A stretch of 64,000 bases of DNA, taken from assembly GCF_009299475.1 (NCBI RefSeq), contig NZ_WBSN01000003.1, forward strand, positions 1 to 64,000, read 5' to 3'. Both the position numbers and the translations under genes were made by a program. Below the pieces are notes generated by a model. The model was not told where the DNA came from, did not search any database, and saw only the letters and a program-made list of their open reading frames with translations. Below are positions 1 through 64,000 of the stretch, piece by piece (within the stretch, counting starts at the first letter, position 1; each line of letters begins with the position of its first letter). Origin of the DNA: Bifidobacterium avesanii (GTDB taxonomy: Bacteria; Actinomycetota; Actinomycetes; Actinomycetales; Bifidobacteriaceae).

Positions 1-372
1 GTGTGGGGGGGGGGTGGCGGCGGGGGGGGGGGGGGAGGGTGGGCAGGGTGGGTGGGCGGGCTCAGGCAGTCGTCGCGCGAAACCGACGATCGTGGCGGGA
101 ATCCCGGCGAAAATTCGTCAAGGGCGTCCCGGTCCGGCTCTGTCCATTCCGGTCCGTCCCCGTTCGTCCGGGCCGTTTCCGTCCCCGTCCATTCCATCCC
201 GCTCCTGTCTATTCCGGCCCGCTACGGCCCGCCGCGCCCGATCGCCGGGGCGTCGGGCATCCCCGTCCGCTTCGGCTTGCCACGGAAGTTCATCCGCTGT
301 TCACCCGGTTTCGGCCGTCCACCCGGTCCGGAACTTTAGGATGAAAGGTGGTTTGAACGTCAGGAGCGCCTT
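1..372. other. non-coding, G-rich then C-rich low-complexity leader
   Basis: No gene is supported here. The first ~60 bases are almost pure G runs, and 130-240 is built from degenerate CCGTCC/CCATTCC-like units, so overlapping open frames in this stretch encode only G/R/P-rich low-complexity peptides. A purine-rich ribosome site (AGGAG, 362-366) belongs to the downstream permease. Confidence 0.7.
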
Positions 373-1668
373 ATGTCCAGTAATGCCAGCACCGCCGCGC
401 CGACCGCGACCAGTCGCACGCCGGCCTCCGCGAAGCTCACCGCCCGCGAGAAGAAGTGGATCGTCTACGACGTGGGCAATTCCGCCTTCGTGCTGCTGAG
501 CACCGCCGTCACGCCGATCTATGCGAAGTCGCTCATGCCCGCCGACGGCAACATCGTGTCCGCGTGGGGCTATGCGCAGACCATCGCGTCGCTGGTGATC
601 GCGCTGCTCATGCCGCTGCTCGGTTCCATCGCCGACGTGCAGGGCATGAAGATCAAGTTCTTCCTCGGCTTCTTCGGCACCGGCGCCGTCATGTGCGCCG
701 CGATGGCCCTGCCGCTCGCGTGGCTGCCGTTCCTGGTGGTGTACATCCTCGCCACGATCGGCCTCAACGGCTCCCTCACGTTCTACGACTCCATGCTCAT
801 CGACACCACGTCGAACGAGCGCATGGACAAGGTCTCCTCGCACGGCTACGGCTGGGGGTATGTGGGCTCGACCGTGCCGTTCATCGCCTGCATCGCGCTG
901 ATCTTCGGCGGTCCGGCGCTGTTCGGCTGGTCCACCGCGGCCTGCACGCGCGCGAGCTTCGTGATCACGGCCGTGTGGTGGGTGGCGTTCACCGTGCCGC
1001 TCATCACCAGCTACCGTCAGGTCCACTACCGCGCCACGCGCGATCATCTGGATGCGGCCGTGCGCGGCACGTTCACCGAGCTGGGCGGCACGTTCCGCAA
1101 AATCGTCAAGGACAAGCCGCTGTGGATGTTCATGATCGCGTTCTTCTTCTACATCGACGCGGTGAACACGGTGATCTCCATGAGCACCTCCTACGGCACG
1201 CAGCTCGGCATCGACTCCACGCAGCTCGTGATCGCCCTGCTCGTCACCCAATTCGTGGCCTTCCCGTGCGCGATCCTGTACGGTCGCATGGCCGGCCGCT
1301 ACGGCTGCAAGCCGATGATCGTGGCCGCGGTCGTGGCCTACATGTGCATCGTGTTCTTCGCCGCGTTCTTCCTGCGCTCGGCCGTGGAGTTCTGGATCCT
1401 CGCCATTCTGGTGGGCATGTTCCAGGGCGGCATTCAGGCCCTCTCGCGGTCCTACTACGGCAAGATCATCCCCAAGGACCACGCCAACGAGTACTACGGC
1501 TTCTACGACATCTTCGGCAAGACCGCCTCGATTCTCGGCACGTTCCTCGTGGCGACCACCACGTCGCTGACCGGCAACGCGAGCATCGGCGTGCTGTCCA
1601 TCGCGGTGCTGCTGGTGGTGGCGCTGGTGTTCCTCGCCTTGCAGAAGGATCCGACCAAGGCTGCGTGA
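373..1668 (+). CDS. MFS permease, UMF1/Atg22-like
   Basis: Polytopic membrane transporter of 431 residues with about 12 hydrophobic segments. The opening YDVGNSAF motif (about residues 37-44) and the 'GILADxxGxxK'-like loop (SIADVQGMKIKF) are typical of the Atg22/UMF1 branch of the major facilitator superfamily, whose bacterial substrates are mostly unknown. The middle loop and a second GRMAGRYGCKPM loop mark the two six-helix halves. AGGAG lies six bases before the ATG, supporting this start. It stands alone: the next gene begins ~290 bp downstream after an inverted-repeat region. Family assignment is good; the substrate cannot be read from sequence. Confidence 0.85.
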   Translation: MSSNASTAAPTATSRTPASAKLTAREKKWIVYDVGNSAFVLLSTAVTPIYAKSLMPADGNIVSAWGYAQTIASLVIALLMPLLGSIADVQGMKIKFFLGFFGTGAVMCAAMALPLAWLPFLVVYILATIGLNGSLTFYDSMLIDTTSNERMDKVSSHGYGWGYVGSTVPFIACIALIFGGPALFGWSTAACTRASFVITAVWWVAFTVPLITSYRQVHYRATRDHLDAAVRGTFTELGGTFRKIVKDKPLWMFMIAFFFYIDAVNTVISMSTSYGTQLGIDSTQLVIALLVTQFVAFPCAILYGRMAGRYGCKPMIVAAVVAYMCIVFFAAFFLRSAVEFWILAILVGMFQGGIQALSRSYYGKIIPKDHANEYYGFYDIFGKTASILGTFLVATTTSLTGNASIGVLSIAVLLVVALVFLALQKDPTKAA

Positions 1669-1726
1669 CGGAGCCAACCGCACTCATATTGCAGGCTCAA
1701 AAGGACGAAATCCCGAATTCTAAGCG

Positions 1727-1827
1727 TCAAAAGGACGGAATTGCGGGGGTTTGGCGCTTAGAACCGTGGATCTCGTCCTTTTCAGCCCGTGATTTGAGCG
1801 TGACGTGATCCGATTGCCGTGATCTGG
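1727..1827. repeat. ~101-bp direct repeat, copy 1
   Basis: This segment is repeated at 2589-2689 with only about three mismatches, placing a near-identical copy on either side of the small membrane-protein gene. Its first half is an inverted repeat built on CAAAAGGACG/CGTCCTTTT, with a nested TAAGCG/CGCTTA pair in this copy, so it could fold or terminate transcription from the upstream permease. Confidence 0.85.
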
Positions 1828-1954
1828 GTCATGATCGGTTGCCAACCCGGTGCGCGTGCGTGTACCGGTTCCCGGCTGGCCAGTCATGGCCCGGTAAGCT
1901 GGGATTGCAATGCAGACCGTGGCCAACGGGTCGCGCGACGGGAAGGGGTGCTGC

Positions 1955-2512
1955 ATGGCGTCGGATTATCGGCCGAAATACGGGCATGTGCTCGGCGGAC
2001 ATCTGCTGCTGGGCATGGCCGTCTCGTTCCCGGTCAGTTTCCTGGTTGCGTGGCTGGGACTGCGCATCATCGCGCGCGCCGCGTTCGACGGCGGGGAACT
2101 GGGCATTGTGCTGGCGATCACATGGATCGCCGTCTCGCTGATCGATTCGCGTCTCGACTACGAACTGCAGCGGACCGCCAATCGCACGGCCCCTCCGATG
2201 CCGTGGCCGCTGGTCGTCGTCAAGGCGCTGATTCCGTTCGCTTTGCCATGGCCGACGGTCCTGCTGCGCGAGGACGTTATAGTCGTCGCGGCCGCGAGCA
2301 TCGCCGTCGGGGCGGTTCGGCTGGTGGAGATCGTCGGTCTTGAACAACCATGGAAGGGTGAGGAGGAGAGCGTGGTCGAGCGCCGGACGGAGGAGTTGCG
2401 GCGGCTGAACCGTGAAACGCTTGACGAAATCCGCGAAGGGCGGCGCGCTCGGGCGGGCCGGTCGGACGACGCCAAGACCTACGATCCCTACAACCTGCGC
2501 GGCAAGCGGTGA
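1955..2512 (+). CDS. small multi-span membrane protein, unknown function
   Basis: About 185 residues. Start chosen at 1955 because GGAAGGGG (1941-1948) precedes it at normal spacing; an in-frame ATG at 1910 has no such site. There are three to four hydrophobic segments (about residues 12-40, 48-68, 85-130) followed by a highly charged Arg/Glu C-terminal tail ending in TYDPYNLRGKR. I do not recognise a family. The gene is bracketed by the two copies of the ~101-bp repeat, and a second copy of its last codons lies downstream at 2760, which indicates a local duplication followed by loss of most of one gene copy. It could be an accessory membrane protein. Confidence 0.7.
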   Translation: MASDYRPKYGHVLGGHLLLGMAVSFPVSFLVAWLGLRIIARAAFDGGELGIVLAITWIAVSLIDSRLDYELQRTANRTAPPMPWPLVVVKALIPFALPWPTVLLREDVIVVAAASIAVGAVRLVEIVGLEQPWKGEEESVVERRTEELRRLNRETLDEIREGRRARAGRSDDAKTYDPYNLRGKR

Positions 2513-2588
2513 GCTATTGCTCGGGTTGTCTGACCGGCAATGCGAGCATCTGCTCTGCTATGCGCTTGCGCGCGTTCGGATCACGGGC

Positions 2589-2689
2589 TCAAAAGGACGG
2601 AATTGCGGGGGTTTGGCGCTTAGAACCGTGGATTTCGTCCTTTTGAGCCCGTGATATGAGCGTGACGTGATCCGATTGCCGTGATCTGG
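2589..2689. repeat. ~101-bp direct repeat, copy 2, with perfect 19-bp inverted repeat
   Basis: Second copy of the repeat at 1727. It overlaps a perfect 19-bp inverted repeat: 2581-2599 (TCACGGGCTCAAAAGGACG) pairs with 2636-2654 across a 36-base loop. The hairpin lies just downstream of the small membrane-protein gene and may terminate it. Homology to copy 1 fades after the matching GATCTGG but continues weakly to ~2755. Confidence 0.85.
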
Positions 2690-2759
2690 TTCTGATTGCC
2701 CTGACCGGCAGGTGCGTGTGTGCCGGTTCCTCGTCCGCCGGTCAGGGCCCGGTGACGGG

Positions 2760-2805
2760 ACCTACGATCCCTATGATCTGCGCGGCGGGCGGAAGCGGCC
2801 GTAGA
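2760..2805 (+). pseudogene. remnant of duplicated 3' end of the 1955-2512 gene
   Basis: Bases 2760-2786 nearly match 2477-2503 inside the upstream gene and would encode TYDPYDLRG, against TYDPYNLRG there, followed by an in-frame stop (TAG, 2803-2805). Nothing else of the gene body remains between the repeat and this tail. I read it as the deleted second copy left by tandem duplication of the 1727-2510 segment. Confidence 0.7.
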
Positions 2806-2837
2806 TTGGCCCGCCTCGCTATCTTGCTATTCCCCGC

Positions 2838-3926
2838 CTACTTGTCGAAGCGGTCCTTGAACAGGCCGACGACCACGCCGCTGACGGCGCACAGCAGGCC
2901 GCCGATCACCCACGACATCCAGAACAATGACCCGGGCACGAGGAACAGCAGCGTCAGACCGACGATCGTGGCGACGAGCATGATGATGCCGCTCAGGGCT
3001 CCGGACAGTTGCGCGGACCGCGGCACGTCCCCGGCGCGATTGCGCTTCTCCTGCTCGGTCTCCTTGTTGTAACCGTCGATGTTGAGCATGCCGCGCCGGA
3101 TGCCGCAGTAGACGAATCCGAACACCGCGGCCGCGATCAACAGCAGCATGACCGCGATCGGCCAGCCGGCGCCGATCTCCAGCACCGTGTCCGCATACTC
3201 GGACACCGCGATGCCGATCAGGATCGCCGCAATGCCCGCCACCACGCCGACCGCCGTCATGCGCGTTTCGCGGGAGCGATCGTCCTCCGTGTAGAAGTCC
3301 TCGACGTACGGATGCCGGCGCCTGAAGTCGCTGTGCGCCATGCTGCCCGGGATGATCAGCGCCAGACCGACGATCACGCCCACGCAGATGCACACGAACG
3401 TGAGGAAGTCGTTGAGCGGACTGTCGCCGATGATCGAATGCTCCGAGTCGAAGAGGTTGCCGACGCCGACGCCCGCGATGATCGCCGCGACGCCGGATGC
3501 GATCATCATCGAGAATCGGAGGCGATGGGCGTCGTAGCCGGTGATGTCCTTCGGGAGGACTGCGGCGGGGGTCTGCAGGTTCTGTTGCGCGCGCTCCCGT
3601 TGTTCGGAGATCGTTGTTTGCGCGGCGGGCGTGCCGTGTGTCTCGTCGCCGTTACCGGACTTGCCATCGGCGGTGGGGCTGGTGCTGGCCGGACCGGATG
3701 CCGGTGCCGTGGCGGTCGCCGGCCGGCTCACGTCGCCCATCACCAGATCGTCGAGCGTGCAGCCGAACAGGTCGCAGATCGCCAGCAGCTTGTCCATCTC
3801 CGGGTACGCCTTCTCGGACTCCCATTTCGAGATCGCCTGCCGCGAGACGCCGAGCAGCATCGCAAGCTGCTCCTGCGTCATGTTGCGCCGTGACCGAAGG
3901 TACTGCAAATTGGTGCGGAAGCTCAT
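2838..3926 (-). CDS. XRE-family helix-turn-helix regulator fused to a membrane domain
   Basis: About 362 residues. Residues 1-60 form a Cro/C1-type helix-turn-helix (MTQEQLAMLLGVSRQAISKW); a ~65-residue Ala/Thr/Ser/Pro-rich linker follows, then five to six membrane spans to the C-terminus. This layout is common in Gram-positive XRE proteins that bind DNA while anchored to the membrane. Start chosen at 3926 because AAGGGG sits nine bases upstream; ATGs at 3932 and 3935 are alternatives. A segment with CxxxCG-like DNA-binding residues is absent, so the signal sensed is unknown. It is convergent with the upstream small membrane gene and stands alone. Confidence 0.85.
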   Translation of the reverse strand: MSFRTNLQYLRSRRNMTQEQLAMLLGVSRQAISKWESEKAYPEMDKLLAICDLFGCTLDDLVMGDVSRPATATAPASGPASTSPTADGKSGNGDETHGTPAAQTTISEQRERAQQNLQTPAAVLPKDITGYDAHRLRFSMMIASGVAAIIAGVGVGNLFDSEHSIIGDSPLNDFLTFVCICVGVIVGLALIIPGSMAHSDFRRRHPYVEDFYTEDDRSRETRMTAVGVVAGIAAILIGIAVSEYADTVLEIGAGWPIAVMLLLIAAAVFGFVYCGIRRGMLNIDGYNKETEQEKRNRAGDVPRSAQLSGALSGIIMLVATIVGLTLLFLVPGSLFWMSWVIGGLLCAVSGVVVGLFKDRFDK

Positions 3927-4173
3927 CGTCATCATCCCCTTAGCCGGTGGTTTCATCATGTCACGTCCGAACGATGATTCCACTGTGGCACGCCGGCGCC
4001 GGACCCGCCACCATCTTCCGGTTGCAACGGCAAAACGCAACCGAAATCGTGCGCAGCCGCGCTGCAGCCGCGTCGCAACCACTGGTTGCATCGGTGGAAT
4101 TCCGCCGATTTGGCCTTGCGCGGGGCTTCTGTGCGGGGGGGGCGGTGCAGCGGCGGACGCACTGCGGCCGTCG

Positions 4174-4554
4174 TCATAGCCACACGGATCGGTCGGGCGG
4201 CACGTCGCCCAGCGCGCTCGCCAGCCTGACGGCGTCCTCCCTGCTTAACGTGCCCGTGTACCCCTGCAAATCCTCGCGTCTGAATCGGACCAACTGCGCG
4301 CACCGCGCGGTGGTGGCATGGGTCAGGCCGGCCTGTTCCCAGTCGAGCAGCCGGACGTCGCCGGCATCATTCCATTTCGGATTGCTGGTCAGCTTGACCG
4401 CCACGCCGCCATTGCCGTCCACATCGACGACGATGCAGGTGACGTAGTGATTCCGAGAGCGCGTCCTGTCTTCCTCAAACCTGACGGGCATACGGTATAC
4501 GTCAAACGTATGCAGGGTCTCCGGGACGGGTCGCAATACGGGACGGTCCAGCAC
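4174..4554 (-). CDS. PemK/MazF-like toxin
   Basis: 126 residues, starting at a GTG six bases after the antitoxin stop, with GGAAGGA inside the antitoxin's last codons as ribosome site. The fold pattern matches MazF/PemK endoribonucleases: an opening 'VYRMPVRFEEDRTRSRNH' strand-loop, 'VAVKLTSNPKW' strand, 'LLDWEQAGLTHATTARCAQL' and a final 'GTLSREDAVRLASAL' helix. Toxins of this type cleave mRNA and are neutralised by the protein encoded just upstream. The call rests on pattern and gene order rather than a database match. A growth inhibitor of a related SH3-barrel family is the main alternative. Confidence 0.7.
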   Translation of the reverse strand: MLDRPVLRPVPETLHTFDVYRMPVRFEEDRTRSRNHYVTCIVVDVDGNGGVAVKLTSNPKWNDAGDVRLLDWEQAGLTHATTARCAQLVRFRREDLQGYTGTLSREDAVRLASALGDVPPDRSVWL

Positions 4555-4560
4555 AGGTGC

Positions 4561-4887
4561 TCAGTCCTTCCATGACTGCGGCAGCACGGGCGTGCCGTCC
4601 TCGTCGCGCTTTGGCTCGACGACCATTCGGTCGGGGATTGAAAGAACCGGATAGCCCCGGTCGTCCAGACCTCGGTATGCCACGCCATTTGCGGCGACCG
4701 ACCCCGCCTCGGGCAATGGGGATGCAACCGGGGCGGCACTCGGCTGGAACGGCATGCGCTGCTCCTTGACCGATTGCCGCAGGAATACGTTGATGGCGGT
4801 GTTCAGGCTCATTCCCATCGACTCATACAGTTCGGACGCCTGCTTCTTCAGATCCGCATCCACCCGGTACGTTGATGTGACCATCAT
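4561..4887 (-). CDS. RelB/DinJ-type antitoxin
   Basis: 108 residues. The N-terminus (TSTYRVDADLKKQASELYESMGMSLNTAINVFLRQSV, read in overlapping pieces) is the ribbon-helix-helix of the RelB/DinJ family, which represses its own operon; the Pro/Ala-rich C-terminal half would wrap the toxin. Two in-frame ATGs (4887 and 4884) are adjacent; GGGAGG is better spaced for the second. An AT-rich tract at 4897-4925, containing TTGACATAC-like and CAATTG dyads in an otherwise GC-rich genome, is the probable promoter/operator. It pairs with the PemK-like toxin downstream, whereas DinJ usually pairs with YafQ. Confidence 0.8.
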   Translation of the reverse strand: MMVTSTYRVDADLKKQASELYESMGMSLNTAINVFLRQSVKEQRMPFQPSAAPVASPLPEAGSVAANGVAYRGLDDRGYPVLSIPDRMVVEPKRDEDGTPVLPQSWKD

Positions 4888-4958
4888 CCACCTCCCGCTA
4901 AAATGTATGTCAATTGTATTCTAAATCAAACGCAAGAGACATCATCATTATGCGCGAA

Positions 4959-6095
4959 TCACAACGGCAGGATGACGGCGGGGGAGCCCACCGGGACGTT
5001 GCCGCAGGGGATCGGCTCGCCGTTTGGGGCGATGCGGAACACGGACAGGTCGTCGGAGACCTCGTTGGCGGCGATCAGGTAACGCCCGATCAGCCGCAGG
5101 TGGCGCGGACGGCTGCCGCCGCTGAAAATGCCGCGGCCCTGCCAGCCTGGCGCGTCAATCGGCGCCAAGCGCTGCAGCCGGTCGCCGTCCCAGCGCAGGG
5201 TCACGATGCGCTCGGAACCGCGCAGGCCGACGTATGCGAATCCCGGATAAGCGGAGGCGCCATCGTTTCCGGCGATCACCACATCCGGCGCGTACGCCAG
5301 CGACGCGGCCTGATCGCGCGGGTCGTCGTCACCTCCCAAATCAACGGTTTGCAGCACCTGCAGATCGGCTGGTTCGCCGCCGTTCGTGTCGCAGCCGAGC
5401 ACGGTGACCGTGTCGCCCCACTCGTCCACGACGGCGATGCGCAGGGAGCCGTCATGACTTGGCAGCACATGCATGTCCCTCGGACCGGTGCCGGGCGCGA
5501 GCGTCACCGCGCCGACGCGCGTCAGTTCGCCGTCGTGCCAGCGATGCACGTGAATGCGGTCGGCGCCCAGGTCCGTGGTGAGTACGCGGCCGTCCGGCAG
5601 GGGCAGAACCCAGTGCGCATGCGGGCCCTCCTGCGCGGGCAGGGGACCGTGGCCTTCGCCGTGCAGCACCTGCGCGGCCGGGCCGAGCGAGCCGTCCGCG
5701 AACACCGGGAACACGACGACCGTGCCGTCAACGTAGTCGGCGACGATCGCATGCCTGTGACCGGAATCGTCCGCGGTGACGGCGACGTGCGTGGGATGGA
5801 CGCCCGGAACCGGCACGCGGGAGACGAGCGTAAGCGCCACGCGATCCGACTGGGGCCGCTCGATGCGCAGGGCCGCCAGCTCGTTGCTGTTTTCCAGCGC
5901 GGCGTACAGCATGTCGCCGTCGCGGTTGTCGTCGCGCTCCAGCCAAGCCGGCGACGGAACGTCGGACAGCAGCTCCCGGTGCTCCACGGTCACCGCGTCC
6001 TCGTCGACGCCCAGCACGTAGCGCTCGATGCCGGGGCTGTGCGAGCCCTGCAGCGAACCGAATCCACCCGTCAGAATGTCAAGCTCATGCTTCAT
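4959..6095 (-). CDS. lactonase-family beta-propeller protein (6-phosphogluconolactonase-like)
   Basis: 378 residues from MKHELDIL; the longer open frame to 6179 overlaps the next gene and is rejected. Repeated blades of the form 'HAIVADYVDGTVVVFPVFADG', 'GPHAHWVLPLPDGRVLTTDLGAD' and 'GTGPRDMHVLP' match the seven-bladed lactonase family (PF10282). That family includes YbhE 6-phosphogluconolactonase, and also carboxy-cis,cis-muconate cyclases. No signal peptide is visible, so it should act in the cytoplasm. A pentose-phosphate role is plausible for the family, but bifidobacteria use the phosphoketolase shunt, so the physiological substrate is uncertain. The ribosome site is weak. Confidence 0.75.
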   Translation of the reverse strand: MKHELDILTGGFGSLQGSHSPGIERYVLGVDEDAVTVEHRELLSDVPSPAWLERDDNRDGDMLYAALENSNELAALRIERPQSDRVALTLVSRVPVPGVHPTHVAVTADDSGHRHAIVADYVDGTVVVFPVFADGSLGPAAQVLHGEGHGPLPAQEGPHAHWVLPLPDGRVLTTDLGADRIHVHRWHDGELTRVGAVTLAPGTGPRDMHVLPSHDGSLRIAVVDEWGDTVTVLGCDTNGGEPADLQVLQTVDLGGDDDPRDQAASLAYAPDVVIAGNDGASAYPGFAYVGLRGSERIVTLRWDGDRLQRLAPIDAPGWQGRGIFSGGSRPRHLRLIGRYLIAANEVSDDLSVFRIAPNGEPIPCGNVPVGSPAVILPL

Positions 6096-6157
6096 GCCTA
6101 TAAATGGTAGGCGCGCGCTTGAGCCGGCACGTCGCGCGACACTCCTCATCGCGGCGC

Positions 6158-6544
6158 CTAGCGCAGCAGCGTGCCCCACTGTTCGTCGGAGATCATCCGG
6201 AGCCGGGCGCGCGCCGTGTTCCGCGCGTAGTCGGAGACGTGCTCGCTGTCGGCGACCTGCAGCAGCAGGAGCACCCGCTGCAAATCAAGCCCGAGCATGC
6301 GGCCGCTGTCCAGATCGTTCGCGATGCGTTCCAAGGTCTCGTCCACCTGCGCGATGTCGTAGCCGCCATGCCTCACCGTCGGCAGCTCCGCGTGCTCGCG
6401 GCGCACGTCCTCGCCGCGCATGGTGCCGTTGCCGTCAAGCGCGTCGGAGATGCGGTCCAGCAGGTCGTCCACGGCCTCGCTGTCGTATCCCTGCCGAAGG
6501 CCGGTCGTGGAGAATGTGATGCTGTCGATGTTGTTGGCGCTCAT
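6158..6544 (-). CDS. DivIVA-domain protein
   Basis: About 128 residues from MSANNIDSITF. Two DivIVA-like motifs are visible: 'GYDSEAVDDLLDRISDAL' and 'GGYDIAQVDETLERIANDL', so the protein looks like two short copies of the conserved 'F..RGY...EVD.FLD' unit of DivIVA. Such proteins bind curved membrane at poles or septa. An upstream in-frame ATG at 6598 is possible, but neither start has a clear ribosome site; TACAAT lies six bases before 6544, which would give a leaderless message. Transcription runs away from the 5S gene. Confidence 0.65.
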   Translation of the reverse strand: MSANNIDSITFSTTGLRQGYDSEAVDDLLDRISDALDGNGTMRGEDVRREHAELPTVRHGGYDIAQVDETLERIANDLDSGRMLGLDLQRVLLLLQVADSEHVSDYARNTARARLRMISDEQWGTLLR

Positions 6545-6645
6545 GGTCACATTGTATTCGGCGCGGGCGGCGGTTCCGCTGCGGTGGTTTTGAGACATTG
6601 CCGTCAGGCGCGGCTTGGCTGGAGGTGCTGCGCGACACGCCGAGG

Positions 6646-6674
6646 TTGGCATGCGATTGATGTTCGTGTATATT
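6646..6674 (+). promoter_or_regulatory. promoter of the isolated 5S rRNA gene
   Basis: TTGGCA (6646-6651), exactly 17 bases, then TATATT (6669-6674): a near-consensus housekeeping promoter. The predicted start, about seven bases on, coincides with the 5' end of the 5S sequence at ~6682, so the gene would be transcribed alone. Confidence 0.75.
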
Positions 6675-6681
6675 CATCTCT

Positions 6682-6797
6682 TGCGGCGATCATGGCTCAG
6701 GTGAGACGCCCGGTTACATTCCGAACCCGGAAGCTAAGGCCTGACACGGCGATGGTACTGCACTCGATAGGGTGCGGGAGAGTAGCACATCGCCGCA
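6682..6797 (+). rRNA. rrf: 5S ribosomal RNA, isolated gene
   Basis: The ends TGCGGCGAT (6682-6690) and ATCGCCGCA (6789-6797) pair as helix I. The interior has the 5S hallmarks: CCGAACCCGGAAGCTAAG in loop B/helix III and GATGGTACTGC followed by GGGAGAGTAG in helices IV-V. Length ~116 nt is normal. A T-rich tract (6798-6808) follows as terminator. No 23S or 16S rRNA lies within several kb on either side in this window; the gene has its own promoter, so this is an orphan 5S copy rather than the end of an rrn operon. Confidence 0.93.
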
Positions 6798-6947
6798 TTT
6801 TCTTTTTCTGATCAATTGCGCTCTTCAAGGACGAGGGGCGTGTTGGTCAAGCAATCCGACTTGTCAGGCTGCGCGTGGCGTATTGCGATGCGTGCGCGCC
6901 GTTCCGGCTCTGCGCGACGTGTTCAGGCCAGAACCTTACGCGGCACC

Positions 6948-9275
6948 CTACGCCGCGGCGCATGTGTAGGCGCACAGGGGCCAGTTGGTGCAGCCGTAGA
7001 ACTGCCGCTGATCGGTTCCGGAGGCGCGCAGCACGAGGGCCTCGCCGCAGTCGGGGCAGCGGGGCGGCAGCTTCACGCCGCGGAAGACGTTCGGGCAGAT
7101 CGAGTCGCGCAGCTCGTAGACGAAGCGCGACGGACGACGGCGGTCGACCACGATGAACAGCTTCTTGACGCAACGGGTCATGGCCACGTAGAACAACCGG
7201 CGCTCCTCGGCGTATGGGAACGGCTCGGCGGCGGGCAGCAGCAGGTCGAGCAGCGGCTCGTCGGCGATGGCGCTCGGGAAGCCGTGCGGGCCGCCGGACG
7301 TGGCGAGCAGGAACACGAAATCGCGCTGCAGACCCTTGGACTTGTGCACGGTCATGAACGTGATGTCCAGGTCCGGGCGGTCGGGCAGCGCGAGGCGGCC
7401 GGGGCGCGACTGCGTCTGCTGCGCCTGCGGCGGCCGGAGCGGGCTGTGCGCGAGCAGCGGGTCGAGGTCGCTCGCATACCGGCCGAGCAGCATCACCGTG
7501 GCGTTTTTGGGCAGTTTGGCGAGCTGCGCGACGACGGCTTCCGCGCGCGCCCTGTCCTCGTTGGCGGCGTTGCCGGTGTCGCCGTCGTTGCCGCGGCCGC
7601 ACAGCACCTTGATCGAATGGTCGGCCTTCGGATTGAGGCTGTGCAGATGCTTGACGTACAGGTCCGGATCGGCCATGACGAACGCGCCGCTCGCCTCGAT
7701 CAGGCTCGTGCGGAAGCGTCGCGTGGCGGTGATCTGGAACATGCGCGTCGGGCCCCAGTCGCGCCACAGCCGGTCGAAATCGAGGATCAGGCTCACGTCG
7801 CTGCCGGCGAAGCGGTAGATCGACTGCCAGTCGTCGCCCACGGCGAACAGGCTGCAGTCCGTCTGCTCGCGCAGAGCGCGGATGAGCTCGTAGCGCGGGC
7901 GGGACATGTCTTGGTATTCGTCGATGAGGATGAAGCGGAACGGGCTTGCGTACCGGCCCTCGCGCACGTGACGGGTCGCCTCGGTGATCATGCCGGCGAA
8001 GTCCACGGCGTGGTCGGCGTCGAGACGGCGCTGGTAGGCCTCGTGCAGCGGGGCGAGGAAGTCGATCATGCGGGCGTTGCGGGACGCGTCGGCTGCGGTG
8101 GTTTTGACGGCTGCGGCGGTTTGGGCGTTCCGGGGCGTGCGATCGCGGTTGAGGCGGCGCAGGTCGGCGACGGTCAGGGCGTTGGCGCGCATGTGGAGGA
8201 TGATCGTCCGGGCGGCGGCAAGCAGATGGTCGGCGCACTGGGCGAACGCGGGGTCTTCGAGCGGATTGGATGCGGGAAAGGCCGCCGGGTTTGGCGAGGC
8301 CCATGCGCGGTACTTGCCGGCGATCGGCTTGGGCATGAGCGCCAGCACGGTCTTGCGGTACCGGGCGGTGGCGGGGTCGGCGGCCGTGGCGGAATTGGCG
8401 GCGCTCCCGATCCGGTCGGAGAACGTCTGGCGCACGGCTTCGGTGAGCGTTGTCTCATCCGCGACGCGCAGTGGGTTGCCGGGGTTCGCTCGCCTGCAGA
8501 TGTCCAGGCCGAGGCTGTGGAACGTGCATGCTCGGATGCCGGCGCCGGTCTGTTTGCGGATGCGCGCGGACATTTCGTCGGCGGACGACTTGGTGAACGA
8601 CAGCACCAGAATCTCCTCCGGCTTGGCGCGTCCGGTGGCGAGCAGCCATGCGACATGACCGTTGATCGTGGTGGTCTTGCCGGTGCCCGCGCCCGCGAGC
8701 ACGAGCGTGCTGCGGCCGGCGCCGACGATGGGGGCCAGCTGCTCGTCGCTCAGATCATGGCCTTCGACCGGGCCGATTGTGGCACGGGCGGCGTCCAGTT
8801 TGGCCTTCGGCGGCATGGGGGAGGGCATGAGCCGGGGATGGCAGGCGCCGGTGCCGCGATGTGTTCCGGTGCCGTGGTTGGAGGCTGCCGAAATTGACGG
8901 GCGCGCGCTCTTCCCGCCATTTCCGCGGGTAGTGGCGTCGGCGCGGCCGGCGGCGGTGGGGATTGGCGGTGTTGCTTGACTCGTGTTGTCCTTGCGGGCG
9001 CCGGTGCTGGTGCCGTGGCCGTTGCTCCTGCACGTGGTGCTGGCATTGGCGCGGTTCATGACGGTCGTTGAGGGCTTGCCGGCGCCCGATCGTGTTTTGG
9101 CTGCGCCTGCCTTGCCCGTTGTGGTTGCGCGGGTGCCGCCCGTGCGCGTTCGGCTGAGTCCTCGCGTGGCTTGGCGCGGCTCGCCTGTGCTCTGCCGTTC
9201 AGGGGCGGTGGCTTCGTCCTTGCCGGGGCGGAGCAGAATGTGGAGAATGTCGCGGATGAGGGCGAGCGTCTCCAT
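6948..9275 (-). CDS. UvrD/Rep-type superfamily 1 DNA helicase with C-terminal zinc ribbon
   Basis: 775 residues; GGAGG eight bases before METLALIRD fixes the start. Residues ~20-155 are a Thr/Gly/Arg/Asn-rich low-complexity stretch. The helicase core follows: Walker A LAGAGTGKTTT (~193), motif Ia/Ib, Walker B FILIDEYQDMS, motif III VGDDWQSIYRFAG, motif IV, motif V TVHKSKGLQRDFVFLL and motif VI RRLFYVAMTR. The end holds CPDCG and a later paired Cys (GCTNWPLCAYTC), a topoisomerase-type zinc ribbon. Organisation resembles DNA helicase IV (HelD). The function would be 3'-5' unwinding in repair or recombination. No partner nuclease is nearby. Confidence 0.88.
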   Translation of the reverse strand: METLALIRDILHILLRPGKDEATAPERQSTGEPRQATRGLSRTRTGGTRATTTGKAGAAKTRSGAGKPSTTVMNRANASTTCRSNGHGTSTGARKDNTSQATPPIPTAAGRADATTRGNGGKSARPSISAASNHGTGTHRGTGACHPRLMPSPMPPKAKLDAARATIGPVEGHDLSDEQLAPIVGAGRSTLVLAGAGTGKTTTINGHVAWLLATGRAKPEEILVLSFTKSSADEMSARIRKQTGAGIRACTFHSLGLDICRRANPGNPLRVADETTLTEAVRQTFSDRIGSAANSATAADPATARYRKTVLALMPKPIAGKYRAWASPNPAAFPASNPLEDPAFAQCADHLLAAARTIILHMRANALTVADLRRLNRDRTPRNAQTAAAVKTTAADASRNARMIDFLAPLHEAYQRRLDADHAVDFAGMITEATRHVREGRYASPFRFILIDEYQDMSRPRYELIRALREQTDCSLFAVGDDWQSIYRFAGSDVSLILDFDRLWRDWGPTRMFQITATRRFRTSLIEASGAFVMADPDLYVKHLHSLNPKADHSIKVLCGRGNDGDTGNAANEDRARAEAVVAQLAKLPKNATVMLLGRYASDLDPLLAHSPLRPPQAQQTQSRPGRLALPDRPDLDITFMTVHKSKGLQRDFVFLLATSGGPHGFPSAIADEPLLDLLLPAAEPFPYAEERRLFYVAMTRCVKKLFIVVDRRRPSRFVYELRDSICPNVFRGVKLPPRCPDCGEALVLRASGTDQRQFYGCTNWPLCAYTCAAA

Positions 9276-9372
9276 GGATGAACCTCCGCGGTCGTGTGAC
9301 GGCAAAAACTGGGCAAACGAGCGTTCATTGTACCCGGCGTGATGCGGTCCGGTGGCTATTGTGCATGCCACT

Positions 9373-9586
9373 TGCCCTTCCGGGGGCAGATTTTGCTGGT
9401 TGTGGACATCTACTCGGCTTTCCTAGGGCAGGTACTCGGTGAACACCGGGATGATGGGCCGCGTCTTTCCGCCGTTTTCCGGTGCAGGTCGGTGGACTGT
9501 AGATGGTTGATGGCCGATGGCGGTGCCCTCGGAAGGATGAGTAGATGTCTGCGGGAGCCGAAATCTGCCCTCGGAAGGGTGAGTAG
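9373..9586. repeat. CCTTCCGAGGGCA inverted element, copy A
   Basis: Two ~60-bp arms in opposite orientation (9373-9432 and 9524-9586) flank ~90 bp. Each arm carries two copies of a CCTTCCGAGGGCA-like 13-mer around an AGATTT...GGACATCTACTC spacer; in the left arm the 13-mers are slightly decayed. The same arrangement occurs at 29455-29661. It fills the gap between the helicase start and the next gene; no coding sequence is seen in it. Confidence 0.85.
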
Positions 9587-9618
9587 GAGTCTGTGGACGT
9601 GGTCGGGCGCCTCTATGG

Positions 9619-11133
9619 TTACCGTTTCGCGCTTGCAGTTGTGGACACGGCCGCAGAACCCGCACCCATACCCGCCGCATGCGCGGGATTCAGCCCGTAC
9701 TGCATGGAGACCGCCCATACCAGCAGGGGAATGGCCGCGAACGCGTAGCCCTCGAACTGGATGTAGAGGTAGACGACGAGCGCGAACCAGCAGATGGTGG
9801 TCTTGTTCCACGCGCGGCGGTCGGTGAGGTGACGGGCGATGAGCCAGATCGCCAGCGCCAGTCCGACCACGCCGTATTCGGCGAGGAAGCTGGTGTAGGC
9901 GCTCATGGTCCAGATGGTGTCCGGGGTCATGCGGGCGTACCATTCGGAGGGCGCGGCGGTGTCGAGGCGCAGGGAGGTCAGCAGCCCCGCGGCAAGGTCG
10001 GAGCCCGCGTGGGTGGCGTCGGCGATGTTGCCCGCGCCGTAGCCGGTGAGCAGGTAGATCGGGTGCCGCACGAGCCCGCTCAGGGGGCCGAGCGACTGCC
10101 AAAAGCGCGCGTAGAACGAGCCGTCGCCCTCCATGCCGTTCGACGCGATGGAGTTGAGCCGCCCGTTGAGCGCCACGCAGGCCACGCCCACGGCCACCGA
10201 AACCACGAGCCCGATGGAACCGCGCCTGCGTGCGGCGGGGTCGCGCCAGCGCACGCGCTCCACGATGACGATGATGAGCGCGACGAGCGAGTCGAGGATG
10301 ATGCGCACGCCGGCACCCATGAGCACCGAGCCCGCGGCGAACACGACGATGAGGTCCCGCAGGCGCTTGGCGTAGATGCGGTCGCGCCCGCGCATGAGCC
10401 ACATGAGCGGCAGCAGCACGCCGAACAGGTGCATGCCGATGTAGCTCGGCTCGGCGAACAGGAACTGCGGCCGCCCGCCGCCCCACGGGGAGTCGGATAT
10501 GACGTAGGAGCGGGTCATGAGCTGGTCGAAATACGAGCGCAGGGAGCCCAGGTCGAGCACGATGCCGATCCACTGGATCACGCCGACCGCAAACGCGAAC
10601 CAGTAGGCGACGATGATCGTGCGGATGGCCTCGCCCCACGGAAGCCGTTTGACGCGGATGGCGATGTCCACCGCGACTAGGGTGGCCAGCGCGCCCACGA
10701 CGGCCGTCCAGCTTTCCACGGCCGCGACCGGGGGGAACCCGACGGTCGCCCAGCCGAGCCCGGACAGCACGATCAGCGCGGCGGGGAACAGGAACCACAC
10801 GCGGAAGTGCCGGTACACGTTCGGCAGTTCGCGCCAGTTGAGGAGTGCGTAGGCGAGGAACAGCCACGGGGCGATCGGCGTCCAGAATGGGGCGTAGACG
10901 CCGAGCCGCGTGCCGTCGACGGGCAGGGACAGCAGCGCCAGATGGAACAGCAGGTCGCCGCGGTCGGTCAGGGTGACGAGATGCGTGCGCGCCGGGCCGG
11001 TCCAGCTGATGGTGGGGAATGGTTGGTCCGCCACAGATTGCGCCGATGACGCTGGTTGCGCCGATTGGGGTGGAGCCGGGGGAGTGAGCGGGAGCTGTTG
11101 CGATTGCCGGGATTGCTGCTGTGATTGTGCCAT
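9619..11133 (-). CDS. O-antigen ligase / polysaccharide polymerase-like membrane protein
   Basis: 504 residues from MAQSQQQSRQ. An N-terminal Gln/Ser/Pro-rich cytoplasmic tail (~60 residues) precedes about ten to twelve membrane spans with a long central extracytoplasmic loop (roughly residues 255-380, including FLFAEPSYIGMHLFG and the TPDTIWTMSAYTSFLAEYG region). This topology and the 'Wzy_C'-like loop resemble O-antigen ligases and capsule polymerases, which join oligosaccharides to lipid or wall carriers. No glycosyltransferase cluster is beside it, so the role is inferred only. The ribosome site is weak and the start could lie slightly up- or downstream. Confidence 0.6.
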   Translation of the reverse strand: MAQSQQQSRQSQQLPLTPPAPPQSAQPASSAQSVADQPFPTISWTGPARTHLVTLTDRGDLLFHLALLSLPVDGTRLGVYAPFWTPIAPWLFLAYALLNWRELPNVYRHFRVWFLFPAALIVLSGLGWATVGFPPVAAVESWTAVVGALATLVAVDIAIRVKRLPWGEAIRTIIVAYWFAFAVGVIQWIGIVLDLGSLRSYFDQLMTRSYVISDSPWGGGRPQFLFAEPSYIGMHLFGVLLPLMWLMRGRDRIYAKRLRDLIVVFAAGSVLMGAGVRIILDSLVALIIVIVERVRWRDPAARRRGSIGLVVSVAVGVACVALNGRLNSIASNGMEGDGSFYARFWQSLGPLSGLVRHPIYLLTGYGAGNIADATHAGSDLAAGLLTSLRLDTAAPSEWYARMTPDTIWTMSAYTSFLAEYGVVGLALAIWLIARHLTDRRAWNKTTICWFALVVYLYIQFEGYAFAAIPLLVWAVSMQYGLNPAHAAGMGAGSAAVSTTASAKR

Positions 11134-11191
11134 CAGCGCCGATGGTACAACGCGCGCATTACTTGGCGAATACTGCGGGAAAAGGGAACCG

Positions 11192-11244
11192 GCGGCGACC
11201 TCCGGCACCGCCGCCGATCGGGAGGTAATGCCGGAGGTCGCCGC
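11192..11244 (-). terminator. 16-bp perfect hairpin after the amino-acid permease
   Basis: Left arm 11192-11207 pairs perfectly with 11229-11244 around a 21-base loop. On the minus strand it lies immediately after the stop of the permease and is followed by a short pyrimidine tract, so it probably terminates that transcript. Confidence 0.65.
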
Positions 11245-11255
11245 GCCTGTCCGGC

Positions 11256-12704
11256 TTACTTGCGCTTGAGGAACTGGGAGGCCACGAACAGCACGGCCAG
11301 CCAGATCACGCCCGCGTAGACGGCGATGCGGTAGCTCGCGGAGAAGCACATGAGCACCACCACGAGCGCGAGGAACGCGAGCACCACCCACGGGGTTACG
11401 CGCGCGAACGGCAGCTTGAACTGCAGGTGGGCCAGCGCGTCGTCGCCGGTGAGCCCCGCGAGCTCGCCCGGCCCCTTGCCGGAGGCGACCACGCGGCGGA
11501 AGTGCATTTCCGTGATCATGATGATGGTCCAGTTGATCACGCCGGCGATGGTGGCGATGGACATGAGGTAGTTGAACGCGAACTCGGGCCACAGGAACAC
11601 TACCACCACGGCGAGGGCGGTGATCACCGCGGAGGTGAGCACGCCGGCCACCGGCACGCCGCGCCCGTTGAGCTTGCCCAGATACGCGGGCGCGTTGCCC
11701 TGCTTGGCGAGCGAGTAGAGCATGCGCGAGTTGGCGTACAGGCCGGAGTTGTACACGCTCATCACGGCGGTGAGGCACACGAAGTTGAGGATGCCGGCGG
11801 CCGCGTGCACGCCCACCGAGTCGAAGATCTGCACGAACGGGCTGGATTCGCCGTCGATGGTGTTCCACGGCACCACGGCCATGATGATGCCGAGCGCGCC
11901 GATGTAGAACACGAGGATGCGCCAGATGATGTCGTTCGTGGCCTTGGGGATGGTGGTGCGCGGGTTCTCGGTCTCGCCCGCGGTGATGCCGATGAGCTCG
12001 GTGCCGCCGAAGCTGAACATGACCACGACGAGGGCCATGAGCAGGCCGGTCCACTGGCCGTCCGCGGTGCGGCTCATGAGGCCGTTGGGCAGGAATCCGC
12101 CGCCCACGGTGAACCAGTTGGCGAACGAGGGCGCGACGCCGCTCACGGTGCTCACGCCCATGACGAGCACCACGAGGCCGCCGAGGATCATGGCGATCAC
12201 GGCCACGATCTTGATGATGGCGAACCAGAACTCGAATTCGCCGAACTTGCTCACGCCCAGCAGGTTCGCGGCGGTGATCACCACGAGGAAGAACGCGGCG
12301 GACACCCACTGCGGGATGGCCGGGAACCAGTAGTTCACGAAGCTGCCCACCACGGCGAGCTCCACCATGGACACGAGGATGTAGTTGAACCAGTAGTTCC
12401 ATCCGGAGATGAAGCCCGCGCGCTTGGACCAGTAGCGGGTGGCGTAGTAGCTGAACGCGCCGGCCTTCGGGTCCTCGACGCTCATCTCGGACAGGGCGCG
12501 CACGATCATGAAGATCGCGAGGCCGCCGATGAGATAGGCGAGCAGGATGCTCGGGCCCGCCAGGCTGATCGATTCGCTCGAGCCGTAGAACAGGCCCGTG
12601 CCGATCGCGCCGCCGAGGGCGATCAGCTGGATGTGGCGGTTCTTCAGCGATTTGCGCAACGTGGCCGGCACCGGCACGTCGTCGGTTTCATGCTTGTTGG
12701 TCAT
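11256..12704 (-). CDS. APC-family amino-acid permease
   Basis: 482 residues starting at MTNKHETDD. The opening 'RHIQLIALGGAIGTGLFYGS' is the signature of the amino-acid transporter subfamily of APC proteins (AnsP, CycA, GabP, LysP type), with ~12 spans and the conserved 'SFGGTELIGITAGETENP' in span 6. It imports an amino acid with protons; which one cannot be read. The upstream open frame to 12845 is Arg-rich and rejected. The paralogue at 17217 is of the same subfamily but clearly diverged, and both flank an ABC exporter. Confidence 0.88.
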   Translation of the reverse strand: MTNKHETDDVPVPATLRKSLKNRHIQLIALGGAIGTGLFYGSSESISLAGPSILLAYLIGGLAIFMIVRALSEMSVEDPKAGAFSYYATRYWSKRAGFISGWNYWFNYILVSMVELAVVGSFVNYWFPAIPQWVSAAFFLVVITAANLLGVSKFGEFEFWFAIIKIVAVIAMILGGLVVLVMGVSTVSGVAPSFANWFTVGGGFLPNGLMSRTADGQWTGLLMALVVVMFSFGGTELIGITAGETENPRTTIPKATNDIIWRILVFYIGALGIIMAVVPWNTIDGESSPFVQIFDSVGVHAAAGILNFVCLTAVMSVYNSGLYANSRMLYSLAKQGNAPAYLGKLNGRGVPVAGVLTSAVITALAVVVVFLWPEFAFNYLMSIATIAGVINWTIIMITEMHFRRVVASGKGPGELAGLTGDDALAHLQFKLPFARVTPWVVLAFLALVVVLMCFSASYRIAVYAGVIWLAVLFVASQFLKRK

Positions 12705-12856
12705 GGGACTCTCATCTCTCCGGTTGTGTGAGCCGGTTGTCTGCCGGTTCCTTGGCCGGCGGGGGCGCCGGCGACGCTCGTATTGTACGGCCTCGGCGGC
12801 TTCCCGATGTTTCCAAGGTTCGGATGTTAGGCTGAAAGATGGCAAGGAGGCGTGCG

Positions 12857-13558
12857 ATGGCGTATATCGAATTCGATCATGTGGTCAAGGAATACGCGGC
12901 CGGCGCGTCCGCCATCCGCGCGCTTGACGACGCCAGCTTCACGGCCGACCGGGGCCGCCTGACCATCATCCTCGGGCAGTCCGGCGCCGGCAAGACCACG
13001 GCTCTCAACATTCTGGGCGGCATGGACACCGCCACGTCCGGCACGGTGAGCGTGGGTGGGCGCAGCATCTCCGGGCTGTCCAAGCGCGAGCTGGTCGCCT
13101 ACCGCCGCACGGACATCGGCTTCGTGTTCCAGTTCTACAACCTCGTGCCCAACCTGACCGCGCTGGAGAACGTGGAGCTCGCCAGCCAGATCTGCCCCGA
13201 TCACTTCGACCCCGCGGAGACGCTCGCCAAGGTGGGGCTCGGCGACCGCCTCGGCAACTTCCCGGCGCAGCTCTCCGGCGGCGAGCAGCAGCGCGTGTCC
13301 ATCGCGCGCGCGATCGCCAAGAAGCCCAAGCTGTTGCTGTGCGACGAGCCGACCGGCGCGCTCGACTACGAAACCGGCAAGGACGTGCTCGCCCTGCTGC
13401 AGAACGTGGCGCGCGACGAGGGCATGACCGTGATGATCATCACCCACAACTCCGCGATCGCGCCCATGGCCGACCGCGTGATCCGCTTCAAATCCGGCCG
13501 CGTGGTCGCCCAGGAGGACAACGCCGCGCCCACGCCGGTCGCGGACATCGAATGGTGA
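12857..13558 (+). CDS. ABC exporter ATPase, MacB/LolD type
   Basis: 233 residues; AAGGAGG six bases before the ATG. Motifs are complete: Walker [11 protein letters not shown]-loop VFQFYNL, signature LSGGEQQR, Walker [13 protein letters not shown] and the switch His in MIITHN. LolD/MacB-type ATPases power FtsX-like permeases; the permease gene follows within a few bases, so the two form one mechanotransmission or efflux unit. Divergent from the amino-acid permease at 12704, sharing a ~150-bp intergenic region. Confidence 0.93.
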
Positions 13559-13565
13559 CGGCGGG

Positions 13566-16500
13566 GTGATGGCGATGCGCCGGGCACGGGCGAGACGGGC
13601 GTCGAAAGGACGGGCGGCGGAGGACTGCGCGCCGACGACTTATGCGTTCGCGGGCCGCGCGTTCGCGAAGGACACGTGGCGCATGTGGCTGCGCGCGTGG
13701 AAGCGGTTCGCGTCCATCGCCCTGATCTCGCTGCTCGGCGTGGCCGTGCTCACCGGCATCTACGCCGGCTGCCGCGACACGTTCCTCGCCGCCGACCGCT
13801 TCTACGACGAGCAGGGCCTGATGGACGTGCAGGTGCTCTCCACGCTGGGCCTCACGGACGACGACGTGGCGGCGCTCAAGCGGGTGAGCGGCGTGCAGAC
13901 CGTGCAGCCCGAGCGCTCGCAGAGCGTGACCGTGGCGGTGGACGGCTCGGAGAAGCGCGCGACGATCAACGAGCTCGGCTCGGCGGGCCTCAACCGGCCG
14001 CGGCTGGAGACCGGGCACATGCCGGGGAAGGCCGGCGAGATCGCGGTCACGGACAAGTTCGTCAAGGACAGCGGGCTCAAGGTGGGCGACCGGCTCACGG
14101 TGACCGCCGCGGAGAACGAGACCGGCGAATCCTCCGCCATCGACGGCGAATCCGCCCCGAGCTTCCCCACGGACCTCACCATCACGGGCGTGGTCCTCGA
14201 CCCGACCGACCTGAGCAACCCGTACGGCTACGCGGGCAGCAACTTCCGCAACACCGCCGCGAGCGACTACAACTTCTTCGCGCCCTCCGACGGCGTGACC
14301 GGCAACGTGTACACGTCCGTGAGCCTCACCGTCGCCGGCGCAGCCGGGCTCAACACGTTCGACGACCGGTACGCAGCCGCCGTCAAGGCCGTGACCGACC
14401 GGATCGAGAACGCCGTGCAGACCGACCGGCAGCAGGCGCGCCGGCAGACGATCGTGGACGCGGCGCAGCGCAAGCTCAATGACGCCAAAACCGACGCCTA
14501 CGGCCAGCTCGACGACGCCTCCAAGCAGCTTGACGACCAGCAGGCCACGATCGACGCGAACAAGCAGACCCTGGCCGATTCGCGCGCGCAGCTCGAGACC
14601 AAGCGGACCGAGATCGCCGACGGGGAAAGCCAAATCGCCTCCGCGCGCTCGCAGATCGCGGCGGGACGCCAGCAGCTCGCAACCGCGCGGCAGCAGCTCG
14701 CAACCGCGCGGCAGCAGGTTGACTCGGGCAAGCGGCAGCTGGCCTCCGCGCGCTCGCAATTGGACGCCGGCAAGCAGCAGCTCGCCGCGTCGAAGACGCA
14801 GGCACAGCAGGGTCTCGCGCAGGTCGAGCAGATGCTGGGCGTGGTGCAGCAGGTCCGCACGCTGCTCGACGGATTGCCGAGCGTGGACGTGGGATCGGTG
14901 GACGCGGCCACATGGTCGCGGATCGCCGCGTTGCTCGCCCGCCTCGGCGTGACCGTGCCCGCGGATCCGGCCGACGTGACCTCGCTCGCCGACGTGCGCG
15001 CGCAGCTCGACAAGGCCGCCGCGCAGCTGGAGTCACAGCGCGATCAGGCCAAGGCCGGGCTGGAGACCATCGCAGCCAACGAAAAGACGCTCGCCGAGCA
15101 GGACGCGCAGCTCACCGCGAAGGAGCAGGAGGCCGCGGACGGCGAGGCGACGCTCAATGCGCAGTCCGCCGAACTGGAATCAAAGTCCACGCAGCTCGAA
15201 AGCCAGTCGGCCGAACTCGAGGCGAAGGCCGCGCAGCTCACCGCCGGCAAGCAGCAGGTCGAAGCCGGTCTCAAGCAGGTTTCGGACGGCGAAACCCAGC
15301 TCGCGCAAGGGCAGCAACAGCTCGACGACGCCCGCGAACAGCTCAAAGCCAAGCGCGCGGACGCGGACGCCGAATTCGCGGGGCAGCAGCGGAACATCGA
15401 CGACATCGCCGCCGCGCAGTGGTACGTGCAGACGCGCGACAGCATCGGCGGCTACAGCGCGCTCGACTCCGACCTGAGCTCCATCGAGTCGATCGGCCGC
15501 GCGTTCCCCGTGGTGTTCCTGCTCGTGGCCGTGCTCATGACGCTCACGGCCATGACCCGCATGGTGGAGGAGGATCGCGGGCTGATCGGCACCTACATGG
15601 GACTCGGCTACGGCGGCGCCGCGATCGCCATGTGCTACGTGCTCTTCGCGCTGCTGGCGTGCCTGATCGGCGGCGGGGCCGGCCTGCTCGTGGGCTTCCT
15701 CGGCATCCCCGCGTTCCTGCGGATCGTGATCGGCGAAATGTACATGGTGCCGGACGTGCGGCTCGAATACGACTGGACGGTCGGCTCGCTCGGCGTGCTG
15801 CTGTTCGTGGTCGGCGCGCTCGCGGCCACCGCGATTGCATGCCGCGGCGAGATGCGCCAGACGCCCGCCGCGCTCATGCGGCCCAAGGCGCCCAAGGCCG
15901 GCGCGCGCATCCTGCTCGAACGCGTCCGCCCGCTGTGGAGCCGCATGGGCTTCCTCAACAAGGTGGCCGCGCGCAACATCTTCCGCTTCAAGTCGCGGCT
16001 GGTGATGACCGTGCTCGGCGTGGCCGGATGCACGGCGCTGATCGTGTGCGGGCTGGCGATCAACGACACCATCAACATGCTCGGCCCCGCGCAGTACGGC
16101 GAGCTGTACCGCTACGACCTGCTCGCCGTGTCCGGCGACGCCAAGGCCGGCGACATGCGCGCACGCCTCGCCTCCGACGGTCGGACGGCCGAGACGCTGG
16201 ACGTGCGCCTCGAATCCGGCGAGGTTTCGGGCGCCGACGGCAGGAGCAGTGCGATCCAGCTCATCGTGGTGCCGGAGGCCGATCTTGCGAAGCTGGGGGA
16301 TATGGTCGCGCTGGACGGGCCATTGGGCGACGACGGCGTGATCGCGGAACGGTCGGCCGTCAACGCGCTCGGCGTCCGCGGCGGGGACACGGTGACGCTC
16401 GCCAACGGCGGCCGGCGCCGCGCGCAGGCGCGGGTGAGCATGGTGACGCGCAATCTGATCGGCTCGAACGTGTACATGAGTGAGACGCTGTATAGAAGCC

Positions 16501-17147
16501 TGTTCATGGGGAGCGGCTCGGGCGGCTCCGGAGATGCGGGCGGTGCCGGGAGCGCGTCCGGTTCCGGGAGCGCGTCCGGCTCCGGGGGCGCAACCGCCGC
16601 GCCGATCACATGGAACGCCGTCTACGCCACGCTGACCGGCACCGCCGACGAGAACATCGCCTACGCGGACGCCCTCGCCGCCGACCCGGCCGTGCTCACG
16701 GCCATGAGCAGCGACCATTTGGAGCGCAGCTTCAAGTTCGACCTCATGGGCGCGGTGGTGGCCCTCATCACGCTGCTCGCCGGCCTGCTCGCGCTCGTGG
16801 TGCTCTTCACGCTCGCCAACACCAACGTGTCCGAGCGCGTGCGCGAAATGGCCACGCTCAAGGTGCTCGGATTCTTCGACCGCGAGGTGCACCTGTACGT
16901 GAACAAGGAGATGACCGTGCTCACCCTCATGGGCATTGCGGTCGGCCTGCCGCTGGGCCGGTTCGTGGGCGGTCTGCTCACCGCGGCGCTGAACATGTCC
17001 GGCCTGTACTTCGAGGTGAGCGTCAAGCCGCTGAGCTACGTGATCGCGGCGGCCGCCACGCTGGCGTTCGCGCTGGTTGTGCAGCTGCTCACCAACCCGG
17101 TGCTCGACCGCATCGACCCGGTCAGCTCCCTCAAGTCCGTGGAGTAG
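13566..17147 (+). CDS. FtsX/MacB-like ABC permease with long extracytoplasmic coiled coil
   Basis: About 1193 residues; GTG 13566, ATG 13569 and ATG 13575 are all possible, the last being best spaced from GCGGGG. Layout: one span (~45-65), a MacB-type periplasmic domain (~80-280), a Gln/Ala/Leu-rich coiled coil (~283-615), three spans (~640-775), a further span (~815), an extracytoplasmic domain with a Gly/Ser/Ala linker (~980-1010), and three C-terminal spans (~1055-1190). This is the duplicated FtsX-like topology. The coiled coil made of repeating 'RQQLATA/KQQL' heptads is seen in actinobacterial members. With the preceding ATPase it should export a substrate or transmit force to a wall partner; which is unknown. 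Confidence 0.88.
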   Translation: MMAMRRARARRASKGRAAEDCAPTTYAFAGRAFAKDTWRMWLRAWKRFASIALISLLGVAVLTGIYAGCRDTFLAADRFYDEQGLMDVQVLSTLGLTDDDVAALKRVSGVQTVQPERSQSVTVAVDGSEKRATINELGSAGLNRPRLETGHMPGKAGEIAVTDKFVKDSGLKVGDRLTVTAAENETGESSAIDGESAPSFPTDLTITGVVLDPTDLSNPYGYAGSNFRNTAASDYNFFAPSDGVTGNVYTSVSLTVAGAAGLNTFDDRYAAAVKAVTDRIENAVQTDRQQARRQTIVDAAQRKLNDAKTDAYGQLDDASKQLDDQQATIDANKQTLADSRAQLETKRTEIADGESQIASARSQIAAGRQQLATARQQLATARQQVDSGKRQLASARSQLDAGKQQLAASKTQAQQGLAQVEQMLGVVQQVRTLLDGLPSVDVGSVDAATWSRIAALLARLGVTVPADPADVTSLADVRAQLDKAAAQLESQRDQAKAGLETIAANEKTLAEQDAQLTAKEQEAADGEATLNAQSAELESKSTQLESQSAELEAKAAQLTAGKQQVEAGLKQVSDGETQLAQGQQQLDDAREQLKAKRADADAEFAGQQRNIDDIAAAQWYVQTRDSIGGYSALDSDLSSIESIGRAFPVVFLLVAVLMTLTAMTRMVEEDRGLIGTYMGLGYGGAAIAMCYVLFALLACLIGGGAGLLVGFLGIPAFLRIVIGEMYMVPDVRLEYDWTVGSLGVLLFVVGALAATAIACRGEMRQTPAALMRPKAPKAGARILLERVRPLWSRMGFLNKVAARNIFRFKSRLVMTVLGVAGCTALIVCGLAINDTINMLGPAQYGELYRYDLLAVSGDAKAGDMRARLASDGRTAETLDVRLESGEVSGADGRSSAIQLIVVPEADLAKLGDMVALDGPLGDDGVIAERSAVNALGVRGGDTVTLANGGRRRAQARVSMVTRNLIGSNVYMSETLYRSLFMGSGSGGSGDAGGAGSASGSGSASGSGGATAAPITWNAVYATLTGTADENIAYADALAADPAVLTAMSSDHLERSFKFDLMGAVVALITLLAGLLALVVLFTLANTNVSERVREMATLKVLGFFDREVHLYVNKEMTVLTLMGIAVGLPLGRFVGGLLTAALNMSGLYFEVSVKPLSYVIAAAATLAFALVVQLLTNPVLDRIDPVSSLKSVE

Positions 17148-17216
17148 CCGGGGCCGGCGGGGCGAATCCCGTCCGCTATGGACCGTTCACATGCGCTGGG
17201 GTAGGATTGGCGCATT

Positions 17217-18719
17217 ATGTCCGAAACGCAAGCACCCCAGTCTCAAACGTCCAGCGTCGCCTCGCTCGACGAATCCAACCAGATGGCGCGCGGCCTGAAC
17301 AACCGGCACGTGCAGTTCATCGCCATCGGCGGCACGATCGGCACCGGCCTGTTCCTCGGGTCCGGCAAGTCGATCAGCCTGACCGGTCCGTCCATCGTGT
17401 TCGTGTACATCGCGGTCGGCGCGATCATGTTCCTCCTCATGCGCGCCATCGGCGAGATGATGTACAAGGACCCGAGCCAGCACACCTTCATCAACTTCAT
17501 CACCAAGTACCTCGGCAAGGGCTGGGGGCACTTCGCCGGCTGGACGTACTGGCTGGCGCTCGTGCTGCTCGGCATGACGGAGATCACCGCCGTCTCCACG
17601 TACTTCGTGACGTTCTTCGACACGTTCGGCATCGACCTGACGTCGTGGAAGTGGCTCATCGAGCTGTGCTTCCTCGTGGTGCTCACATCCGTGAACCTCA
17701 TCGCCGTGAAGGTGTTCGGCGAGGTGGAGTTCTGGTTCTCCATGATCAAGATCACGCTGATCGTGGCGATGATCGTCACCGCGGTGGTCATGGTGGTGAT
17801 CGGCTACCACTACCCGGCGGTCACCATCCAGGGCATGGACCACGCCGGACCGGCCGGGCAGGCGGGGCTGCCGAACCTGCTGGACGGCTTCTCGATCGCG
17901 CCGAACGGCTGGATGGCGTTCCTCATGAGCTTCCAGATGGTGTTCTTCGCCTACCAGCTCATCGAGTTCGTGGGCGTGACCGTCTCCGAGACCGAAAACC
18001 CGCGGCAGGTGCTGCCCAAGGCGATCAACGAGTTGATCGTGCGCGTGCTGGTGTTCTACGTGGGCGCGCTGCTGGCGATCATGCTCATCGTGCCGTGGCG
18101 CACGTTCCAGCCCAACGCGGATGGATCCTTCGCCTCGCCGTTCATCATGGTGTTCCAGTACGCCGGCCTCAACTGGGCGAGCGCGCTGGTGTTCTTCGTG
18201 GTGATCACCGCCGCGTCCTCCGCGCTCAACTCGCTGCTGTACTCGGCCGGCCGCCACCTGTTCCAGCTGACCGGCGAGTCGTCGAACCCGCGCGTGCGCT
18301 GGGTGGCCACCGTGTCCGACCGCAAGGTGCCGGCCCGCGCGATCCTCATCTCCGCGGCGCTCATTGTGCTCTCGCCGATCATCAACGCGTTCCCGCGCGT
18401 CTCCAGCCTGTTCGTGCTGTTCGCCTCGGCGTCCTCCGCGGTGTTCATCTTCATCTACATCCTCACCATGCTGGCCCACCGCCGCTACCGCCGCTCCGGC
18501 GACTTCATGGCCGACGGCTTCGTGATGCCCGCGTGGAAGACGACCAACACGCTGGCCCTGGCGTTCTTCGTGTTCATCTACGCCACGCTGTTCCTCGCGG
18601 ACGACACCCGCGGTTCGGCCGTCGCCGGTCTGGTGTGGCTGGTCGGCTTCGGCGGCTACTGCCTGTGGCGGGAGCGTCGCAAGGCCCGGCGGGACGCGGG
18701 CGAGGTGGCTTTGGACTGA
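17217..18719 (+). CDS. APC-family amino-acid permease
   Basis: 500 residues, 12 predicted spans. 'RHVQFIAIGGTIGTGLFLGSGKSISLTGPS' (read in two parts) and 'FAYQLIEFVGVTVSETENP' place it in the AAT subfamily with CycA (D-Ser/D-Ala/Gly) and AnsP; the KSISLTGPS and EMMYKDPSQHTF segments lean to CycA-like. Start ATG at 17217 follows AGGATT. Paralogous to the permease at 11256; the ABC exporter lies between the two. A long non-coding repeat region follows, so it is probably monocistronic. Confidence 0.88.
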   Translation: MSETQAPQSQTSSVASLDESNQMARGLNNRHVQFIAIGGTIGTGLFLGSGKSISLTGPSIVFVYIAVGAIMFLLMRAIGEMMYKDPSQHTFINFITKYLGKGWGHFAGWTYWLALVLLGMTEITAVSTYFVTFFDTFGIDLTSWKWLIELCFLVVLTSVNLIAVKVFGEVEFWFSMIKITLIVAMIVTAVVMVVIGYHYPAVTIQGMDHAGPAGQAGLPNLLDGFSIAPNGWMAFLMSFQMVFFAYQLIEFVGVTVSETENPRQVLPKAINELIVRVLVFYVGALLAIMLIVPWRTFQPNADGSFASPFIMVFQYAGLNWASALVFFVVITAASSALNSLLYSAGRHLFQLTGESSNPRVRWVATVSDRKVPARAILISAALIVLSPIINAFPRVSSLFVLFASASSAVFIFIYILTMLAHRRYRRSGDFMADGFVMPAWKTTNTLALAFFVFIYATLFLADDTRGSAVAGLVWLVGFGGYCLWRERRKARRDAGEVALD

Positions 18720-19680
18720 CACCGGGCGGACTGACCGACTGGATGCGTTGGCCGATCGGTTGGGTCGGCCGGACGTTGGCGGTCCGGCGGTCTGGCTGGT
18801 CTGTCTGGCTGGCCCGTCTGACGGATCCGGTCGATCGGTCTGTCTGATTGGATGCCTGCCGACCACGGAAGGGCGGCATTTTTTCCGGATTGGCGGAATG
18901 CCGGGCTGTCAGGGAACAATGCCGTCCTTCCGTGATCGTCCATTCTTGTTTTCTGACCACGGAATCCGGGTATTTTCTTCGGGAATGGCGGAATGCCGCG
19001 GACCGGGCGGCGAATATTGGTCTTCCGTGGTCGACCGATCGGGCGGGCATGGTGGTCGCGTCTTCGGAAGCGGGAAAGACTGATCAGAATGACCGGGACG
19101 GTCTGATTGGTCTGCCGAAAGAACCGGTCGGGGGTGAACTGGCCGGATGGATGAACTCATTGACTGGCGGGAAGCCGGACAAACCGGCCGGTCGGCAACG
19201 GAAGGCGGATTTTTCTCCCGGATTGGCGGAATGCCGCCGCTTGGCCGGAAAAATCGTCCTTCCGTTGTCGGGCGGGCTGACCGAATCGGCAACGGAAGGC
19301 CGATTTTTATCCATGATCGGCAGAATCGCGCCGCCCGGTCCGGGGAAGTCCGGCTTCCGTTGCCGGGCGGATCTGGTCGGGCGGATCTGATCGGGTTAGT
19401 CGGCCCGCTTACATCGGGAAGGCGTCCGGTCGGTTGGCCGGCCGATTGCCCGACCGTCCGACCACCCGGCCTTCGGCCAATTGCTTCGCGGACGACAAAT
19501 AATCGCGGGCATTATTCCGCAAAGTGGCGGAATGACGCGGACGGCAATCATAATGCGGCGGATTCTTTGCCAGCCGACGGTATGGGGCATGCATCCTCCG
19601 CTCATTTGACGGGCAAAGGCGTGAGGGACGTGAAGTGCTGCCCCGTCATCCGCCCCGCCCAAAAAATCTGACGCTTTCTG
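18720..19680. repeat. ~950-bp intergenic array of palindromes with GGCGGAAT core
   Basis: No gene is supported. At least four ~75-bp palindromes lie in a row: 18864-18934, 18955-19032, 19193-19270 and 19287-19365, with a weaker fifth near 19490-19580. Arms are CCACGGAAGG- or CAACGGAAGG-type; three of them and the fifth contain GGCGGAAT at 18892, 18987, 19225 and 19526. Between 18725 and 18850 are degenerate CGGTCTGTCTGG-like direct repeats. Related arms recur at 57475 and 57686. The region separates the permease from beta-glucuronidase. Confidence 0.85.
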
Positions 19681-19772
19681 ATGGAAAATGCGCGAAACTG
19701 ATCAAAACTGTGTGAAGCTCGTGTATCATGAAGAGCAAGAGACAAAGCTGTCAGCATACAGGGAGGAACAGG

Positions 19773-21626
19773 ATGCTTTACCCTCAGACGAATGACGCCC
19801 GACTGGTGTTCAGCCTCGATGGCGTGTGGGACTTCAAGACCGCCGGCGAAACCGATTATCCGACCGAGTGGACCTCGGCCGCGCTGCCCGAGCCGATCCC
19901 CATGGCCGTGCCCGGCTCCTACAACGACCAGAATGACATGACCGACCTGTACGACGTGTACGGCTGGGTCGTCTACCAGCGCACCTTCAGCCTGCCCGAG
20001 CGCACGATCGAGGGCCAGCGCGTGGTCCTGCGCTTCGACGCCGCCACCCACGCCGCGGACGTGTACCTCAACGGCGAGAAGCTCGGCAGCCACAAGGGCG
20101 GCTTCCTGCCGTTCGAGTTCGACGTGACCGGCAAGGTCAAGGCCGGCGACAACCTGCTCGCCGTCGCCATCGACAACCGCATCAACCAGTCCACCCTGCC
20201 GATCGGCAACGAGGGCAACGTGGCGTTCTTCGGCTCCGACAACGCGGGCATCCCGTCCGTGGAGGCCGGCAAGCGCTGGGCCAAGCCGCAGAACCGCCCG
20301 AACTTCGACTTCTTCAATTTCGCGGGCCTCAACCGCCACGTGGAGCTCTACACCACGCCGGAAACGTACATCGCCGACGTGGCCGTGACCACCAAGTCCG
20401 TGACCGAGGGCCTCGGCGAGGGCGAGACCGGCCCCGCGACCATCGGCTACGAGGTGACGCTCGGCGGCGAGTTCGCGGCCAAGCGCGACGATCATGTGAC
20501 CGTGACGATCCAGGACGAGTTCGGCAACACGGTCGCCACCGCCACCGGCGCGAAGGGCGAGATCACGCTGCCCGCCGCGCACCTGTGGAACCCCGGCGCC
20601 GCGTACCTGTACACCGCGCACGTCGATCTCGCCGGCTTCGCGGAGAGCGAGAGCGACGAGTACGACCAGACCTTCGGCATCCGCACCGTGGAGGTGAAGG
20701 ACCAGAAGTTCCTCATCAACGGCAAGCCGTTCTACTTCAAGGGCTTCGGCAAGCACGAGGACAGCTACTTCCACGGCCGCGGCACCGACCAGCTGCTCAA
20801 CGTCAAGGACGTCTCCCTGATCCACTGGCTCAACGCCAACTCCTTCCGCACCTCGCACTACCCGTACGCCGAGAACATGTACGACCTGTGCGACCGCGAG
20901 GGCATCGTGATCATCGACGAGACCCCGGCTGTGGGCATGAGCTGGCCGCAGTACACCAACAAGCCGCTGTTCGAGCACCACCAGCAGGTGATCAGGGACA
21001 TGATCGCGCGCGACAAGAACCACCCGAGCGTGGTCATGTGGTCGCTTGCCAACGAGCCGTGGTACGACCAGGGCGGCGAGAAGTCCGAGAGCGCGCTCAA
21101 GTACTTCACCCCGCTGTACGAGCTCGCGCACGAGGTGGACCCGCAGAACCGCCCGGTCACGATCGTGTGCTGCCAGAACGACTACACCAAGGACCTCGTC
21201 ACCCGCACCATGGACGTGGTGTGCCTCAACCGCTACTACGGCTGGTACAACCTGTCCGGCGACCTCGACGCGGCCTGCTACGCCCTGAACTACGAGCTCG
21301 ACTGGTGGGAGAAGATCGGCAAGCCGGTCATGTTCACCGAGTACGGCGCGGACACCATGGAGGGCGTGCACGGCACCCACGGCAAGATGTGGAGCGAGGA
21401 GTACCAGCGCGACTACTTCGCCCGCATCGACGCGGAGATCGACAAGCGCCCGTGGTTCATCGGCGAGCAGCTGTGGAACTTCGCCGACTTCGTGACCATC
21501 CAGGGCACCATGCGCGTGGAGGGCAACCGCAAGGGCATCCTCACGCGCGACCGCCAGCCCAAGATGGCCGCGCACTTCCTGCGCGACCGCTGGGCCAAGA
21601 TCCCGAACTTCGGTTACAAGGGCTGA
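19773..21626 (+). CDS. uidA: beta-glucuronidase, GH2
   Basis: 617 residues from MLYPQTNDARL; GGGAGGA five bases upstream supports this over an in-frame ATG at 19728. Close in length and pattern to E. coli UidA: sugar-binding jelly-roll (~1-185), Ig-like sandwich, and TIM barrel (~280-610). The acid/base Glu is in 'SLANEPWYDQ' (about E428) and the nucleophile in 'MFTEYGADTMEG' (about E523); the 'NRYYGWY' and C-terminal 'NFADFVTIQGTMRV...NRKG' segments match glucuronidase-specific N-K contacts. It would release glucuronic acid from conjugates or glycans. No signal peptide, so cytosolic; no transporter is adjacent. It stands alone after a 1-kb repeat array. Confidence 0.9.
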   Translation: MLYPQTNDARLVFSLDGVWDFKTAGETDYPTEWTSAALPEPIPMAVPGSYNDQNDMTDLYDVYGWVVYQRTFSLPERTIEGQRVVLRFDAATHAADVYLNGEKLGSHKGGFLPFEFDVTGKVKAGDNLLAVAIDNRINQSTLPIGNEGNVAFFGSDNAGIPSVEAGKRWAKPQNRPNFDFFNFAGLNRHVELYTTPETYIADVAVTTKSVTEGLGEGETGPATIGYEVTLGGEFAAKRDDHVTVTIQDEFGNTVATATGAKGEITLPAAHLWNPGAAYLYTAHVDLAGFAESESDEYDQTFGIRTVEVKDQKFLINGKPFYFKGFGKHEDSYFHGRGTDQLLNVKDVSLIHWLNANSFRTSHYPYAENMYDLCDREGIVIIDETPAVGMSWPQYTNKPLFEHHQQVIRDMIARDKNHPSVVMWSLANEPWYDQGGEKSESALKYFTPLYELAHEVDPQNRPVTIVCCQNDYTKDLVTRTMDVVCLNRYYGWYNLSGDLDAACYALNYELDWWEKIGKPVMFTEYGADTMEGVHGTHGKMWSEEYQRDYFARIDAEIDKRPWFIGEQLWNFADFVTIQGTMRVEGNRKGILTRDRQPKMAAHFLRDRWAKIPNFGYKG

Positions 21627-21693
21627 TTCCTCGCCGTCGTCCCGGGCGTGGCCCGATGGGGCTGCGCTTGGAATGACGGTATGGGACAATCAG

Positions 21694-21725
21694 GGGACGG
21701 TTCACCGCATGGTGGCCGTCCCTTT
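21694..21725 (+). terminator. rho-independent terminator after uidA
   Basis: GGGACGG (21694-21700) pairs with CCGTCCC (21716-21722), with additional ACC/GGT pairing inside, followed by TTTGTTGTTCCTTTG. It closes the beta-glucuronidase transcript before the MarR gene. Confidence 0.6.
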
Positions 21726-21792
21726 GTTGTTCCTTTGCTGTCCCTTTGCCGTCTTGTTGTCTCCCTGCCGCCGTCGGATTTGCCAAATTTAC

Positions 21793-21805
21793 CTTTGGGT
21801 GTAAG
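21793..21805. promoter_or_regulatory. candidate MarR box upstream of marR
   Basis: CTTTGGGTGTAAG, ~30 bp before the regulator's start. It shares CTTnnnnTGTAAG with 22641-22653 upstream of the exporter genes, and both sit at promoter distance. The box is only weakly palindromic here. Confidence 0.4.
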
Positions 21806-21835
21806 ATATCTCGCAGACATACGAAAGGAGTGCGC

Positions 21836-22420
21836 ATGGGGTTTGAACAGGAGGCGGTGACGTCGCTCATGACCTGCATGCGGCGCAAGCGGTCGAAGAT
21901 GCAGCGCGACATGGTCCGCGGCAACCACGGCGAGCCGTTCGTGCTGCACGAACTCATGCTCCGCGGCACCATGACGCCCTCGCAGGTGGCCGACGCCCTG
22001 TGCGCCAGCTCCGGGCGCGTGTCCACGCTGCTGTCTGCGCTGGAGAAAAAGGGCTTCGTCACGCGCGACGTGGACCCGGACGACCGCCGCGTGGTGCACG
22101 TGAACCTTACTCCCGCCGGCCGCGAGAAGGCGCACGCCGATCTGGACGAGATGCGCGACGCGATGTGCTGGATCTTCTCGCAGATGGGGGAGCGCCGCAC
22201 GCGCGAGTTCGTCGACCTGCTTGAGGAGTTCGCCACGTACATGTCGATCTGCCATCCCGGCAAGCCGCGTCCCACGCCCGAGGAGGTCCGCGAGGCGTTC
22301 GCCGAGCGGGCCGGGTCCGGCGCCGAAGCGGGGGAAGGCCCGGCGGCGGGTGCGGAAACGGCCCCGGAAGCGGGGCCGGGAACGGAGTCTGGCGGCGGCT
22401 GCCCGATGTTCGGGGCGTAG
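21836..22420 (+). CDS. MarR-family transcriptional regulator
   Basis: 194 residues; GAAAGGAG five bases before the ATG. Winged-helix pattern: 'MTPSQVADALCASSGRVSTLLSALEKKGFVTRDVDPDDRRVVHVNLTPAGRE' (read in pieces) is the classic MarR recognition helix and wing with the DxxDRR tip. The last ~45 residues form a Gly/Ala/Glu-rich tail ending in CPMFGA. MarR proteins are usually repressors released by small aromatic ligands. The two ABC half-transporters follow ~300 bp later on the same strand and share a candidate operator, so it probably controls them. Confidence 0.88.
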   Translation: MGFEQEAVTSLMTCMRRKRSKMQRDMVRGNHGEPFVLHELMLRGTMTPSQVADALCASSGRVSTLLSALEKKGFVTRDVDPDDRRVVHVNLTPAGREKAHADLDEMRDAMCWIFSQMGERRTREFVDLLEEFATYMSICHPGKPRPTPEEVREAFAERAGSGAEAGEGPAAGAETAPEAGPGTESGGGCPMFGA

Positions 22421-22640
22421 GAATCCCGGAGGCGCCTTCCCGGGCCGGCCCCCTGACTCGGTTCGCCGAGTCCGTTCGGAACGGCGGATTGGCCGCTGGA
22501 TCGCCGGATTCGCCCGGACTGGCCGGTGGCCCGGTGACCCGATGGTCCGACGGGCTCTGCTCGCCGTCGCTCGCTCGGGATGATCGGAATCGGCGAAGGC
22601 TGGTGCCGGCAAAAGTCCGCCGCCCACGCATGCTCAATAT

Positions 22641-22670
22641 CTTGCACTGTAAGTAATTCAATACTAGAAA
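22641..22670 (+). promoter_or_regulatory. promoter and candidate MarR box for the ABC exporter operon
   Basis: TTGCAC (22642-22647), 17 bases, TAGAAA (22665-22670). CTTGCACTGTAAG (22641-22653) is an imperfect palindrome overlapping the -35 element and resembles the box before marR, which suits repression by MarR. Confidence 0.5.
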
Positions 22671-22714
22671 ATAACCAACAACACACATTCGAAAACGGAA
22701 AGGACGGGGACGCC

Positions 22715-24523
22715 ATGTTTCGCATCATGAAGTACCTCTCCAAATCGGAGGTCGGCCAGATGATCGTCGCGCTGGCGACCATCGTCGGACAGGTCTGGTT
22801 CGACCTCAAGCTGCCCGACTACATGTCCAGCATCACCACGCTGGTGGAGACTCCCGGCAGCGCCATGGTCGACATCTGGATCGCCGGCGGCAAGATGCTG
22901 CTCGTCTCGCTCGGATCGGTCGCCTGTGCGGTCGTGACCGGTTTCATCGCCGCGCGCGTGGCCGCCTCCTTCGGCCAGCGACTGCGCTCGCTCGAGTTCG
23001 CGCGCGTCGAGTCGTTCGGGCCGGCGGAGATGAGCCGCTTCTCCACCGCCAGCCTCATCACGCGCTCCACGAACGACATCACGCAGATCCAGATGTTCAT
23101 CACCATGGGCCTGCAGCTCATCGTCAAATCGCCCATTATGGCCGTGTGGGCCGTGGCGAAGATCGCCGGCGAGGGCCTCGAATGGACGCTGGCCACCGGC
23201 GTCGCCACCGCGGCCCTGCTCGCCGCGATCGTGGTGCTCATGGCGCTCGTCATGCCCAAGTTCAAGGCCATGCAGCGCCTGACGGACAACATCAACCTCG
23301 TGGCGCGCGAGAACCTCACCGGCCTCAAGGTGGTGCGCGCGTACAACGCCGAGGACTGGCAGGAGGCCAAGTTCACCGAGGCCAACCGCGAGCTCACGGA
23401 CACGCAGCTGTTCACCAACCGCGCGATGGCCGTGATGATGCCGCTCATGAACACCGTGATGAACGGCCTCATGCTCGCCGTCTACTGGATCGGCGCGTAC
23501 CTGATCGACGCCGCCGGGCTCACGGACAAGCTCACCGTGTTCTCCAACATGATCGTGTTCTCCAGCTACTCGGTGCAGGTGATCATGAGCTTCCTGCTCA
23601 TGAGCATGGTGTTCGTGCTGTGGCCGCGCGCCGACGTGTCCGCCCAGCGCGTGCTCGAGGTGCTGGACACCGAGCCGATGGTGAAGAACCCCGCGAACGG
23701 CGAGACCCCGGCGCCCAAGGGCACGGTCGAGTTCCGCGACGTGAGCTTCGCCTACCCGGACGCGCGCGAGAACACGCTCGAGCACATCAGCTTCACGGCC
23801 AAGCCCGGCCAGACCGTCGCGTTCATCGGCTCCACCGGCTCCGGCAAGTCCAGCCTCGTCAATCTGGTCCCGCGCCTGTACGACGCGACCGGCGGCCAGG
23901 TGCTCGTGGACGGCGTGGACGTGCGCGACTGGGACCTCACGGCCCTGCGCGAGAGGATCGGCTACGTGCCGCAGCGCTCCGTGCTGTTCAAGGGCACGGT
24001 GGCCGGCAACGTGGCGTACGGCGACCGTGCCGGCGGCGGGGTTTCCGGCGGGGCTTCCGACGCGCCCGGTCCCGATGCCGATTCCGCGGCCGTGAACATG
24101 GACGCCGTGAGGGCGGCCGCCGACGTGGCGCAGGCCACCGAGTTCGTCGACCGCATGGACGGCGGGTTCGACGCGGCCGTGGCGCAGGGCGGATCCAACG
24201 TCTCCGGCGGACAGCGACAGCGCCTGTCGATCGCGAGGGCCGTCTACCGCAACCCGGAGATCCTGGTGTTCGACGACTCGTTCAGCGCGCTCGACTTCGC
24301 CACGGATCGCAAAGTGCGCGACGCGCTCGCCGGGCATGCCAAGGGCGCCACCAAGCTGATCGTGGCCCAGCGCATCGGCACGATCATGAACGCCGACCTC
24401 ATTGTGGTGCTCGACGACGGGCGCGTGGTGGGCGAGGGCACCCACAGCGAATTGATGGAGGGCTGCGAGGTGTACCGGCAGATCGCCGAATCGCAGCTCA
24501 GCAAGACGGAACTGACGGCTTAG
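22715..24523 (+). CDS. ABC multidrug exporter half-transporter, first subunit
   Basis: 602 residues from MFRIMKYLSKSEVGQ; an ATG at 22727 is an alternative. Six-span exporter domain (~1-320) then ATPase: Walker A GSTGSGKSS, Q-loop GYVPQRSVLF, signature NVSGGQRQR, Walker B ILVFDDSFSALD. In Walker B the catalytic Glu is replaced by Asp-Asp-Ser ('FDDSFSALD'), as in the degenerate site of heterodimeric exporters such as TmrA/BmrC types. A 25-residue Gly/Ala/Asp-rich insertion (~435-465) splits the helical subdomain. It pairs with the next gene to form a heterodimer. Confidence 0.9.
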   Translation: MFRIMKYLSKSEVGQMIVALATIVGQVWFDLKLPDYMSSITTLVETPGSAMVDIWIAGGKMLLVSLGSVACAVVTGFIAARVAASFGQRLRSLEFARVESFGPAEMSRFSTASLITRSTNDITQIQMFITMGLQLIVKSPIMAVWAVAKIAGEGLEWTLATGVATAALLAAIVVLMALVMPKFKAMQRLTDNINLVARENLTGLKVVRAYNAEDWQEAKFTEANRELTDTQLFTNRAMAVMMPLMNTVMNGLMLAVYWIGAYLIDAAGLTDKLTVFSNMIVFSSYSVQVIMSFLLMSMVFVLWPRADVSAQRVLEVLDTEPMVKNPANGETPAPKGTVEFRDVSFAYPDARENTLEHISFTAKPGQTVAFIGSTGSGKSSLVNLVPRLYDATGGQVLVDGVDVRDWDLTALRERIGYVPQRSVLFKGTVAGNVAYGDRAGGGVSGGASDAPGPDADSAAVNMDAVRAAADVAQATEFVDRMDGGFDAAVAQGGSNVSGGQRQRLSIARAVYRNPEILVFDDSFSALDFATDRKVRDALAGHAKGATKLIVAQRIGTIMNADLIVVLDDGRVVGEGTHSELMEGCEVYRQIAESQLSKTELTA

Positions 24524-24549
24524 AACGGCATAGGAAGGACCTGATACAC

Positions 24550-26418
24550 ATGGCAAGACCAACGGCAAGAGGGCCGATGGGCCACGGGCCGGGCGCGATG
24601 GGCGCCGCCGTGGAGAAACCGCAGGATTTCGGCGTGGTGATGGGCAAGCTCGTGCGCTTCTGCAAGTCGTACGTGCCCGTGATCGTGGCGGCGCTCGTGA
24701 TGGGCGCCGTCGGCACGGTGTTCCAGATCATCGGGCCGGACAAGCTCAAGGACATGACCAATGCGATCGTGCGCGGCCTGCCCGCGATGGTGAACGGCAG
24801 GCCCGTCATGGGCGCCGTGGACTTCGGCGAGGTCACGCGCATCGGCTGGGCGCTCGTGGCGCTCTACGTGGGCTACGCGGTGCTGAGCTACGTGCAGAGC
24901 TGGCTCATGGCCAACGTCACCCAGCGCACCGCACAGCGCCTGCGCGAGGCGATCAGCGTGAAGATCAACAAGCTGCCGCTGAGCTACTTCGACAAGGTGA
25001 GCTACGGCGACGTGCTCAGCCGCATCACCAACGACGTGGACGCGATCGGCCAGACGCTGGGCCAGTCGCTCGGCTCGCTCATCACCTCGGTCACGCTGTT
25101 CGTGGGCGCGCTGGTGATGATGTTCTGGAACAACGTGATCATGACGCTGTGCGCGATCGGCGCGAGCCTCGTGGGATTCGCGATCATGATGGTGATCATG
25201 AAGGTCTCGCAGCGCTACTTCACCGCGCAGCAGGCGGCGCTCGGCGACGTCAACGGGCACGTGGAGGAGATGTACTCCGGTCACCTCATCGTCAAGGCGT
25301 ACAACGGCGAGGCTGACTCCATCCGCCGCTTCGAGCGCTACAACGCCGACCTGTACGACTCCGGCTGGAAGAGCCAGTTCCTCTCCGGCCTCATGATGCC
25401 GCTCATGAACTTCGTGGGCAACTTCGGCTACGTGGTGGTGTGCGTGGTGGGTGCGGCGCTCGCCATGGACGGGCAGATCGAGTTCGGCGTGATCGTGGCG
25501 TTCATGATGTACATCCGCCTGTTCACCCAGCCGCTCGCCCAGTTCGCGCAGGCCTTCCAGAATCTGCAGCGCTGCGCCGCCGCCTCCGAGCGCGTGTTCG
25601 GCTTCCTCGAGGAGCCGGAGATGGCCGACGAGTCCGCCAAGCCCGCGCTGCTCGGGCGCGACGCGAACGGCCATGCGAAGCCGGTGCGCGGCGACGTGGA
25701 GTTCAGCCACGTGCGCTTCGAATACGAGCCGGGCAAGCCGATCATCCACGACTTTTCCGCTTCCGTGAAGGCCGGGCAGAAGGTGGCGATCGTGGGCCCG
25801 ACCGGCGCCGGCAAGACCACCATGGTCAACCTGCTCATGCGCTTCTACGAGATCGCCGGCGGATCCATCTCGATCGACGGCGTGGACACGGCCTCCGTGC
25901 CCCGCTGGAACGTGCACGACCAGTTCTCGATGGTCCTGCAGGACACGTGGGTGTTCCGCGGCACCGTGCGCGAGAACGTCGCCTACGCGAAGCCGGGCGT
26001 GACGGACGAGCAGGTCGTCGCCGCGTGCAAAGCCGTGGGGCTCGACCACTTCGTGCGCTCGCTGCCGGACGGCTACGACACCGTGCTCGACGACAACACG
26101 TCGCTGTCCGCGGGCCAGCGCCAGCTGCTCACCATCGCGCGCGCCATGGTGCAGGACGCGCCCATCCTCATCCTCGACGAGGCCACGTCCTCCGTGGACA
26201 CGCGCACCGAGGAGCTCATCCAGAAGGCCATGGACGCGCTGACGGTCGGGCGCACGTCGTTCGTGATCGCGCACCGCCTGTCCACGATCCGCGACGCCGA
26301 CATGATCCTGGTGATGGACCACGGCGACGTGATCGAGCGCGGCACGCACGAGGAGCTGCTGGCGGCCGGCGGGTTCTACGCGAACCTGTACAACAGCCAG
26401 TTCACCAAGGCCGCCTAG
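24550..26418 (+). CDS. ABC multidrug exporter half-transporter, second subunit
   Basis: 622 residues from MARPTARGPMG, 26 bp after the first subunit with GGAAGGA as ribosome site. Six spans then a complete ATPase: Walker A GPTGAGKTT, Q-loop MVLQDTWVF, signature LSAGQRQL, Walker B ILILDEATSSVD with catalytic Glu, and H-loop IAHRLST. This subunit carries the consensus catalytic Glu lacking in its partner, as expected of TmrAB/BmrCD/LmrCD heterodimers. Its substrate is unknown; drug or lipid export under MarR control is the likely role. Confidence 0.92.
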   Translation: MARPTARGPMGHGPGAMGAAVEKPQDFGVVMGKLVRFCKSYVPVIVAALVMGAVGTVFQIIGPDKLKDMTNAIVRGLPAMVNGRPVMGAVDFGEVTRIGWALVALYVGYAVLSYVQSWLMANVTQRTAQRLREAISVKINKLPLSYFDKVSYGDVLSRITNDVDAIGQTLGQSLGSLITSVTLFVGALVMMFWNNVIMTLCAIGASLVGFAIMMVIMKVSQRYFTAQQAALGDVNGHVEEMYSGHLIVKAYNGEADSIRRFERYNADLYDSGWKSQFLSGLMMPLMNFVGNFGYVVVCVVGAALAMDGQIEFGVIVAFMMYIRLFTQPLAQFAQAFQNLQRCAAASERVFGFLEEPEMADESAKPALLGRDANGHAKPVRGDVEFSHVRFEYEPGKPIIHDFSASVKAGQKVAIVGPTGAGKTTMVNLLMRFYEIAGGSISIDGVDTASVPRWNVHDQFSMVLQDTWVFRGTVRENVAYAKPGVTDEQVVAACKAVGLDHFVRSLPDGYDTVLDDNTSLSAGQRQLLTIARAMVQDAPILILDEATSSVDTRTEELIQKAMDALTVGRTSFVIAHRLSTIRDADMILVMDHGDVIERGTHEELLAAGGFYANLYNSQFTKAA

Positions 26419-26652
26419 CGCGGGGCTGTGCGTTGCGGGCTGTGTGGCATGGCGTGTGTCGCTTGCCGCTTGCTCGTTGCGGGCGGTTGCGGGCTGCGGC
26501 TGTGGGCGGTCCGATCTGTGTGGTCTGTGGTCTGCGGTCCGTGATCCGTGGCCCGTAGTCTGCGGTCTGCGGGCTTGTCCCGGCGGGTTCCGGCTCGCCC
26601 CGGCTCCCGACTCATCACTCATCTGCGGCTCGTCCCCGCTCATCCCTTCGTA

Positions 26653-26779
26653 TCTGCCCAATCTGTGCCTTCACATTGCAGGATTGGGCAGAAACGCAGG
26701 ATGAGAAGCTCTCTTGCAACGCTCAGCTTCCGTTCCTGCCCAATATCGCAATGTACGATCGCAGATTGGGCAGGAACGG
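26653..26779. repeat. paired CCAAnCTG hairpins, locus 1
   Basis: Hairpin 1a: 26653-26662 pairs with 26683-26692 (TCTGCCCAAT arm). Hairpin 1b: 26730-26744 pairs perfectly with 26765-26779 (CCGTTCCTGCCCAAT arm). Both loops begin CCAAT and end CAG...TTGG, the top shared with loci at 40543 and 49030. The two stems share CTGCCCAAT, so cross-pairing between hairpins is possible. The preceding 26419-26650 has only degenerate CGGTCTG/CGGTCCG runs and no gene. Confidence 0.85.
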
Positions 26780-26854
26780 AATACCGACATGCACAAGCGG
26801 GCGGAGCGAAAGGCGGAACCGGTCTCGGACACGGATGCGGGCGCGAGCATAACG

Positions 26855-26890
26855 AAAAACCCGCGGAACGTTGCCATTCCGCGGGTTTTC
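26855..26890 (-). terminator. terminator of the tRNA operon
   Basis: On the minus strand, AACCCGCGGAA pairs with TTCCGCGGGTT around an eight-base loop and is followed by TTTTT (bases 26859-26855). It lies just after tRNA-Ala. Confidence 0.9.
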
Positions 26891-26898
26891 TCTAAAAG

Positions 26899-26971
26899 TG
26901 GAGCTAAGGGGATTCGAACCCCTGACCCTCTCCATGCCATGGAGATGCGCTACCAGCTGCGCCATAGCCCC
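26899..26971 (-). tRNA. tRNA-Ala (GGC)
   Basis: Acceptor GGGGCTA pairs with TAGCTCC, discriminator A; D-arm GGCGCAGCTGGTAGCGC; anticodon arm TCTCC-ATGGCAT-GGAGA gives GGC; T-arm has GGTTCGAATCC. The 3' CCA is not encoded. Last gene of a four-tRNA operon. Confidence 0.95.
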
Positions 26972-26987
26972 GTAATTCGCCATTGGG

Positions 26988-27060
26988 TGGGCGATGTAGG
27001 AATCGAACCTACGACCCCTTCGGTGTGAACGAAGTGCGCTAGCCGCTGCGCCAATCGCCC
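26988..27060 (-). tRNA. tRNA-Val (CAC)
   Basis: Acceptor GGGCGAT/ATCGCCC, discriminator A; anticodon arm CTTCG-TTCACAC-CGAAG gives CAC; T-loop TTCGATT. The 3' CCA is not encoded. Confidence 0.93.
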
Positions 27061-27106
27061 GATCCCTTACGGTATTCAGTTGTAGGCCGGATTGCTCCGA
27101 CTTGCG

Positions 27107-27178
27107 TGGGCGATACAAGATTCGAACTTGTGACCCCTTCCGTGTCAGGGAAGTGCGCTACCTCTGCGCCAACCGCCC
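27107..27178 (-). tRNA. tRNA-Val (GAC)
   Basis: Acceptor GGGCGGT/ATCGCCC with one G-U pair; anticodon arm CTTCC-CTGACAC-GGAAG gives GAC; T-loop TTCGAAT. It closely resembles the neighbouring tRNA-Val (CAC) and may have arisen by local duplication. Confidence 0.93.
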
Positions 27179-27187
27179 GGGTCTGCG

Positions 27188-27260
27188 AGCGGACAACGGG
27201 ACTCGAACCCGCGGTCTCAACCTTGGCAAGGTTGCGCTTTACCAACTAAGCTATGTCCGC
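27188..27260 (-). tRNA. tRNA-Gly (GCC)
   Basis: Acceptor GCGGACA/TGTCCGC, discriminator T; anticodon arm CAACC-TTGCCAA-GGTTG gives GCC; T-loop TTCGAGT. First gene of the minus-strand tRNA operon, only ten bases before tRNA-Val (GAC). Confidence 0.95.
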
Positions 27261-27352
27261 ATGCTGCCTTGTGAGCAACAGACAGATAATTTACGCCAAG
27301 GGTCCGCCAGACGCAAATCCCCGCGTGTCGCGTTGGGTCGGGCGGAAAACGA

Positions 27353-27395
27353 ACGAGCCCGTCGGCGCTGGATTGGAGGGCGCCGACGGGCTCGT
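27353..27395 (-). terminator. 16-bp perfect hairpin terminator
   Basis: ACGAGCCCGTCGGCGC (27353-27368) pairs perfectly with 27380-27395; on the minus strand it is followed by TCGTTTTCC. It ends the small gene at 27419 before the tRNA operon. Confidence 0.8.
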
Positions 27396-27418
27396 GAAAG
27401 TGTTTCCCGATGCGGGAA

Positions 27419-27742
27419 TCAGCCGCGCTTCTCGACCAGTTCCTCCGAGGCCTTGTCGAGCGTGGCCATGATGGCGGTCTGCGCGTCCTTCACGTAGGCG
27501 AAGCCGTTCGCGGCCGAGAACTTGGCCTTCGTGGAGGCCTCCTCGGACACGGCGCGGGTCACGCGGGCGATGGCCACCAGCACGTTGGGCAGCTGGGAGT
27601 CGGGCGCGTCGTTGCCAAGCTCGCTGTAGAAGCGGATGGTCTCCACGTCGTTCGGGTTGGCATCGTTGCCGGGAGCGGCCTTGAGCGCTTCGACAATGCC
27701 ACCGAGATATTGCTTCATGGGATACTTCATTGGAATGCTCAT
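27419..27742 (-). CDS. conserved-looking small protein, unknown function
   Basis: About 107 residues from MSIPMKYPMKQYL; internal ATGs at 27730 and 27718 are alternatives because GGGAG is only two bases from the first ATG. Soluble, helix-rich; no Cys or membrane span. Sequence such as 'LPNVLVAIARVTRAVSEEASTKAKFSAANGFAYVKDAQ' looks like an all-alpha protein, but I do not recognise a family. It has its own strong terminator and lies upstream of the tRNA operon. Codon use matches its neighbours, so it is likely a real, native gene. Confidence 0.7.
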   Translation of the reverse strand: MSIPMKYPMKQYLGGIVEALKAAPGNDANPNDVETIRFYSELGNDAPDSQLPNVLVAIARVTRAVSEEASTKAKFSAANGFAYVKDAQTAIMATLDKASEELVEKRG

Positions 27743-27974
27743 GGCTCCCACGGTAGAAGCCTTTGCGCCCGTTGTGCAGCGCGTCGGGCGCGATTTTACC
27801 GTGGGGATAATTTCGGTCGGCGTGGTGCCGGTATGTGGCATGCGGCTACGTGGATTTGCCCGCTGAAACGTTGCCTCTCCTGAAGCGGCATCGAGGCGGG
27901 GTAATCATCGCGCCTCCATGGTTCCCCGGTTCCGGCTTCGGCTCCGGTGCCGAGGAACTACATTGACGGGCGAC

Positions 27975-29237
27975 TTACCGCGCGCCGGCCGCGGTGCGCC
28001 TGCGGTCGTCGATCCTGAGCCAGAACACGCAGGCGGCGGCGAGCAGCGCGAAGATCGCGCCGAAGGGTCCGAGCCAGTGCATGCCCACGGTGTCGGTCAC
28101 GAGGCCGCCCACCGCGGAGCCCACCGCGATTCCGATGTTGAACGCCATCGAGTTGAACGAGGACGCGAGGTTGAGCGAACCGGGGTACGTCTCCGCCGCC
28201 ACGTCCATGTACAGCACCTGCGACGGCGTGTTCTGCAGGTACATGAAGAAGCCCAGCACGAGCAGCAGCACGCAGCCGGCGATCGGGTTCATCACCGCGA
28301 GCGGCAGCAGCGCAAGCAGCACGGCCTGCACGAGATAGATGGGCAGCACGCGGATGAGCGGCTTCGTGCCGCGGCCGTGGTCGCCGAGCCTGCCGCTGTA
28401 CAGGTTGCTGGCGAGGCACATGAGGCCGTACGCGCTCAGCGCGATGCTCACCCAGTCGGCGGGCATGCCGATCTCGTCCTGCAGGATGGGGGAGAGGTAC
28501 GTGTAGAACACGTAGGTCGCCGCGGCGCCGCACAGCACGGCGAGGATGCCCGCCCAGATGCGCGGCTCGGTGAAGATGAAGAACTGCGCGAGGAAGCGGC
28601 TGCGCGGGCCGTAGTGGTTCTTGGGCAGCACCTTGAACATGGCCGCGATGAGCGCCACCGTCAGCGCCACGATCACGTAGAACGCCCAGCGCCAGCCGAG
28701 CGCGTTCGCCACAGCCGTGCCGACCGGGACGCCGAACACCGCGGCCACGGAGAAGCCGGAAAACACCCACGCCACGAACTTGGTGCGGTTTTTGGGGCTC
28801 GCCACGTCGTCCACGAAGGTCATGGACGTGGTGACGGTGGTGCCGGAGATGAGCGCGATGATCACGCGCGCCACGAGCAGTACCGCGTAGTTCGGGGCGA
28901 CGGCGCACAGCACGTTGCCCACGAGGAAGATCGCCATGAGCGCGGCCATCACATGGAACCGCTCGAAGCGGGAGGTCAGCGCGGCGCCGATCGGCGTGGC
29001 CGGCGCGTACACGAAGGCGAACAGGGAGACGAGTCCGCCCACGGTGGTCAGCGGCACGCCCATGCCGGTCGCGATGTCCGGCAGAATGCCGACGATGATG
29101 AACTCGCTCATGCCCAGCGCGAAGCTGATCATGATGAGGGTGACGACGGCGGGCGTGAAGAAGCGGTCGTCGCGCGGCTGCGGCGCGGCTTGGCCGCCTT
29201 GGTTGGTCTGGGTGGTGGCGTTCTGAGACATGGACAT
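27975..29237 (-). CDS. MFS exporter, DHA1/AraJ-like
   Basis: 420 residues, 12 spans. 'FALGMSEFIIVGILPDIATGMGVPLTTVGGLVSLFAFVYA' (in pieces) and 'GWRWAFYVI' match the AraJ/YdhP/arabinose-efflux DHA1 group of drug:H+ antiporters; motif A variant is 'ALTSRFERFHVM' and the motif C-like stretch 'GFSVAAVFGVPVGTAVA' supports an antiporter. ATG 29237 is used; ATG 29231 is equally possible and neither has a strong ribosome site. Substrate unknown. Single gene. Confidence 0.88.
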   Translation of the reverse strand: MSMSQNATTQTNQGGQAAPQPRDDRFFTPAVVTLIMISFALGMSEFIIVGILPDIATGMGVPLTTVGGLVSLFAFVYAPATPIGAALTSRFERFHVMAALMAIFLVGNVLCAVAPNYAVLLVARVIIALISGTTVTTSMTFVDDVASPKNRTKFVAWVFSGFSVAAVFGVPVGTAVANALGWRWAFYVIVALTVALIAAMFKVLPKNHYGPRSRFLAQFFIFTEPRIWAGILAVLCGAAATYVFYTYLSPILQDEIGMPADWVSIALSAYGLMCLASNLYSGRLGDHGRGTKPLIRVLPIYLVQAVLLALLPLAVMNPIAGCVLLLVLGFFMYLQNTPSQVLYMDVAAETYPGSLNLASSFNSMAFNIGIAVGSAVGGLVTDTVGMHWLGPFGAIFALLAAACVFWLRIDDRRRTAAGAR

Positions 29238-29454
29238 GGGCGGTTCGGTTCCGTGGGTTGCGGGCTGTTGTGCGTGTTGTGCGTTGTGCAGGCTGTTGCG
29301 CGTGCAAAAGACTGGATTTTCCGGCGATCATCCTAAGCACGGTTCCGCGCTGTCACGAAATCGCGGTCCACGGTGTGTCACGGTGCCGCAGTGCCCGGCG
29401 TACTGCGGCGTACTGTGCCCCCGTCGCTGCGGGCTGTATGGGACGGCTGATCGG

Positions 29455-29661
29455 CTACTCGGCCTTCCGAGGGCAGATTTCCGGCATTGCGGACATCCAT
29501 TCGGCCTTCCGAGGGCACCCGCCCGCCGTGCACATGCCCGTGAAACCGCGAAAAGCCTTGAAATTCGGTGGTTGGAACGGCTTTGCGCGCCGCAGCGATG
29601 CCCTTGGAAGAGGGAGTAGATGTCCGCATAACCCGAAATCCGCCCTCGGAAGGCCAAGTAC
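29455..29661. repeat. CCTTCCGAGGGCA inverted element, copy B
   Basis: Arms 29455-29517 and 29599-29661 are inverted copies. Each holds two CCTTCCGAGGGCA-like 13-mers around AGATTTCCGG...TGCGGACATC; the spacer's GCGGACATCTACTC also occurs in copy A at 9373-9586. It occupies the gap between the MFS exporter and the sensor kinase. The remainder of 29238-29709 shows no gene. Confidence 0.88.
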
Positions 29662-29709
29662 TGCGGCAAATCGGTGTTGCACAGACGCGGTGCCCGGTGT
29701 GCCGCGGCG

Positions 29710-30759
29710 TTAGTGAGCCAGCGGGATGGTCAGGCGCATGGTCGTGCCCTCGCCGGCGGTCGGCGCGGCCTCGATCCAGCCGCCGTAGCGCACGGCGATG
29801 TCGCGGGCCAGCGCGAGGCCGAGCCCGTAGCCCTGATGGTCGGAGCCGCCGCCGGCGCGGGAGAACCGGTGGAAGAGCCGCTCCGGGTCGTCTCCGAGGC
29901 CGGGGCCGTGGTCGCGGATGGTGACGACCGCCTGCCCGTGCTCGGCCGCCACGCGCACCTCGACCGAGGAGCCGGCGGGGGAATGGGCGATCGCGTTGTC
30001 GAGCACAGCCACCACGCAGCGGCGGATACCGGTTTCGCCGCCGGAGACGATCACGGGCGCGTCATGCCCGGAGCCGCCGCCGGGCAGCATCACGTCCAGC
30101 GTCACGCCGTGACTGTCCGCAAGCAGGCGGATCGAGTCGACCGCATCCTCCACGGCTTTGCCCACGTCGGTCGGCACGTTCTCCAACGCGCTCGTGGCGG
30201 CGAGCAGCAGGTCGTTGATCACGTCGTTCATGCGCGTCACGTCGTCCTTGAGGTCGTCGATCACCGGTTCGAGGGGGCGCCCGGCCTTGAGCCGATGCTC
30301 GAGCAGCTCGGTGCGCGCGCCGATCACGGCGAGCGGCGTCTTGAGCTCATGGCTCGCGTCCGCCACGAAGTTGCGCTGCAGCCGCATGGCCTCCTGGATC
30401 GGCGCGATCTCCCTGCGCGAGAAGTACCAGCCGACCACGCCCGTGGCGAGGATGATGCACACGCCGAACACCCCGATGAACAGGATCGCCTTCTTGATGT
30501 CGATCACCCACGTGCCCTGCATGATGCTCGCCGCCGTGTTGACCGTGTTCGGGTCGATGCCGTGCTCGCTGAACTCGTGCCGCGAACCGAGAATCACACC
30601 CACCACGAGCATCACCAGCCCGATCGCGGTGATGCCGCTCATGGCGACCACCATCCTCAGGCTGATGGACGATGCCGCGCGCGTGGCCTCGCGCCCGCCG
30701 CGGTCATTGCGGTCCCCGCGGCCGCGCTCGCCGCCGTTGCCGAAGATCCCCAGTGCCAT
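29710..30759 (-). CDS. two-component sensor histidine kinase
   Basis: 349 residues. Two membrane spans (~35-58 and ~90-112) enclose a ~32-residue outer loop, too short for a large sensor domain. H-box FVADASHELKTPL (His ~137), N-box VLDNAIAHS, G1 DHGPGLG, F-box LFHRFSRA, and G2 GYGLGLAL are all present. Gene starts 13 bases after the response-regulator stop, so both are cotranscribed. The unit is divergent from a FetAB-type exporter and upstream of a P-type ATPase, suggesting metal or envelope sensing, but the stimulus is inferred only. Confidence 0.93.
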   Translation of the reverse strand: MALGIFGNGGERGRGDRNDRGGREATRAASSISLRMVVAMSGITAIGLVMLVVGVILGSRHEFSEHGIDPNTVNTAASIMQGTWVIDIKKAILFIGVFGVCIILATGVVGWYFSRREIAPIQEAMRLQRNFVADASHELKTPLAVIGARTELLEHRLKAGRPLEPVIDDLKDDVTRMNDVINDLLLAATSALENVPTDVGKAVEDAVDSIRLLADSHGVTLDVMLPGGGSGHDAPVIVSGGETGIRRCVVAVLDNAIAHSPAGSSVEVRVAAEHGQAVVTIRDHGPGLGDDPERLFHRFSRAGGGSDHQGYGLGLALARDIAVRYGGWIEAAPTAGEGTTMRLTIPLAH

Positions 30760-30772
30760 GCCGATCCCCCCG

Positions 30773-31465
30773 TCACTCCTCCGGCGTGCCGATGCGGTAC
30801 CCGCGCCCGCGCACGGTCACGATGACGTCCTTCGCGGTCTTCTGCCGGATGTACGAGACGTACGTGTCGATCGTGCCGAGCACGTCGTCCGGATGGAACG
30901 CGGCGGCGAGCAACTCCTGCCGGCTGAACACGTGGTCCGGCGAGGCGCACAGCACGCGCAGCAGCGCCGATTCGGCCGCGGTGAGCCGCACGCGCGTGCC
31001 GTCGAAGCGCTCCATCTCCTCCGACTCGGCGAGGAACGTCCAGTCGCCGATCGCGTACGCGCGTTGGTTGGCGGCGGACCCGCGCAGCAGCACGCGCAGG
31101 CGGGCGTCGAGCTCCTTGAACTGGAACGGCTTGGTCACGTAGTCGTTCGCGCCGTCGTCGAGGCCGGTCACGATGTCCTCCACGCTGGACAGCGCGGTGA
31201 GCATGAGCACGGGCAGCGAGACGCCGCGGGCGCGCAGCATGCGCACGAGCTCCAGCCCGTCCATGTCCGGAAGACGACGGTCGATGATCGCCGCGTCGTA
31301 CGCGCCCGTGGTGAGCTCGCGACGGCCCGATCCGCCGTCGGTCACCCACGTGACGCGGTAGTCGTCGTCCAGCAGTTCCTTGGTGATGGCCCCGAGCCGT
31401 TCGTCGTCCTCAATGAGCAGCACCTTGGGCCTGAGCATCCGCATCGCGTTCGTCAGCTCGTCCAT
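30773..31465 (-). CDS. OmpR-family response regulator
   Basis: 230 residues; GAAGGA seven bases before the ATG. Receiver domain with acidic pocket (LLIEDDE), phospho-acceptor Asp in 'IIDRRLPDMDGLEL' (~D62) and Lys in 'VTKPFQFKEL'; winged-helix DNA-binding domain with 'LTAAESALLRVLCASPDHVFSRQELL' and 'VDTYVSYIRQK'-like recognition segment followed by RGRGYR. Partner of the kinase encoded 13 bases downstream. A direct repeat with 11-bp period in the adjacent divergent promoter region is a likely binding site. Confidence 0.93.
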   Translation of the reverse strand: MDELTNAMRMLRPKVLLIEDDERLGAITKELLDDDYRVTWVTDGGSGRRELTTGAYDAAIIDRRLPDMDGLELVRMLRARGVSLPVLMLTALSSVEDIVTGLDDGANDYVTKPFQFKELDARLRVLLRGSAANQRAYAIGDWTFLAESEEMERFDGTRVRLTAAESALLRVLCASPDHVFSRQELLAAAFHPDDVLGTIDTYVSYIRQKTAKDVIVTVRGRGYRIGTPEE

Positions 31466-31531
31466 GTCTCGTCCTTCCCCGTCCTTCTCGCGTCCCGCGA
31501 CAGTTCTCCACAATCCATTTGGCGCCGGCGT

Positions 31532-31550
31532 TTCTAAGACCATTCTAAGA
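31532..31550. promoter_or_regulatory. candidate OmpR-type operator, 11-bp-period direct repeat
   Basis: TTCTAAGA (31532-31539) is repeated exactly at 31543-31550, an 11-bp period that places both on one DNA face, the usual format for OmpR/PhoB-family regulators. It lies between the response-regulator gene and fetA, which are divergent. Confidence 0.55.
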
Positions 31551-31598
31551 AACGCGGAGGGCGCGGAATTCCGCCGATCGCTCCCTAGGATATCCAGC

Positions 31599-32432
31599 AT
31601 GAACACTGTTACTCCAATCGTGCTCGAGGCGGCGCACGTGACCTGCACCGTGCCCCAGCCCGCTCATGCCGCGCCGGCGAAGTCGCCGCGCCCGCGGGCC
31701 GTCCGGCCATGGCGCCGGGGCGCCTCGGGCGACGCCCGCTCCGAGAGCCATGCCGCCCCCGGCAAAACCGTCTTCCGAGACCTCTCGTTCACCGTCCATG
31801 GCGGCGACATCGTGGATCTCATCGGCCCGTCCGGTTCCGGCAAGTCCACGCTGCTCACCACCCTCGCGCTGCTCAACCCGCATGCCACCGCCACGCTCAC
31901 GCTCGACGGGACGGACAGCGCCGCCATGACGCCCGAGCGCTGGCGCCGGCTCGTCGCGTACCTGCCGCAGCGCCCCACGCTGATCGGCGAGACCGTGCGC
32001 GACGCGATCACCCTGCCGTTCACGCTCAAGGTCCACCAGCGCGACGACGCCGGCGCCGCGGTGAGGGAGCCCGTGCCGGACGAGGGCATGATCCGCCGCA
32101 CGCTCGACCGGGTCGGCTGCGACGACATCGAGCTCGAGCGCCCGCCGCAGGATCTGTCCGTGGGCCAGCAGGCGCGCGTGTGCATGCTGCGCACGCTGCT
32201 CACCAAGCCGCGCGTCATGCTCGCCGACGAGGTGGACGCCGGCCTCGACGACGAGAACGCCGACCGCGTGGCCGACATCCTCGCCTACGCCGCGCATCAG
32301 GGCATGGCGATCATCCGCGTGCGGCACCGCCCCGCGGACGGCCGGGCCACGCGCACATGGCGGCTCGCCGACGGGACGCTTACGGAGCTCGCCGCGCACG
32401 ACGCTCACAGCAACGAGGAGGTCGCACGATGA
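31599..32432 (+). CDS. fetA: FetA/YbbL-like ABC ATPase
   Basis: 277 residues from MNTVTPIVLEA, AGGA eight bases upstream. Walker A GPSGSGKST, Q-loop 'YLPQRPTLIG', signature LSVGQQARV, Walker B 'VMLADEVDAGLD', H-loop replaced by 'RVRHRP'. A ~40-residue Pro/Arg/Ala-rich insertion (about 20-60) splits the first strands. The next gene encodes a UPF0014 (FetB) permease whose start overlaps this stop (ATGA). FetAB exports iron in E. coli and relieves peroxide stress; the same role is probable here but the metal is not proven by sequence. Confidence 0.82.
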   Translation: MNTVTPIVLEAAHVTCTVPQPAHAAPAKSPRPRAVRPWRRGASGDARSESHAAPGKTVFRDLSFTVHGGDIVDLIGPSGSGKSTLLTTLALLNPHATATLTLDGTDSAAMTPERWRRLVAYLPQRPTLIGETVRDAITLPFTLKVHQRDDAGAAVREPVPDEGMIRRTLDRVGCDDIELERPPQDLSVGQQARVCMLRTLLTKPRVMLADEVDAGLDDENADRVADILAYAAHQGMAIIRVRHRPADGRATRTWRLADGTLTELAAHDAHSNEEVAR

Positions 32433-33232
32433 ACGACGTCGTTTCCGCCAACGCCGGCGCGTACCCGATCGACGGATGGGGGCTGCTCATCACCGTGATT
32501 CTGGTGGCCGTGGCCGCCGGCATGTCGTTCGTGATGAAGCTCGGCGTGGAGCGCCGCATGCTGTGGGCCACGCTGCGCTCGCTCGTGCAGCTGCTCGCGA
32601 TGGGCTACATCATCCGCTTCGTGATCGCGTGGAACAATCCGTGGATCTGCTTCGCGCTCATCGCCGTGATGATCGTGGCGGCCGTGCAGATCACGCTCAC
32701 GCGCGCCTCGAACATTCCCAAGGGACTGGCGCCGCAGGTGTTCCTCACGCTGCTGGTGTGCGTGATCCTGCAGATCTCGGTGGTGATCGAGCTGATCGTG
32801 CGGCCCAAGCCGTGGTACGCGCCCGCGGTGCTCGTGACCATGGCCGGCATGCTGCTGGGCAACGTGGTGGCCGCGACCGCCGTGGCCATGAGCCGCTTCT
32901 TCTCCGACATGAAGTCCCGCCGCTACGAGGTGGAGATGCTGCTCGCGCTCGGCGCCACGCCGTTCGAAGCCGCGAAGCCGTCGATCGTCTCGTCCGTGAA
33001 GATGGGCATGATCCCCACGATCTCGCAGCTCGCGTCCAGCGGCATCGTGCTCATCCCGGGCATGATGGCCGGCCAGGTGATCGCCGGCGCGGACCCGCTC
33101 ACCGCCGCTAAGTACCAGTTCGTGGTGCTCGCCGTGATCAGCGCGCTCACGCTCATCGCCGACTCGCTCATCATGGTCCTCGTCTACAGGACCTCGTTCA
33201 CCGCCCTCGACCAGTACCGCGCCGAATCTTAG
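32429..33232 (+). CDS. fetB: FetB/YbbM-like permease (UPF0014)
   Basis: 267 residues; GAGGAGGT six bases before an ATG that overlaps the fetA stop by four bases, so the two are translationally coupled. Seven spans, with the UPF0014 signatures 'LRSLVQLLAMGYIIRFV', 'GNVVAATAVAMSRF', 'LALGATPFEAAKPSIV' and 'IPGMMAGQVIAGADPLTAAKYQ'. It supplies the membrane part of the FetAB iron exporter. Cotranscribed with fetA and perhaps with the P-type ATPase 70 bp downstream. Confidence 0.9.
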   Translation: MNDVVSANAGAYPIDGWGLLITVILVAVAAGMSFVMKLGVERRMLWATLRSLVQLLAMGYIIRFVIAWNNPWICFALIAVMIVAAVQITLTRASNIPKGLAPQVFLTLLVCVILQISVVIELIVRPKPWYAPAVLVTMAGMLLGNVVAATAVAMSRFFSDMKSRRYEVEMLLALGATPFEAAKPSIVSSVKMGMIPTISQLASSGIVLIPGMMAGQVIAGADPLTAAKYQFVVLAVISALTLIADSLIMVLVYRTSFTALDQYRAES

Positions 33233-33302
33233 GGCCGCCTGAGACCGCCTTCCGTAGGGTTGCCGTGACAATTCGGACAAACAACCCGACGGAGGGCGAA
33301 AC

Positions 33303-35741
33303 ATGACGAACACGGCAACGTGGGCCAAAGCCATCACCGGCCTGACCGCGCGCGAGGTCGAGGAGCGACGCGCGCGCGGCGAGGGCGAGACCGGCGCGAA
33401 CAGCGTCACCAAATCCACGGGCGCGATCCTGCGCGAGAACATCTGCACGCTGTTCAACGCGCTCAACTTCGCCATCGCGATCCTGCTGTTCGCGGTGGGC
33501 GCGTACACCAACATGCTGTTCATCGCGATCATCATCCTCAACATCGTGATCGGCATCGCGCAGGAGCTCAAGGCCAAGAAGCTGGTCGACGAGCTCACCA
33601 TCCTCAACCAGCCGCACGCCACCGTGCTGCGCGACGGCCGCGAGACCGAACTGGAGACCCGCGAGATCGTCAGGGACGACGTGATCGTGCTCGAATCCGG
33701 CCGCCAGATCTGCAACGACGCCGTGGTGCTCTCCGGCGACCTCGAGGTCAACGAATCCCTGCTCACCGGCGAAAGCGACTCGGTGGACAAGAAGCCCGGC
33801 GACCAGCTGCTCTCCGGCAGCTCCGTGATCTCCGGACGCTGCCTCGCGCGCGTGGTCCACGTGGGCGACGCCAACTACGCGAACTCGCTCATCAACGAGG
33901 TGCGCCAGGAGAAGCGCGTGCATTCGGAGCTGCTCGACTCCATGCGCAAGGTGACCCGCTTCACCAGCTTCCTCATCATCCCGCTCGGCGTGCTGCTCTT
34001 CGCGCAGGCCACGTTCTGGCGCCACGCCGGCACGTACGACGCCGTGGTCTCCTCCTCGGCCGCCCTGCTCGGCATGCTGCCGAAGGGCCTCGTGCTGCTC
34101 ATCTCCGTCTCGCTCGCCACCGGCGTGATCCGGCTGGCCAAGCGCAAGATCCTCGTGCAGAACATCTACTCGCTGGAGACGCTCGCGCACGTGGACGTGC
34201 TGTGCCTCGACAAGACCGGCACGCTGACCGACGGCAACATGAGCGTGGAGCGGGTGGTCGAGCTGGGCGCGGGCGGCGGTGCCTCCGATGCGCCCGGTGC
34301 GGCTGGCCTGCCCGGAGTCCCCGGTCCGTCCGGAGTTCCCGGTCTGCCCGGCGTGGACGCGGCGCTCCTCATGCGCTCCTACCTCGCCGCCAGCGAGGAC
34401 AACAACGCCACGATCGCCGCGCTGCGCGCCTATGAGGGGTTCGCGTCCGACGGCGGCCCGGCTTTGCCCGCCGCCGCGGTCATCCCGTTCTCCTCCAAGC
34501 GCAAGTGGGGCGCGATCACGTTCGACGGCGTCCCCGGCCACGCCTCGGACACGGCCGGCACGGTGTTCCTCGGCGCGCCCGAACGCATCCTCGGCGGCAC
34601 GGGCGAGGAGGCCGCCCGGCTCATGAAGCAGGGCCTGCGCCTCGTCGCGGTCGGCTATCGCCCGGGCGTGTGGAACGACGACATGAACCTGCCCCAGGAC
34701 CTCACGCCGCTGTACCTCATCGCCCTGCGCGACACGATCCGCCCGCGCACCCGCGAGACGCTGGCGTACTTCCGCGAGCAGGGCGTGGACGTGAAGGTCA
34801 TTTCCGGCGACCATCCGGACACCGTGTCCGCCGTGGCCCGTCAGGCCGGGCTCGCGCTCTGGGCCGACGTGATCGACATGACCCGCGTGCCCGCCGGCGC
34901 CCCCGACGAGGCGTTCGACGCGCTGGTGGACCGCTACGCCGTGTTCTCCCGCGTCACTCCGAAGCAGAAGCGCCAGCTCGTGCAGGCCCTGCAGCGCAAG
35001 GGGCACAAGGTGGCCATGACCGGCGACGGCGTGAACGACCTGCTCGCCCTGCGCGAGGCCAACTGCTCGATCGCCATCGCGTCCGGCTCCGACGCCGCCC
35101 GGCAGATCGCGCAGATCGTGCTGCTCGACTCCGACTTCACCTACCTGCCCGAGGTGGTGCTCGAAGGCCGCAAGGTGGTCAACAACGTGACGCGCACGGC
35201 CGCCGTGTTCTTCATCAAGACCGTCTACTCGACGCTCGTCTCGTTCTTCTGCCTCGCGCTCAACATCCCGTTCCCCTTCATCCCGATCCAGATCACGCTC
35301 GTGGACGCGTGCATCGAGGCGTGGCCGTCGTTCCTCACCATCTTCGAGTCGGACACGCGCCGCATCCGGGGCCGCTTCCTGCCCACCGCGCTGTCCAAGG
35401 CCGCGCCGTTCGCCGTGGTGGTGAGCGCGATGATCGTCGTGACGAGCCTGCTGAACCCGTTCCCCACGGACGAGACGCGGACCGCGATGTACCTGCTGCT
35501 CATCGTGGTGTCCATGATCGCGGTGATCAAGAGCTGCGTCCCGTTCAGCCGCATCCGCGCGTTCGTGTGCGCGACGATGGTCGCCGGCACGCCGCTCGCG
35601 CTGGTGATCCTGCCGAAGCTGTTCGAGGTGACGGCCGTGACCAAGCCGATGGTGAGCTACCTCGTCATGGCGCTGATCTGCATGGTCATCCCGCTGCTCG
35701 GCTACTTCACCGCGCTGAAGGGCCTCGGCAAGGAGTCGTGA
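33303..35741 (+). CDS. cation-transporting P-type ATPase, CtpE-like
   Basis: 812 residues; GGAGGGCG before the ATG. Actuator domain with 'LTGESDSV', phosphorylation site 'CLDKTGTLTDG' (Asp ~305), nucleotide-domain and hinge 'MTGDGVNDLLALREAN'. Eight to ten spans. No N-terminal CxxC metal domain and no CPC motif in span 4 (LLGMLPKGLVLLIS instead), so it is not a heavy-metal P1B pump; it resembles mycobacterial CtpE, a calcium transporter. Residues ~332-352 are seven Gly-X-Y triplets (GAA GLP GVP GPS GVP GLP GVD), a collagen-like insertion between the phosphorylation and nucleotide domains. It lies 70 bp after fetB. Confidence 0.87.
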   Translation: MTNTATWAKAITGLTAREVEERRARGEGETGANSVTKSTGAILRENICTLFNALNFAIAILLFAVGAYTNMLFIAIIILNIVIGIAQELKAKKLVDELTILNQPHATVLRDGRETELETREIVRDDVIVLESGRQICNDAVVLSGDLEVNESLLTGESDSVDKKPGDQLLSGSSVISGRCLARVVHVGDANYANSLINEVRQEKRVHSELLDSMRKVTRFTSFLIIPLGVLLFAQATFWRHAGTYDAVVSSSAALLGMLPKGLVLLISVSLATGVIRLAKRKILVQNIYSLETLAHVDVLCLDKTGTLTDGNMSVERVVELGAGGGASDAPGAAGLPGVPGPSGVPGLPGVDAALLMRSYLAASEDNNATIAALRAYEGFASDGGPALPAAAVIPFSSKRKWGAITFDGVPGHASDTAGTVFLGAPERILGGTGEEAARLMKQGLRLVAVGYRPGVWNDDMNLPQDLTPLYLIALRDTIRPRTRETLAYFREQGVDVKVISGDHPDTVSAVARQAGLALWADVIDMTRVPAGAPDEAFDALVDRYAVFSRVTPKQKRQLVQALQRKGHKVAMTGDGVNDLLALREANCSIAIASGSDAARQIAQIVLLDSDFTYLPEVVLEGRKVVNNVTRTAAVFFIKTVYSTLVSFFCLALNIPFPFIPIQITLVDACIEAWPSFLTIFESDTRRIRGRFLPTALSKAAPFAVVVSAMIVVTSLLNPFPTDETRTAMYLLLIVVSMIAVIKSCVPFSRIRAFVCATMVAGTPLALVILPKLFEVTAVTKPMVSYLVMALICMVIPLLGYFTALKGLGKES

Positions 35742-35754
35742 TCGCGGCGGTGCG

Positions 35755-36831
35755 CTACCTGTCCAGCTTGCGCGGATGGGCGCCGGAGACCTCCCAGCCC
35801 AGCGCCATGAGGGTCTTGCGGTCCTGCTTGCTGAGCTTGGCGCAGTCGAGCGCGGCGATGAGGTCCGGGCGGATCGCGTCGGTGCGCTCCAGCGCCTCGT
35901 CGCGGCGGAACCGGTCCACCTTGCCGTGGTCGCCGCTCAGCAGCACGTCCGGCACGCGGATGCCTCGCCACTCGGCCGGCTTGGTGTACTGGCGGTGCTC
36001 GAGCAGCGCGCCCTCGCCGGTGTACGACTCCTCGACGATCGACTCCGGGTTGCCCATGAATCCGGGCAGCAGCCGCGTGATCGCCTCGAGCATCACCGAC
36101 ACGGCCACCTCGCCGCCGTTGAGCACGTAGTCGCCGATCGAATATTCGCGCACGTCCACGCCCTGCGCGCGGTAGTACTCGGGGATGCGCGCGTCGTAGC
36201 CCTCGTAGCGGCCGCAGCCGAAGAGCAGGTGCTTTGCGCGGCTGAGCTCCGTGGCGTCGCGCTGGGTGAACAGCGGGGCCGACGGGTTGGGGAAGATGAG
36301 CACCGGGCGGTCGGCGGGCGGCTCGGCGGGTTCGGCGGGGACGTCGGCGGCAGTGGCGTTGCCGGGCTCGTCACCGTCGACGCCGTCTTCCGTCTGCGCG
36401 GCTGGGCTGGTTGTCGCGTCGCCGTTCGCGCATGCCCCGGCGTCCGTCGCTGCCGTGCCGATTGCCGCAGCCTCGCCGGTTTCGACCTTGTTGGAGACTT
36501 CGGTCGCAGTTGCGGCGTGCGCATCATTCTCCGTGGCTCCACGGTTCACGACTTCCGCGGTGTCCTCGGCGTCGGCCGCCGCGCTGCCGACCGTGGCGGG
36601 TTCGAGGCCCAGCAGATCGTCAAGGCATTCGGACCAGACGACCGGCTTCATCACCATGCCGGCGCCGCCGCCCACGGGCGTGTCGTCCACGGAATGATGC
36701 ACGTCGTGCGTCCAGTCGCGCAGATTGTGCGCGTGCACCTCCACGAGTCCCTTGGCCTGCGCCTTGCCGAACAGGCTGAGCCCCAGCACGTCGAAGTATT
36801 CGGGGAATACGGAAACGATGTCGATCTTCAT
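35755..36831 (-). CDS. trmD: tRNA (guanosine-37-N1)-methyltransferase with long insertion
   Basis: 358 residues; AGGA five bases before ATG. TrmD methylates G37 of tRNAs with SAM and is usually 230-260 residues. N-terminal 'SVFPEYFDVLGLSLFGKAQAKG' and 'SVDDTPVGGGAGMVMKP', then the knot 'LLFGCGRYEGYDARI', 'EYSIGDYVLNGGEVA' and 'PDVLLSGDHGKVDRFR' are all present. Residues ~77-174 are an Ala/Thr/Asp/Glu-rich low-complexity insertion between LLGLEP and RPVLIFPNPS, absent from typical TrmD. It lies downstream of rimM but is separated from it by ~530 bp of palindromic repeats. Confidence 0.93.
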   Translation of the reverse strand: MKIDIVSVFPEYFDVLGLSLFGKAQAKGLVEVHAHNLRDWTHDVHHSVDDTPVGGGAGMVMKPVVWSECLDDLLGLEPATVGSAAADAEDTAEVVNRGATENDAHAATATEVSNKVETGEAAAIGTAATDAGACANGDATTSPAAQTEDGVDGDEPGNATAADVPAEPAEPPADRPVLIFPNPSAPLFTQRDATELSRAKHLLFGCGRYEGYDARIPEYYRAQGVDVREYSIGDYVLNGGEVAVSVMLEAITRLLPGFMGNPESIVEESYTGEGALLEHRQYTKPAEWRGIRVPDVLLSGDHGKVDRFRRDEALERTDAIRPDLIAALDCAKLSKQDRKTLMALGWEVSGAHPRKLDR

Positions 36832-36847
36832 AAGGTCCTAGCGTAGG

Positions 36848-37018
36848 CGATGTGTGACCGTGACCGTGACACAGACCGGACGGCTTCGCTCTTGCCAATC
36901 AGCAAATGGCGGAATTGCAACGATTCTTGTTGCCCGTGACATAGACCGTCCGGTCATTGTCACGGACACGGTCACGCTACGGTCATTGTCACGGTCACGG
37001 TTACCGTCACGGTCATGC
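36848..37018. repeat. GTGACCGTGAC-arm palindromic element with GGCGGAAT core
   Basis: Repeated GTGACCGTGAC units on the left and GTCACGGTCAC units on the right bracket AAATGGCGGAAT (core 36908-36915). The stretch CCGTGACATAG...CGTCCGG...TGTCAC near 36936-36965 is closely matched at ~51828-51857, where the same element lies in the opposite orientation relative to its core. Non-coding, between trmD and rimM. Confidence 0.85.
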
Positions 37019-37019
37019 A

Positions 37020-37240
37020 TGATCGGACCGGGAGTGGATGGCCGGACCGGGGGAATCACTCGGACCGGGGCGGATGGTCGGACCGGGCACGACTCTTCGG
37101 ACAGGGAGTGATTCCCCGGACCGGGAGCGCCCACTCCCGGTCCGGTATCGGGAAAACCGTTGAAATACTGCCATTTTGAAACTTGGTGGACAGGGAGCGG
37201 TCACTCCCTGTCCGAGGATCCGCTCCCTGTCCAGAGAATT
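37020..37240. repeat. GGACCGGGAGTG-arm palindromic element
   Basis: Directly adjacent to the previous element. Arms are multiple GGACCGGG(AGTG) and GGACAGGGAGTG units and their complements; a reverse core AATACTGCCATTTT sits near 37160, a decayed form of the GGCGGAAT core. It separates rimM from trmD. No gene is seen. Confidence 0.8.
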
Positions 37241-37284
37241 AATCCCCGTTTAGGGCGGGGATGAGCTGGCTTGCGGAAGAATCC

Positions 37285-37320
37285 GCGGGCCGTCACGCAA
37301 CGACTCGCGTGACGGCCCGC
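37285..37320. terminator. 14-bp perfect hairpin downstream of rimM
   Basis: GCGGGCCGTCACGC (37285-37298) pairs perfectly with 37307-37320 around eight bases. It lies ~50 bp after the rimM stop. A U-tract is weak, so termination is likely but not certain. Confidence 0.5.
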
Positions 37321-37367
37321 GCCAATCCAGCGGCTCAGCGTTCCGGGTGCTCCGAACGTTCCGAACG

Positions 37368-37979
37368 CTAAGCCCGCTCCGGGATGAGGCCGCCGGGCGG
37401 GTCGAGCGTGAGATACCCCTCGTCGAGGTCGATCTCCGGCACGATCTCGTCCACGAACGGCACGAGCACCGGCAACGTGGCGTCAGGATCGTCGTCGGTG
37501 GGCATGGGAACGGCCACCTCGAGCAGATACTGCGCCGGACTCTCCAGCAGGTTGGTCACCGTGCCGATCACCTCGTCGGCCGGGTGGCCGAGCGCGTTCT
37601 CCTCATCCCACCGGGCCTCGAGCCCGATGAGATCCTCCGGATACCAGGCGTCCTCCTCGGCGAGCTCCTCCTCGGTGGCGGGCTCGCCGTACAGCTCCAC
37701 GCCGTTGAGCGCCTCGGACGCGTTGCGGTCCGTGACGCCGTCGAACAGGACGATCCAGCGCTCCTTGTGCGTGCGCGACCGCAGCACGTGGAACTCCCGC
37801 GAACCATCCTTGGTGTACAGCACCGAACCGGGGGCGAAGCGCTTCTCCGGTTCGTCGGTGAACGGCCGCACGTTCACTTCTCCCTTGAGTCCCTGGGCGC
37901 GGCCGATACGACAAACCCTCAACAGCTCGCGCTGCTGAGGGCCGTCGGAATGCATGGGACTCGCCACGCTGGGGTTCAC
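37368..37979 (-). CDS. rimM: 16S rRNA processing protein RimM
   Basis: 203 residues, starting at GTG 37979 that overlaps the khpA stop (GTGA); ATG 37955 is an alternative. RimM barrel signature 'RVCRIGRAQGLKGEVNVRPFTD', and the PRC-barrel half with 'YPEDLIGLEARWDE', 'IGTVTNLLESPAQYLLEV', 'VPFVDEIVPEIDLDEGYLTL' and 'PPGGL'. It binds ribosomal protein S19 and the 30S head during maturation. Translationally coupled to khpA; the classical partner trmD follows only after a repeat-filled gap. Confidence 0.95.
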   Translation of the reverse strand: MNPSVASPMHSDGPQQRELLRVCRIGRAQGLKGEVNVRPFTDEPEKRFAPGSVLYTKDGSREFHVLRSRTHKERWIVLFDGVTDRNASEALNGVELYGEPATEEELAEEDAWYPEDLIGLEARWDEENALGHPADEVIGTVTNLLESPAQYLLEVAVPMPTDDDPDATLPVLVPFVDEIVPEIDLDEGYLTLDPPGGLIPERA

Positions 37980-38209
37980 CTGCGCACGTCCATGATGTCG
38001 ACGCGCACCTTGTGGTCGGCCAGAGCCTGAACCACGGTGCGGATCGCGTTGGCCGTCCGCCCGCCGCGACCGATGACGCGGCCGATGTCCTCGGGGTTCA
38101 CGCGCACGCGAAGCAGTTCGCCGCGCGCGTTCTCATGGGACTTGACGGAGACGTCGTCGGGAAAATCAACGACGTTCTTGATGAGATGTTCCACAGCCTG
38201 AGCGAGCAT
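37976..38209 (-). CDS. khpA: KH-domain RNA-binding protein KhpA (YlqC family)
   Basis: 77 residues: a single KH domain with the 'GRVIGRGGRTANAIRTVV' GxxG loop. KhpA with KhpB is a global RNA-binding pair affecting cell elongation and division in Gram-positives. It starts four bases after rpsP and its stop overlaps rimM, so all three are one operon. Confidence 0.92.
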   Translation of the reverse strand: MLAQAVEHLIKNVVDFPDDVSVKSHENARGELLRVRVNPEDIGRVIGRGGRTANAIRTVVQALADHKVRVDIMDVRR

Positions 38210-38213
38210 ATGA

Positions 38214-38672
38214 TCACTCAGCCTCGGTCTCGGCGGCGGCTTCCTCAGCCGGAGCTTCCTCGGCGGCAGCGGCGGCTTCGGCCTCAGCCTTGGCCTTCGC
38301 CTCGGCCTCGGACTTGGCGGCCTTCAGCTTCTGGGCCTGGGCCTCGACGGCCTCCACGCGGGCGGCGGCGTCCGGGCCGGCCTCGACGGTCTTCAGGGTG
38401 CCCTCGGCGCCCTCAAGGCCCTTGAACTTCTGCCAATCGCCGGTGATCTTGAGCAGCTTGAGCACGGGATCGGACGGCTGAGCGCCGACGCCGAGCCAGT
38501 ACTGAGCGCGCTCGGAATCGATCTTGATGGTCGAGGGCTGGGTGTTGGGATCGTAGGTGCCGATCTCCTCGATGACCTTGCCGTCGCGCTTCTTGCGGGA
38601 ATCCGCAATCACCACGCGGTAGAAGGCGTAGAACTTCTTGCCCTGTCGCTTCAGACGAATCTTGGTTGCCAA
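38214..38672 (-). CDS. rpsP: 30S ribosomal protein S16 with TTG start and extended tail
   Basis: 152 residues. The conserved start [12 protein letters not shown] is preceded by TTG (38670-38672) with AGGAGAG seven bases upstream; no ATG is in frame at that place, and the longer open frame to 38741 is Arg-rich and unlike S16. '[25 protein letters not shown]' and '[17 protein letters not shown]' (pieces) are S16 signatures. Residues ~100-152 form an Ala/Glu/Lys tail absent from the ~82-residue E. coli protein but common in actinobacteria. First gene of the rpsP-khpA-rimM operon. Confidence 0.95.
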
Positions 38673-38841
38673 AATGGCTCTCCTTGTAATTTCGGGGTGT
38701 GGTTTTCTTCTTCTGTGTGGGGCACGGAATCCGAAACCCACGTGTTCCTCGCGCCACCCGAGTGTGAGAGGGCCTCGCGCGCGCGAATAACTGCGTAATT
38801 ATAACGCCGACCCGCGGACGAGGCGTCGCCGCGTGGCGCCC

Positions 38842-40443
38842 TCACCGTCCGGGCGCGCGGTCGCCGTGGAACTGCTCGGGGGAGGGGTTGAGCGGGAAGT
38901 CGTCGTCGGCCGGCACTTCGGACAGATTGAGCGGCGCGTACGACTTGCGCAGCGTGACCGTGCCCCACGCCGGCACCTCCACGGCCTGCCATTCGTCGCC
39001 GCGGCCGGAAATGGCCACGCGCGCGGTGATCGGGGAGCCGGTCGGGTTGTAGACGATCGCGCTGACCGAGCCGTCGGGCGCGAGGAACGCCACGGAGGTG
39101 AGCCCGCCCGTGTAGCCGTCGGGGGAGTAGGACGACGAGCCGATCACGACGGATCCGGCCGGCACGTCCTGGCCGAGGTTGCGCAGCATGAAGTACTCGA
39201 GGTTGCGCTGCACCTCGCCGGTCTCGTGCTGGATGGTCACCACGCCGCGGCGGCCGGTCGATCCGGCCTTGTTGGGCAGACCGCGCTCGTCCAGCGCGAG
39301 GTTCCACAGGGTGACCATGCCCATGCCGTTGCGGATGAGCCACGAACTGGTCACGCCGAACATGATGTGCGAGGCGTCCTCCACGCTGTCGCGCATCATG
39401 CAGCGGCGTTCGCTCATCCACACGCTCCAGCCGGGGAACGAGCGCGTGGCGTTGAACAGGTTGCCGTACGTGGGCTCGTACGTGTGCACGGCGATGCCGT
39501 CGAAGCTGGCCGCCTGATGCGCCGTGACGTCCTCGTCGAGCGGGTGGGTGAGCGTGTGCGTGTTGTCGTCGAGGAAGAACAGCTTGACCTCGGGGTGCGT
39601 GGCGTCGAGCGCCGGACGCAGGTAGTCGGCGCCGAACGCGGCCATCTCCCCATGGCTCCAGATCATGGCCGGCCACGGCGAGGCGTTGGCGGGCTCGTTC
39701 TGGATGGTCAGGGCCCAGATCGGGATACCGTACTTGGCCATCTCGTCGATGTAACGCACGAAGTAGCGGGCGTAGGTGCCTTCGAACGAATCGTGCATCG
39801 GGTCGAAGCCGTTGCCGGTCCACTCGCCGAAGCGCAGACGGCCGCCGAGCGTCAAATGCCCGGTGTTCTTCATCCACGCGGGCGAGCTCCACGGCGACGC
39901 CATCACCTTGACGCCGGGGTTGATCTCGAGGATCTGTTGCAGTACGGGCACAATCGACTTGAGGTCGCCGGTCGCGCCGGGCCGCCCGGGCTCGCCGGAG
40001 CCGAGGGAGAAGCGGGACAGCGTGTTGTCGTGCTCGCCGAAGGGCAGGTCGTCGTACGTGTAGTAGTCCTGCTCGTTGAAGTCGGTGGAGCCGATCGGCA
40101 CGCGCACCATGTTGAATCCGGCGCCGTTCACCGGGTCGAACAGTTCGGTGAGCAGGTTGCGCCGCTGCTCGGGGCTCATGGCCCACTGGATGAGGTATGC
40201 GGCCGCGTCGGTGATGGCCGCGCCCTGGCCAACCCACGGCTGCTTGCGGTCCGCCGGGTCGATCACGATCGGCACCGCGCCCGCCGGGGCGTCGCCCGCC
40301 CGCGTGGCCGTCGGCGTGGGGATGTGCTCACGCCGCTGCTCGAGGTCGCCGGACGTGGCGGTCCATGCCTCGAAGGGATAGGGATTGGGATTGGGGGTGG
40401 TGGACGTGGCTGTCTGGCTGTTCGGGTTGTTTGTCTGATTCAT
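38842..40443 (-). CDS. GH30 family glycoside hydrolase
   Basis: 533 residues from MNQTNNPNSQ; AAGGAGG seven bases upstream. TIM barrel with the GH30 pattern: 'GQGAAITDAAAYLIQWAMSPEQR' start strand, 'MVRVPIGSTDF', 'KVMASPWSSPAWMKN', acid/base Glu in 'ALTIQNEPAN' (~E250) and nucleophile in 'VWMSERRCM' (~E345), 'HIMFGVTSSWLIRNG', then a C-terminal beta-domain. GH30 enzymes include glucosylceramidases, beta-1,6-glucanases and beta-xylosidases; the specificity cannot be set from sequence. No signal peptide, so it works on imported oligosaccharides. It is divergent from the LacZ gene ~740 bp away. Confidence 0.87.
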   Translation of the reverse strand: MNQTNNPNSQTATSTTPNPNPYPFEAWTATSGDLEQRREHIPTPTATRAGDAPAGAVPIVIDPADRKQPWVGQGAAITDAAAYLIQWAMSPEQRRNLLTELFDPVNGAGFNMVRVPIGSTDFNEQDYYTYDDLPFGEHDNTLSRFSLGSGEPGRPGATGDLKSIVPVLQQILEINPGVKVMASPWSSPAWMKNTGHLTLGGRLRFGEWTGNGFDPMHDSFEGTYARYFVRYIDEMAKYGIPIWALTIQNEPANASPWPAMIWSHGEMAAFGADYLRPALDATHPEVKLFFLDDNTHTLTHPLDEDVTAHQAASFDGIAVHTYEPTYGNLFNATRSFPGWSVWMSERRCMMRDSVEDASHIMFGVTSSWLIRNGMGMVTLWNLALDERGLPNKAGSTGRRGVVTIQHETGEVQRNLEYFMLRNLGQDVPAGSVVIGSSSYSPDGYTGGLTSVAFLAPDGSVSAIVYNPTGSPITARVAISGRGDEWQAVEVPAWGTVTLRKSYAPLNLSEVPADDDFPLNPSPEQFHGDRAPGR

Positions 40444-40542
40444 GGCGGGCCTCCTTGCCGGTGTGTGATTGCGTCCGTTTCTCAATTATGCGCATGCACG
40501 TCGCTTGGCCTAATTCGCCCTATCCTGTCATCGCATTCTGGC

Positions 40543-40668
40543 CCGATCGTTCCAACTTGTGTTTCCGAAATCGCAGATTGGAACGATCGGACCGTTTTCG
40601 TGCCCTTGCGGGGCTTGTTTTGCCGTTGATCGTTCCAAGCTGTGCCAATCGGGACGCAGGTTGGAACG
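40543..40668. repeat. paired CCAAnCTG hairpins, locus 2
   Basis: Hairpin 2a: 40543-40555 (CCGATCGTTCCAA) pairs perfectly with 40578-40590. Hairpin 2b: 40631-40642 pairs with 40657-40668 with one mismatch (CGTTCCAA arm). The tops match loci 26653 and 49030, but the arm CGTTCC is specific to this locus and shared by both hairpins. Confidence 0.87.
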
Positions 40669-40691
40669 AATGCATATTTCGATCCGCCAGC

Positions 40692-40850
40692 TTGAGCAAA
40701 TCCAGTGTGCTTGAGGGGAAATGGGGGTGCGGACGAAAAGTTGGACGCTTTGGCGTCCAACTTTTCGTCCGCACCCCCGAGTGCACGAGTCGCCCATTGG
40801 ATTCGCTCAATCCGCGTCTGGTAGCCGGCGGATTGAGCGGATCCAGTGCG
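40692..40850. repeat. GAGCGAATCCAGTG three-arm element with 26-bp perfect hairpin
   Basis: Three arms: 40692-40707 (TTGAGCAAATCCAGTG), 40795-40816 inverted (CATTGGATTCGCTCAATC...) and 40829-40850 direct (CGGATTGAGCGGATCCAG...). Arms 2 and 3 form an ~18-bp stem over 12 bases. Between arms 1 and 2 sits a separate perfect inverted repeat, 40723-40748 with 40753-40778, a 26-bp stem on a TTTG loop. The same arm order recurs at 47875-47973 without the 26-bp hairpin. Confidence 0.88.
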
Positions 40851-44703
<3,853 letters not shown>

Positions 44704-44772
44704 GGGGCCGAGGCGTTGACCGGAGGCCCGGTGGCCGCGTGGCCATGACGGCACAAGACGCATGACAACGCA

Positions 44773-44818
44773 ACGAGGCCCGGCCCATCCACACACTTGC
44801 GGATGGGCCGGGCCTCGT
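44773..44818. terminator. bidirectional 18-bp terminator hairpin
   Basis: ACGAGGCCCGGCCCATCC (44773-44790) pairs perfectly with 44801-44818 on a ten-base loop. It lies between the convergent lacZ and EEP-domain genes and can serve both, although U-tracts are poor on each side. Confidence 0.8.
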
Positions 44819-44835
44819 CGCTATAACCCGGAACC

Positions 44836-45894
44836 CTAGAACCGCAGCGTGGCGGTCAGCGCCAGATGATCGGTGCCCGGCACCACGAACGACTCCACGT
44901 CGACCGGCAGGGCGCCCGGCGTGAACAGCACGTGGTCGAGCTCGATGCGCGGCCACGGCAGCCACGACGGGAACGTGGTGTGCCGGCCGTTCGCCACGGT
45001 GAGCGATGCATCGCGGAACCCGCTCGCCAGCAGCATGCGGAAGCTCGGATGCTCGATCTGCGAGTTGAGGTCGCCCATCACCACGGCCACGTCGTGGTCC
45101 TCCGCGATGGCCTCCTGCGCCAGCACGCTGAGGCCGATGATGCCCGCCGACCAGTCCGGGCATCCGCGCATCGGGGACTTCGGGTGGGCGGACGCGAACG
45201 TGACCTCGCGCCCGGCGATCATGAGCGTCATGGCCGGCACGTCCGCCGCGGGGATGTTCGCGGCGCTGAGCTGACGGCCCACCGGCTCCTCGCGCGTGAA
45301 CAGCACGTTGAACCCGCCGTTGTCCGTCGCCTTGCCCTCGCCCTGCTGCATGTAGGGCATGACCGCGCCCAGACCGGCCTCGTTGAGGCGGCCGACGAGC
45401 GCGTCGTTGCATTCCTGCAGGGCGAGCACGTCGATGTTCCGCCCCCGCACGGCGTCCACGATCGCGGCGGCGTCGGCGCGGCCGTAACGGCAGTTGAGCG
45501 TCATCACGCGGCGGTCCTCCGCATGCCCGGCTTCGGCGGCCTCCTCGATCGCCTTGCGCGCGGCGCGGAATGCGTTCTCCATCGGCTCGGTGGACGGGCC
45601 GACCGGCAGCTTCAGCGCCGGCGTGGGCTGGGCCATCCACTTGGGCAGCTTGGCCATGCGGTATTCGATCGCGCTGTCGCACGCGACCGTCAGCCACGCG
45701 AGGCACAGGCACATGGGCGCCCACGCCTGCACCGCGGCCGACCAGACGGCCACCGCGAGCAGCGGAATCCACATGAACGGCACCAGCGCGATCATGTACG
45801 GCATCGGCATGTGCGCCTCGCTGCCGGCCGGAAGCCGGATGAGCAGCACCCACAGCATGCACACGAACGCCAGAACCCAAACCGTCGTCACCAT
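44836..45894 (-). CDS. endonuclease/exonuclease/phosphatase-family membrane protein
   Basis: 352 residues. Two or three N-terminal spans (~1-70) anchor an EEP domain (~125-352): 'LNCRYGRADAAAIVDAVRGRNIDVLALQEC' (Glu catalytic/metal; read in pieces), 'VVMGDLNSQI' (D-N pair), and 'GTDHLAL' (final Asp-His). EEP enzymes hydrolyse phosphodiesters in DNA, sphingomyelin or inositol lipids. The anchor and orientation suggest an extracytoplasmic catalytic domain. Substrate unknown. Confidence 0.82.
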   Translation of the reverse strand: MVTTVWVLAFVCMLWVLLIRLPAGSEAHMPMPYMIALVPFMWIPLLAVAVWSAAVQAWAPMCLCLAWLTVACDSAIEYRMAKLPKWMAQPTPALKLPVGPSTEPMENAFRAARKAIEEAAEAGHAEDRRVMTLNCRYGRADAAAIVDAVRGRNIDVLALQECNDALVGRLNEAGLGAVMPYMQQGEGKATDNGGFNVLFTREEPVGRQLSAANIPAADVPAMTLMIAGREVTFASAHPKSPMRGCPDWSAGIIGLSVLAQEAIAEDHDVAVVMGDLNSQIEHPSFRMLLASGFRDASLTVANGRHTTFPSWLPWPRIELDHVLFTPGALPVDVESFVVPGTDHLALTATLRF

Positions 45895-46086
45895 AAGTCT
45901 TGATCAATCTCCTTGCATGCGGCCGTCGCGCGGTCGCTTGTCCTCAACGCCGTCCGGCCGTCCAGCTGTTCAATCGTCCGGCCGTTCAATCGTCCAGTCG
46001 TCCAAGCATAGCGAAGGACCCCTGCCGTCGCACGCGAACGCGGCTGGCAGGGGTCCCTGTGGATCATGCGAGTCGGACGAACCGGT

Positions 46087-47718
46087 TCAGCCGAGCAGTC
46101 CGCTCAGGCCGCCGCCCAGATTCGGCGGCAGGTTGTTCACGTCCAGACCGGCCGGAAGCGCGGGGTTCTGCGGCTTCTTGGCGAACGCGGAGCCGGAGCC
46201 GCTGCCGCCCTTCTTGCCGCCGCCGGCCAGACGCTCGCGCAATGCCCTCTCCTCGGCCTCGCGCTTCATCGGGTTGCCGGACTTGCCGCCCTTCTTCTTG
46301 CCCTTCTTGCCGTTCTTCTTCTTGCCGCCGCCCATGCCGGGGCCGCCGAAGCCGGGGATGCCGCCGCCGGCGCGGTTGGTCATGCGGCGCATCATCTTCG
46401 CGGCCTGGTCGAAGCGCTGCAGCAGCGCGTTGACCTGCGAGACGGTGGTGCCGGAACCGTAGGCGATGCGGGCGCGGCGGGAACCGTCGATGATCTTCGG
46501 GTCGCGGCGCTCGGCCGGCGTCATCGAGCGGATGATCGCCTCCGTGCGGTCGATCTCCTTCTCGTCGAACTGCTCAAGCTCCTTGCGGTGGGCCGCCATG
46601 CCGGGGATCATGCCCAGCAGGTTCTTCATCGGGCCGAGCTTGCGCACCTGCTGGAGCTGGTCGAGGAAGTCGTCCAGACCGAAGCTGCCCTCGGACATCT
46701 TCGCGGCGGCTTGACGGGCCTGCTCCTCGTCGAACTGCTTCTGCGCCTGCTCGATCAGGGTGAGGATGTCGCCCATGTCGAGGATGCGGGAGGCCATGCG
46801 GTCCGGGTGGAAGACCTCGAAGTCCTTGAGACCCTCGCCGGTGGAGGCGAACAGGATCGGCTTGCCGGTCACGCTCGCCACGGACAGGGCCGCGCCGCCT
46901 CGCGCGTCGCCGTCGAGCTTGGAGAGCACCACGCCGGTGAAGTCCACGCCCTCGTCGAACGCCTTCGCGGTCTTGACGGCGTCCTGACCGATCATCGCGT
47001 CGATCACGAACAGGATCTCGTTGGGCTGCACGGCGTCGCGGATGTCGCGCGCCTGCTTCATGAGCACCTCGTCCACGCCCAGACGGCCGGCCGTATCGAT
47101 GATCACCACGTCGTACAGCTTCTGCTTGGCCAGTGCCACGCCGTCGCGCGCCACCTTGACCGGGTCGCCGGTCGTCTCGCCGGGGGCCGCGACCGCCTCG
47201 CCGCCGTCGGACTGCACGCCCTTCTCCGGCGCGTAGACCGGCACGCCGGCGCGCTCGCCCACCACCTGCAGCTGGGTGACGGCGTTCGGGCGCTGGAGAT
47301 CGGCGGCCACGAGGATCGGCGTGTGACCGGATTCCTTGAGCCAGTAGCCGAGCTTGCCGGCGAGCGTGGTCTTGCCGGCGCCCTGCAGACCGGCGAGCAT
47401 GATGATCGTCGGCGGATTCTTGGCGAAGTTGAGCGGGCGGTCCACGCCGCGGCCCAGCACGTCGGTGAGCTCCTCGTTGACGATCTTCACCACCTGCTGG
47501 GCGGGGTTGAGCGCCTCGGAGACCTCGATGCCGAGCGCACGTTCGCGGATGCGCGCGGTGAAGGAACGCACCACGTCGAGCGCCACGTCGGCGTCGAGCA
47601 GCGCGCGGCGGATTTCGCGGATCGTGCCGTCGATGTCCGCCTCGGACAGTTTGCCCTTGGAACGCAGGTTCTTGAATGCGTTCGAAAGCCTATCGGTCAA
47701 AGAACTAAAAGCAGCCAT
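46087..47718 (-). CDS. ffh: signal recognition particle protein Ffh
   Basis: 543 residues from MAAFSSLTDRLSNAF; the upstream open frame to 47916 is rejected as Arg/Gly-rich. N-domain, GTPase with G1 'GLQGAGKTT', 'DTAGRLGVDE' and 'LSKLDGDARGG', and methionine-rich M-domain with 'SRRARIAYGSGTTVSQVNALLQ', which binds 4.5S RNA. Two additions: a ~17-residue insertion after the G1 region (GVQSDGGEAVAAPGETTG) and a Gly/Lys-rich tail. No clear ribosome site; TAGACT lies 13 bases before the ATG. Confidence 0.95.
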   Translation of the reverse strand: MAAFSSLTDRLSNAFKNLRSKGKLSEADIDGTIREIRRALLDADVALDVVRSFTARIRERALGIEVSEALNPAQQVVKIVNEELTDVLGRGVDRPLNFAKNPPTIIMLAGLQGAGKTTLAGKLGYWLKESGHTPILVAADLQRPNAVTQLQVVGERAGVPVYAPEKGVQSDGGEAVAAPGETTGDPVKVARDGVALAKQKLYDVVIIDTAGRLGVDEVLMKQARDIRDAVQPNEILFVIDAMIGQDAVKTAKAFDEGVDFTGVVLSKLDGDARGGAALSVASVTGKPILFASTGEGLKDFEVFHPDRMASRILDMGDILTLIEQAQKQFDEEQARQAAAKMSEGSFGLDDFLDQLQQVRKLGPMKNLLGMIPGMAAHRKELEQFDEKEIDRTEAIIRSMTPAERRDPKIIDGSRRARIAYGSGTTVSQVNALLQRFDQAAKMMRRMTNRAGGGIPGFGGPGMGGGKKKNGKKGKKKGGKSGNPMKREAEERALRERLAGGGKKGGSGSGSAFAKKPQNPALPAGLDVNNLPPNLGGGLSGLLG

Positions 47719-47874
47719 AATGCGTAACAGTCTAGCCGTCACGCGGGAAAACGGACCGATGCCCCCGTGCGCGCTCGGCGTCCCGTCCGCTGCCTGCTCC
47801 CGCCGTCCCTGTCCATCGCCTGCTTCCGCTGCCCGCTCCCGTGCCGCCCGCTTCTGCCCCCCCCATCCACAAAA

Positions 47875-47973
47875 TGAGCGAATCCAGTGCGTGACGCGGC
47901 ATGTTTGCGTTCTCAAACACTGGATTCGCTCGATCCGCGGTGGGGCACGGCTGGATTGAGCGAATCCGGTGCG
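47875..47973. repeat. GAGCGAATCCAGTG three-arm element, second copy
   Basis: Arms: 47875-47891 direct, 47918-47939 inverted (CACTGGATTCGCTC...), 47951-47973 direct. The order, orientation and short spacing between arms 2 and 3 match 40692-40850; the spacer between arms 1 and 2 is only ~26 bp and lacks the 26-bp hairpin. It lies between ffh and the CDF-like gene. Confidence 0.87.
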
Positions 47974-48080
47974 CCGATCCAGCCCGACCGCTACACTGGA
48001 TGGGCAGTGGTATTGATATTCATTTCATATATCGCTGGACACCCCGATGCAAGCAGTACTCAGCAAAGGAAGGCCCAACG

Positions 48081-48986
48081 ATGCCTCAAAAGCAAATTGA
48101 ACGCAAAGCACTGATCGTCGGCATCATCGTCAACGTCACGACGGTGATCATGGGCATGATCGTGTTCTTCATGACCGGCCTCAAGGCCATGTTCCTCGAC
48201 ACCACCTTCACCGTGATCTCGGTGATCTCCGGGCTGGTGGCCGTCTTCCTCTCCTCGCACACCATCCGCACCTCCGACCGCTTCCCCAACGGCAAGTTCG
48301 CCCTCGAGCCGATCTACGCCATCTGCAAGGCCCTGCTCACCATCTCCCTGCTCGCCTTCTCCCTGCTCGACGTGACGCAGGTCGCCTGGGACTACTTCGT
48401 TCTCGGCGAGGGCGAGCGCATCGAAACCGGCCCGGTGGTGATCTACGAGATCGTCACCGTGGTCATCTGCTTCGCCCTGTTCGTCTACTATCGGCGGCGG
48501 AACCGCAAATTGCGCGGCGCGAGCACCATGCTCATCGCCGAGCAGAACAGCACGCTCATCGACGCCGCCATGTCGTTCGGCATCGGCGTGGTGGCCGTGT
48601 TCCTGTTCCTGCTGCCCGCCGGCACCCCGCTCGACTTCCTGCACTACACCGGCGACTTCTTCATCACGCTGGCGATCGTGCTGCTCACGGTCAAGGAGCC
48701 GTTCGGCGTGCTCAAGGACGCGTTCGTGGAGCTCGTGGGCGGCGTGCACGACGACGAGGAGACCAACGGCTTCGTGCAGGAGGCGGCCCTGCGTCATCTG
48801 CCCGCCGGCACGGAATACGAGAAGACGCTGGTGTTCAAGACCGGCATGAACTACACGGTGGACGTGTATCTGGCCGGCGCGTCCGACACGATCGACGTGG
48901 CGGATCTGGTGGCGTGCAAGCGCAGGCTGGAGAGGGAGCTCACGAAGCGCCTGCACATCGTGGACGTGGATTTCGTGTTCGACTGA
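48081..48986 (+). CDS. cation-efflux (CDF-like) transporter with altered metal site
   Basis: 301 residues; AAAGGAAGG seven bases upstream of the ATG. About six spans and a C-terminal ferredoxin-like domain ('YTVDVYLAGASDTIDVADLV...RRLERELTKRLHIVDVDFVFD', pieces), the CDF layout. The span-2 motif normally Dx3D/Hx3D reads 'DTTFTVISVISGL', keeping one Asp, and span 5 reads 'STLIDAAMSFGIG'. The canonical tetrahedral site is therefore incomplete, so transport of Zn/Fe/Mn is likely but not assured. Monocistronic. Confidence 0.8.
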   Translation: MPQKQIERKALIVGIIVNVTTVIMGMIVFFMTGLKAMFLDTTFTVISVISGLVAVFLSSHTIRTSDRFPNGKFALEPIYAICKALLTISLLAFSLLDVTQVAWDYFVLGEGERIETGPVVIYEIVTVVICFALFVYYRRRNRKLRGASTMLIAEQNSTLIDAAMSFGIGVVAVFLFLLPAGTPLDFLHYTGDFFITLAIVLLTVKEPFGVLKDAFVELVGGVHDDEETNGFVQEAALRHLPAGTEYEKTLVFKTGMNYTVDVYLAGASDTIDVADLVACKRRLERELTKRLHIVDVDFVFD

Positions 48987-49029
48987 CGCGTCTGCCTGTT
49001 CGCACGTCCCGTCCGTCCGTGAATCTCCC

Positions 49030-49164
49030 ATTCGGTCCAATCTGCGCCTCCAAAATCACAGCTTGGACCGAATGCGCGATTTGCGGCACAATGCGAACGA
49101 TAACAATCGGCCGATCGGTCCAAGCTGCACCGTCAGGAGTGCAGGTTGGACCGATCGGCCGATT
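49030..49164. repeat. paired CCAAnCTG hairpins, locus 3
   Basis: Hairpin 3a: 49030-49040 (ATTCGGTCCAA) pairs with 49063-49073. Hairpin 3b: 49105-49123 pairs perfectly over 19 bp with 49146-49164 (arm contains CGATCGGTCCAA). Tops CCAATCTGCG...CACAGCTTGG and CCAAGCTGCA...GCAGGTTGG match the loci at 26653 and 40543; the arm CGGTCC is locus-specific. Between the CDF gene and cysS. Confidence 0.9.
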
Positions 49165-49207
49165 TGCGTTGCGTGCGTTGCGTTGCGTGCTTGGCGCTGT
49201 GCGGGGC

Positions 49208-50854
<1,647 letters not shown>

Positions 50855-50977
50855 GAGCGTATGCGCGAAACCAGACAAGGCGGCGGTGCGGTTCCACGCT
50901 GTGACGGGACGGGCGTGTAGGGTGACGGTCGGAAACGCGAATCGGCGAACGCAATTAGGTAACGGCGAGGTGACACA

Positions 50978-51736
50978 ATGGGAGACATGGCCAAACCGCA
51001 AGTGCTTATCCTCCAACACGTCGCTTGGGAGCGTCCGGGCAGGATCCTGCAGAATCTCGAGGATCTGGGGCTCGAATACCAGACGATGAACATCGCGTCG
51101 AAGAAGAACCCCGATCTGCCCGACTTCAAGGACGTCGCCGGAGTGGTGGTCATGGGCGGTCCCATGGGTGCGCTCGACTACGACGACTATCCCGGGCTCA
51201 AGGCGGAGGCCAAGCTGGTGCGCGCCGCCGTGAGCGTGGGCAAGCCGGTGCTCGGCGTGTGCCTAGGCCATCAGATCATCGCCACCGCGCTCGGGGCGAA
51301 GCTCTCCAAGGGGCCGGCGCCGGAGATCGGGTTCGCGCCGATCAAGCGCGTGGACAAGCACGACTTCTTCTCCATGTGGGACAAGCAGATCAACGTGCTG
51401 CACTGGCACAACGACGTGGTGGGCCTGCCCGAAGGCGCGCAATTGCTTGCGCGCACGTCCGGCACCAAGGTGCAGGCGTTCCGCGTCGGCTCCGCGCTGG
51501 GCATGCAGTTCCACCTCGAGGTGACCGCCCAGCTGCTCGAGGACTGGCTCGCCGAGCCGTCCATGGTCAAGGACCTCAAGGCCGCCGGGCTTTCCAAGTC
51601 GCAGCTGCGCGACCAGTTCGCCGAATTCAACCCCACGCTCGAGCCGCTCGCCGAACAGGTGTTTTCCGGCTTCGCGGCCCGATGCAACACGTACGCGAAG
51701 GCGCTCGCGGCCAACGCGGACAAGGGCGACAAGTAG
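50978..51736 (+). CDS. class I glutamine amidotransferase-like protein
   Basis: 252 residues; GCGAGG seven bases before ATG 50978. GATase1 triad: nucleophile Cys in 'GVCLGHQIIA', His in 'MQFHLEVT' and the following Glu. Layout resembles GMP-synthase-like GATases (YfeJ/ GuaA-like stand-alone amidases) that hydrolyse gamma-glutamyl compounds. No synthetase partner is adjacent, so it may act alone on an unknown substrate. Confidence 0.85.
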   Translation: MGDMAKPQVLILQHVAWERPGRILQNLEDLGLEYQTMNIASKKNPDLPDFKDVAGVVVMGGPMGALDYDDYPGLKAEAKLVRAAVSVGKPVLGVCLGHQIIATALGAKLSKGPAPEIGFAPIKRVDKHDFFSMWDKQINVLHWHNDVVGLPEGAQLLARTSGTKVQAFRVGSALGMQFHLEVTAQLLEDWLAEPSMVKDLKAAGLSKSQLRDQFAEFNPTLEPLAEQVFSGFAARCNTYAKALAANADKGDK

Positions 51737-51779
51737 GGGCGCGGGAGGCTGGTTGACCGGTCGTTTGGCTGTTCGGCGG

Positions 51780-51965
51780 TGGCGGGCAGCTGTGACGTTG
51801 GCCGTGACAAAGTTCGTTCCGTGACGCTGACCGTGACGGAGTCCGTCCGGCCACTGTCACACTGTCATAAAAACCGCCATTTTCCAACGTTTCGCGTTGG
51901 CCTCCGCGGTGCATGCGCGGTCTTTGTCACGGCCATTGTCACAGCCTCCGCCGCAGCCCCGTCGT
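51780..51965. repeat. GTGACCGTGAC-arm palindromic element, inverted relative to 36848
   Basis: GTGAC...TGACCGTGAC units on the left and GTCACGGCCATTGTCACAG on the right bracket the reversed core AACCGCCATTTT (~51869-51880). CCGTGACGGAG...CCGTCCGG...TGTCAC matches 36936-36965 almost base for base. Non-coding, between the amidotransferase and ABC-F gene. Confidence 0.85.
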
Positions 51966-52049
51966 TGCTCTCGCTGCGAATGGCCGAACGAATGGACGGG
52001 CGAAGGCCGTCGGGCCCGATGCCTAGGCGTGGCGCTACATTGAGGCACT

Positions 52050-54194
52050 ATGCCGACTTATGACTTGGGACTGGAACACGTATCGCTCGCCTTCGCCACC
52101 AAAACCATCTTCACGGATGTGACGCAGGGCGTCTTCGAGGGCGACCGCATCGGCATCGTCGGCCGCAACGGCGACGGCAAGTCCACCCTGCTCAAACTCT
52201 TCGAGGGCACGCAGACCCCGGATTCCGGCCGCGTGACCAAGCGCAACGGCCTCACCTTCGGCATGCTCTCCCAGCGCGATCCGCTCGACGACGACGCCAC
52301 CGTGCGCGAAGCCGCGCTCGAGGGCCGCGAGGACTACGAATGGGCCGCGGACGCCAAGTCCCGCGAAATCGTGGAGGCGCTGCTCGGCGGCATCGACCTC
52401 AACGCGAAGATCGGCTCCCTGTCCGGCGGCCAGCGTCGCCGCGCGGACATGGCCCGCCTGCTGCTCAAGGACTGGGACATCCTCGCGCTGGACGAACCCA
52501 CGAACCATCTGGACGTGGTGACCATCCACTGGCTCGCCGAGCATCTGCGCAACCGCTGGCCGTCCGGTCAGGGCGCGTTCCTCATCGTCACGCACGACCG
52601 CTGGTTCCTCGACGAGGTGTGCGAGTCCATGTGGGAGGTGCACGACGGCGTGATCGACCCGTTCGAGGGCGGCTATAGCGCGTACATGATGCAGCGCGTC
52701 GAGCGCGACCGCCAGGCCGACGTGCGCGAGGAACGCCGGCGCAACCTGGCCCGCAAGGAGCTCGCGTGGCTGTCCCGCGGCGCCCGCGCCCGCTCCACCA
52801 AGCAGAAATTCCACGTCAAGGCCGCGCGCGAGCTCATCGCCGACGTGCCGCCCATGCGCAACTCCATCGAGCTCAGACAGATGGCCACCTCGCGCCTCGG
52901 CAAGCAGGTGGTGGACCTCATCGACGTGACGCAGGTGTTCGAGCACACGCACGGTTCCGTGGCGCGCGGCGAGGCGGCGGCGAACGGCGGGGACATCGTG
53001 CCGTCGCTGTACGCCGAGCCGAAGGTGTACGGGTCCGTGGAGATCGCCGTGGACGATATGTCCGACCCGCGGCTCGTGGACGCCGGCGTGACCGGGGCGG
53101 TGGCCGCGGAGGCCACTGGAGGGGCCACTGCTGCTGCCCCCGCCTCATCCAACGCCGATGCCTCCGTCTCCGTTGCCGCTCATGCCGTCGTGGCTGATGG
53201 CGCCGACGCCGAGCCCGTCACCTCCGCCGCGCGCAAGGTCACGGTCTCCGGGCGCAAGGTGCTCGACGACGTGACGTGGCTGATCGGTCCCGGCGACCGC
53301 TTCGGCATCGTGGGTGCGAACGGCGCCGGCAAGTCCACGCTCCTAAAGCTCATCGACGGCACGATCACGCCGACCGTGGGCCATGTGAACATCGGCAAGA
53401 CCGTGAAGTTCGCGGTGCTCTCCCAGCGGCTCGACGAGCTGGAGAAGCTCGGCAAGTACAAGATCAAGGAAGTGCTCTCGCGCTACAAGCCGAGCTACAT
53501 CGTGGAGGGCAAGGAGGTCACGCCCGGCCAGCTCATGGAACGCCTCGGCTTCTCCTCCGCGCAGCTCATGACGCCCATCCGCGACCTGTCCGGCGGCCAG
53601 AAGCGCCGCATGCAGCTGCTGCTCATCCTGCTCGACGAGCCGAACGTGCTCATCATGGACGAGCCCGGCAACGACCTCGACACGGACATGCTCGCCGTCA
53701 TGGAGGACCTCCTCGACACGTGGCCCGGCACGCTCATCGTCGTGTCGCACGACCGCTATCTGCTCGAGCGCGTCACCGACCAGCAGTTCGCGCTGATCGG
53801 CGGCAAGGTGCGGCACCTGCCCGGCGGCGTGGATGACTACCTGGACATGATCGAGAAGGCCAAGAACGCGCCGGCTTCCCAGGTTGCCGGGGCCGCTGCC
53901 GGTCGGTCCTCCGCCGCCGCGGATGGCGCGTCCGGCGCGGACGGGTCGAATGGCGGCCAGTCGAAGCTCACCGGCAAGGCGTACCACGAGGCCGGCAAGC
54001 GCGTCCGCGCCATCGAACGCAAGCTCGCCAAGCTCGAGGAGCAGAAGGACAAGCTCGAGCAGGAGATGGCCGCGCACGATCCGTCCGACTATGAGGGCCT
54101 CAACAAGCTCAACACGCAGCTCACCGCCATCGGCACGGAAAGCGACGACCTCGAAGCCGAATGGCTCGAACTCTCCGAACAGCTGGGGGAGTGA
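52050..54194 (+). CDS. ABC-F family ATPase
   Basis: 714 residues with two ATPase cassettes and no membrane span. First: Walker A GRNGDGKST, signature LSGGQRRR, Walker B ILALDEPTNHLD; second: Walker A GANGAGKST, signature LSGGQKRR, Walker B VLIMDEPGNDLD. A ~90-residue Ala/Asp/Val-rich insertion (~303-392) lies before the second cassette and a second (~607-637) precedes the C-terminal coiled coil, which resembles Uup. ABC-F proteins rescue or regulate ribosomes. GAGG four bases before the ATG; TACATT at 52036 suggests a very short leader. Confidence 0.9.
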   Translation: MPTYDLGLEHVSLAFATKTIFTDVTQGVFEGDRIGIVGRNGDGKSTLLKLFEGTQTPDSGRVTKRNGLTFGMLSQRDPLDDDATVREAALEGREDYEWAADAKSREIVEALLGGIDLNAKIGSLSGGQRRRADMARLLLKDWDILALDEPTNHLDVVTIHWLAEHLRNRWPSGQGAFLIVTHDRWFLDEVCESMWEVHDGVIDPFEGGYSAYMMQRVERDRQADVREERRRNLARKELAWLSRGARARSTKQKFHVKAARELIADVPPMRNSIELRQMATSRLGKQVVDLIDVTQVFEHTHGSVARGEAAANGGDIVPSLYAEPKVYGSVEIAVDDMSDPRLVDAGVTGAVAAEATGGATAAAPASSNADASVSVAAHAVVADGADAEPVTSAARKVTVSGRKVLDDVTWLIGPGDRFGIVGANGAGKSTLLKLIDGTITPTVGHVNIGKTVKFAVLSQRLDELEKLGKYKIKEVLSRYKPSYIVEGKEVTPGQLMERLGFSSAQLMTPIRDLSGGQKRRMQLLLILLDEPNVLIMDEPGNDLDTDMLAVMEDLLDTWPGTLIVVSHDRYLLERVTDQQFALIGGKVRHLPGGVDDYLDMIEKAKNAPASQVAGAAAGRSSAAADGASGADGSNGGQSKLTGKAYHEAGKRVRAIERKLAKLEEQKDKLEQEMAAHDPSDYEGLNKLNTQLTAIGTESDDLEAEWLELSEQLGE

Positions 54195-54203
54195 GCGTGG
54201 CGG

Positions 54204-54635
54204 TCAGCCCGATCGGGGTCGTTCCCACGGATTGATGAGCTCCACGCCCGTCCCCTCGAAGTCCCTGACGTTGCGCGTGGCCACCGCCATGCCCCGCGAC
54301 CGCGCGATCGCCGCGATCATCGCGTCCTGCGGGCCGATGCGGTTGCCCATGCGCTGCCGGGCCGCGACGATCACGGCGTAATGAGGCGCCGCCCGGCTGT
54401 CAAATGGAATCGTTCTGTTGCGGAACGTCTCGATGCAGGCACTGACGGCCTGCTTGATGCGTTGTTTCTTGCGGGATTCGTCCAGCAGCGCGACGCCGAA
54501 AAGCAGCTCGGCCACCGTGATGCTGGTGAGATACATGTCCGTCAACGGTTGGCTGATGATCCAGTCCCGTACGGCTTCGTTCGGTTTCGGTCGGCTGATG
54601 ATCTCGCTGACCACATTGGTATCCAGAACGATCAT
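54204..54635 (-). CDS. PIN-domain toxin, FitB/VapC-like
   Basis: 143 residues; GGGG five bases before ATG 54635, with GTG 54641 overlapping the antitoxin stop as alternative. PIN acidic residues: Asp in 'IVLDTNVVSE', Glu in 'SITVAELLFGV', Asp in 'IGPQDAMIAA' and Asp of 'TRNVRDFEG'. This four-acid set builds the Mg-dependent RNase site that cuts tRNA or mRNA. The FitB-like 'NPW' end is present. Coupled to the antitoxin gene. Confidence 0.9.
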   Translation of the reverse strand: MIVLDTNVVSEIISRPKPNEAVRDWIISQPLTDMYLTSITVAELLFGVALLDESRKKQRIKQAVSACIETFRNRTIPFDSRAAPHYAVIVAARQRMGNRIGPQDAMIAAIARSRGMAVATRNVRDFEGTGVELINPWERPRSG

Positions 54636-54637
54636 GA

Positions 54638-54901
54638 TCACCCCAAATCCACGGGCCGCATGTATGGGTCGCGGGGCGGCGTCAGCTCTTCATTCGGGTC
54701 GAGGCCTTCGCCGTCAAGCAGTCGCTGCATTTCCGCCATGAGATCGGTTGAGCTCATGATCTTCTGACTCACATACTGCGCGGTGTACTCCTCCAGAATC
54801 GACCGGGCCTCGGCCTCCATGGAGCGGTTGTTCTTCGCGGCGACGTCCTTGAGCAGCTGAATCTGCTCGTCCGGCACCTTGCGGATGGTGATGGTTCCCA
54901 T
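54638..54901 (-). CDS. FitA-like antitoxin (ribbon-helix-helix)
   Basis: 87 residues from MGTITIRKVPDEQ; GGAGG seven bases upstream. 'ITIRKVPDEQIQLLKDVAAKNNRSMEAEARSILEEY' (pieces) is the Arc/FitA-type ribbon-helix-helix, the DNA-binding part; the acidic C-terminus would block the PIN site. An inverted repeat at 54917-54959 directly upstream is its probable operator. The TGA stop overlaps or abuts the toxin start. Confidence 0.88.
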   Translation of the reverse strand: MGTITIRKVPDEQIQLLKDVAAKNNRSMEAEARSILEEYTAQYVSQKIMSSTDLMAEMQRLLDGEGLDPNEELTPPRDPYMRPVDLG

Positions 54902-54916
54902 GGCGCGCCTCCTGTA

Positions 54917-54959
54917 TGCTAGCGTTTTGCTGTCATAATGTGTAAGCAAAATGCTAGCA
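54917..54959. promoter_or_regulatory. operator of the FitAB-type operon
   Basis: TGCTAGCGTTTTGC (54917-54930) and GCAAAATGCTAGCA (54946-54959) match in 13 of 14 paired positions around a 15-base AT-rich centre. This is the size and place expected for cooperative binding of a toxin-antitoxin complex. Confidence 0.8.
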
Positions 54960-55029
54960 CATATGTTCGAAGCGCGCGAAGGCCGGCGTGTCCGAAGACC
55001 TGCCCGAAAGAATGCCCGGCCGCATGTCC

Positions 55030-56478
55030 TTACAGCGCCACCTCATCCCAGCGGTCGGCGGCCGGAATCGAGCGCACGGACGGCACGGTCAGCACGATCG
55101 CCACGTTGACCGCCAACGCCGCCCAAAACAGCCCGATCGTCGCGCTGAACCCGATGTGCGGCAGCAGCGAACCGGCGATCGCCGAGCAGAACATCATCGG
55201 CAGCATGCACAGCGTGCCCAACGTGGATCCCGCGCGGCCCTGCATCTCGTCCGGCACCTTGGCGAACACAAAGCCCATGATGAGCGAGTTGACGACCGGA
55301 ATCGGCAGGCTGACCGCCAGCGCGCATGCCAGGATCGTCGGGTAGGCGTCGCTGAACAGCAGCGGGGCCAGCGCCGCCAATGCCACCGCGGAAACGGCGA
55401 CCATGCCCGTGCCCAAAGGCATGCGGTCGGTCACCTTCGCGGCGATCAGCGCGCCCAGCAGCGTGCCGACGCCCATCGCCGTCTCTATGAATCCGATGCG
55501 CACCGAATCGACGTGCGTGCCCACGAGGTGCAGATTCACCGTGGAGAAGATGCCGTTGATGCCGAAGTTCACCAAGGCGGCGATCAGCGTCAGCGCGAGC
55601 AGCGTGCGGCAGCGCAGCATCCAGCGCCAGCCCTCCAGAAAGTCGGAGAAAAATGAATTGCGCGCCGTGGGCGTCCGCTTCGTGGCCGTCGGCTCCTTTG
55701 CGGTCACCTTCGCGGCCGTTGCAGTGCCGTCGCCGTGGCCGTTGCGCTCATCCCGGTCATCCCGGTCGCTCCGATCTTCCCCGTTGCCCCCGTTATCCCC
55801 GTTGCCGGCGCGCGTTGCCGTGTTCAGTCTTGTCGCGCTCACGCCGGAAATCGCAAACATCAGCGATGCGACCGCGAACGGCAGCCACGGGGCGATGGCA
55901 TACAGCGCGCCGCCGATCGGGGAGCCGGCGATGCTGATCATCGAATCGCGTCCCTGGTTGAGGCTCTGCGCCTTGGGATATTGCGCGGTCGGGATGATCG
56001 AGCGCAGTATGGCGTTGGTGGCGTTGCCGAACAGCCCATTGACCGTGGACGCCGCGATCGTGATGATCGCGAACGCCGTGAAGTTCAGCAGATGCAGCGC
56101 CAGCGACGCGAATGTCAGCCCCCAGAGAATCACGCCGCAGCATGCGTTGACGATGATGAGCGTCCTGCGGTCGTGCCGGTCGACCACCGTGCCGCCGAAC
56201 ACGCCGCTCACCTGCGAGGCGATCATGGTGGCCGTTCCCAGCCAGCCGGCCAGCGCTAGCGACTGTGTGAGCGCGAAGGCGATCAGCGAGATGGCGAACG
56301 ACCGCATGGACTGTCCCATGGCGGCGGCGGTGTCCGCGGTGAACCAGTGGCGGTATTGGACGTTGCGCCACAGGGATTCGGCCGGGGCGGGGGACGCAGC
56401 CGGACTGGACGAGGTGACTTCGGTTTTGGTTTCGGTGTGCGACGTGTATGGAGTGCCGTCTTTCGTGGTATCTTCCAT
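55030..56478 (-). CDS. MFS exporter, MFS_3/TetA-like
   Basis: 482 residues from MEDTTKDGTPY; the longer open frame upstream overlaps the ArsR gene and is rejected. Twelve spans with motif A 'GTVVDRHDRRTLI' and motif at span 5 'QSLNQGRDSMISIAGSPIGG', as in MFS_3 macrolide/enterobactin-type exporters. The central cytoplasmic loop carries a ~45-residue Gly/Asp/Arg/Asn-rich low-complexity segment (~225-270). It follows the ArsR gene with ~155 bp between and is likely under its control. Confidence 0.86.
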   Translation of the reverse strand: MEDTTKDGTPYTSHTETKTEVTSSSPAASPAPAESLWRNVQYRHWFTADTAAAMGQSMRSFAISLIAFALTQSLALAGWLGTATMIASQVSGVFGGTVVDRHDRRTLIIVNACCGVILWGLTFASLALHLLNFTAFAIITIAASTVNGLFGNATNAILRSIIPTAQYPKAQSLNQGRDSMISIAGSPIGGALYAIAPWLPFAVASLMFAISGVSATRLNTATRAGNGDNGGNGEDRSDRDDRDERNGHGDGTATAAKVTAKEPTATKRTPTARNSFFSDFLEGWRWMLRCRTLLALTLIAALVNFGINGIFSTVNLHLVGTHVDSVRIGFIETAMGVGTLLGALIAAKVTDRMPLGTGMVAVSAVALAALAPLLFSDAYPTILACALAVSLPIPVVNSLIMGFVFAKVPDEMQGRAGSTLGTLCMLPMMFCSAIAGSLLPHIGFSATIGLFWAALAVNVAIVLTVPSVRSIPAADRWDEVAL

Positions 56479-56633
56479 GGTCTGGCCTGACTTTCTTCGG
56501 GGGTTTGGGGGATGACGGGCGTCGATGGGATGGTGGGTGCGTGGGTGCGCCCGCCATGCGGTATCCGTCCCGTCGTTGTGGAGTTTGCCCCGCCGGTGGG
56601 GTCTGGGATCCGCGCGGCTATGGAATCGTCCCG

Positions 56634-57230
56634 CTACGGCACCCACTTGAACAGGTCGGTGACGAGCATCACGGGCTGCGACCCGTCGCCTTCCGTGTGC
56701 TGCAGGTTGACGTCGGCCCACTTGCGGGTGAGCTCGGCAAACTCGTCGGACATCCTCTGGTATTCCTCCGCGGTGAGGCGGATGACGGAGGCGACGCTCT
56801 GCGCGGGTTTGCGCCATTCGGCGGGCAACGATTCGGCCTTCGCTTGGTAGCGTTCCCGACCGGCCAGATAGAACTCGCGCCCCGCCTGATCCATCGCGTC
56901 GGCCAGCGCCGGATTGTCGTCATGACTCACGCTGAACTGAAAGGCGCCCTGATTGGCGGTCCAGCAGCTTTTGCGCCTGTCGCCGTCGGGGGAGGGCGAC
57001 TGCGTGACGATGCCGGCCTTCTCGAGCTGCTTGAGGTGATAGCTGACCGTGCCCGCCGATTCGCCGAGCGCTTCGGCGATGTCGCCCACCGTGCATGGAT
57101 GTTCGTCGCTGAGCGTGGTGAGGATCCGCATGCGCGTGGGGTGCGATAGCGCCTTGAGCTGGGCGAAATCAGTGATCGTGTGCACGGGCCGACCGGTGGG
57201 GCTTGCAGGGCCTTCGTCTTCCTCGGCCAT
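56634..57230 (-). CDS. ArsR-family winged-helix regulator
   Basis: 198 residues; AAAGGA seven bases before MAEEDEG. 'LKALSHPTRMRILTTLSDEHPCTVGDIAEALGESAGTVSYHLKQLEKAGIV' (pieces) is the ArsR/HTH_20 fold with recognition helix SAGTVSYHLKQLEKAG. No metal-binding CxC motif, so it is not a classical arsenic sensor; the C-terminal half (~95-198) is an extra alpha-helical domain as in exporter-linked members. A 30-bp dyad 50 bp upstream is its likely operator. Confidence 0.88.
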   Translation of the reverse strand: MAEEDEGPASPTGRPVHTITDFAQLKALSHPTRMRILTTLSDEHPCTVGDIAEALGESAGTVSYHLKQLEKAGIVTQSPSPDGDRRKSCWTANQGAFQFSVSHDDNPALADAMDQAGREFYLAGRERYQAKAESLPAEWRKPAQSVASVIRLTAEEYQRMSDEFAELTRKWADVNLQHTEGDGSQPVMLVTDLFKWVP

Positions 57231-57281
57231 GGTTGCCGTCCTTTCCGCTGATTGGCTGATGTCCGATTGTCGAATTCGATC

Positions 57282-57311
57282 TACAAGAAATATTGTACAA
57301 CAATTCTTGTA
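57282..57311. promoter_or_regulatory. 30-bp dyad operator before the ArsR-MFS operon
   Basis: TACAAGAA-N3-TTGTACAA-N3-TTCTTGTA: the outer octamers are perfect complements and the centre TTGTACAA is itself palindromic; four of 30 positions deviate. TACAAT on the minus strand within it can serve as -10, so binding would block the promoter. Confidence 0.8.
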
Positions 57312-57399
57312 TAAAATCGTCGGGCCGGGCGGGAGAGCCAATGGGATGCGAGAGGCCGGCGGACAATATGCTGGGCCTGACCGCGGAACGGTGTCATTG

Positions 57400-57862
57400 A
57401 TCGGCCGGCCATCGGTATTCCGCCGACTACGTGGGAATGTGATCGTTCCATGTCCCGTTAGCCGTTCCGTCCGACCACGGAAGGGCGGCATTTGCGGGCC
57501 GAACGTTGGAATTTCGCCGATTACGCGGAGAATGCAGTCGTTCCGTGGCCTGTCGGCTGGCCGGGATGGGAATCGATGACCGCCGGACGAGATTGGCCAC
57601 CGGAGAGAACCGTCTGCTGGGCGGGAAGCGAGAACCGTCCGGCGGGCGGCCGCTGGCGGGACTGGTTCGGCTACCGGAGAGAACCGGCAACGGAGTGTCG
57701 ATTTTTCCCGGCCAATTGGCGGAAGGATGGCATCGGCGGATAAAAAATCCCGCTTCCGTTGTCGGCGGGCCAGTCGGTTATGACAACGGAAGCGGGATTA
57801 TTTACGGTGAAACATTGATATATCGCCGCGGGTACGGGGAAAATCGGCTTTCCGTTGCCGAT
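57400..57862. repeat. palindromic elements related to the 18.9-kb array
   Basis: 57475-57548: arm CCACGGAAGGGCGGCATTT is identical to 18863-18881. 57686-57762: CAACGGAG...CTTCCGTTG palindrome around TTGGCGGAAGG. 57746-57763 also pairs perfectly over 18 bp with 57782-57799, and 57782-57860 forms a further palindrome. A reverse core ATTCCGCC is at 57417-57424. No gene is seen in 57312-58198 as a whole. Confidence 0.85.
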
Positions 57863-57978
57863 AAGCCCAATGCCCAATGGCCAATGTCAAACGGCCAACG
57901 CCGGGTGGTTGCCGCCAAGCCCAAAATGGCTAATGCCGAATGTATGGCCGACTGCTCGGGGATGGCTGATGACGCAAA

Positions 57979-58010
57979 AGGGGCGACCCACCATGCGGCA
58001 GGTCGCCCCT
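57979..58010 (-). terminator. terminator of the ilvBN operon
   Basis: AGGGGCGACC (57979-57988) pairs perfectly with 58001-58010; on the minus strand the hairpin is followed by TTTTGCG. Confidence 0.75.
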
Positions 58011-58036
58011 CAGTAGTCAATTCATCCTCATGTGGA

Positions 58037-58195
58037 TATTCGCGCGGTTCTCGGTCGCCAAGCCCGCTCGCGCCACGCTAAGCCCACTCTGTTCGTGCGG
58101 TTCGCCGGCACCGGGCCCGCTCACGCCACGGTAGGTCCACCCTGTTCGTGCGGTTCGCCGGCACTAGGCCCGCTCTCGCCACGCTGAGACCACTG
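58037..58195. repeat. three tandem 53-bp repeats
   Basis: Units start at 58037, 58090 and 58143. Each begins T(A/G)TTCG(C/T)GCGGTTC and contains GCCCGCTC(A/G/T)CGCCACG; copies 2 and 3 differ at about nine positions, copy 1 is more diverged. They lie between ilvN and its terminator. Confidence 0.88.
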
Positions 58196-58198
58196 GGC

Positions 58199-58756
58199 TC
58201 AGCGTCCCGTGATCTCCGAACCGAGGACCTTCTCGCTCAGGGCGCGCGGGCCACGCGTGACGGCCACGGCGCCGGAACGCACCAGCTCGATCACGCCGTA
58301 ATGCTCGAGCAGCCCGAGCAGCGCGTCGATCTTGCCCTCCGCGCCGGTGGCCTCGATGGTCAGCGACTCGGGGTTCACGTCCACCACGCGCACGCGGAAC
58401 AGGCGCACGATCTCCAGCACGTCGGAGCGCGTGGACTGGTCGGCCGCCACCTTGATGAGCACGAGCTCGCGCTCGACGGTGGTGTTCGGATCCAGCTCGA
58501 CGATCTTGAGTACGTGCAGCAGCTTGTTGAGCTGCTTGATGATCTGTTCCAGCGGCAGGGCGTCCACGTCCGCGGTCACCGTGACGCGCGAGATGTCCGG
58601 GCGCTCGGTGGGGGAGACGGACAGCGAATTGATGTTGAACGCGCGGCGGGCGAACAGGCCGGCGATGCGGGCCAGCACGCCCGGGCGGTTCTCCACCAGC
58701 ACCGAAAGCGTGTGGCGCTCGGAGCCGGGCTGGGAAGCGGGATACACAACTGCCAT
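58199..58756 (-). CDS. ilvN: acetolactate synthase small (regulatory) subunit
   Basis: 185 residues; AAGGAGA before the ATG. N-terminal ACT domain 'HTLSVLVENRPGVLARIAGLFARR' that binds valine for feedback inhibition, second conserved half 'VDVNPESLTIEATGAEGKIDALL'. It activates and regulates the catalytic subunit encoded 57 bp upstream, in branched-chain amino-acid synthesis. Confidence 0.96.
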   Translation of the reverse strand: MAVVYPASQPGSERHTLSVLVENRPGVLARIAGLFARRAFNINSLSVSPTERPDISRVTVTADVDALPLEQIIKQLNKLLHVLKIVELDPNTTVERELVLIKVAADQSTRSDVLEIVRLFRVRVVDVNPESLTIEATGAEGKIDALLGLLEHYGVIELVRSGAVAVTRGPRALSEKVLGSEITGR

Positions 58757-58813
58757 GGGATTCTCCTTGACGTTCCTGAAGGACGTTCGACGTTCCTGAA
58801 GTGCTGACGCGGC

Positions 58814-60766
58814 CTAGTCGTTGTCCGCCGGCTGATTGGCCGGGGCGGCGTTCCGATCAACGTCCGGGGCGTCGGCCGGATCGGCGGCCGGCTTGTTGAT
58901 GAGCGGGTTGACGCCCGGGCGATACGTGACCGTGTCGTTCGACGCGCCCGCGGAGACCATCGGCCACACCATCGCGTCCTTGTACACGCGGAAGTCGATG
59001 AGCACCGGGCGGTCGTTGATCTCGTTCGCGCGCTGGATGGCGCTGACGGCCTCCTCCTTGGTGAACGCGCGCATGCCGACGCAGCCGTACGCCTCGGCGA
59101 GCTTGACGAAGTCCGGCACGTCGAAGAACTCGTCCGCGGGCGTGTCCTCGCGCGCCTCGCCGTCGAGCAGGTTGGTCTGCGAGTAGTGGTGCTCGTAGAA
59201 CAGCGTCTGCCACTGGCGGACCATGCCGTACACGGAGTTGTTGAGGATGGCGATCTTCACCGGCACATGATCGAGGAACGCGGCCGCCAGCTCCTCGCTG
59301 GTCATCTGGAACGAGCCGTCGCCGTCGATGAGCCACACGGGCTTCTTCGCGTCGAAGTCGCGCTGCGAGCCCACGGACGCGCCGATCGCGGCGGGCAGGC
59401 CGTAGCCCATGGTGCCCAGGCCCCCGGAGCTGATCCACGAGTTCGGCTTCTCGAAGTCCACGAGCTGCGCGGCCCACATCTGGTGCTGGCCCACGCCGGA
59501 CACCCAGATCGTGGACGGGTCGGCGGCCTTGGACAGCTGCTCGACCACCCACTGCGGGGACAGCGAGCCATCGGTCGGCTGGTCCTGCGGCTCGTCGTAG
59601 TGGATCGTGTACTTGGTGCGCAGATCGTCGAGCAGGTCCCACCACGGCTTGAGGTTCGGCTTGCCCTGAATGGCCTGCGTGCGCTCGATCTCCGGGATGA
59701 GGTCGGTGAGTACGGCGGACACGTCGCCCACGATCGGCACGTCCGGCACGCGGTTCTTGCCGATCTCCGCCGGGTCGATGTCGATGTGGATCACGCGCGC
59801 GGTGGGCGCGAAGGCGTCGAGCTTGCCGGTCACGCGGTCGTCGAAGCGCGCGCCGATCGCCACGAGCAGGTCGGAGCGCTGCACGGCGCCGGTGGCTGCG
59901 ATCGTGCCGTGCATGCCCAGCATGCCGAGGTTGCGCGGGTTGGAGTCCGGGACCACGCCGCGGGCCGGCAGGGTGGTGACGATCGGGGCGTCGGTCACTT
60001 CGGACAGTTTGGCCACGAGCTCGCCGGCGCCGGAACGGGCCGCGCCGCCGCCCACGTAGAGCACCGGGCGGTAGGACTGGGCGAACAGCTTGGCCGCGTC
60101 GCGCAGCACGTGACCGTGCGCCTTGAGCGTGGGGTTGTAGCCGGGCAGGATCATGCGCTGCGGCCACGAGTAGTACATTTCGCCCACCTGCGCGGTCTTG
60201 GTCAGGTCGACCACCACCGGACCGGGGCGGCCGGTGCGCGCGATGTAGTGGGCCTCGGTGAGCACGCGGGGGATGTCCTGCGCGCGCGTGACGAGGAACG
60301 AGTGCTTGGAGACGGGGTAGGTGATGCCCACGATGTCCGCCTCCTGGAAGGCGTCGGTGCCGATGGCGGGCACGCCCACCTGACCGGTGATGACGACCAT
60401 GGGCACGGAGTCCATGTTGGCGTCCGCGATGGCCGTGACCACGTTGGTGGCGCCCGGGCCGGAGGTCACCAGGCACACGCCCACGCGTCCGGTCGCCACG
60501 GCGTAGCCCTCGGCGGCGTGGCCGGCGGCCTGCTCGTGGCGCATGAGCACGAAGCGGAACTTGGTGTCGTCGTTGATTTCGTGGTAGACGGGCAGGATCG
60601 CGCCGCCCGGGATGCCGAAGACGTCCTGGACGCCCAGATCCTCCAGCGCGCGGACCAGCGCCTTGGCACCGGTCATCTTCTCGCCGTTGACGATGGTCTG
60701 CCTGTCCGCGGCGGGGGTGGTCTTGGGCAGGGCGCTGAACGCCTGCAGGGGGGTGGGTGTAGCCAT
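58814..60766 (-). CDS. ilvB: acetolactate synthase large (catalytic) subunit
   Basis: 650 residues from MATPTPLQAF; GGAGAG eight bases upstream favours this over ATG 60781. ThDP enzyme: 'VFGIPGGAILPVYHEI' with catalytic Glu in 'LMRHEQAAGHAAEGYA', FAD-binding middle domain, and ThDP motif 'GDGSFQMTSEELAAA...NN'. It condenses pyruvate to acetolactate or with 2-oxobutyrate in Val/Leu/Ile synthesis. A Pro/Ala/Asp-rich tail of ~30 residues follows. No clear attenuator peptide was found in the ~210 bp upstream. Confidence 0.96.
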   Translation of the reverse strand: MATPTPLQAFSALPKTTPAADRQTIVNGEKMTGAKALVRALEDLGVQDVFGIPGGAILPVYHEINDDTKFRFVLMRHEQAAGHAAEGYAVATGRVGVCLVTSGPGATNVVTAIADANMDSVPMVVITGQVGVPAIGTDAFQEADIVGITYPVSKHSFLVTRAQDIPRVLTEAHYIARTGRPGPVVVDLTKTAQVGEMYYSWPQRMILPGYNPTLKAHGHVLRDAAKLFAQSYRPVLYVGGGAARSGAGELVAKLSEVTDAPIVTTLPARGVVPDSNPRNLGMLGMHGTIAATGAVQRSDLLVAIGARFDDRVTGKLDAFAPTARVIHIDIDPAEIGKNRVPDVPIVGDVSAVLTDLIPEIERTQAIQGKPNLKPWWDLLDDLRTKYTIHYDEPQDQPTDGSLSPQWVVEQLSKAADPSTIWVSGVGQHQMWAAQLVDFEKPNSWISSGGLGTMGYGLPAAIGASVGSQRDFDAKKPVWLIDGDGSFQMTSEELAAAFLDHVPVKIAILNNSVYGMVRQWQTLFYEHHYSQTNLLDGEAREDTPADEFFDVPDFVKLAEAYGCVGMRAFTKEEAVSAIQRANEINDRPVLIDFRVYKDAMVWPMVSAGASNDTVTYRPGVNPLINKPAADPADAPDVDRNAAPANQPADND

Positions 60767-60977
60767 GATGTCTCTCTCCATCAGGTCCGTCGAACTGCCA
60801 AAGGGCGTCGTCCGTGCGGATCGGCTGGGCGACGCCCGGGATGCCCGCTGCGCTTGTGGCGCGCGGCATCGGTCGTATTCCTACCAGTGTAGGCGCTGAT
60901 CGGGCGGTATCGTCCTTGGCGTCTGCATTGTGGCTGTCGGGCGCGGCCGCCGGGCGCCGTCGGGTTGCTCGGCGGCC

Positions 60978-61862
60978 TTATTCGGCGGCCTGCTCCGGGG
61001 CGGACTTGCCGGAATTCCCCTGGCCGGAGCCGTCCTTCGCCGCGTCCGAGCCGTCCTGCTTCGCGCCCGTGGTCGCCTGTTCCGCCGCGCTCTGCTGGGC
61101 GTTCTTCTCCGCAGCCTGCTTGGCGGCCTTCTCACGCGCGTCCAGCGTGTGCCACGCCATCTCGGCGGCGGCAAGCTGAGCCTTGCGCTTCGAGGTTCCG
61201 GTGCCCTTGCCGATGATCTCGTCCTTCTCGCCCACGGTGACCTTCGCGGTGAACTGGAGCGCGTACTCCGGTCCGGACACGCGCATGCGGTAGCGCGGCT
61301 CCTCAAGGCCCATCCCGTGCGCCTTGACGGTCAGCGACGTCTTCCAATCGAGCGCCGGGCCCTCGGTGGCGACCTCCACGAGCGTGTCGTCCACGAGGCG
61401 GTGGACCACCTTGCGCGCCTCGTCGATGCCGTGCTCCACGAACGTGGCGCCGATGAGCGACTCCACGATGTCGCACAGGATCGAGCTCTTGTCCGCGCCG
61501 CCGTCCTCGCGCTCGCCGTGGCCGAGCAGGATGTACGGGCCCACGTGCAGCTTCTCGCGCGCGATCGCGGACAGCGCCTCCTCGCTCACGGCCTTGGCGC
61601 GCATCTTGGCCAGCTGGCCCTCGGTCATGTCCGGATGGGCGTTGAACAGCGTCTCGGTGGCCACGAGCTCGAGCACCGCGTCGCCGAGGAATTCGAGGCG
61701 TTCGTAGTGCTTGACGCCCTCGTGCTCGTGCGCGAAGGAACGGTGGGTGAGCGCCTGAACCAGCAGCTCGGGGGAGATGGTGGTGCCGAGCGCCGCGAGC
61801 AGGGCGTCGTCGGGCTTGGCGGCGGGGGCGTCGCCGGCATGGGAATGGTTGTGCTTCGTCAT
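60978..61862 (-). CDS. rnc: ribonuclease III
   Basis: 294 residues from MTKHNHSHAG. RNase III signature 'YERLEFLGDAVLELV' with catalytic acids, second acidic cluster 'DIVESLIGATFVEHG', then a double-stranded-RNA-binding domain ('TSKRKAQLAAAEMAW'). A ~55-residue Lys/Ala/Gln tail is extra. Upstream, GATAAT ends six bases before the ATG and no ribosome site is present, so the message is probably leaderless. It follows the rpmF terminator on the same strand. Confidence 0.95.
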   Translation of the reverse strand: MTKHNHSHAGDAPAAKPDDALLAALGTTISPELLVQALTHRSFAHEHEGVKHYERLEFLGDAVLELVATETLFNAHPDMTEGQLAKMRAKAVSEEALSAIAREKLHVGPYILLGHGEREDGGADKSSILCDIVESLIGATFVEHGIDEARKVVHRLVDDTLVEVATEGPALDWKTSLTVKAHGMGLEEPRYRMRVSGPEYALQFTAKVTVGEKDEIIGKGTGTSKRKAQLAAAEMAWHTLDAREKAAKQAAEKNAQQSAAEQATTGAKQDGSDAAKDGSGQGNSGKSAPEQAAE

Positions 61863-61868
61863 AGTTGT

Positions 61869-61874
61869 ATTATC
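61869..61874 (-). promoter_or_regulatory. -10 element for a leaderless rnc transcript
   Basis: GATAAT on the minus strand (61874-61869), followed by six bases and the start codon at 61862. This puts the usual start point on the A of ATG. No good -35 is seen. Confidence 0.5.
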
Positions 61875-61932
61875 CGTGGATTCTGGATTGACTGTGCTGG
61901 ATGTGATGAACTGCCATACGGCGGTGCCATAC

Positions 61933-61966
61933 AAAAAGCCCCGCCACCCGTCGATGGCAGGGCTTT
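61933..61966 (-). terminator. rho-independent terminator after rpmF
   Basis: On the minus strand AGCCCTGCCA pairs with TGGCGGGGCT (one T-G wobble), then TTTTTGT. Just downstream of rpmF and just upstream of the rnc promoter. Confidence 0.88.
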
Positions 61967-61986
61967 CATTGCTTGCGATCAGTCGC

Positions 61987-62181
61987 TCACTTGGTGTGGG
62001 CGGACCTGATGGCCTCCTTGTAGACGCGGCCACGGTAGGAACCGCAGTTCGGGCACGCCATGTGGGGCAGTGCGGGAGCGCCGCAGTTCGGGCAGGTGCT
62101 GGTCTGGGCGGCGGAAGCCTTCCAGTTCGCGCGGCGCGAATGCGTGTTGGCGCGCGAGGTCTTGTACTTAGGCAGAGCCAT
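61987..62181 (-). CDS. rpmF: 50S ribosomal protein L32
   Basis: 64 residues; GAGGA six bases upstream. '[21 protein letters not shown]' start (pieces) and the zinc ribbon CPNCG...CPNCG make this the C-plus, zinc-binding L32 type. The usual upstream neighbour yceD lies ~140 bp away on the same strand. Confidence 0.97.
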
Positions 62182-62322
62182 GTTATTTCCTCTTTTGTCG
62201 TTCGAACGATAATGAGCTTAAGCGTTCAGAAGTGTAGCGCAAGGCCCGTACTTTGTCCAATCAGACGGCGTGATCGTGCCGAATGGCGCCGGCCCGCGCG
62301 TTCCGCGGCTCCTCGCCTCGGC

Positions 62323-62928
62323 TCACTCGCCCTGCTCCGCCTCGAGCTTGGCCTTGAAGTCGGCCAGCGCGGCGAAGCGGATGTCGGTCGTCTCGTGATG
62401 GTGGTCCGGCTCCTCGTTGAGGTCCGCGCCGCACTGCGAGCACAGGCCGCGGCAGTCCGGGCGGCACAGCGGCTGCAGGGGCAGGGCCTCCACGAGCGTG
62501 TCGCGCAGCAGCGCCTCGATGTCCGCGAACGCGCCGTCGGGGCTCAGCGGGTACGTGTCCTCCGACTCGTCCTCGCCGGCGATGATGTCCACCTCGCCCT
62601 TGTCGCCACGGCCGTTCCTGGCGTTGCGTGAGTCGTCGAACGGGAAGAACGCGGTCACGTTCGCCTCCCACGGGTGTTCGATCGGCTTGAGGCATCGCGT
62701 GCACTCGGCGTGCGCCGGCGCGCTCACGCGCCCGGTGAAGATGATGCCGTCGATGATCGAGTCGAAGCTGCCGGTCACGGTCACGTCGGCGCCCTCGTCA
62801 ACGCCCACGATCGCGTCGCCGATGCCGCTGGGCGCGGGGAACACGGCGTCGATCGGCTTGCTCTGGCCCGGGCGGCTCGCGATCTGCGCGACCGGCACGG
62901 CCCACGGGGAATCTTCGGGACGGCTCAT
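62323..62928 (-). CDS. yceD: YceD/DUF177 protein
   Basis: 201 residues. DUF177 with the 'AECTRCLKPIEHPWEANVTAFF' and 'PLCRPDCRGLCSQCGADLNEEP' Cys motifs, probable zinc site. YceD sits beside rpmF in most bacteria and is linked to 23S rRNA stability. The ATG overlaps the upstream stop (ATGA) with GGAG eight bases before, so translation is coupled. Confidence 0.92.
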   Translation of the reverse strand: MSRPEDSPWAVPVAQIASRPGQSKPIDAVFPAPSGIGDAIVGVDEGADVTVTGSFDSIIDGIIFTGRVSAPAHAECTRCLKPIEHPWEANVTAFFPFDDSRNARNGRGDKGEVDIIAGEDESEDTYPLSPDGAFADIEALLRDTLVEALPLQPLCRPDCRGLCSQCGADLNEEPDHHHETTDIRFAALADFKAKLEAEQGE

Positions 62929-64000
62929 CGTTGGTTCTCCTCTCCGGACTGCGGCATGGCGCCGCGTGCGTTCTGGGCCGCCTGCGCCGCCTGGACGCCG
63001 GCCTGCGCGGCCGCATAATCCTGCGCGGCCCGCTGCTGGCGGTTGTACAGCACGCCCAGACCGGCGTGCACGTCCTGCTTGAGCTTGTCGAGCTGCTGGT
63101 CGAGCGACTCCATGACGTCGGTGCAGTACTTGTCCGCACCCTGCGTGAGCCGGTCGGCCTTGGCTTGGGCGGCGTCCATCGTAGCGCGCGCCTTGGCCTG
63201 CGCGAGCGCCACCACGTTCTCCTGGCCGGCCAGGAACTGCGCCTGCTCGTTGGCCTCCTTGATCATGTCCGCCGCGCGCGACTGGGCGGAGGCCACGATG
63301 GCGCTGGCCTGCGTCTGGGCGCCCGCGAGCCGGCGTTCGGCCTCGCGCATGAGGGCGCTGGCGCGTTCGAGCTGCACGGGGAGCATCTTCTTGAGCTCCT
63401 CGATCTGGCCGGTGAGCTGGTCGCGGTCGATCTTGACCACGTTCGGCGTGAACAGGCCCGGCTTGGCCTCGCCGAGCGTCTGCTCGATCGCGTCGAGGAT
63501 GTCGTACACGGTGGTGAACTCGTTGCGCGACTGCGCGGCCTCGGAATCAAGGTCGCCGGTCTCGCGCATGTCGGGCATCTGCGGCATCTGCACGGCGTGG
63601 CGCGGGCCCTTGCGCTCCACCGGCTGCGTGGGCTGGGCGGCCTGCGAGTACTCGGTGGGCGCGGGTTGGAACGCGGGCTGCTGCTGGGCGGGCTGGGCCT
63701 GCTGCGACTGTGTGGTCTGCGGCTGGATCGGCTGCGGCTGGAACGCCGGCTGCGGGGACTCCACGTGCTCGGCCGCCGGCTCCGGATCCACGGAAAGCGG
63801 CTGGGCGGCGATGATCTCGGACTCGCCGGTGTCGTCGTCATCCTCCTCGGGCGCAACGGGCGCGACGCCCGAGGCCTGCGCCGACGCGTCCACCACCGAC
63901 TCGGAGTGCACCTCCACGGTGTGCGCCTCGCCGGTGTCATCGTCGTCGAGCGGCTTGAAGTCGTCGGCGGAGAACTCCCGCGTGAGATTGTCATCGGTCA
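62925..64000 (-). CDS. DivIVA/ATPase-like coiled-coil protein, 5' end beyond window
   Basis: At least 358 residues; the frame stays open to base 64000, so the start is missing. N-terminal part seen here is Pro/Gln/Ala/Glu-rich (~35-130), then a long coiled coil ('EFTTVYDILDAIEQTLGEAKPGLF...QIEELKKMLPVQLERASALMREAERRLAGAQTQASAIVASAQSRAADMIKEANEQAQFLAGQENV', pieces) and a Gln/Ala-rich tail. The pattern matches the DivIVA-related cell-division/polar proteins that precede yceD-rpmF-rnc in actinobacteria. Its stop overlaps the yceD start by four bases. Confidence 0.78.
   Translation of the reverse strand, partial: TDDNLTREFSADDFKPLDDDDTGEAHTVEVHSESVVDASAQASGVAPVAPEEDDDDTGESEIIAAQPLSVDPEPAAEHVESPQPAFQPQPIQPQTTQSQQAQPAQQQPAFQPAPTEYSQAAQPTQPVERKGPRHAVQMPQMPDMRETGDLDSEAAQSRNEFTTVYDILDAIEQTLGEAKPGLFTPNVVKIDRDQLTGQIEELKKMLPVQLERASALMREAERRLAGAQTQASAIVASAQSRAADMIKEANEQAQFLAGQENVVALAQAKARATMDAAQAKADRLTQGADKYCTDVMESLDQQLDKLKQDVHAGLGVLYNRQQRAAQDYAAAQAGVQAAQAAQNARGAMPQSGEENQR

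Follow-up and report, generated by a model that had tools for sequence, protein, structure and literature searches.

REP sequences and BIMEs have long been known, to our knowledge without a settled function. ERIC sequences are intergenic imperfect palindromic repeats of about 127 bp, the copies of which are alike along their whole length, and proteins of the Lrp/AsnC family wrap DNA as oligomers that bind several sites set at regular intervals along one face of the helix. The elements described here lie in a stretch of 64,000 nucleotides from Bifidobacterium avesanii (the window). They resemble ERIC sequences as intergenic palindromic repeats of similar length, but here mainly half-sites and spacing are kept; by description only, they can be likened to Lrp/AsnC wrapping sites as regularly spaced sites on one helix face.

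In the sections of PMC2817692 that deal with them, BIME/REP sequences are portrayed as extragenic, dispersed, species-specific palindromes with regular spacing and alternating orientations; binding of proteins and a part in chromosome organisation have been suggested for them, and REP-bearing strains without a cognate RAYT are also mentioned. The elements described here are, like those of enterobacteria and Pseudomonas, extragenic, dispersed and regularly spaced palindromes (43 and 13 loci in the genome of the window), with alternating orientation and a pitch of 83, 82 or 63 bp. They differ in having centres of 12–21 nt, outer half-sites that are not like the inner ones, and a diagnostic base common to a locus. 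Set against the REP sequences in Table 1 of PMC2817692, the consensus of the main family, CATTCGKTCCAAnCTGCG (K = G or T), is without the GTAG/GTGG foot. Because the GTAG foot is absent and no RAYT was found in the two carriers of this family that were tested, the elements are called BIME-like and membership of REP/BIME is not claimed.

The E. coli gyrase motif obtained by Topo-Seq is given, in the relevant part of PMC6379681, as 130 bp long, symmetric and phased in GC content at 10.75 bp; gyrase cleavage sites are reported there to be overrepresented in a subset of BIME-2 elements. Compared by these features and not position-wise, the present elements share the length of about 130 bp, the symmetry and the helically phased G/C content, but they have nearly invariant half-sites that fall into classes, where the gyrase motif is degenerate.

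Results

Elements in the window

Palindromes were present at 26653, 40543 and 49030, where the original prediction had put them. They form three doublets:

49025..49161, no strand: element of class GGTCC, a twofold-symmetric doublet with a pitch of 83 bp
49036..49067, no strand: first palindrome core of the GGTCC element, TCCAAtCTG-14-CAGcTTGGA
49119..49150, no strand: second palindrome core of the GGTCC element, TCCAAgCTG-14-CAGgTTGGA
49068..49118, no strand: 51-bp stretch between the two cores, made up of the inner arms and the linker
40540..40676, no strand: element of class GTTCC, a doublet with cores at 40551-40582 and 40634-40665 and a pitch of 83 bp
26654..26773, no strand: element of class CTGCCC, a doublet with cores at 26654-26691 and 26736-26773 and a pitch of 82 bp

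The GGTCC element is flanked by convergent genes, a cation-efflux gene (about 48081-48986, plus strand) and cysS (49208-51019, minus strand; TIGR00435). The length of the 51-bp stretch between its cores is kept at most loci; its sequence is not.

A covariance model was built from 59 palindromes of the GGTCC/GTTCC type (family A) from the genome of the window. The four palindromes at 40540-40676 and 49025-49161, which are among the 59 training rows, scored 52–68 bits. The pair near 26653 was barely seen by this model (best E 0.1, not above noise). The six hairpins had been taken as one family; this holds for 40543 and 49030, and the pair at 26653 belongs to a separate class, CTGCCC. The shared top CCAAnCTGyr claimed for that pair is found only in the outer half-sites of the class, the inner half-sites having the consensus CCAATatTGCAAT. 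An Rfam search of the 64-kb window gave nothing at the element sites; its matches above the gathering score were one 5S rRNA and four tRNAs.

Further palindromic repeats lie beside the 40540 element, at 40680-40860: an inverted repeat GGGGGTGCGGACGAAAAGTTGGACG, and GATTCGCTCAATCCGC..GCGGATTGAGCG. A GGATTCGCTCAATC sequence at locus L072 of Bifidobacterium moraviense DSM 109958 (G079) is similar to them.

Dispersion in the genome and in the genus

In the genome of the window (G000; 2.68 Mb, 46 contigs), the exact pattern CCAANCTG-N{4,40}-GCAGNTTGG gave 61 strand matches (31 plus, 30 minus) at 37 sites, and its reversed control gave 0. Among 24 other genomes of the genus, it matched 31/31 times on the two strands in Bifidobacterium vespertilionis RST16 (G016), 3/2 times in G023, 1/2 times in G012 and at most once per strand in the rest. 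Two of the G023 sites are longer palindromes; G023 and G012 carry long palindromes of the CCAATCTGCCGACGCTGAC type, a family topped by CCAAnCTG with a longer stem, two of which lie 103 bp apart in G023.

When the covariance model was searched genome-wide, sites beyond the training rows were found. In its own genome 150 candidates were scored, so that the model counts are lower bounds; in the genus search, run with stricter filters, it scored in three of 112 genomes (G000, G016 and G079). By a loose scan of the fetched loci, at least 96 GGTCC/GTTCC palindromes were found at 43 loci of G000, comprising 33 doublets, four singles, three triples and three arrays, two with six palindromes and one with five. 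The family A sites had been collected with a pattern that allowed up to 4 mismatches under conditions, and decayed copies are therefore missed. The predicted dispersed family with locus-specific complementary stems was confirmed, and it is much larger than the six hairpins reported.

The CTGCCC class gave 18 exact sites in G000 (reversed control 1 in one run and 0 in another) and none in the other 111 genomes of the genus (reversed control 0 throughout). When its loci in G000 were scanned more loosely, 26 palindromes were counted at 13 loci, all of them doublets. G000 has three sequence classes, GGTCC, GTTCC and CTGCCC. A CTGCCCAGTTtGCG/CGCAAACTGGGCAG variant of the CTGCCC class was seen in G016 (L186), downstream of an orthologous ABC transporter.

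In G016, 17 regions holding a part of its matches were scanned. Eight regions of B. moraviense were fetched, one of which (L078) gave no palindrome in the scan; at six of the seven loci scanned the palindrome was single, and at L075 a second, weaker match to the covariance model lies 105 bp away. No description of such repeats in Bifidobacterium was found among the titles and abstract openings of the literature consulted.

Geometry, symmetry and helical phase

Adjacent GGTCC/GTTCC palindromes in G000 are set at a pitch of 83.0 bp in 41 of 53 pairs, 83.5 bp in six and 82 bp in three; 81, 61 and 102 bp occur once each. The start-to-start distances in G016 are 82–83 bp in 12 of 14 cases, the other two being 92 and 94 bp. 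The pitch of the CTGCCC class is 82.0 bp in 12 of 13 doublets and 82.5 bp in one.

The CTGCCC consensus has outer half-sites CCAATCTGcG, inner half-sites as given above and a symmetric linker, gaTnAGaG...CtCTnAtc. Since outer and inner half-sites are unlike and the symmetry is centred on the middle of the linker, the whole doublet is the unit: a twofold-symmetric DNA element of about 130–140 bp with four inverted half-sites, not one hairpin. In family A the consensus arms are CatTCG on the outside and CgaTCG on the inside, and the C-run of the loop lies by consensus on the outer side of both palindromes, which is a majority trend and no rule.

Doublets of exact geometry (25 of family A and 12 of CTGCCC, the pair at L020 being left out) were compared pairwise. 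Agreement was 0.89–0.93 in the conserved columns, which were chosen from the same data, and only 0.43–0.45 outside them; the best ungapped pair reached 0.72–0.74 at most.

The mean A/T content of the aligned elements showed a best period of 10.3 in family A (41 pairs; column permutation p 0.0005), 10.1 in the CTGCCC class (12 doublets) and 10.4 in family B, a family of related genomes described below (49 pairs; column permutation p 0.001); the permutations treat columns as independent. The phase is carried by the degenerate columns in family A, by the conserved columns in family B and by both in CTGCCC: degenerate columns alone were phased in A (10.2, p 0.0003) and CTGCCC (9.9, p 0.002) and not in B (p 0.51), and with conserved columns alone a phase was seen in CTGCCC and in B (both p 0.0003) and not in A (p 0.25). 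The elements are thus symmetric, about 130 bp long and phased in GC content at about 10.5 bp, as are gyrase sites.

Covariation of the arms

Complementarity of the stems was found overall, with 81.3% of stem cells paired as against 24–41% with slid partners. The covariation score lay above all 500 shuffles, and cells paired and cells changed on both sides also exceeded the shuffles. Column pairs in which both sides had changed (13 vs. 12.1 shuffled) and further pair types (35 vs. 35.6 shuffled) were not in excess. The N of CCAAnCTG, which lies within the supposed stem, is an exception to the complementarity claimed: in family A it is complementary in 28% of 96 palindromes (38% in shuffled ones). 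The loop columns of A are likewise less complementary than shuffled columns. Family B has no unpaired column within its stem, so that the argument from such a column against pairing rests on A.

A structured RNA would keep its pairing by way of G.U intermediates on the transcribed strand, and G.U should then be preferred among single-step departures from pairing. On the sense strand in codirectional contexts, no significant preference was found for family A (G.U 85 vs. A.C 75, p 0.48) or for family B (44 vs. 36, p 0.43), and at convergent A loci, read on the plus strand, A.C exceeded G.U (43 vs. 26, p 0.053).

The most strongly covarying column was K (27 GC, 27 TA, 5 other and no wobble). Between arms of adjacent palindromes K agreed at 0.86, compared with 0.51 between loci; the next column, position -9, gave 0.55 vs. 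0.40. Adjacent palindromes with equal K arms were concordant in 41 cases vs. 3 (permuted fraction 0.52), a count that took in 87 of the 96 palindromes, the nine with unequal K arms being left out. The concordance would fit a single recognition specificity at each locus. That the agreement within loci stems from duplication of a single palindrome was not favoured, because K alone exceeds the agreement between loci by more than 0.15. Weaker correlated complementarity was seen in A at -4, -5, -8, -9, -10 and -12, which a plain dimer site need not have; correction of palindromes by template switching could add it.

The original prediction had concluded that pairing itself is kept. This was not upheld, for G.U has no significant preference over A.C on the sense strand in two families, the A stem has an unpaired column and its loop columns are less complementary than shuffled ones, the arms of a CTGCCC "hairpin" are unlike half-sites, each matched by an arm of the other hairpin, and the covariation is strongest at a single base with two states, chosen for the locus as a whole, in a DNA element whose geometry is rigid. 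The RNA reading was rejected on the lack of significant G.U preference, the unpaired A stem column and the unlike CTGCCC arms.

Position relative to genes

Genes were called by our own codon-usage caller, and gene distances are therefore approximate; only loci flanked by called genes on either side were used, which left 63 of 69 A loci and 12 B loci. None of the 63 A loci lies inside a called gene. They fall between codirectional (34), convergent (19) and divergent (10) genes, the convergent excess over background gaps being weak (19/63 vs. 8/54, p 0.08). Within 60 bp lie 36 of 72 facing 3' ends, compared with 7 of 54 facing 5' ends (p 1e-5). For the CTGCCC class the bias to 3' ends is weak: the numbers within 60 bp are 4 of 15 for facing 3' ends and 0 of 7 for facing 5' ends.

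U-tracts, which had been stated to be lacking at the six hairpins, were mostly absent: in family A, of 192 arm ends, 26 have TTTT at a distance of 8–20 nt outside the core and 11 have TTTTT. A GC-rich stem followed by a U-tract, as in an intrinsic terminator, was tested on A and is not its usual form. At the cysS junction (48900-49300) one weak terminator-like match was found, where 0.3 were expected. The terminator reading was rejected on the few U-tracts, this single weak match and the counts of gene context, and the earlier view that the elements are not simple terminators mostly stood.

The 20 neighbour proteins scanned, which include an alanine racemase, an amino-acid permease, DapB, a radical-SAM protein, DnaB and a glutamine synthetase, contained no obvious regulator and no common pathway. 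A putative LacI-type operator (TTGTGAGCGCTCACAA or close) lies within the linkers of three elements (L009, L024 and L056).

Corresponding sites in related species

At the cysS/cation-efflux junction, relatives carry palindromes of other sequence. One such family, B (CGRCCGTAASTCA-21-TGASTTACGGYCG), occurs in arrays of 2–5 with short A/T flanks and, in 22 fetched regions, had a pitch of 63.0 bp in 49 of 52 adjacent pairs. A pattern search of the genus gave matches in 10 of 112 genomes, the highest counts being 74 and 40, where the reversed pattern matched once at most; by eye, the B motif is present in seven of the ten, and G019, G094 and G096 have different sequences. Palindromes of family B or like it stand at the cysS junction in five of the six B carriers seen (G092, G065, G067, G043 and G041, not G001). 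On a cysS tree of 30 rows, one change is needed for the three A carriers as a group and one for the six B carriers (G022 lying outside the tree); the A clade also includes G019, which is without A, and the wider B clade includes G047 and G099, which are without B.

Other repeats were also seen at this junction. L106 and L123 have GTGGTACGTCATC/TTGTC-type palindromes 135–136 bp apart, and L118 and L121 have one palindrome of this type with another sequence 135 bp away. In G016 and G079 (L097 and L099), GTCATCCTGAGCG..CGCTCAGGATGAC repeats stand where G000 has its element. A family C is present in four exact copies in G019.

Five of 41 B loci share an intergenic region with an A or CTGCCC element, at four distinct regions, one of which (L162) was fetched because of the sharing; this is a weak argument for replacement of A and B within the same intergenic regions. 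Downstream of the ABC transporter that precedes 26654, G016 has the CTGCCCAGTTtGCG variant and G001 and G092 have family B; neither was found in G041 or G019 (900 bp), G079 being covered for 286 bp.

One element occupies the same gene end in all three of G000, G079 and G016 (L024/L077/L081). Its second palindrome starts with GATCGGTCCAA, GATCGCCCCAA and GAATCGTTCCAA, respectively, and is symmetric in G079 and G016 and has a K mismatch in G000; the first palindrome of the G079 copy is degenerate. Symmetric changes were also seen between the family B orthologues of G001 and G041 (L144/L147).

Close copies and transposases

A single close pair of elements was found in G000, at L020 (C26:1-6200), where two copies are 91.6% identical over 154 bp within a duplicated stretch of 1516 bp that is itself 85.4% identical. 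Outside L020, the best blastn alignments of at least 90 bp between elements are about 77–81% identical. Recent transposition is unsupported, since the sole close pair sits in a larger duplicated stretch and the next pairs reach only these values. A third, more distant gene copy follows the segmental duplication of about 1.5 kb at L020.

A search for RAYT/Y1_Tnp (PF01797) in 39 genomes, a set without G079, G092, G067, G041, G043 and G065, gave none in G000, G016, G001 or G022 and matches only in G017 and G038.

Discussion

We hold, with roughly equal belief and doubt, that the elements are BIME-like docking sites for one or more sequence-specific DNA-bending or DNA-wrapping proteins and not RNA hairpins. 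The reading draws on the dispersion, geometry, phasing, symmetry and class concordance of the elements, the 3'-end bias of GGTCC/GTTCC and an RNA-pairing signature that is not significant. It is also favoured by the symmetric substitutions seen between orthologues and by the duplication at L020, in which the element (91.6%) is more alike than the whole stretch (85.4%). Spacing that is fixed without sequence, together with symmetry, A/T phasing and near-invariant half-sites, points to a sequence-specific protein along one face of the helix. Each locus would be one DNA site, in its usual form a doublet of about 130–140 bp in which four half-site copies of about 14–16 bp stand as two inverted pairs, with twofold symmetry about the middle of the linker and A/T-rich positions in step with the helix. 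A putative protein would sit on the half-sites and probably bend, wrap or bridge the DNA. Several paralogous proteins, or several specificities of one, could give rise to the three classes of G000 and to the agreement within loci at the diagnostic base. Given that the sites are intergenic, are biased to positions shortly after stop codons and occur in dispersed copies, the likely role would be an architectural, BIME-like one: chromosome architecture, the handling of supercoils or, at gene ends, insulation, as has been suggested for enterobacterial BIMEs.

Several points count against the docking-site reading. The degenerate columns of B and the conserved columns of A are unphased, the pitch has exceptions (61, 81, 82, 92, 94 and 102 bp), complementarity extends to -4, -5, -8, -9, -10 and -12, and B. 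moraviense has mostly single palindromes at the loci scanned. The excess of A.C over G.U at convergent A loci, the weak 3'-end bias of CTGCCC and the lack of an obvious regulator among the 20 neighbours belong here too.

Other explanations share parts of this evidence. Docking of DNA gyrase at strong wrapping sites, which would meet positive supercoils at gene ends and need no further protein, would account for the length, symmetry, phasing and 3'-end bias, all of which resemble the E. coli motif as presented in the part of PMC6379681 that describes it. We regard it as unlikely, since near-invariant half-sites and three locus-concordant classes are unexpected from an enzyme that reads bendability alone, and since the attraction of gyrase to downstream regions is, according to the same part of PMC6379681, not hard-wired in sequence. 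The clade-restricted dispersed families, symmetric ends and subclasses could also be those of decayed non-autonomous mobile elements of the MITE/REP type, the ends of which were both recognised by a transposase now lost or unseen, whence the agreement within loci. That origin seems quite improbable. Outside L020 the elements have diverged to about 77–81% at best, yet the conserved columns stay at 0.89–0.93 and the spacing is fixed, which argues against neutral decay; the Y1 transposase, the one family searched for, is absent from G000 and G016.

Hairpins acting in transcripts, as bidirectional terminators or protectors of 3'-UTRs, would fit the location near stop codons, the mild convergent excess, stems with changes on both sides, the palindromes of other sequence at the cysS junction of many relatives and the short A/T flanks of family B. 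Exact linker lengths would be needless in a single strand, however, and with ten of 63 A loci between divergent genes, no Rfam match at the elements of the window, few arm ends with a U-tract, the sense-strand G.U and A.C counts of A and B, the unpaired A stem column and the outer/inner asymmetry of CTGCCC, an RNA function appears very unlikely. Helically phased palindrome pairs are typical of looping repressors, and the presumed LacI-type operators in three linkers would also suit multi-operator sites of an ordinary transcription factor acting on the neighbouring genes; the bias to gene 3' ends and the lack of a common pathway among the 20 neighbours scanned make such a function hardly to be expected.

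The docking-site reading can be extended, tentatively and with considerable doubt, to a fast-evolving chromatin "address code" in Bifidobacterium. Each genome would have several paralogous, sequence-specific wrapping proteins, each with its own class of twofold-symmetric and helically phased sites near gene ends. From clade to clade the half-site sequence would be replaced, as in A, CTGCCC and B, some of which share intergenic regions, and the pitch would stay near whole helical turns.

The families are unlike in sequence and have one kind of geometry, in which spacing, symmetry, helical phase and a class-defining base are kept. Separating the features that are kept from those that are not makes the function of the elements testable in bifidobacteria. 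If a class-specific wrapping protein does act on them, Actinobacteria would have in it a nucleoid protein that is addressed by sequence.
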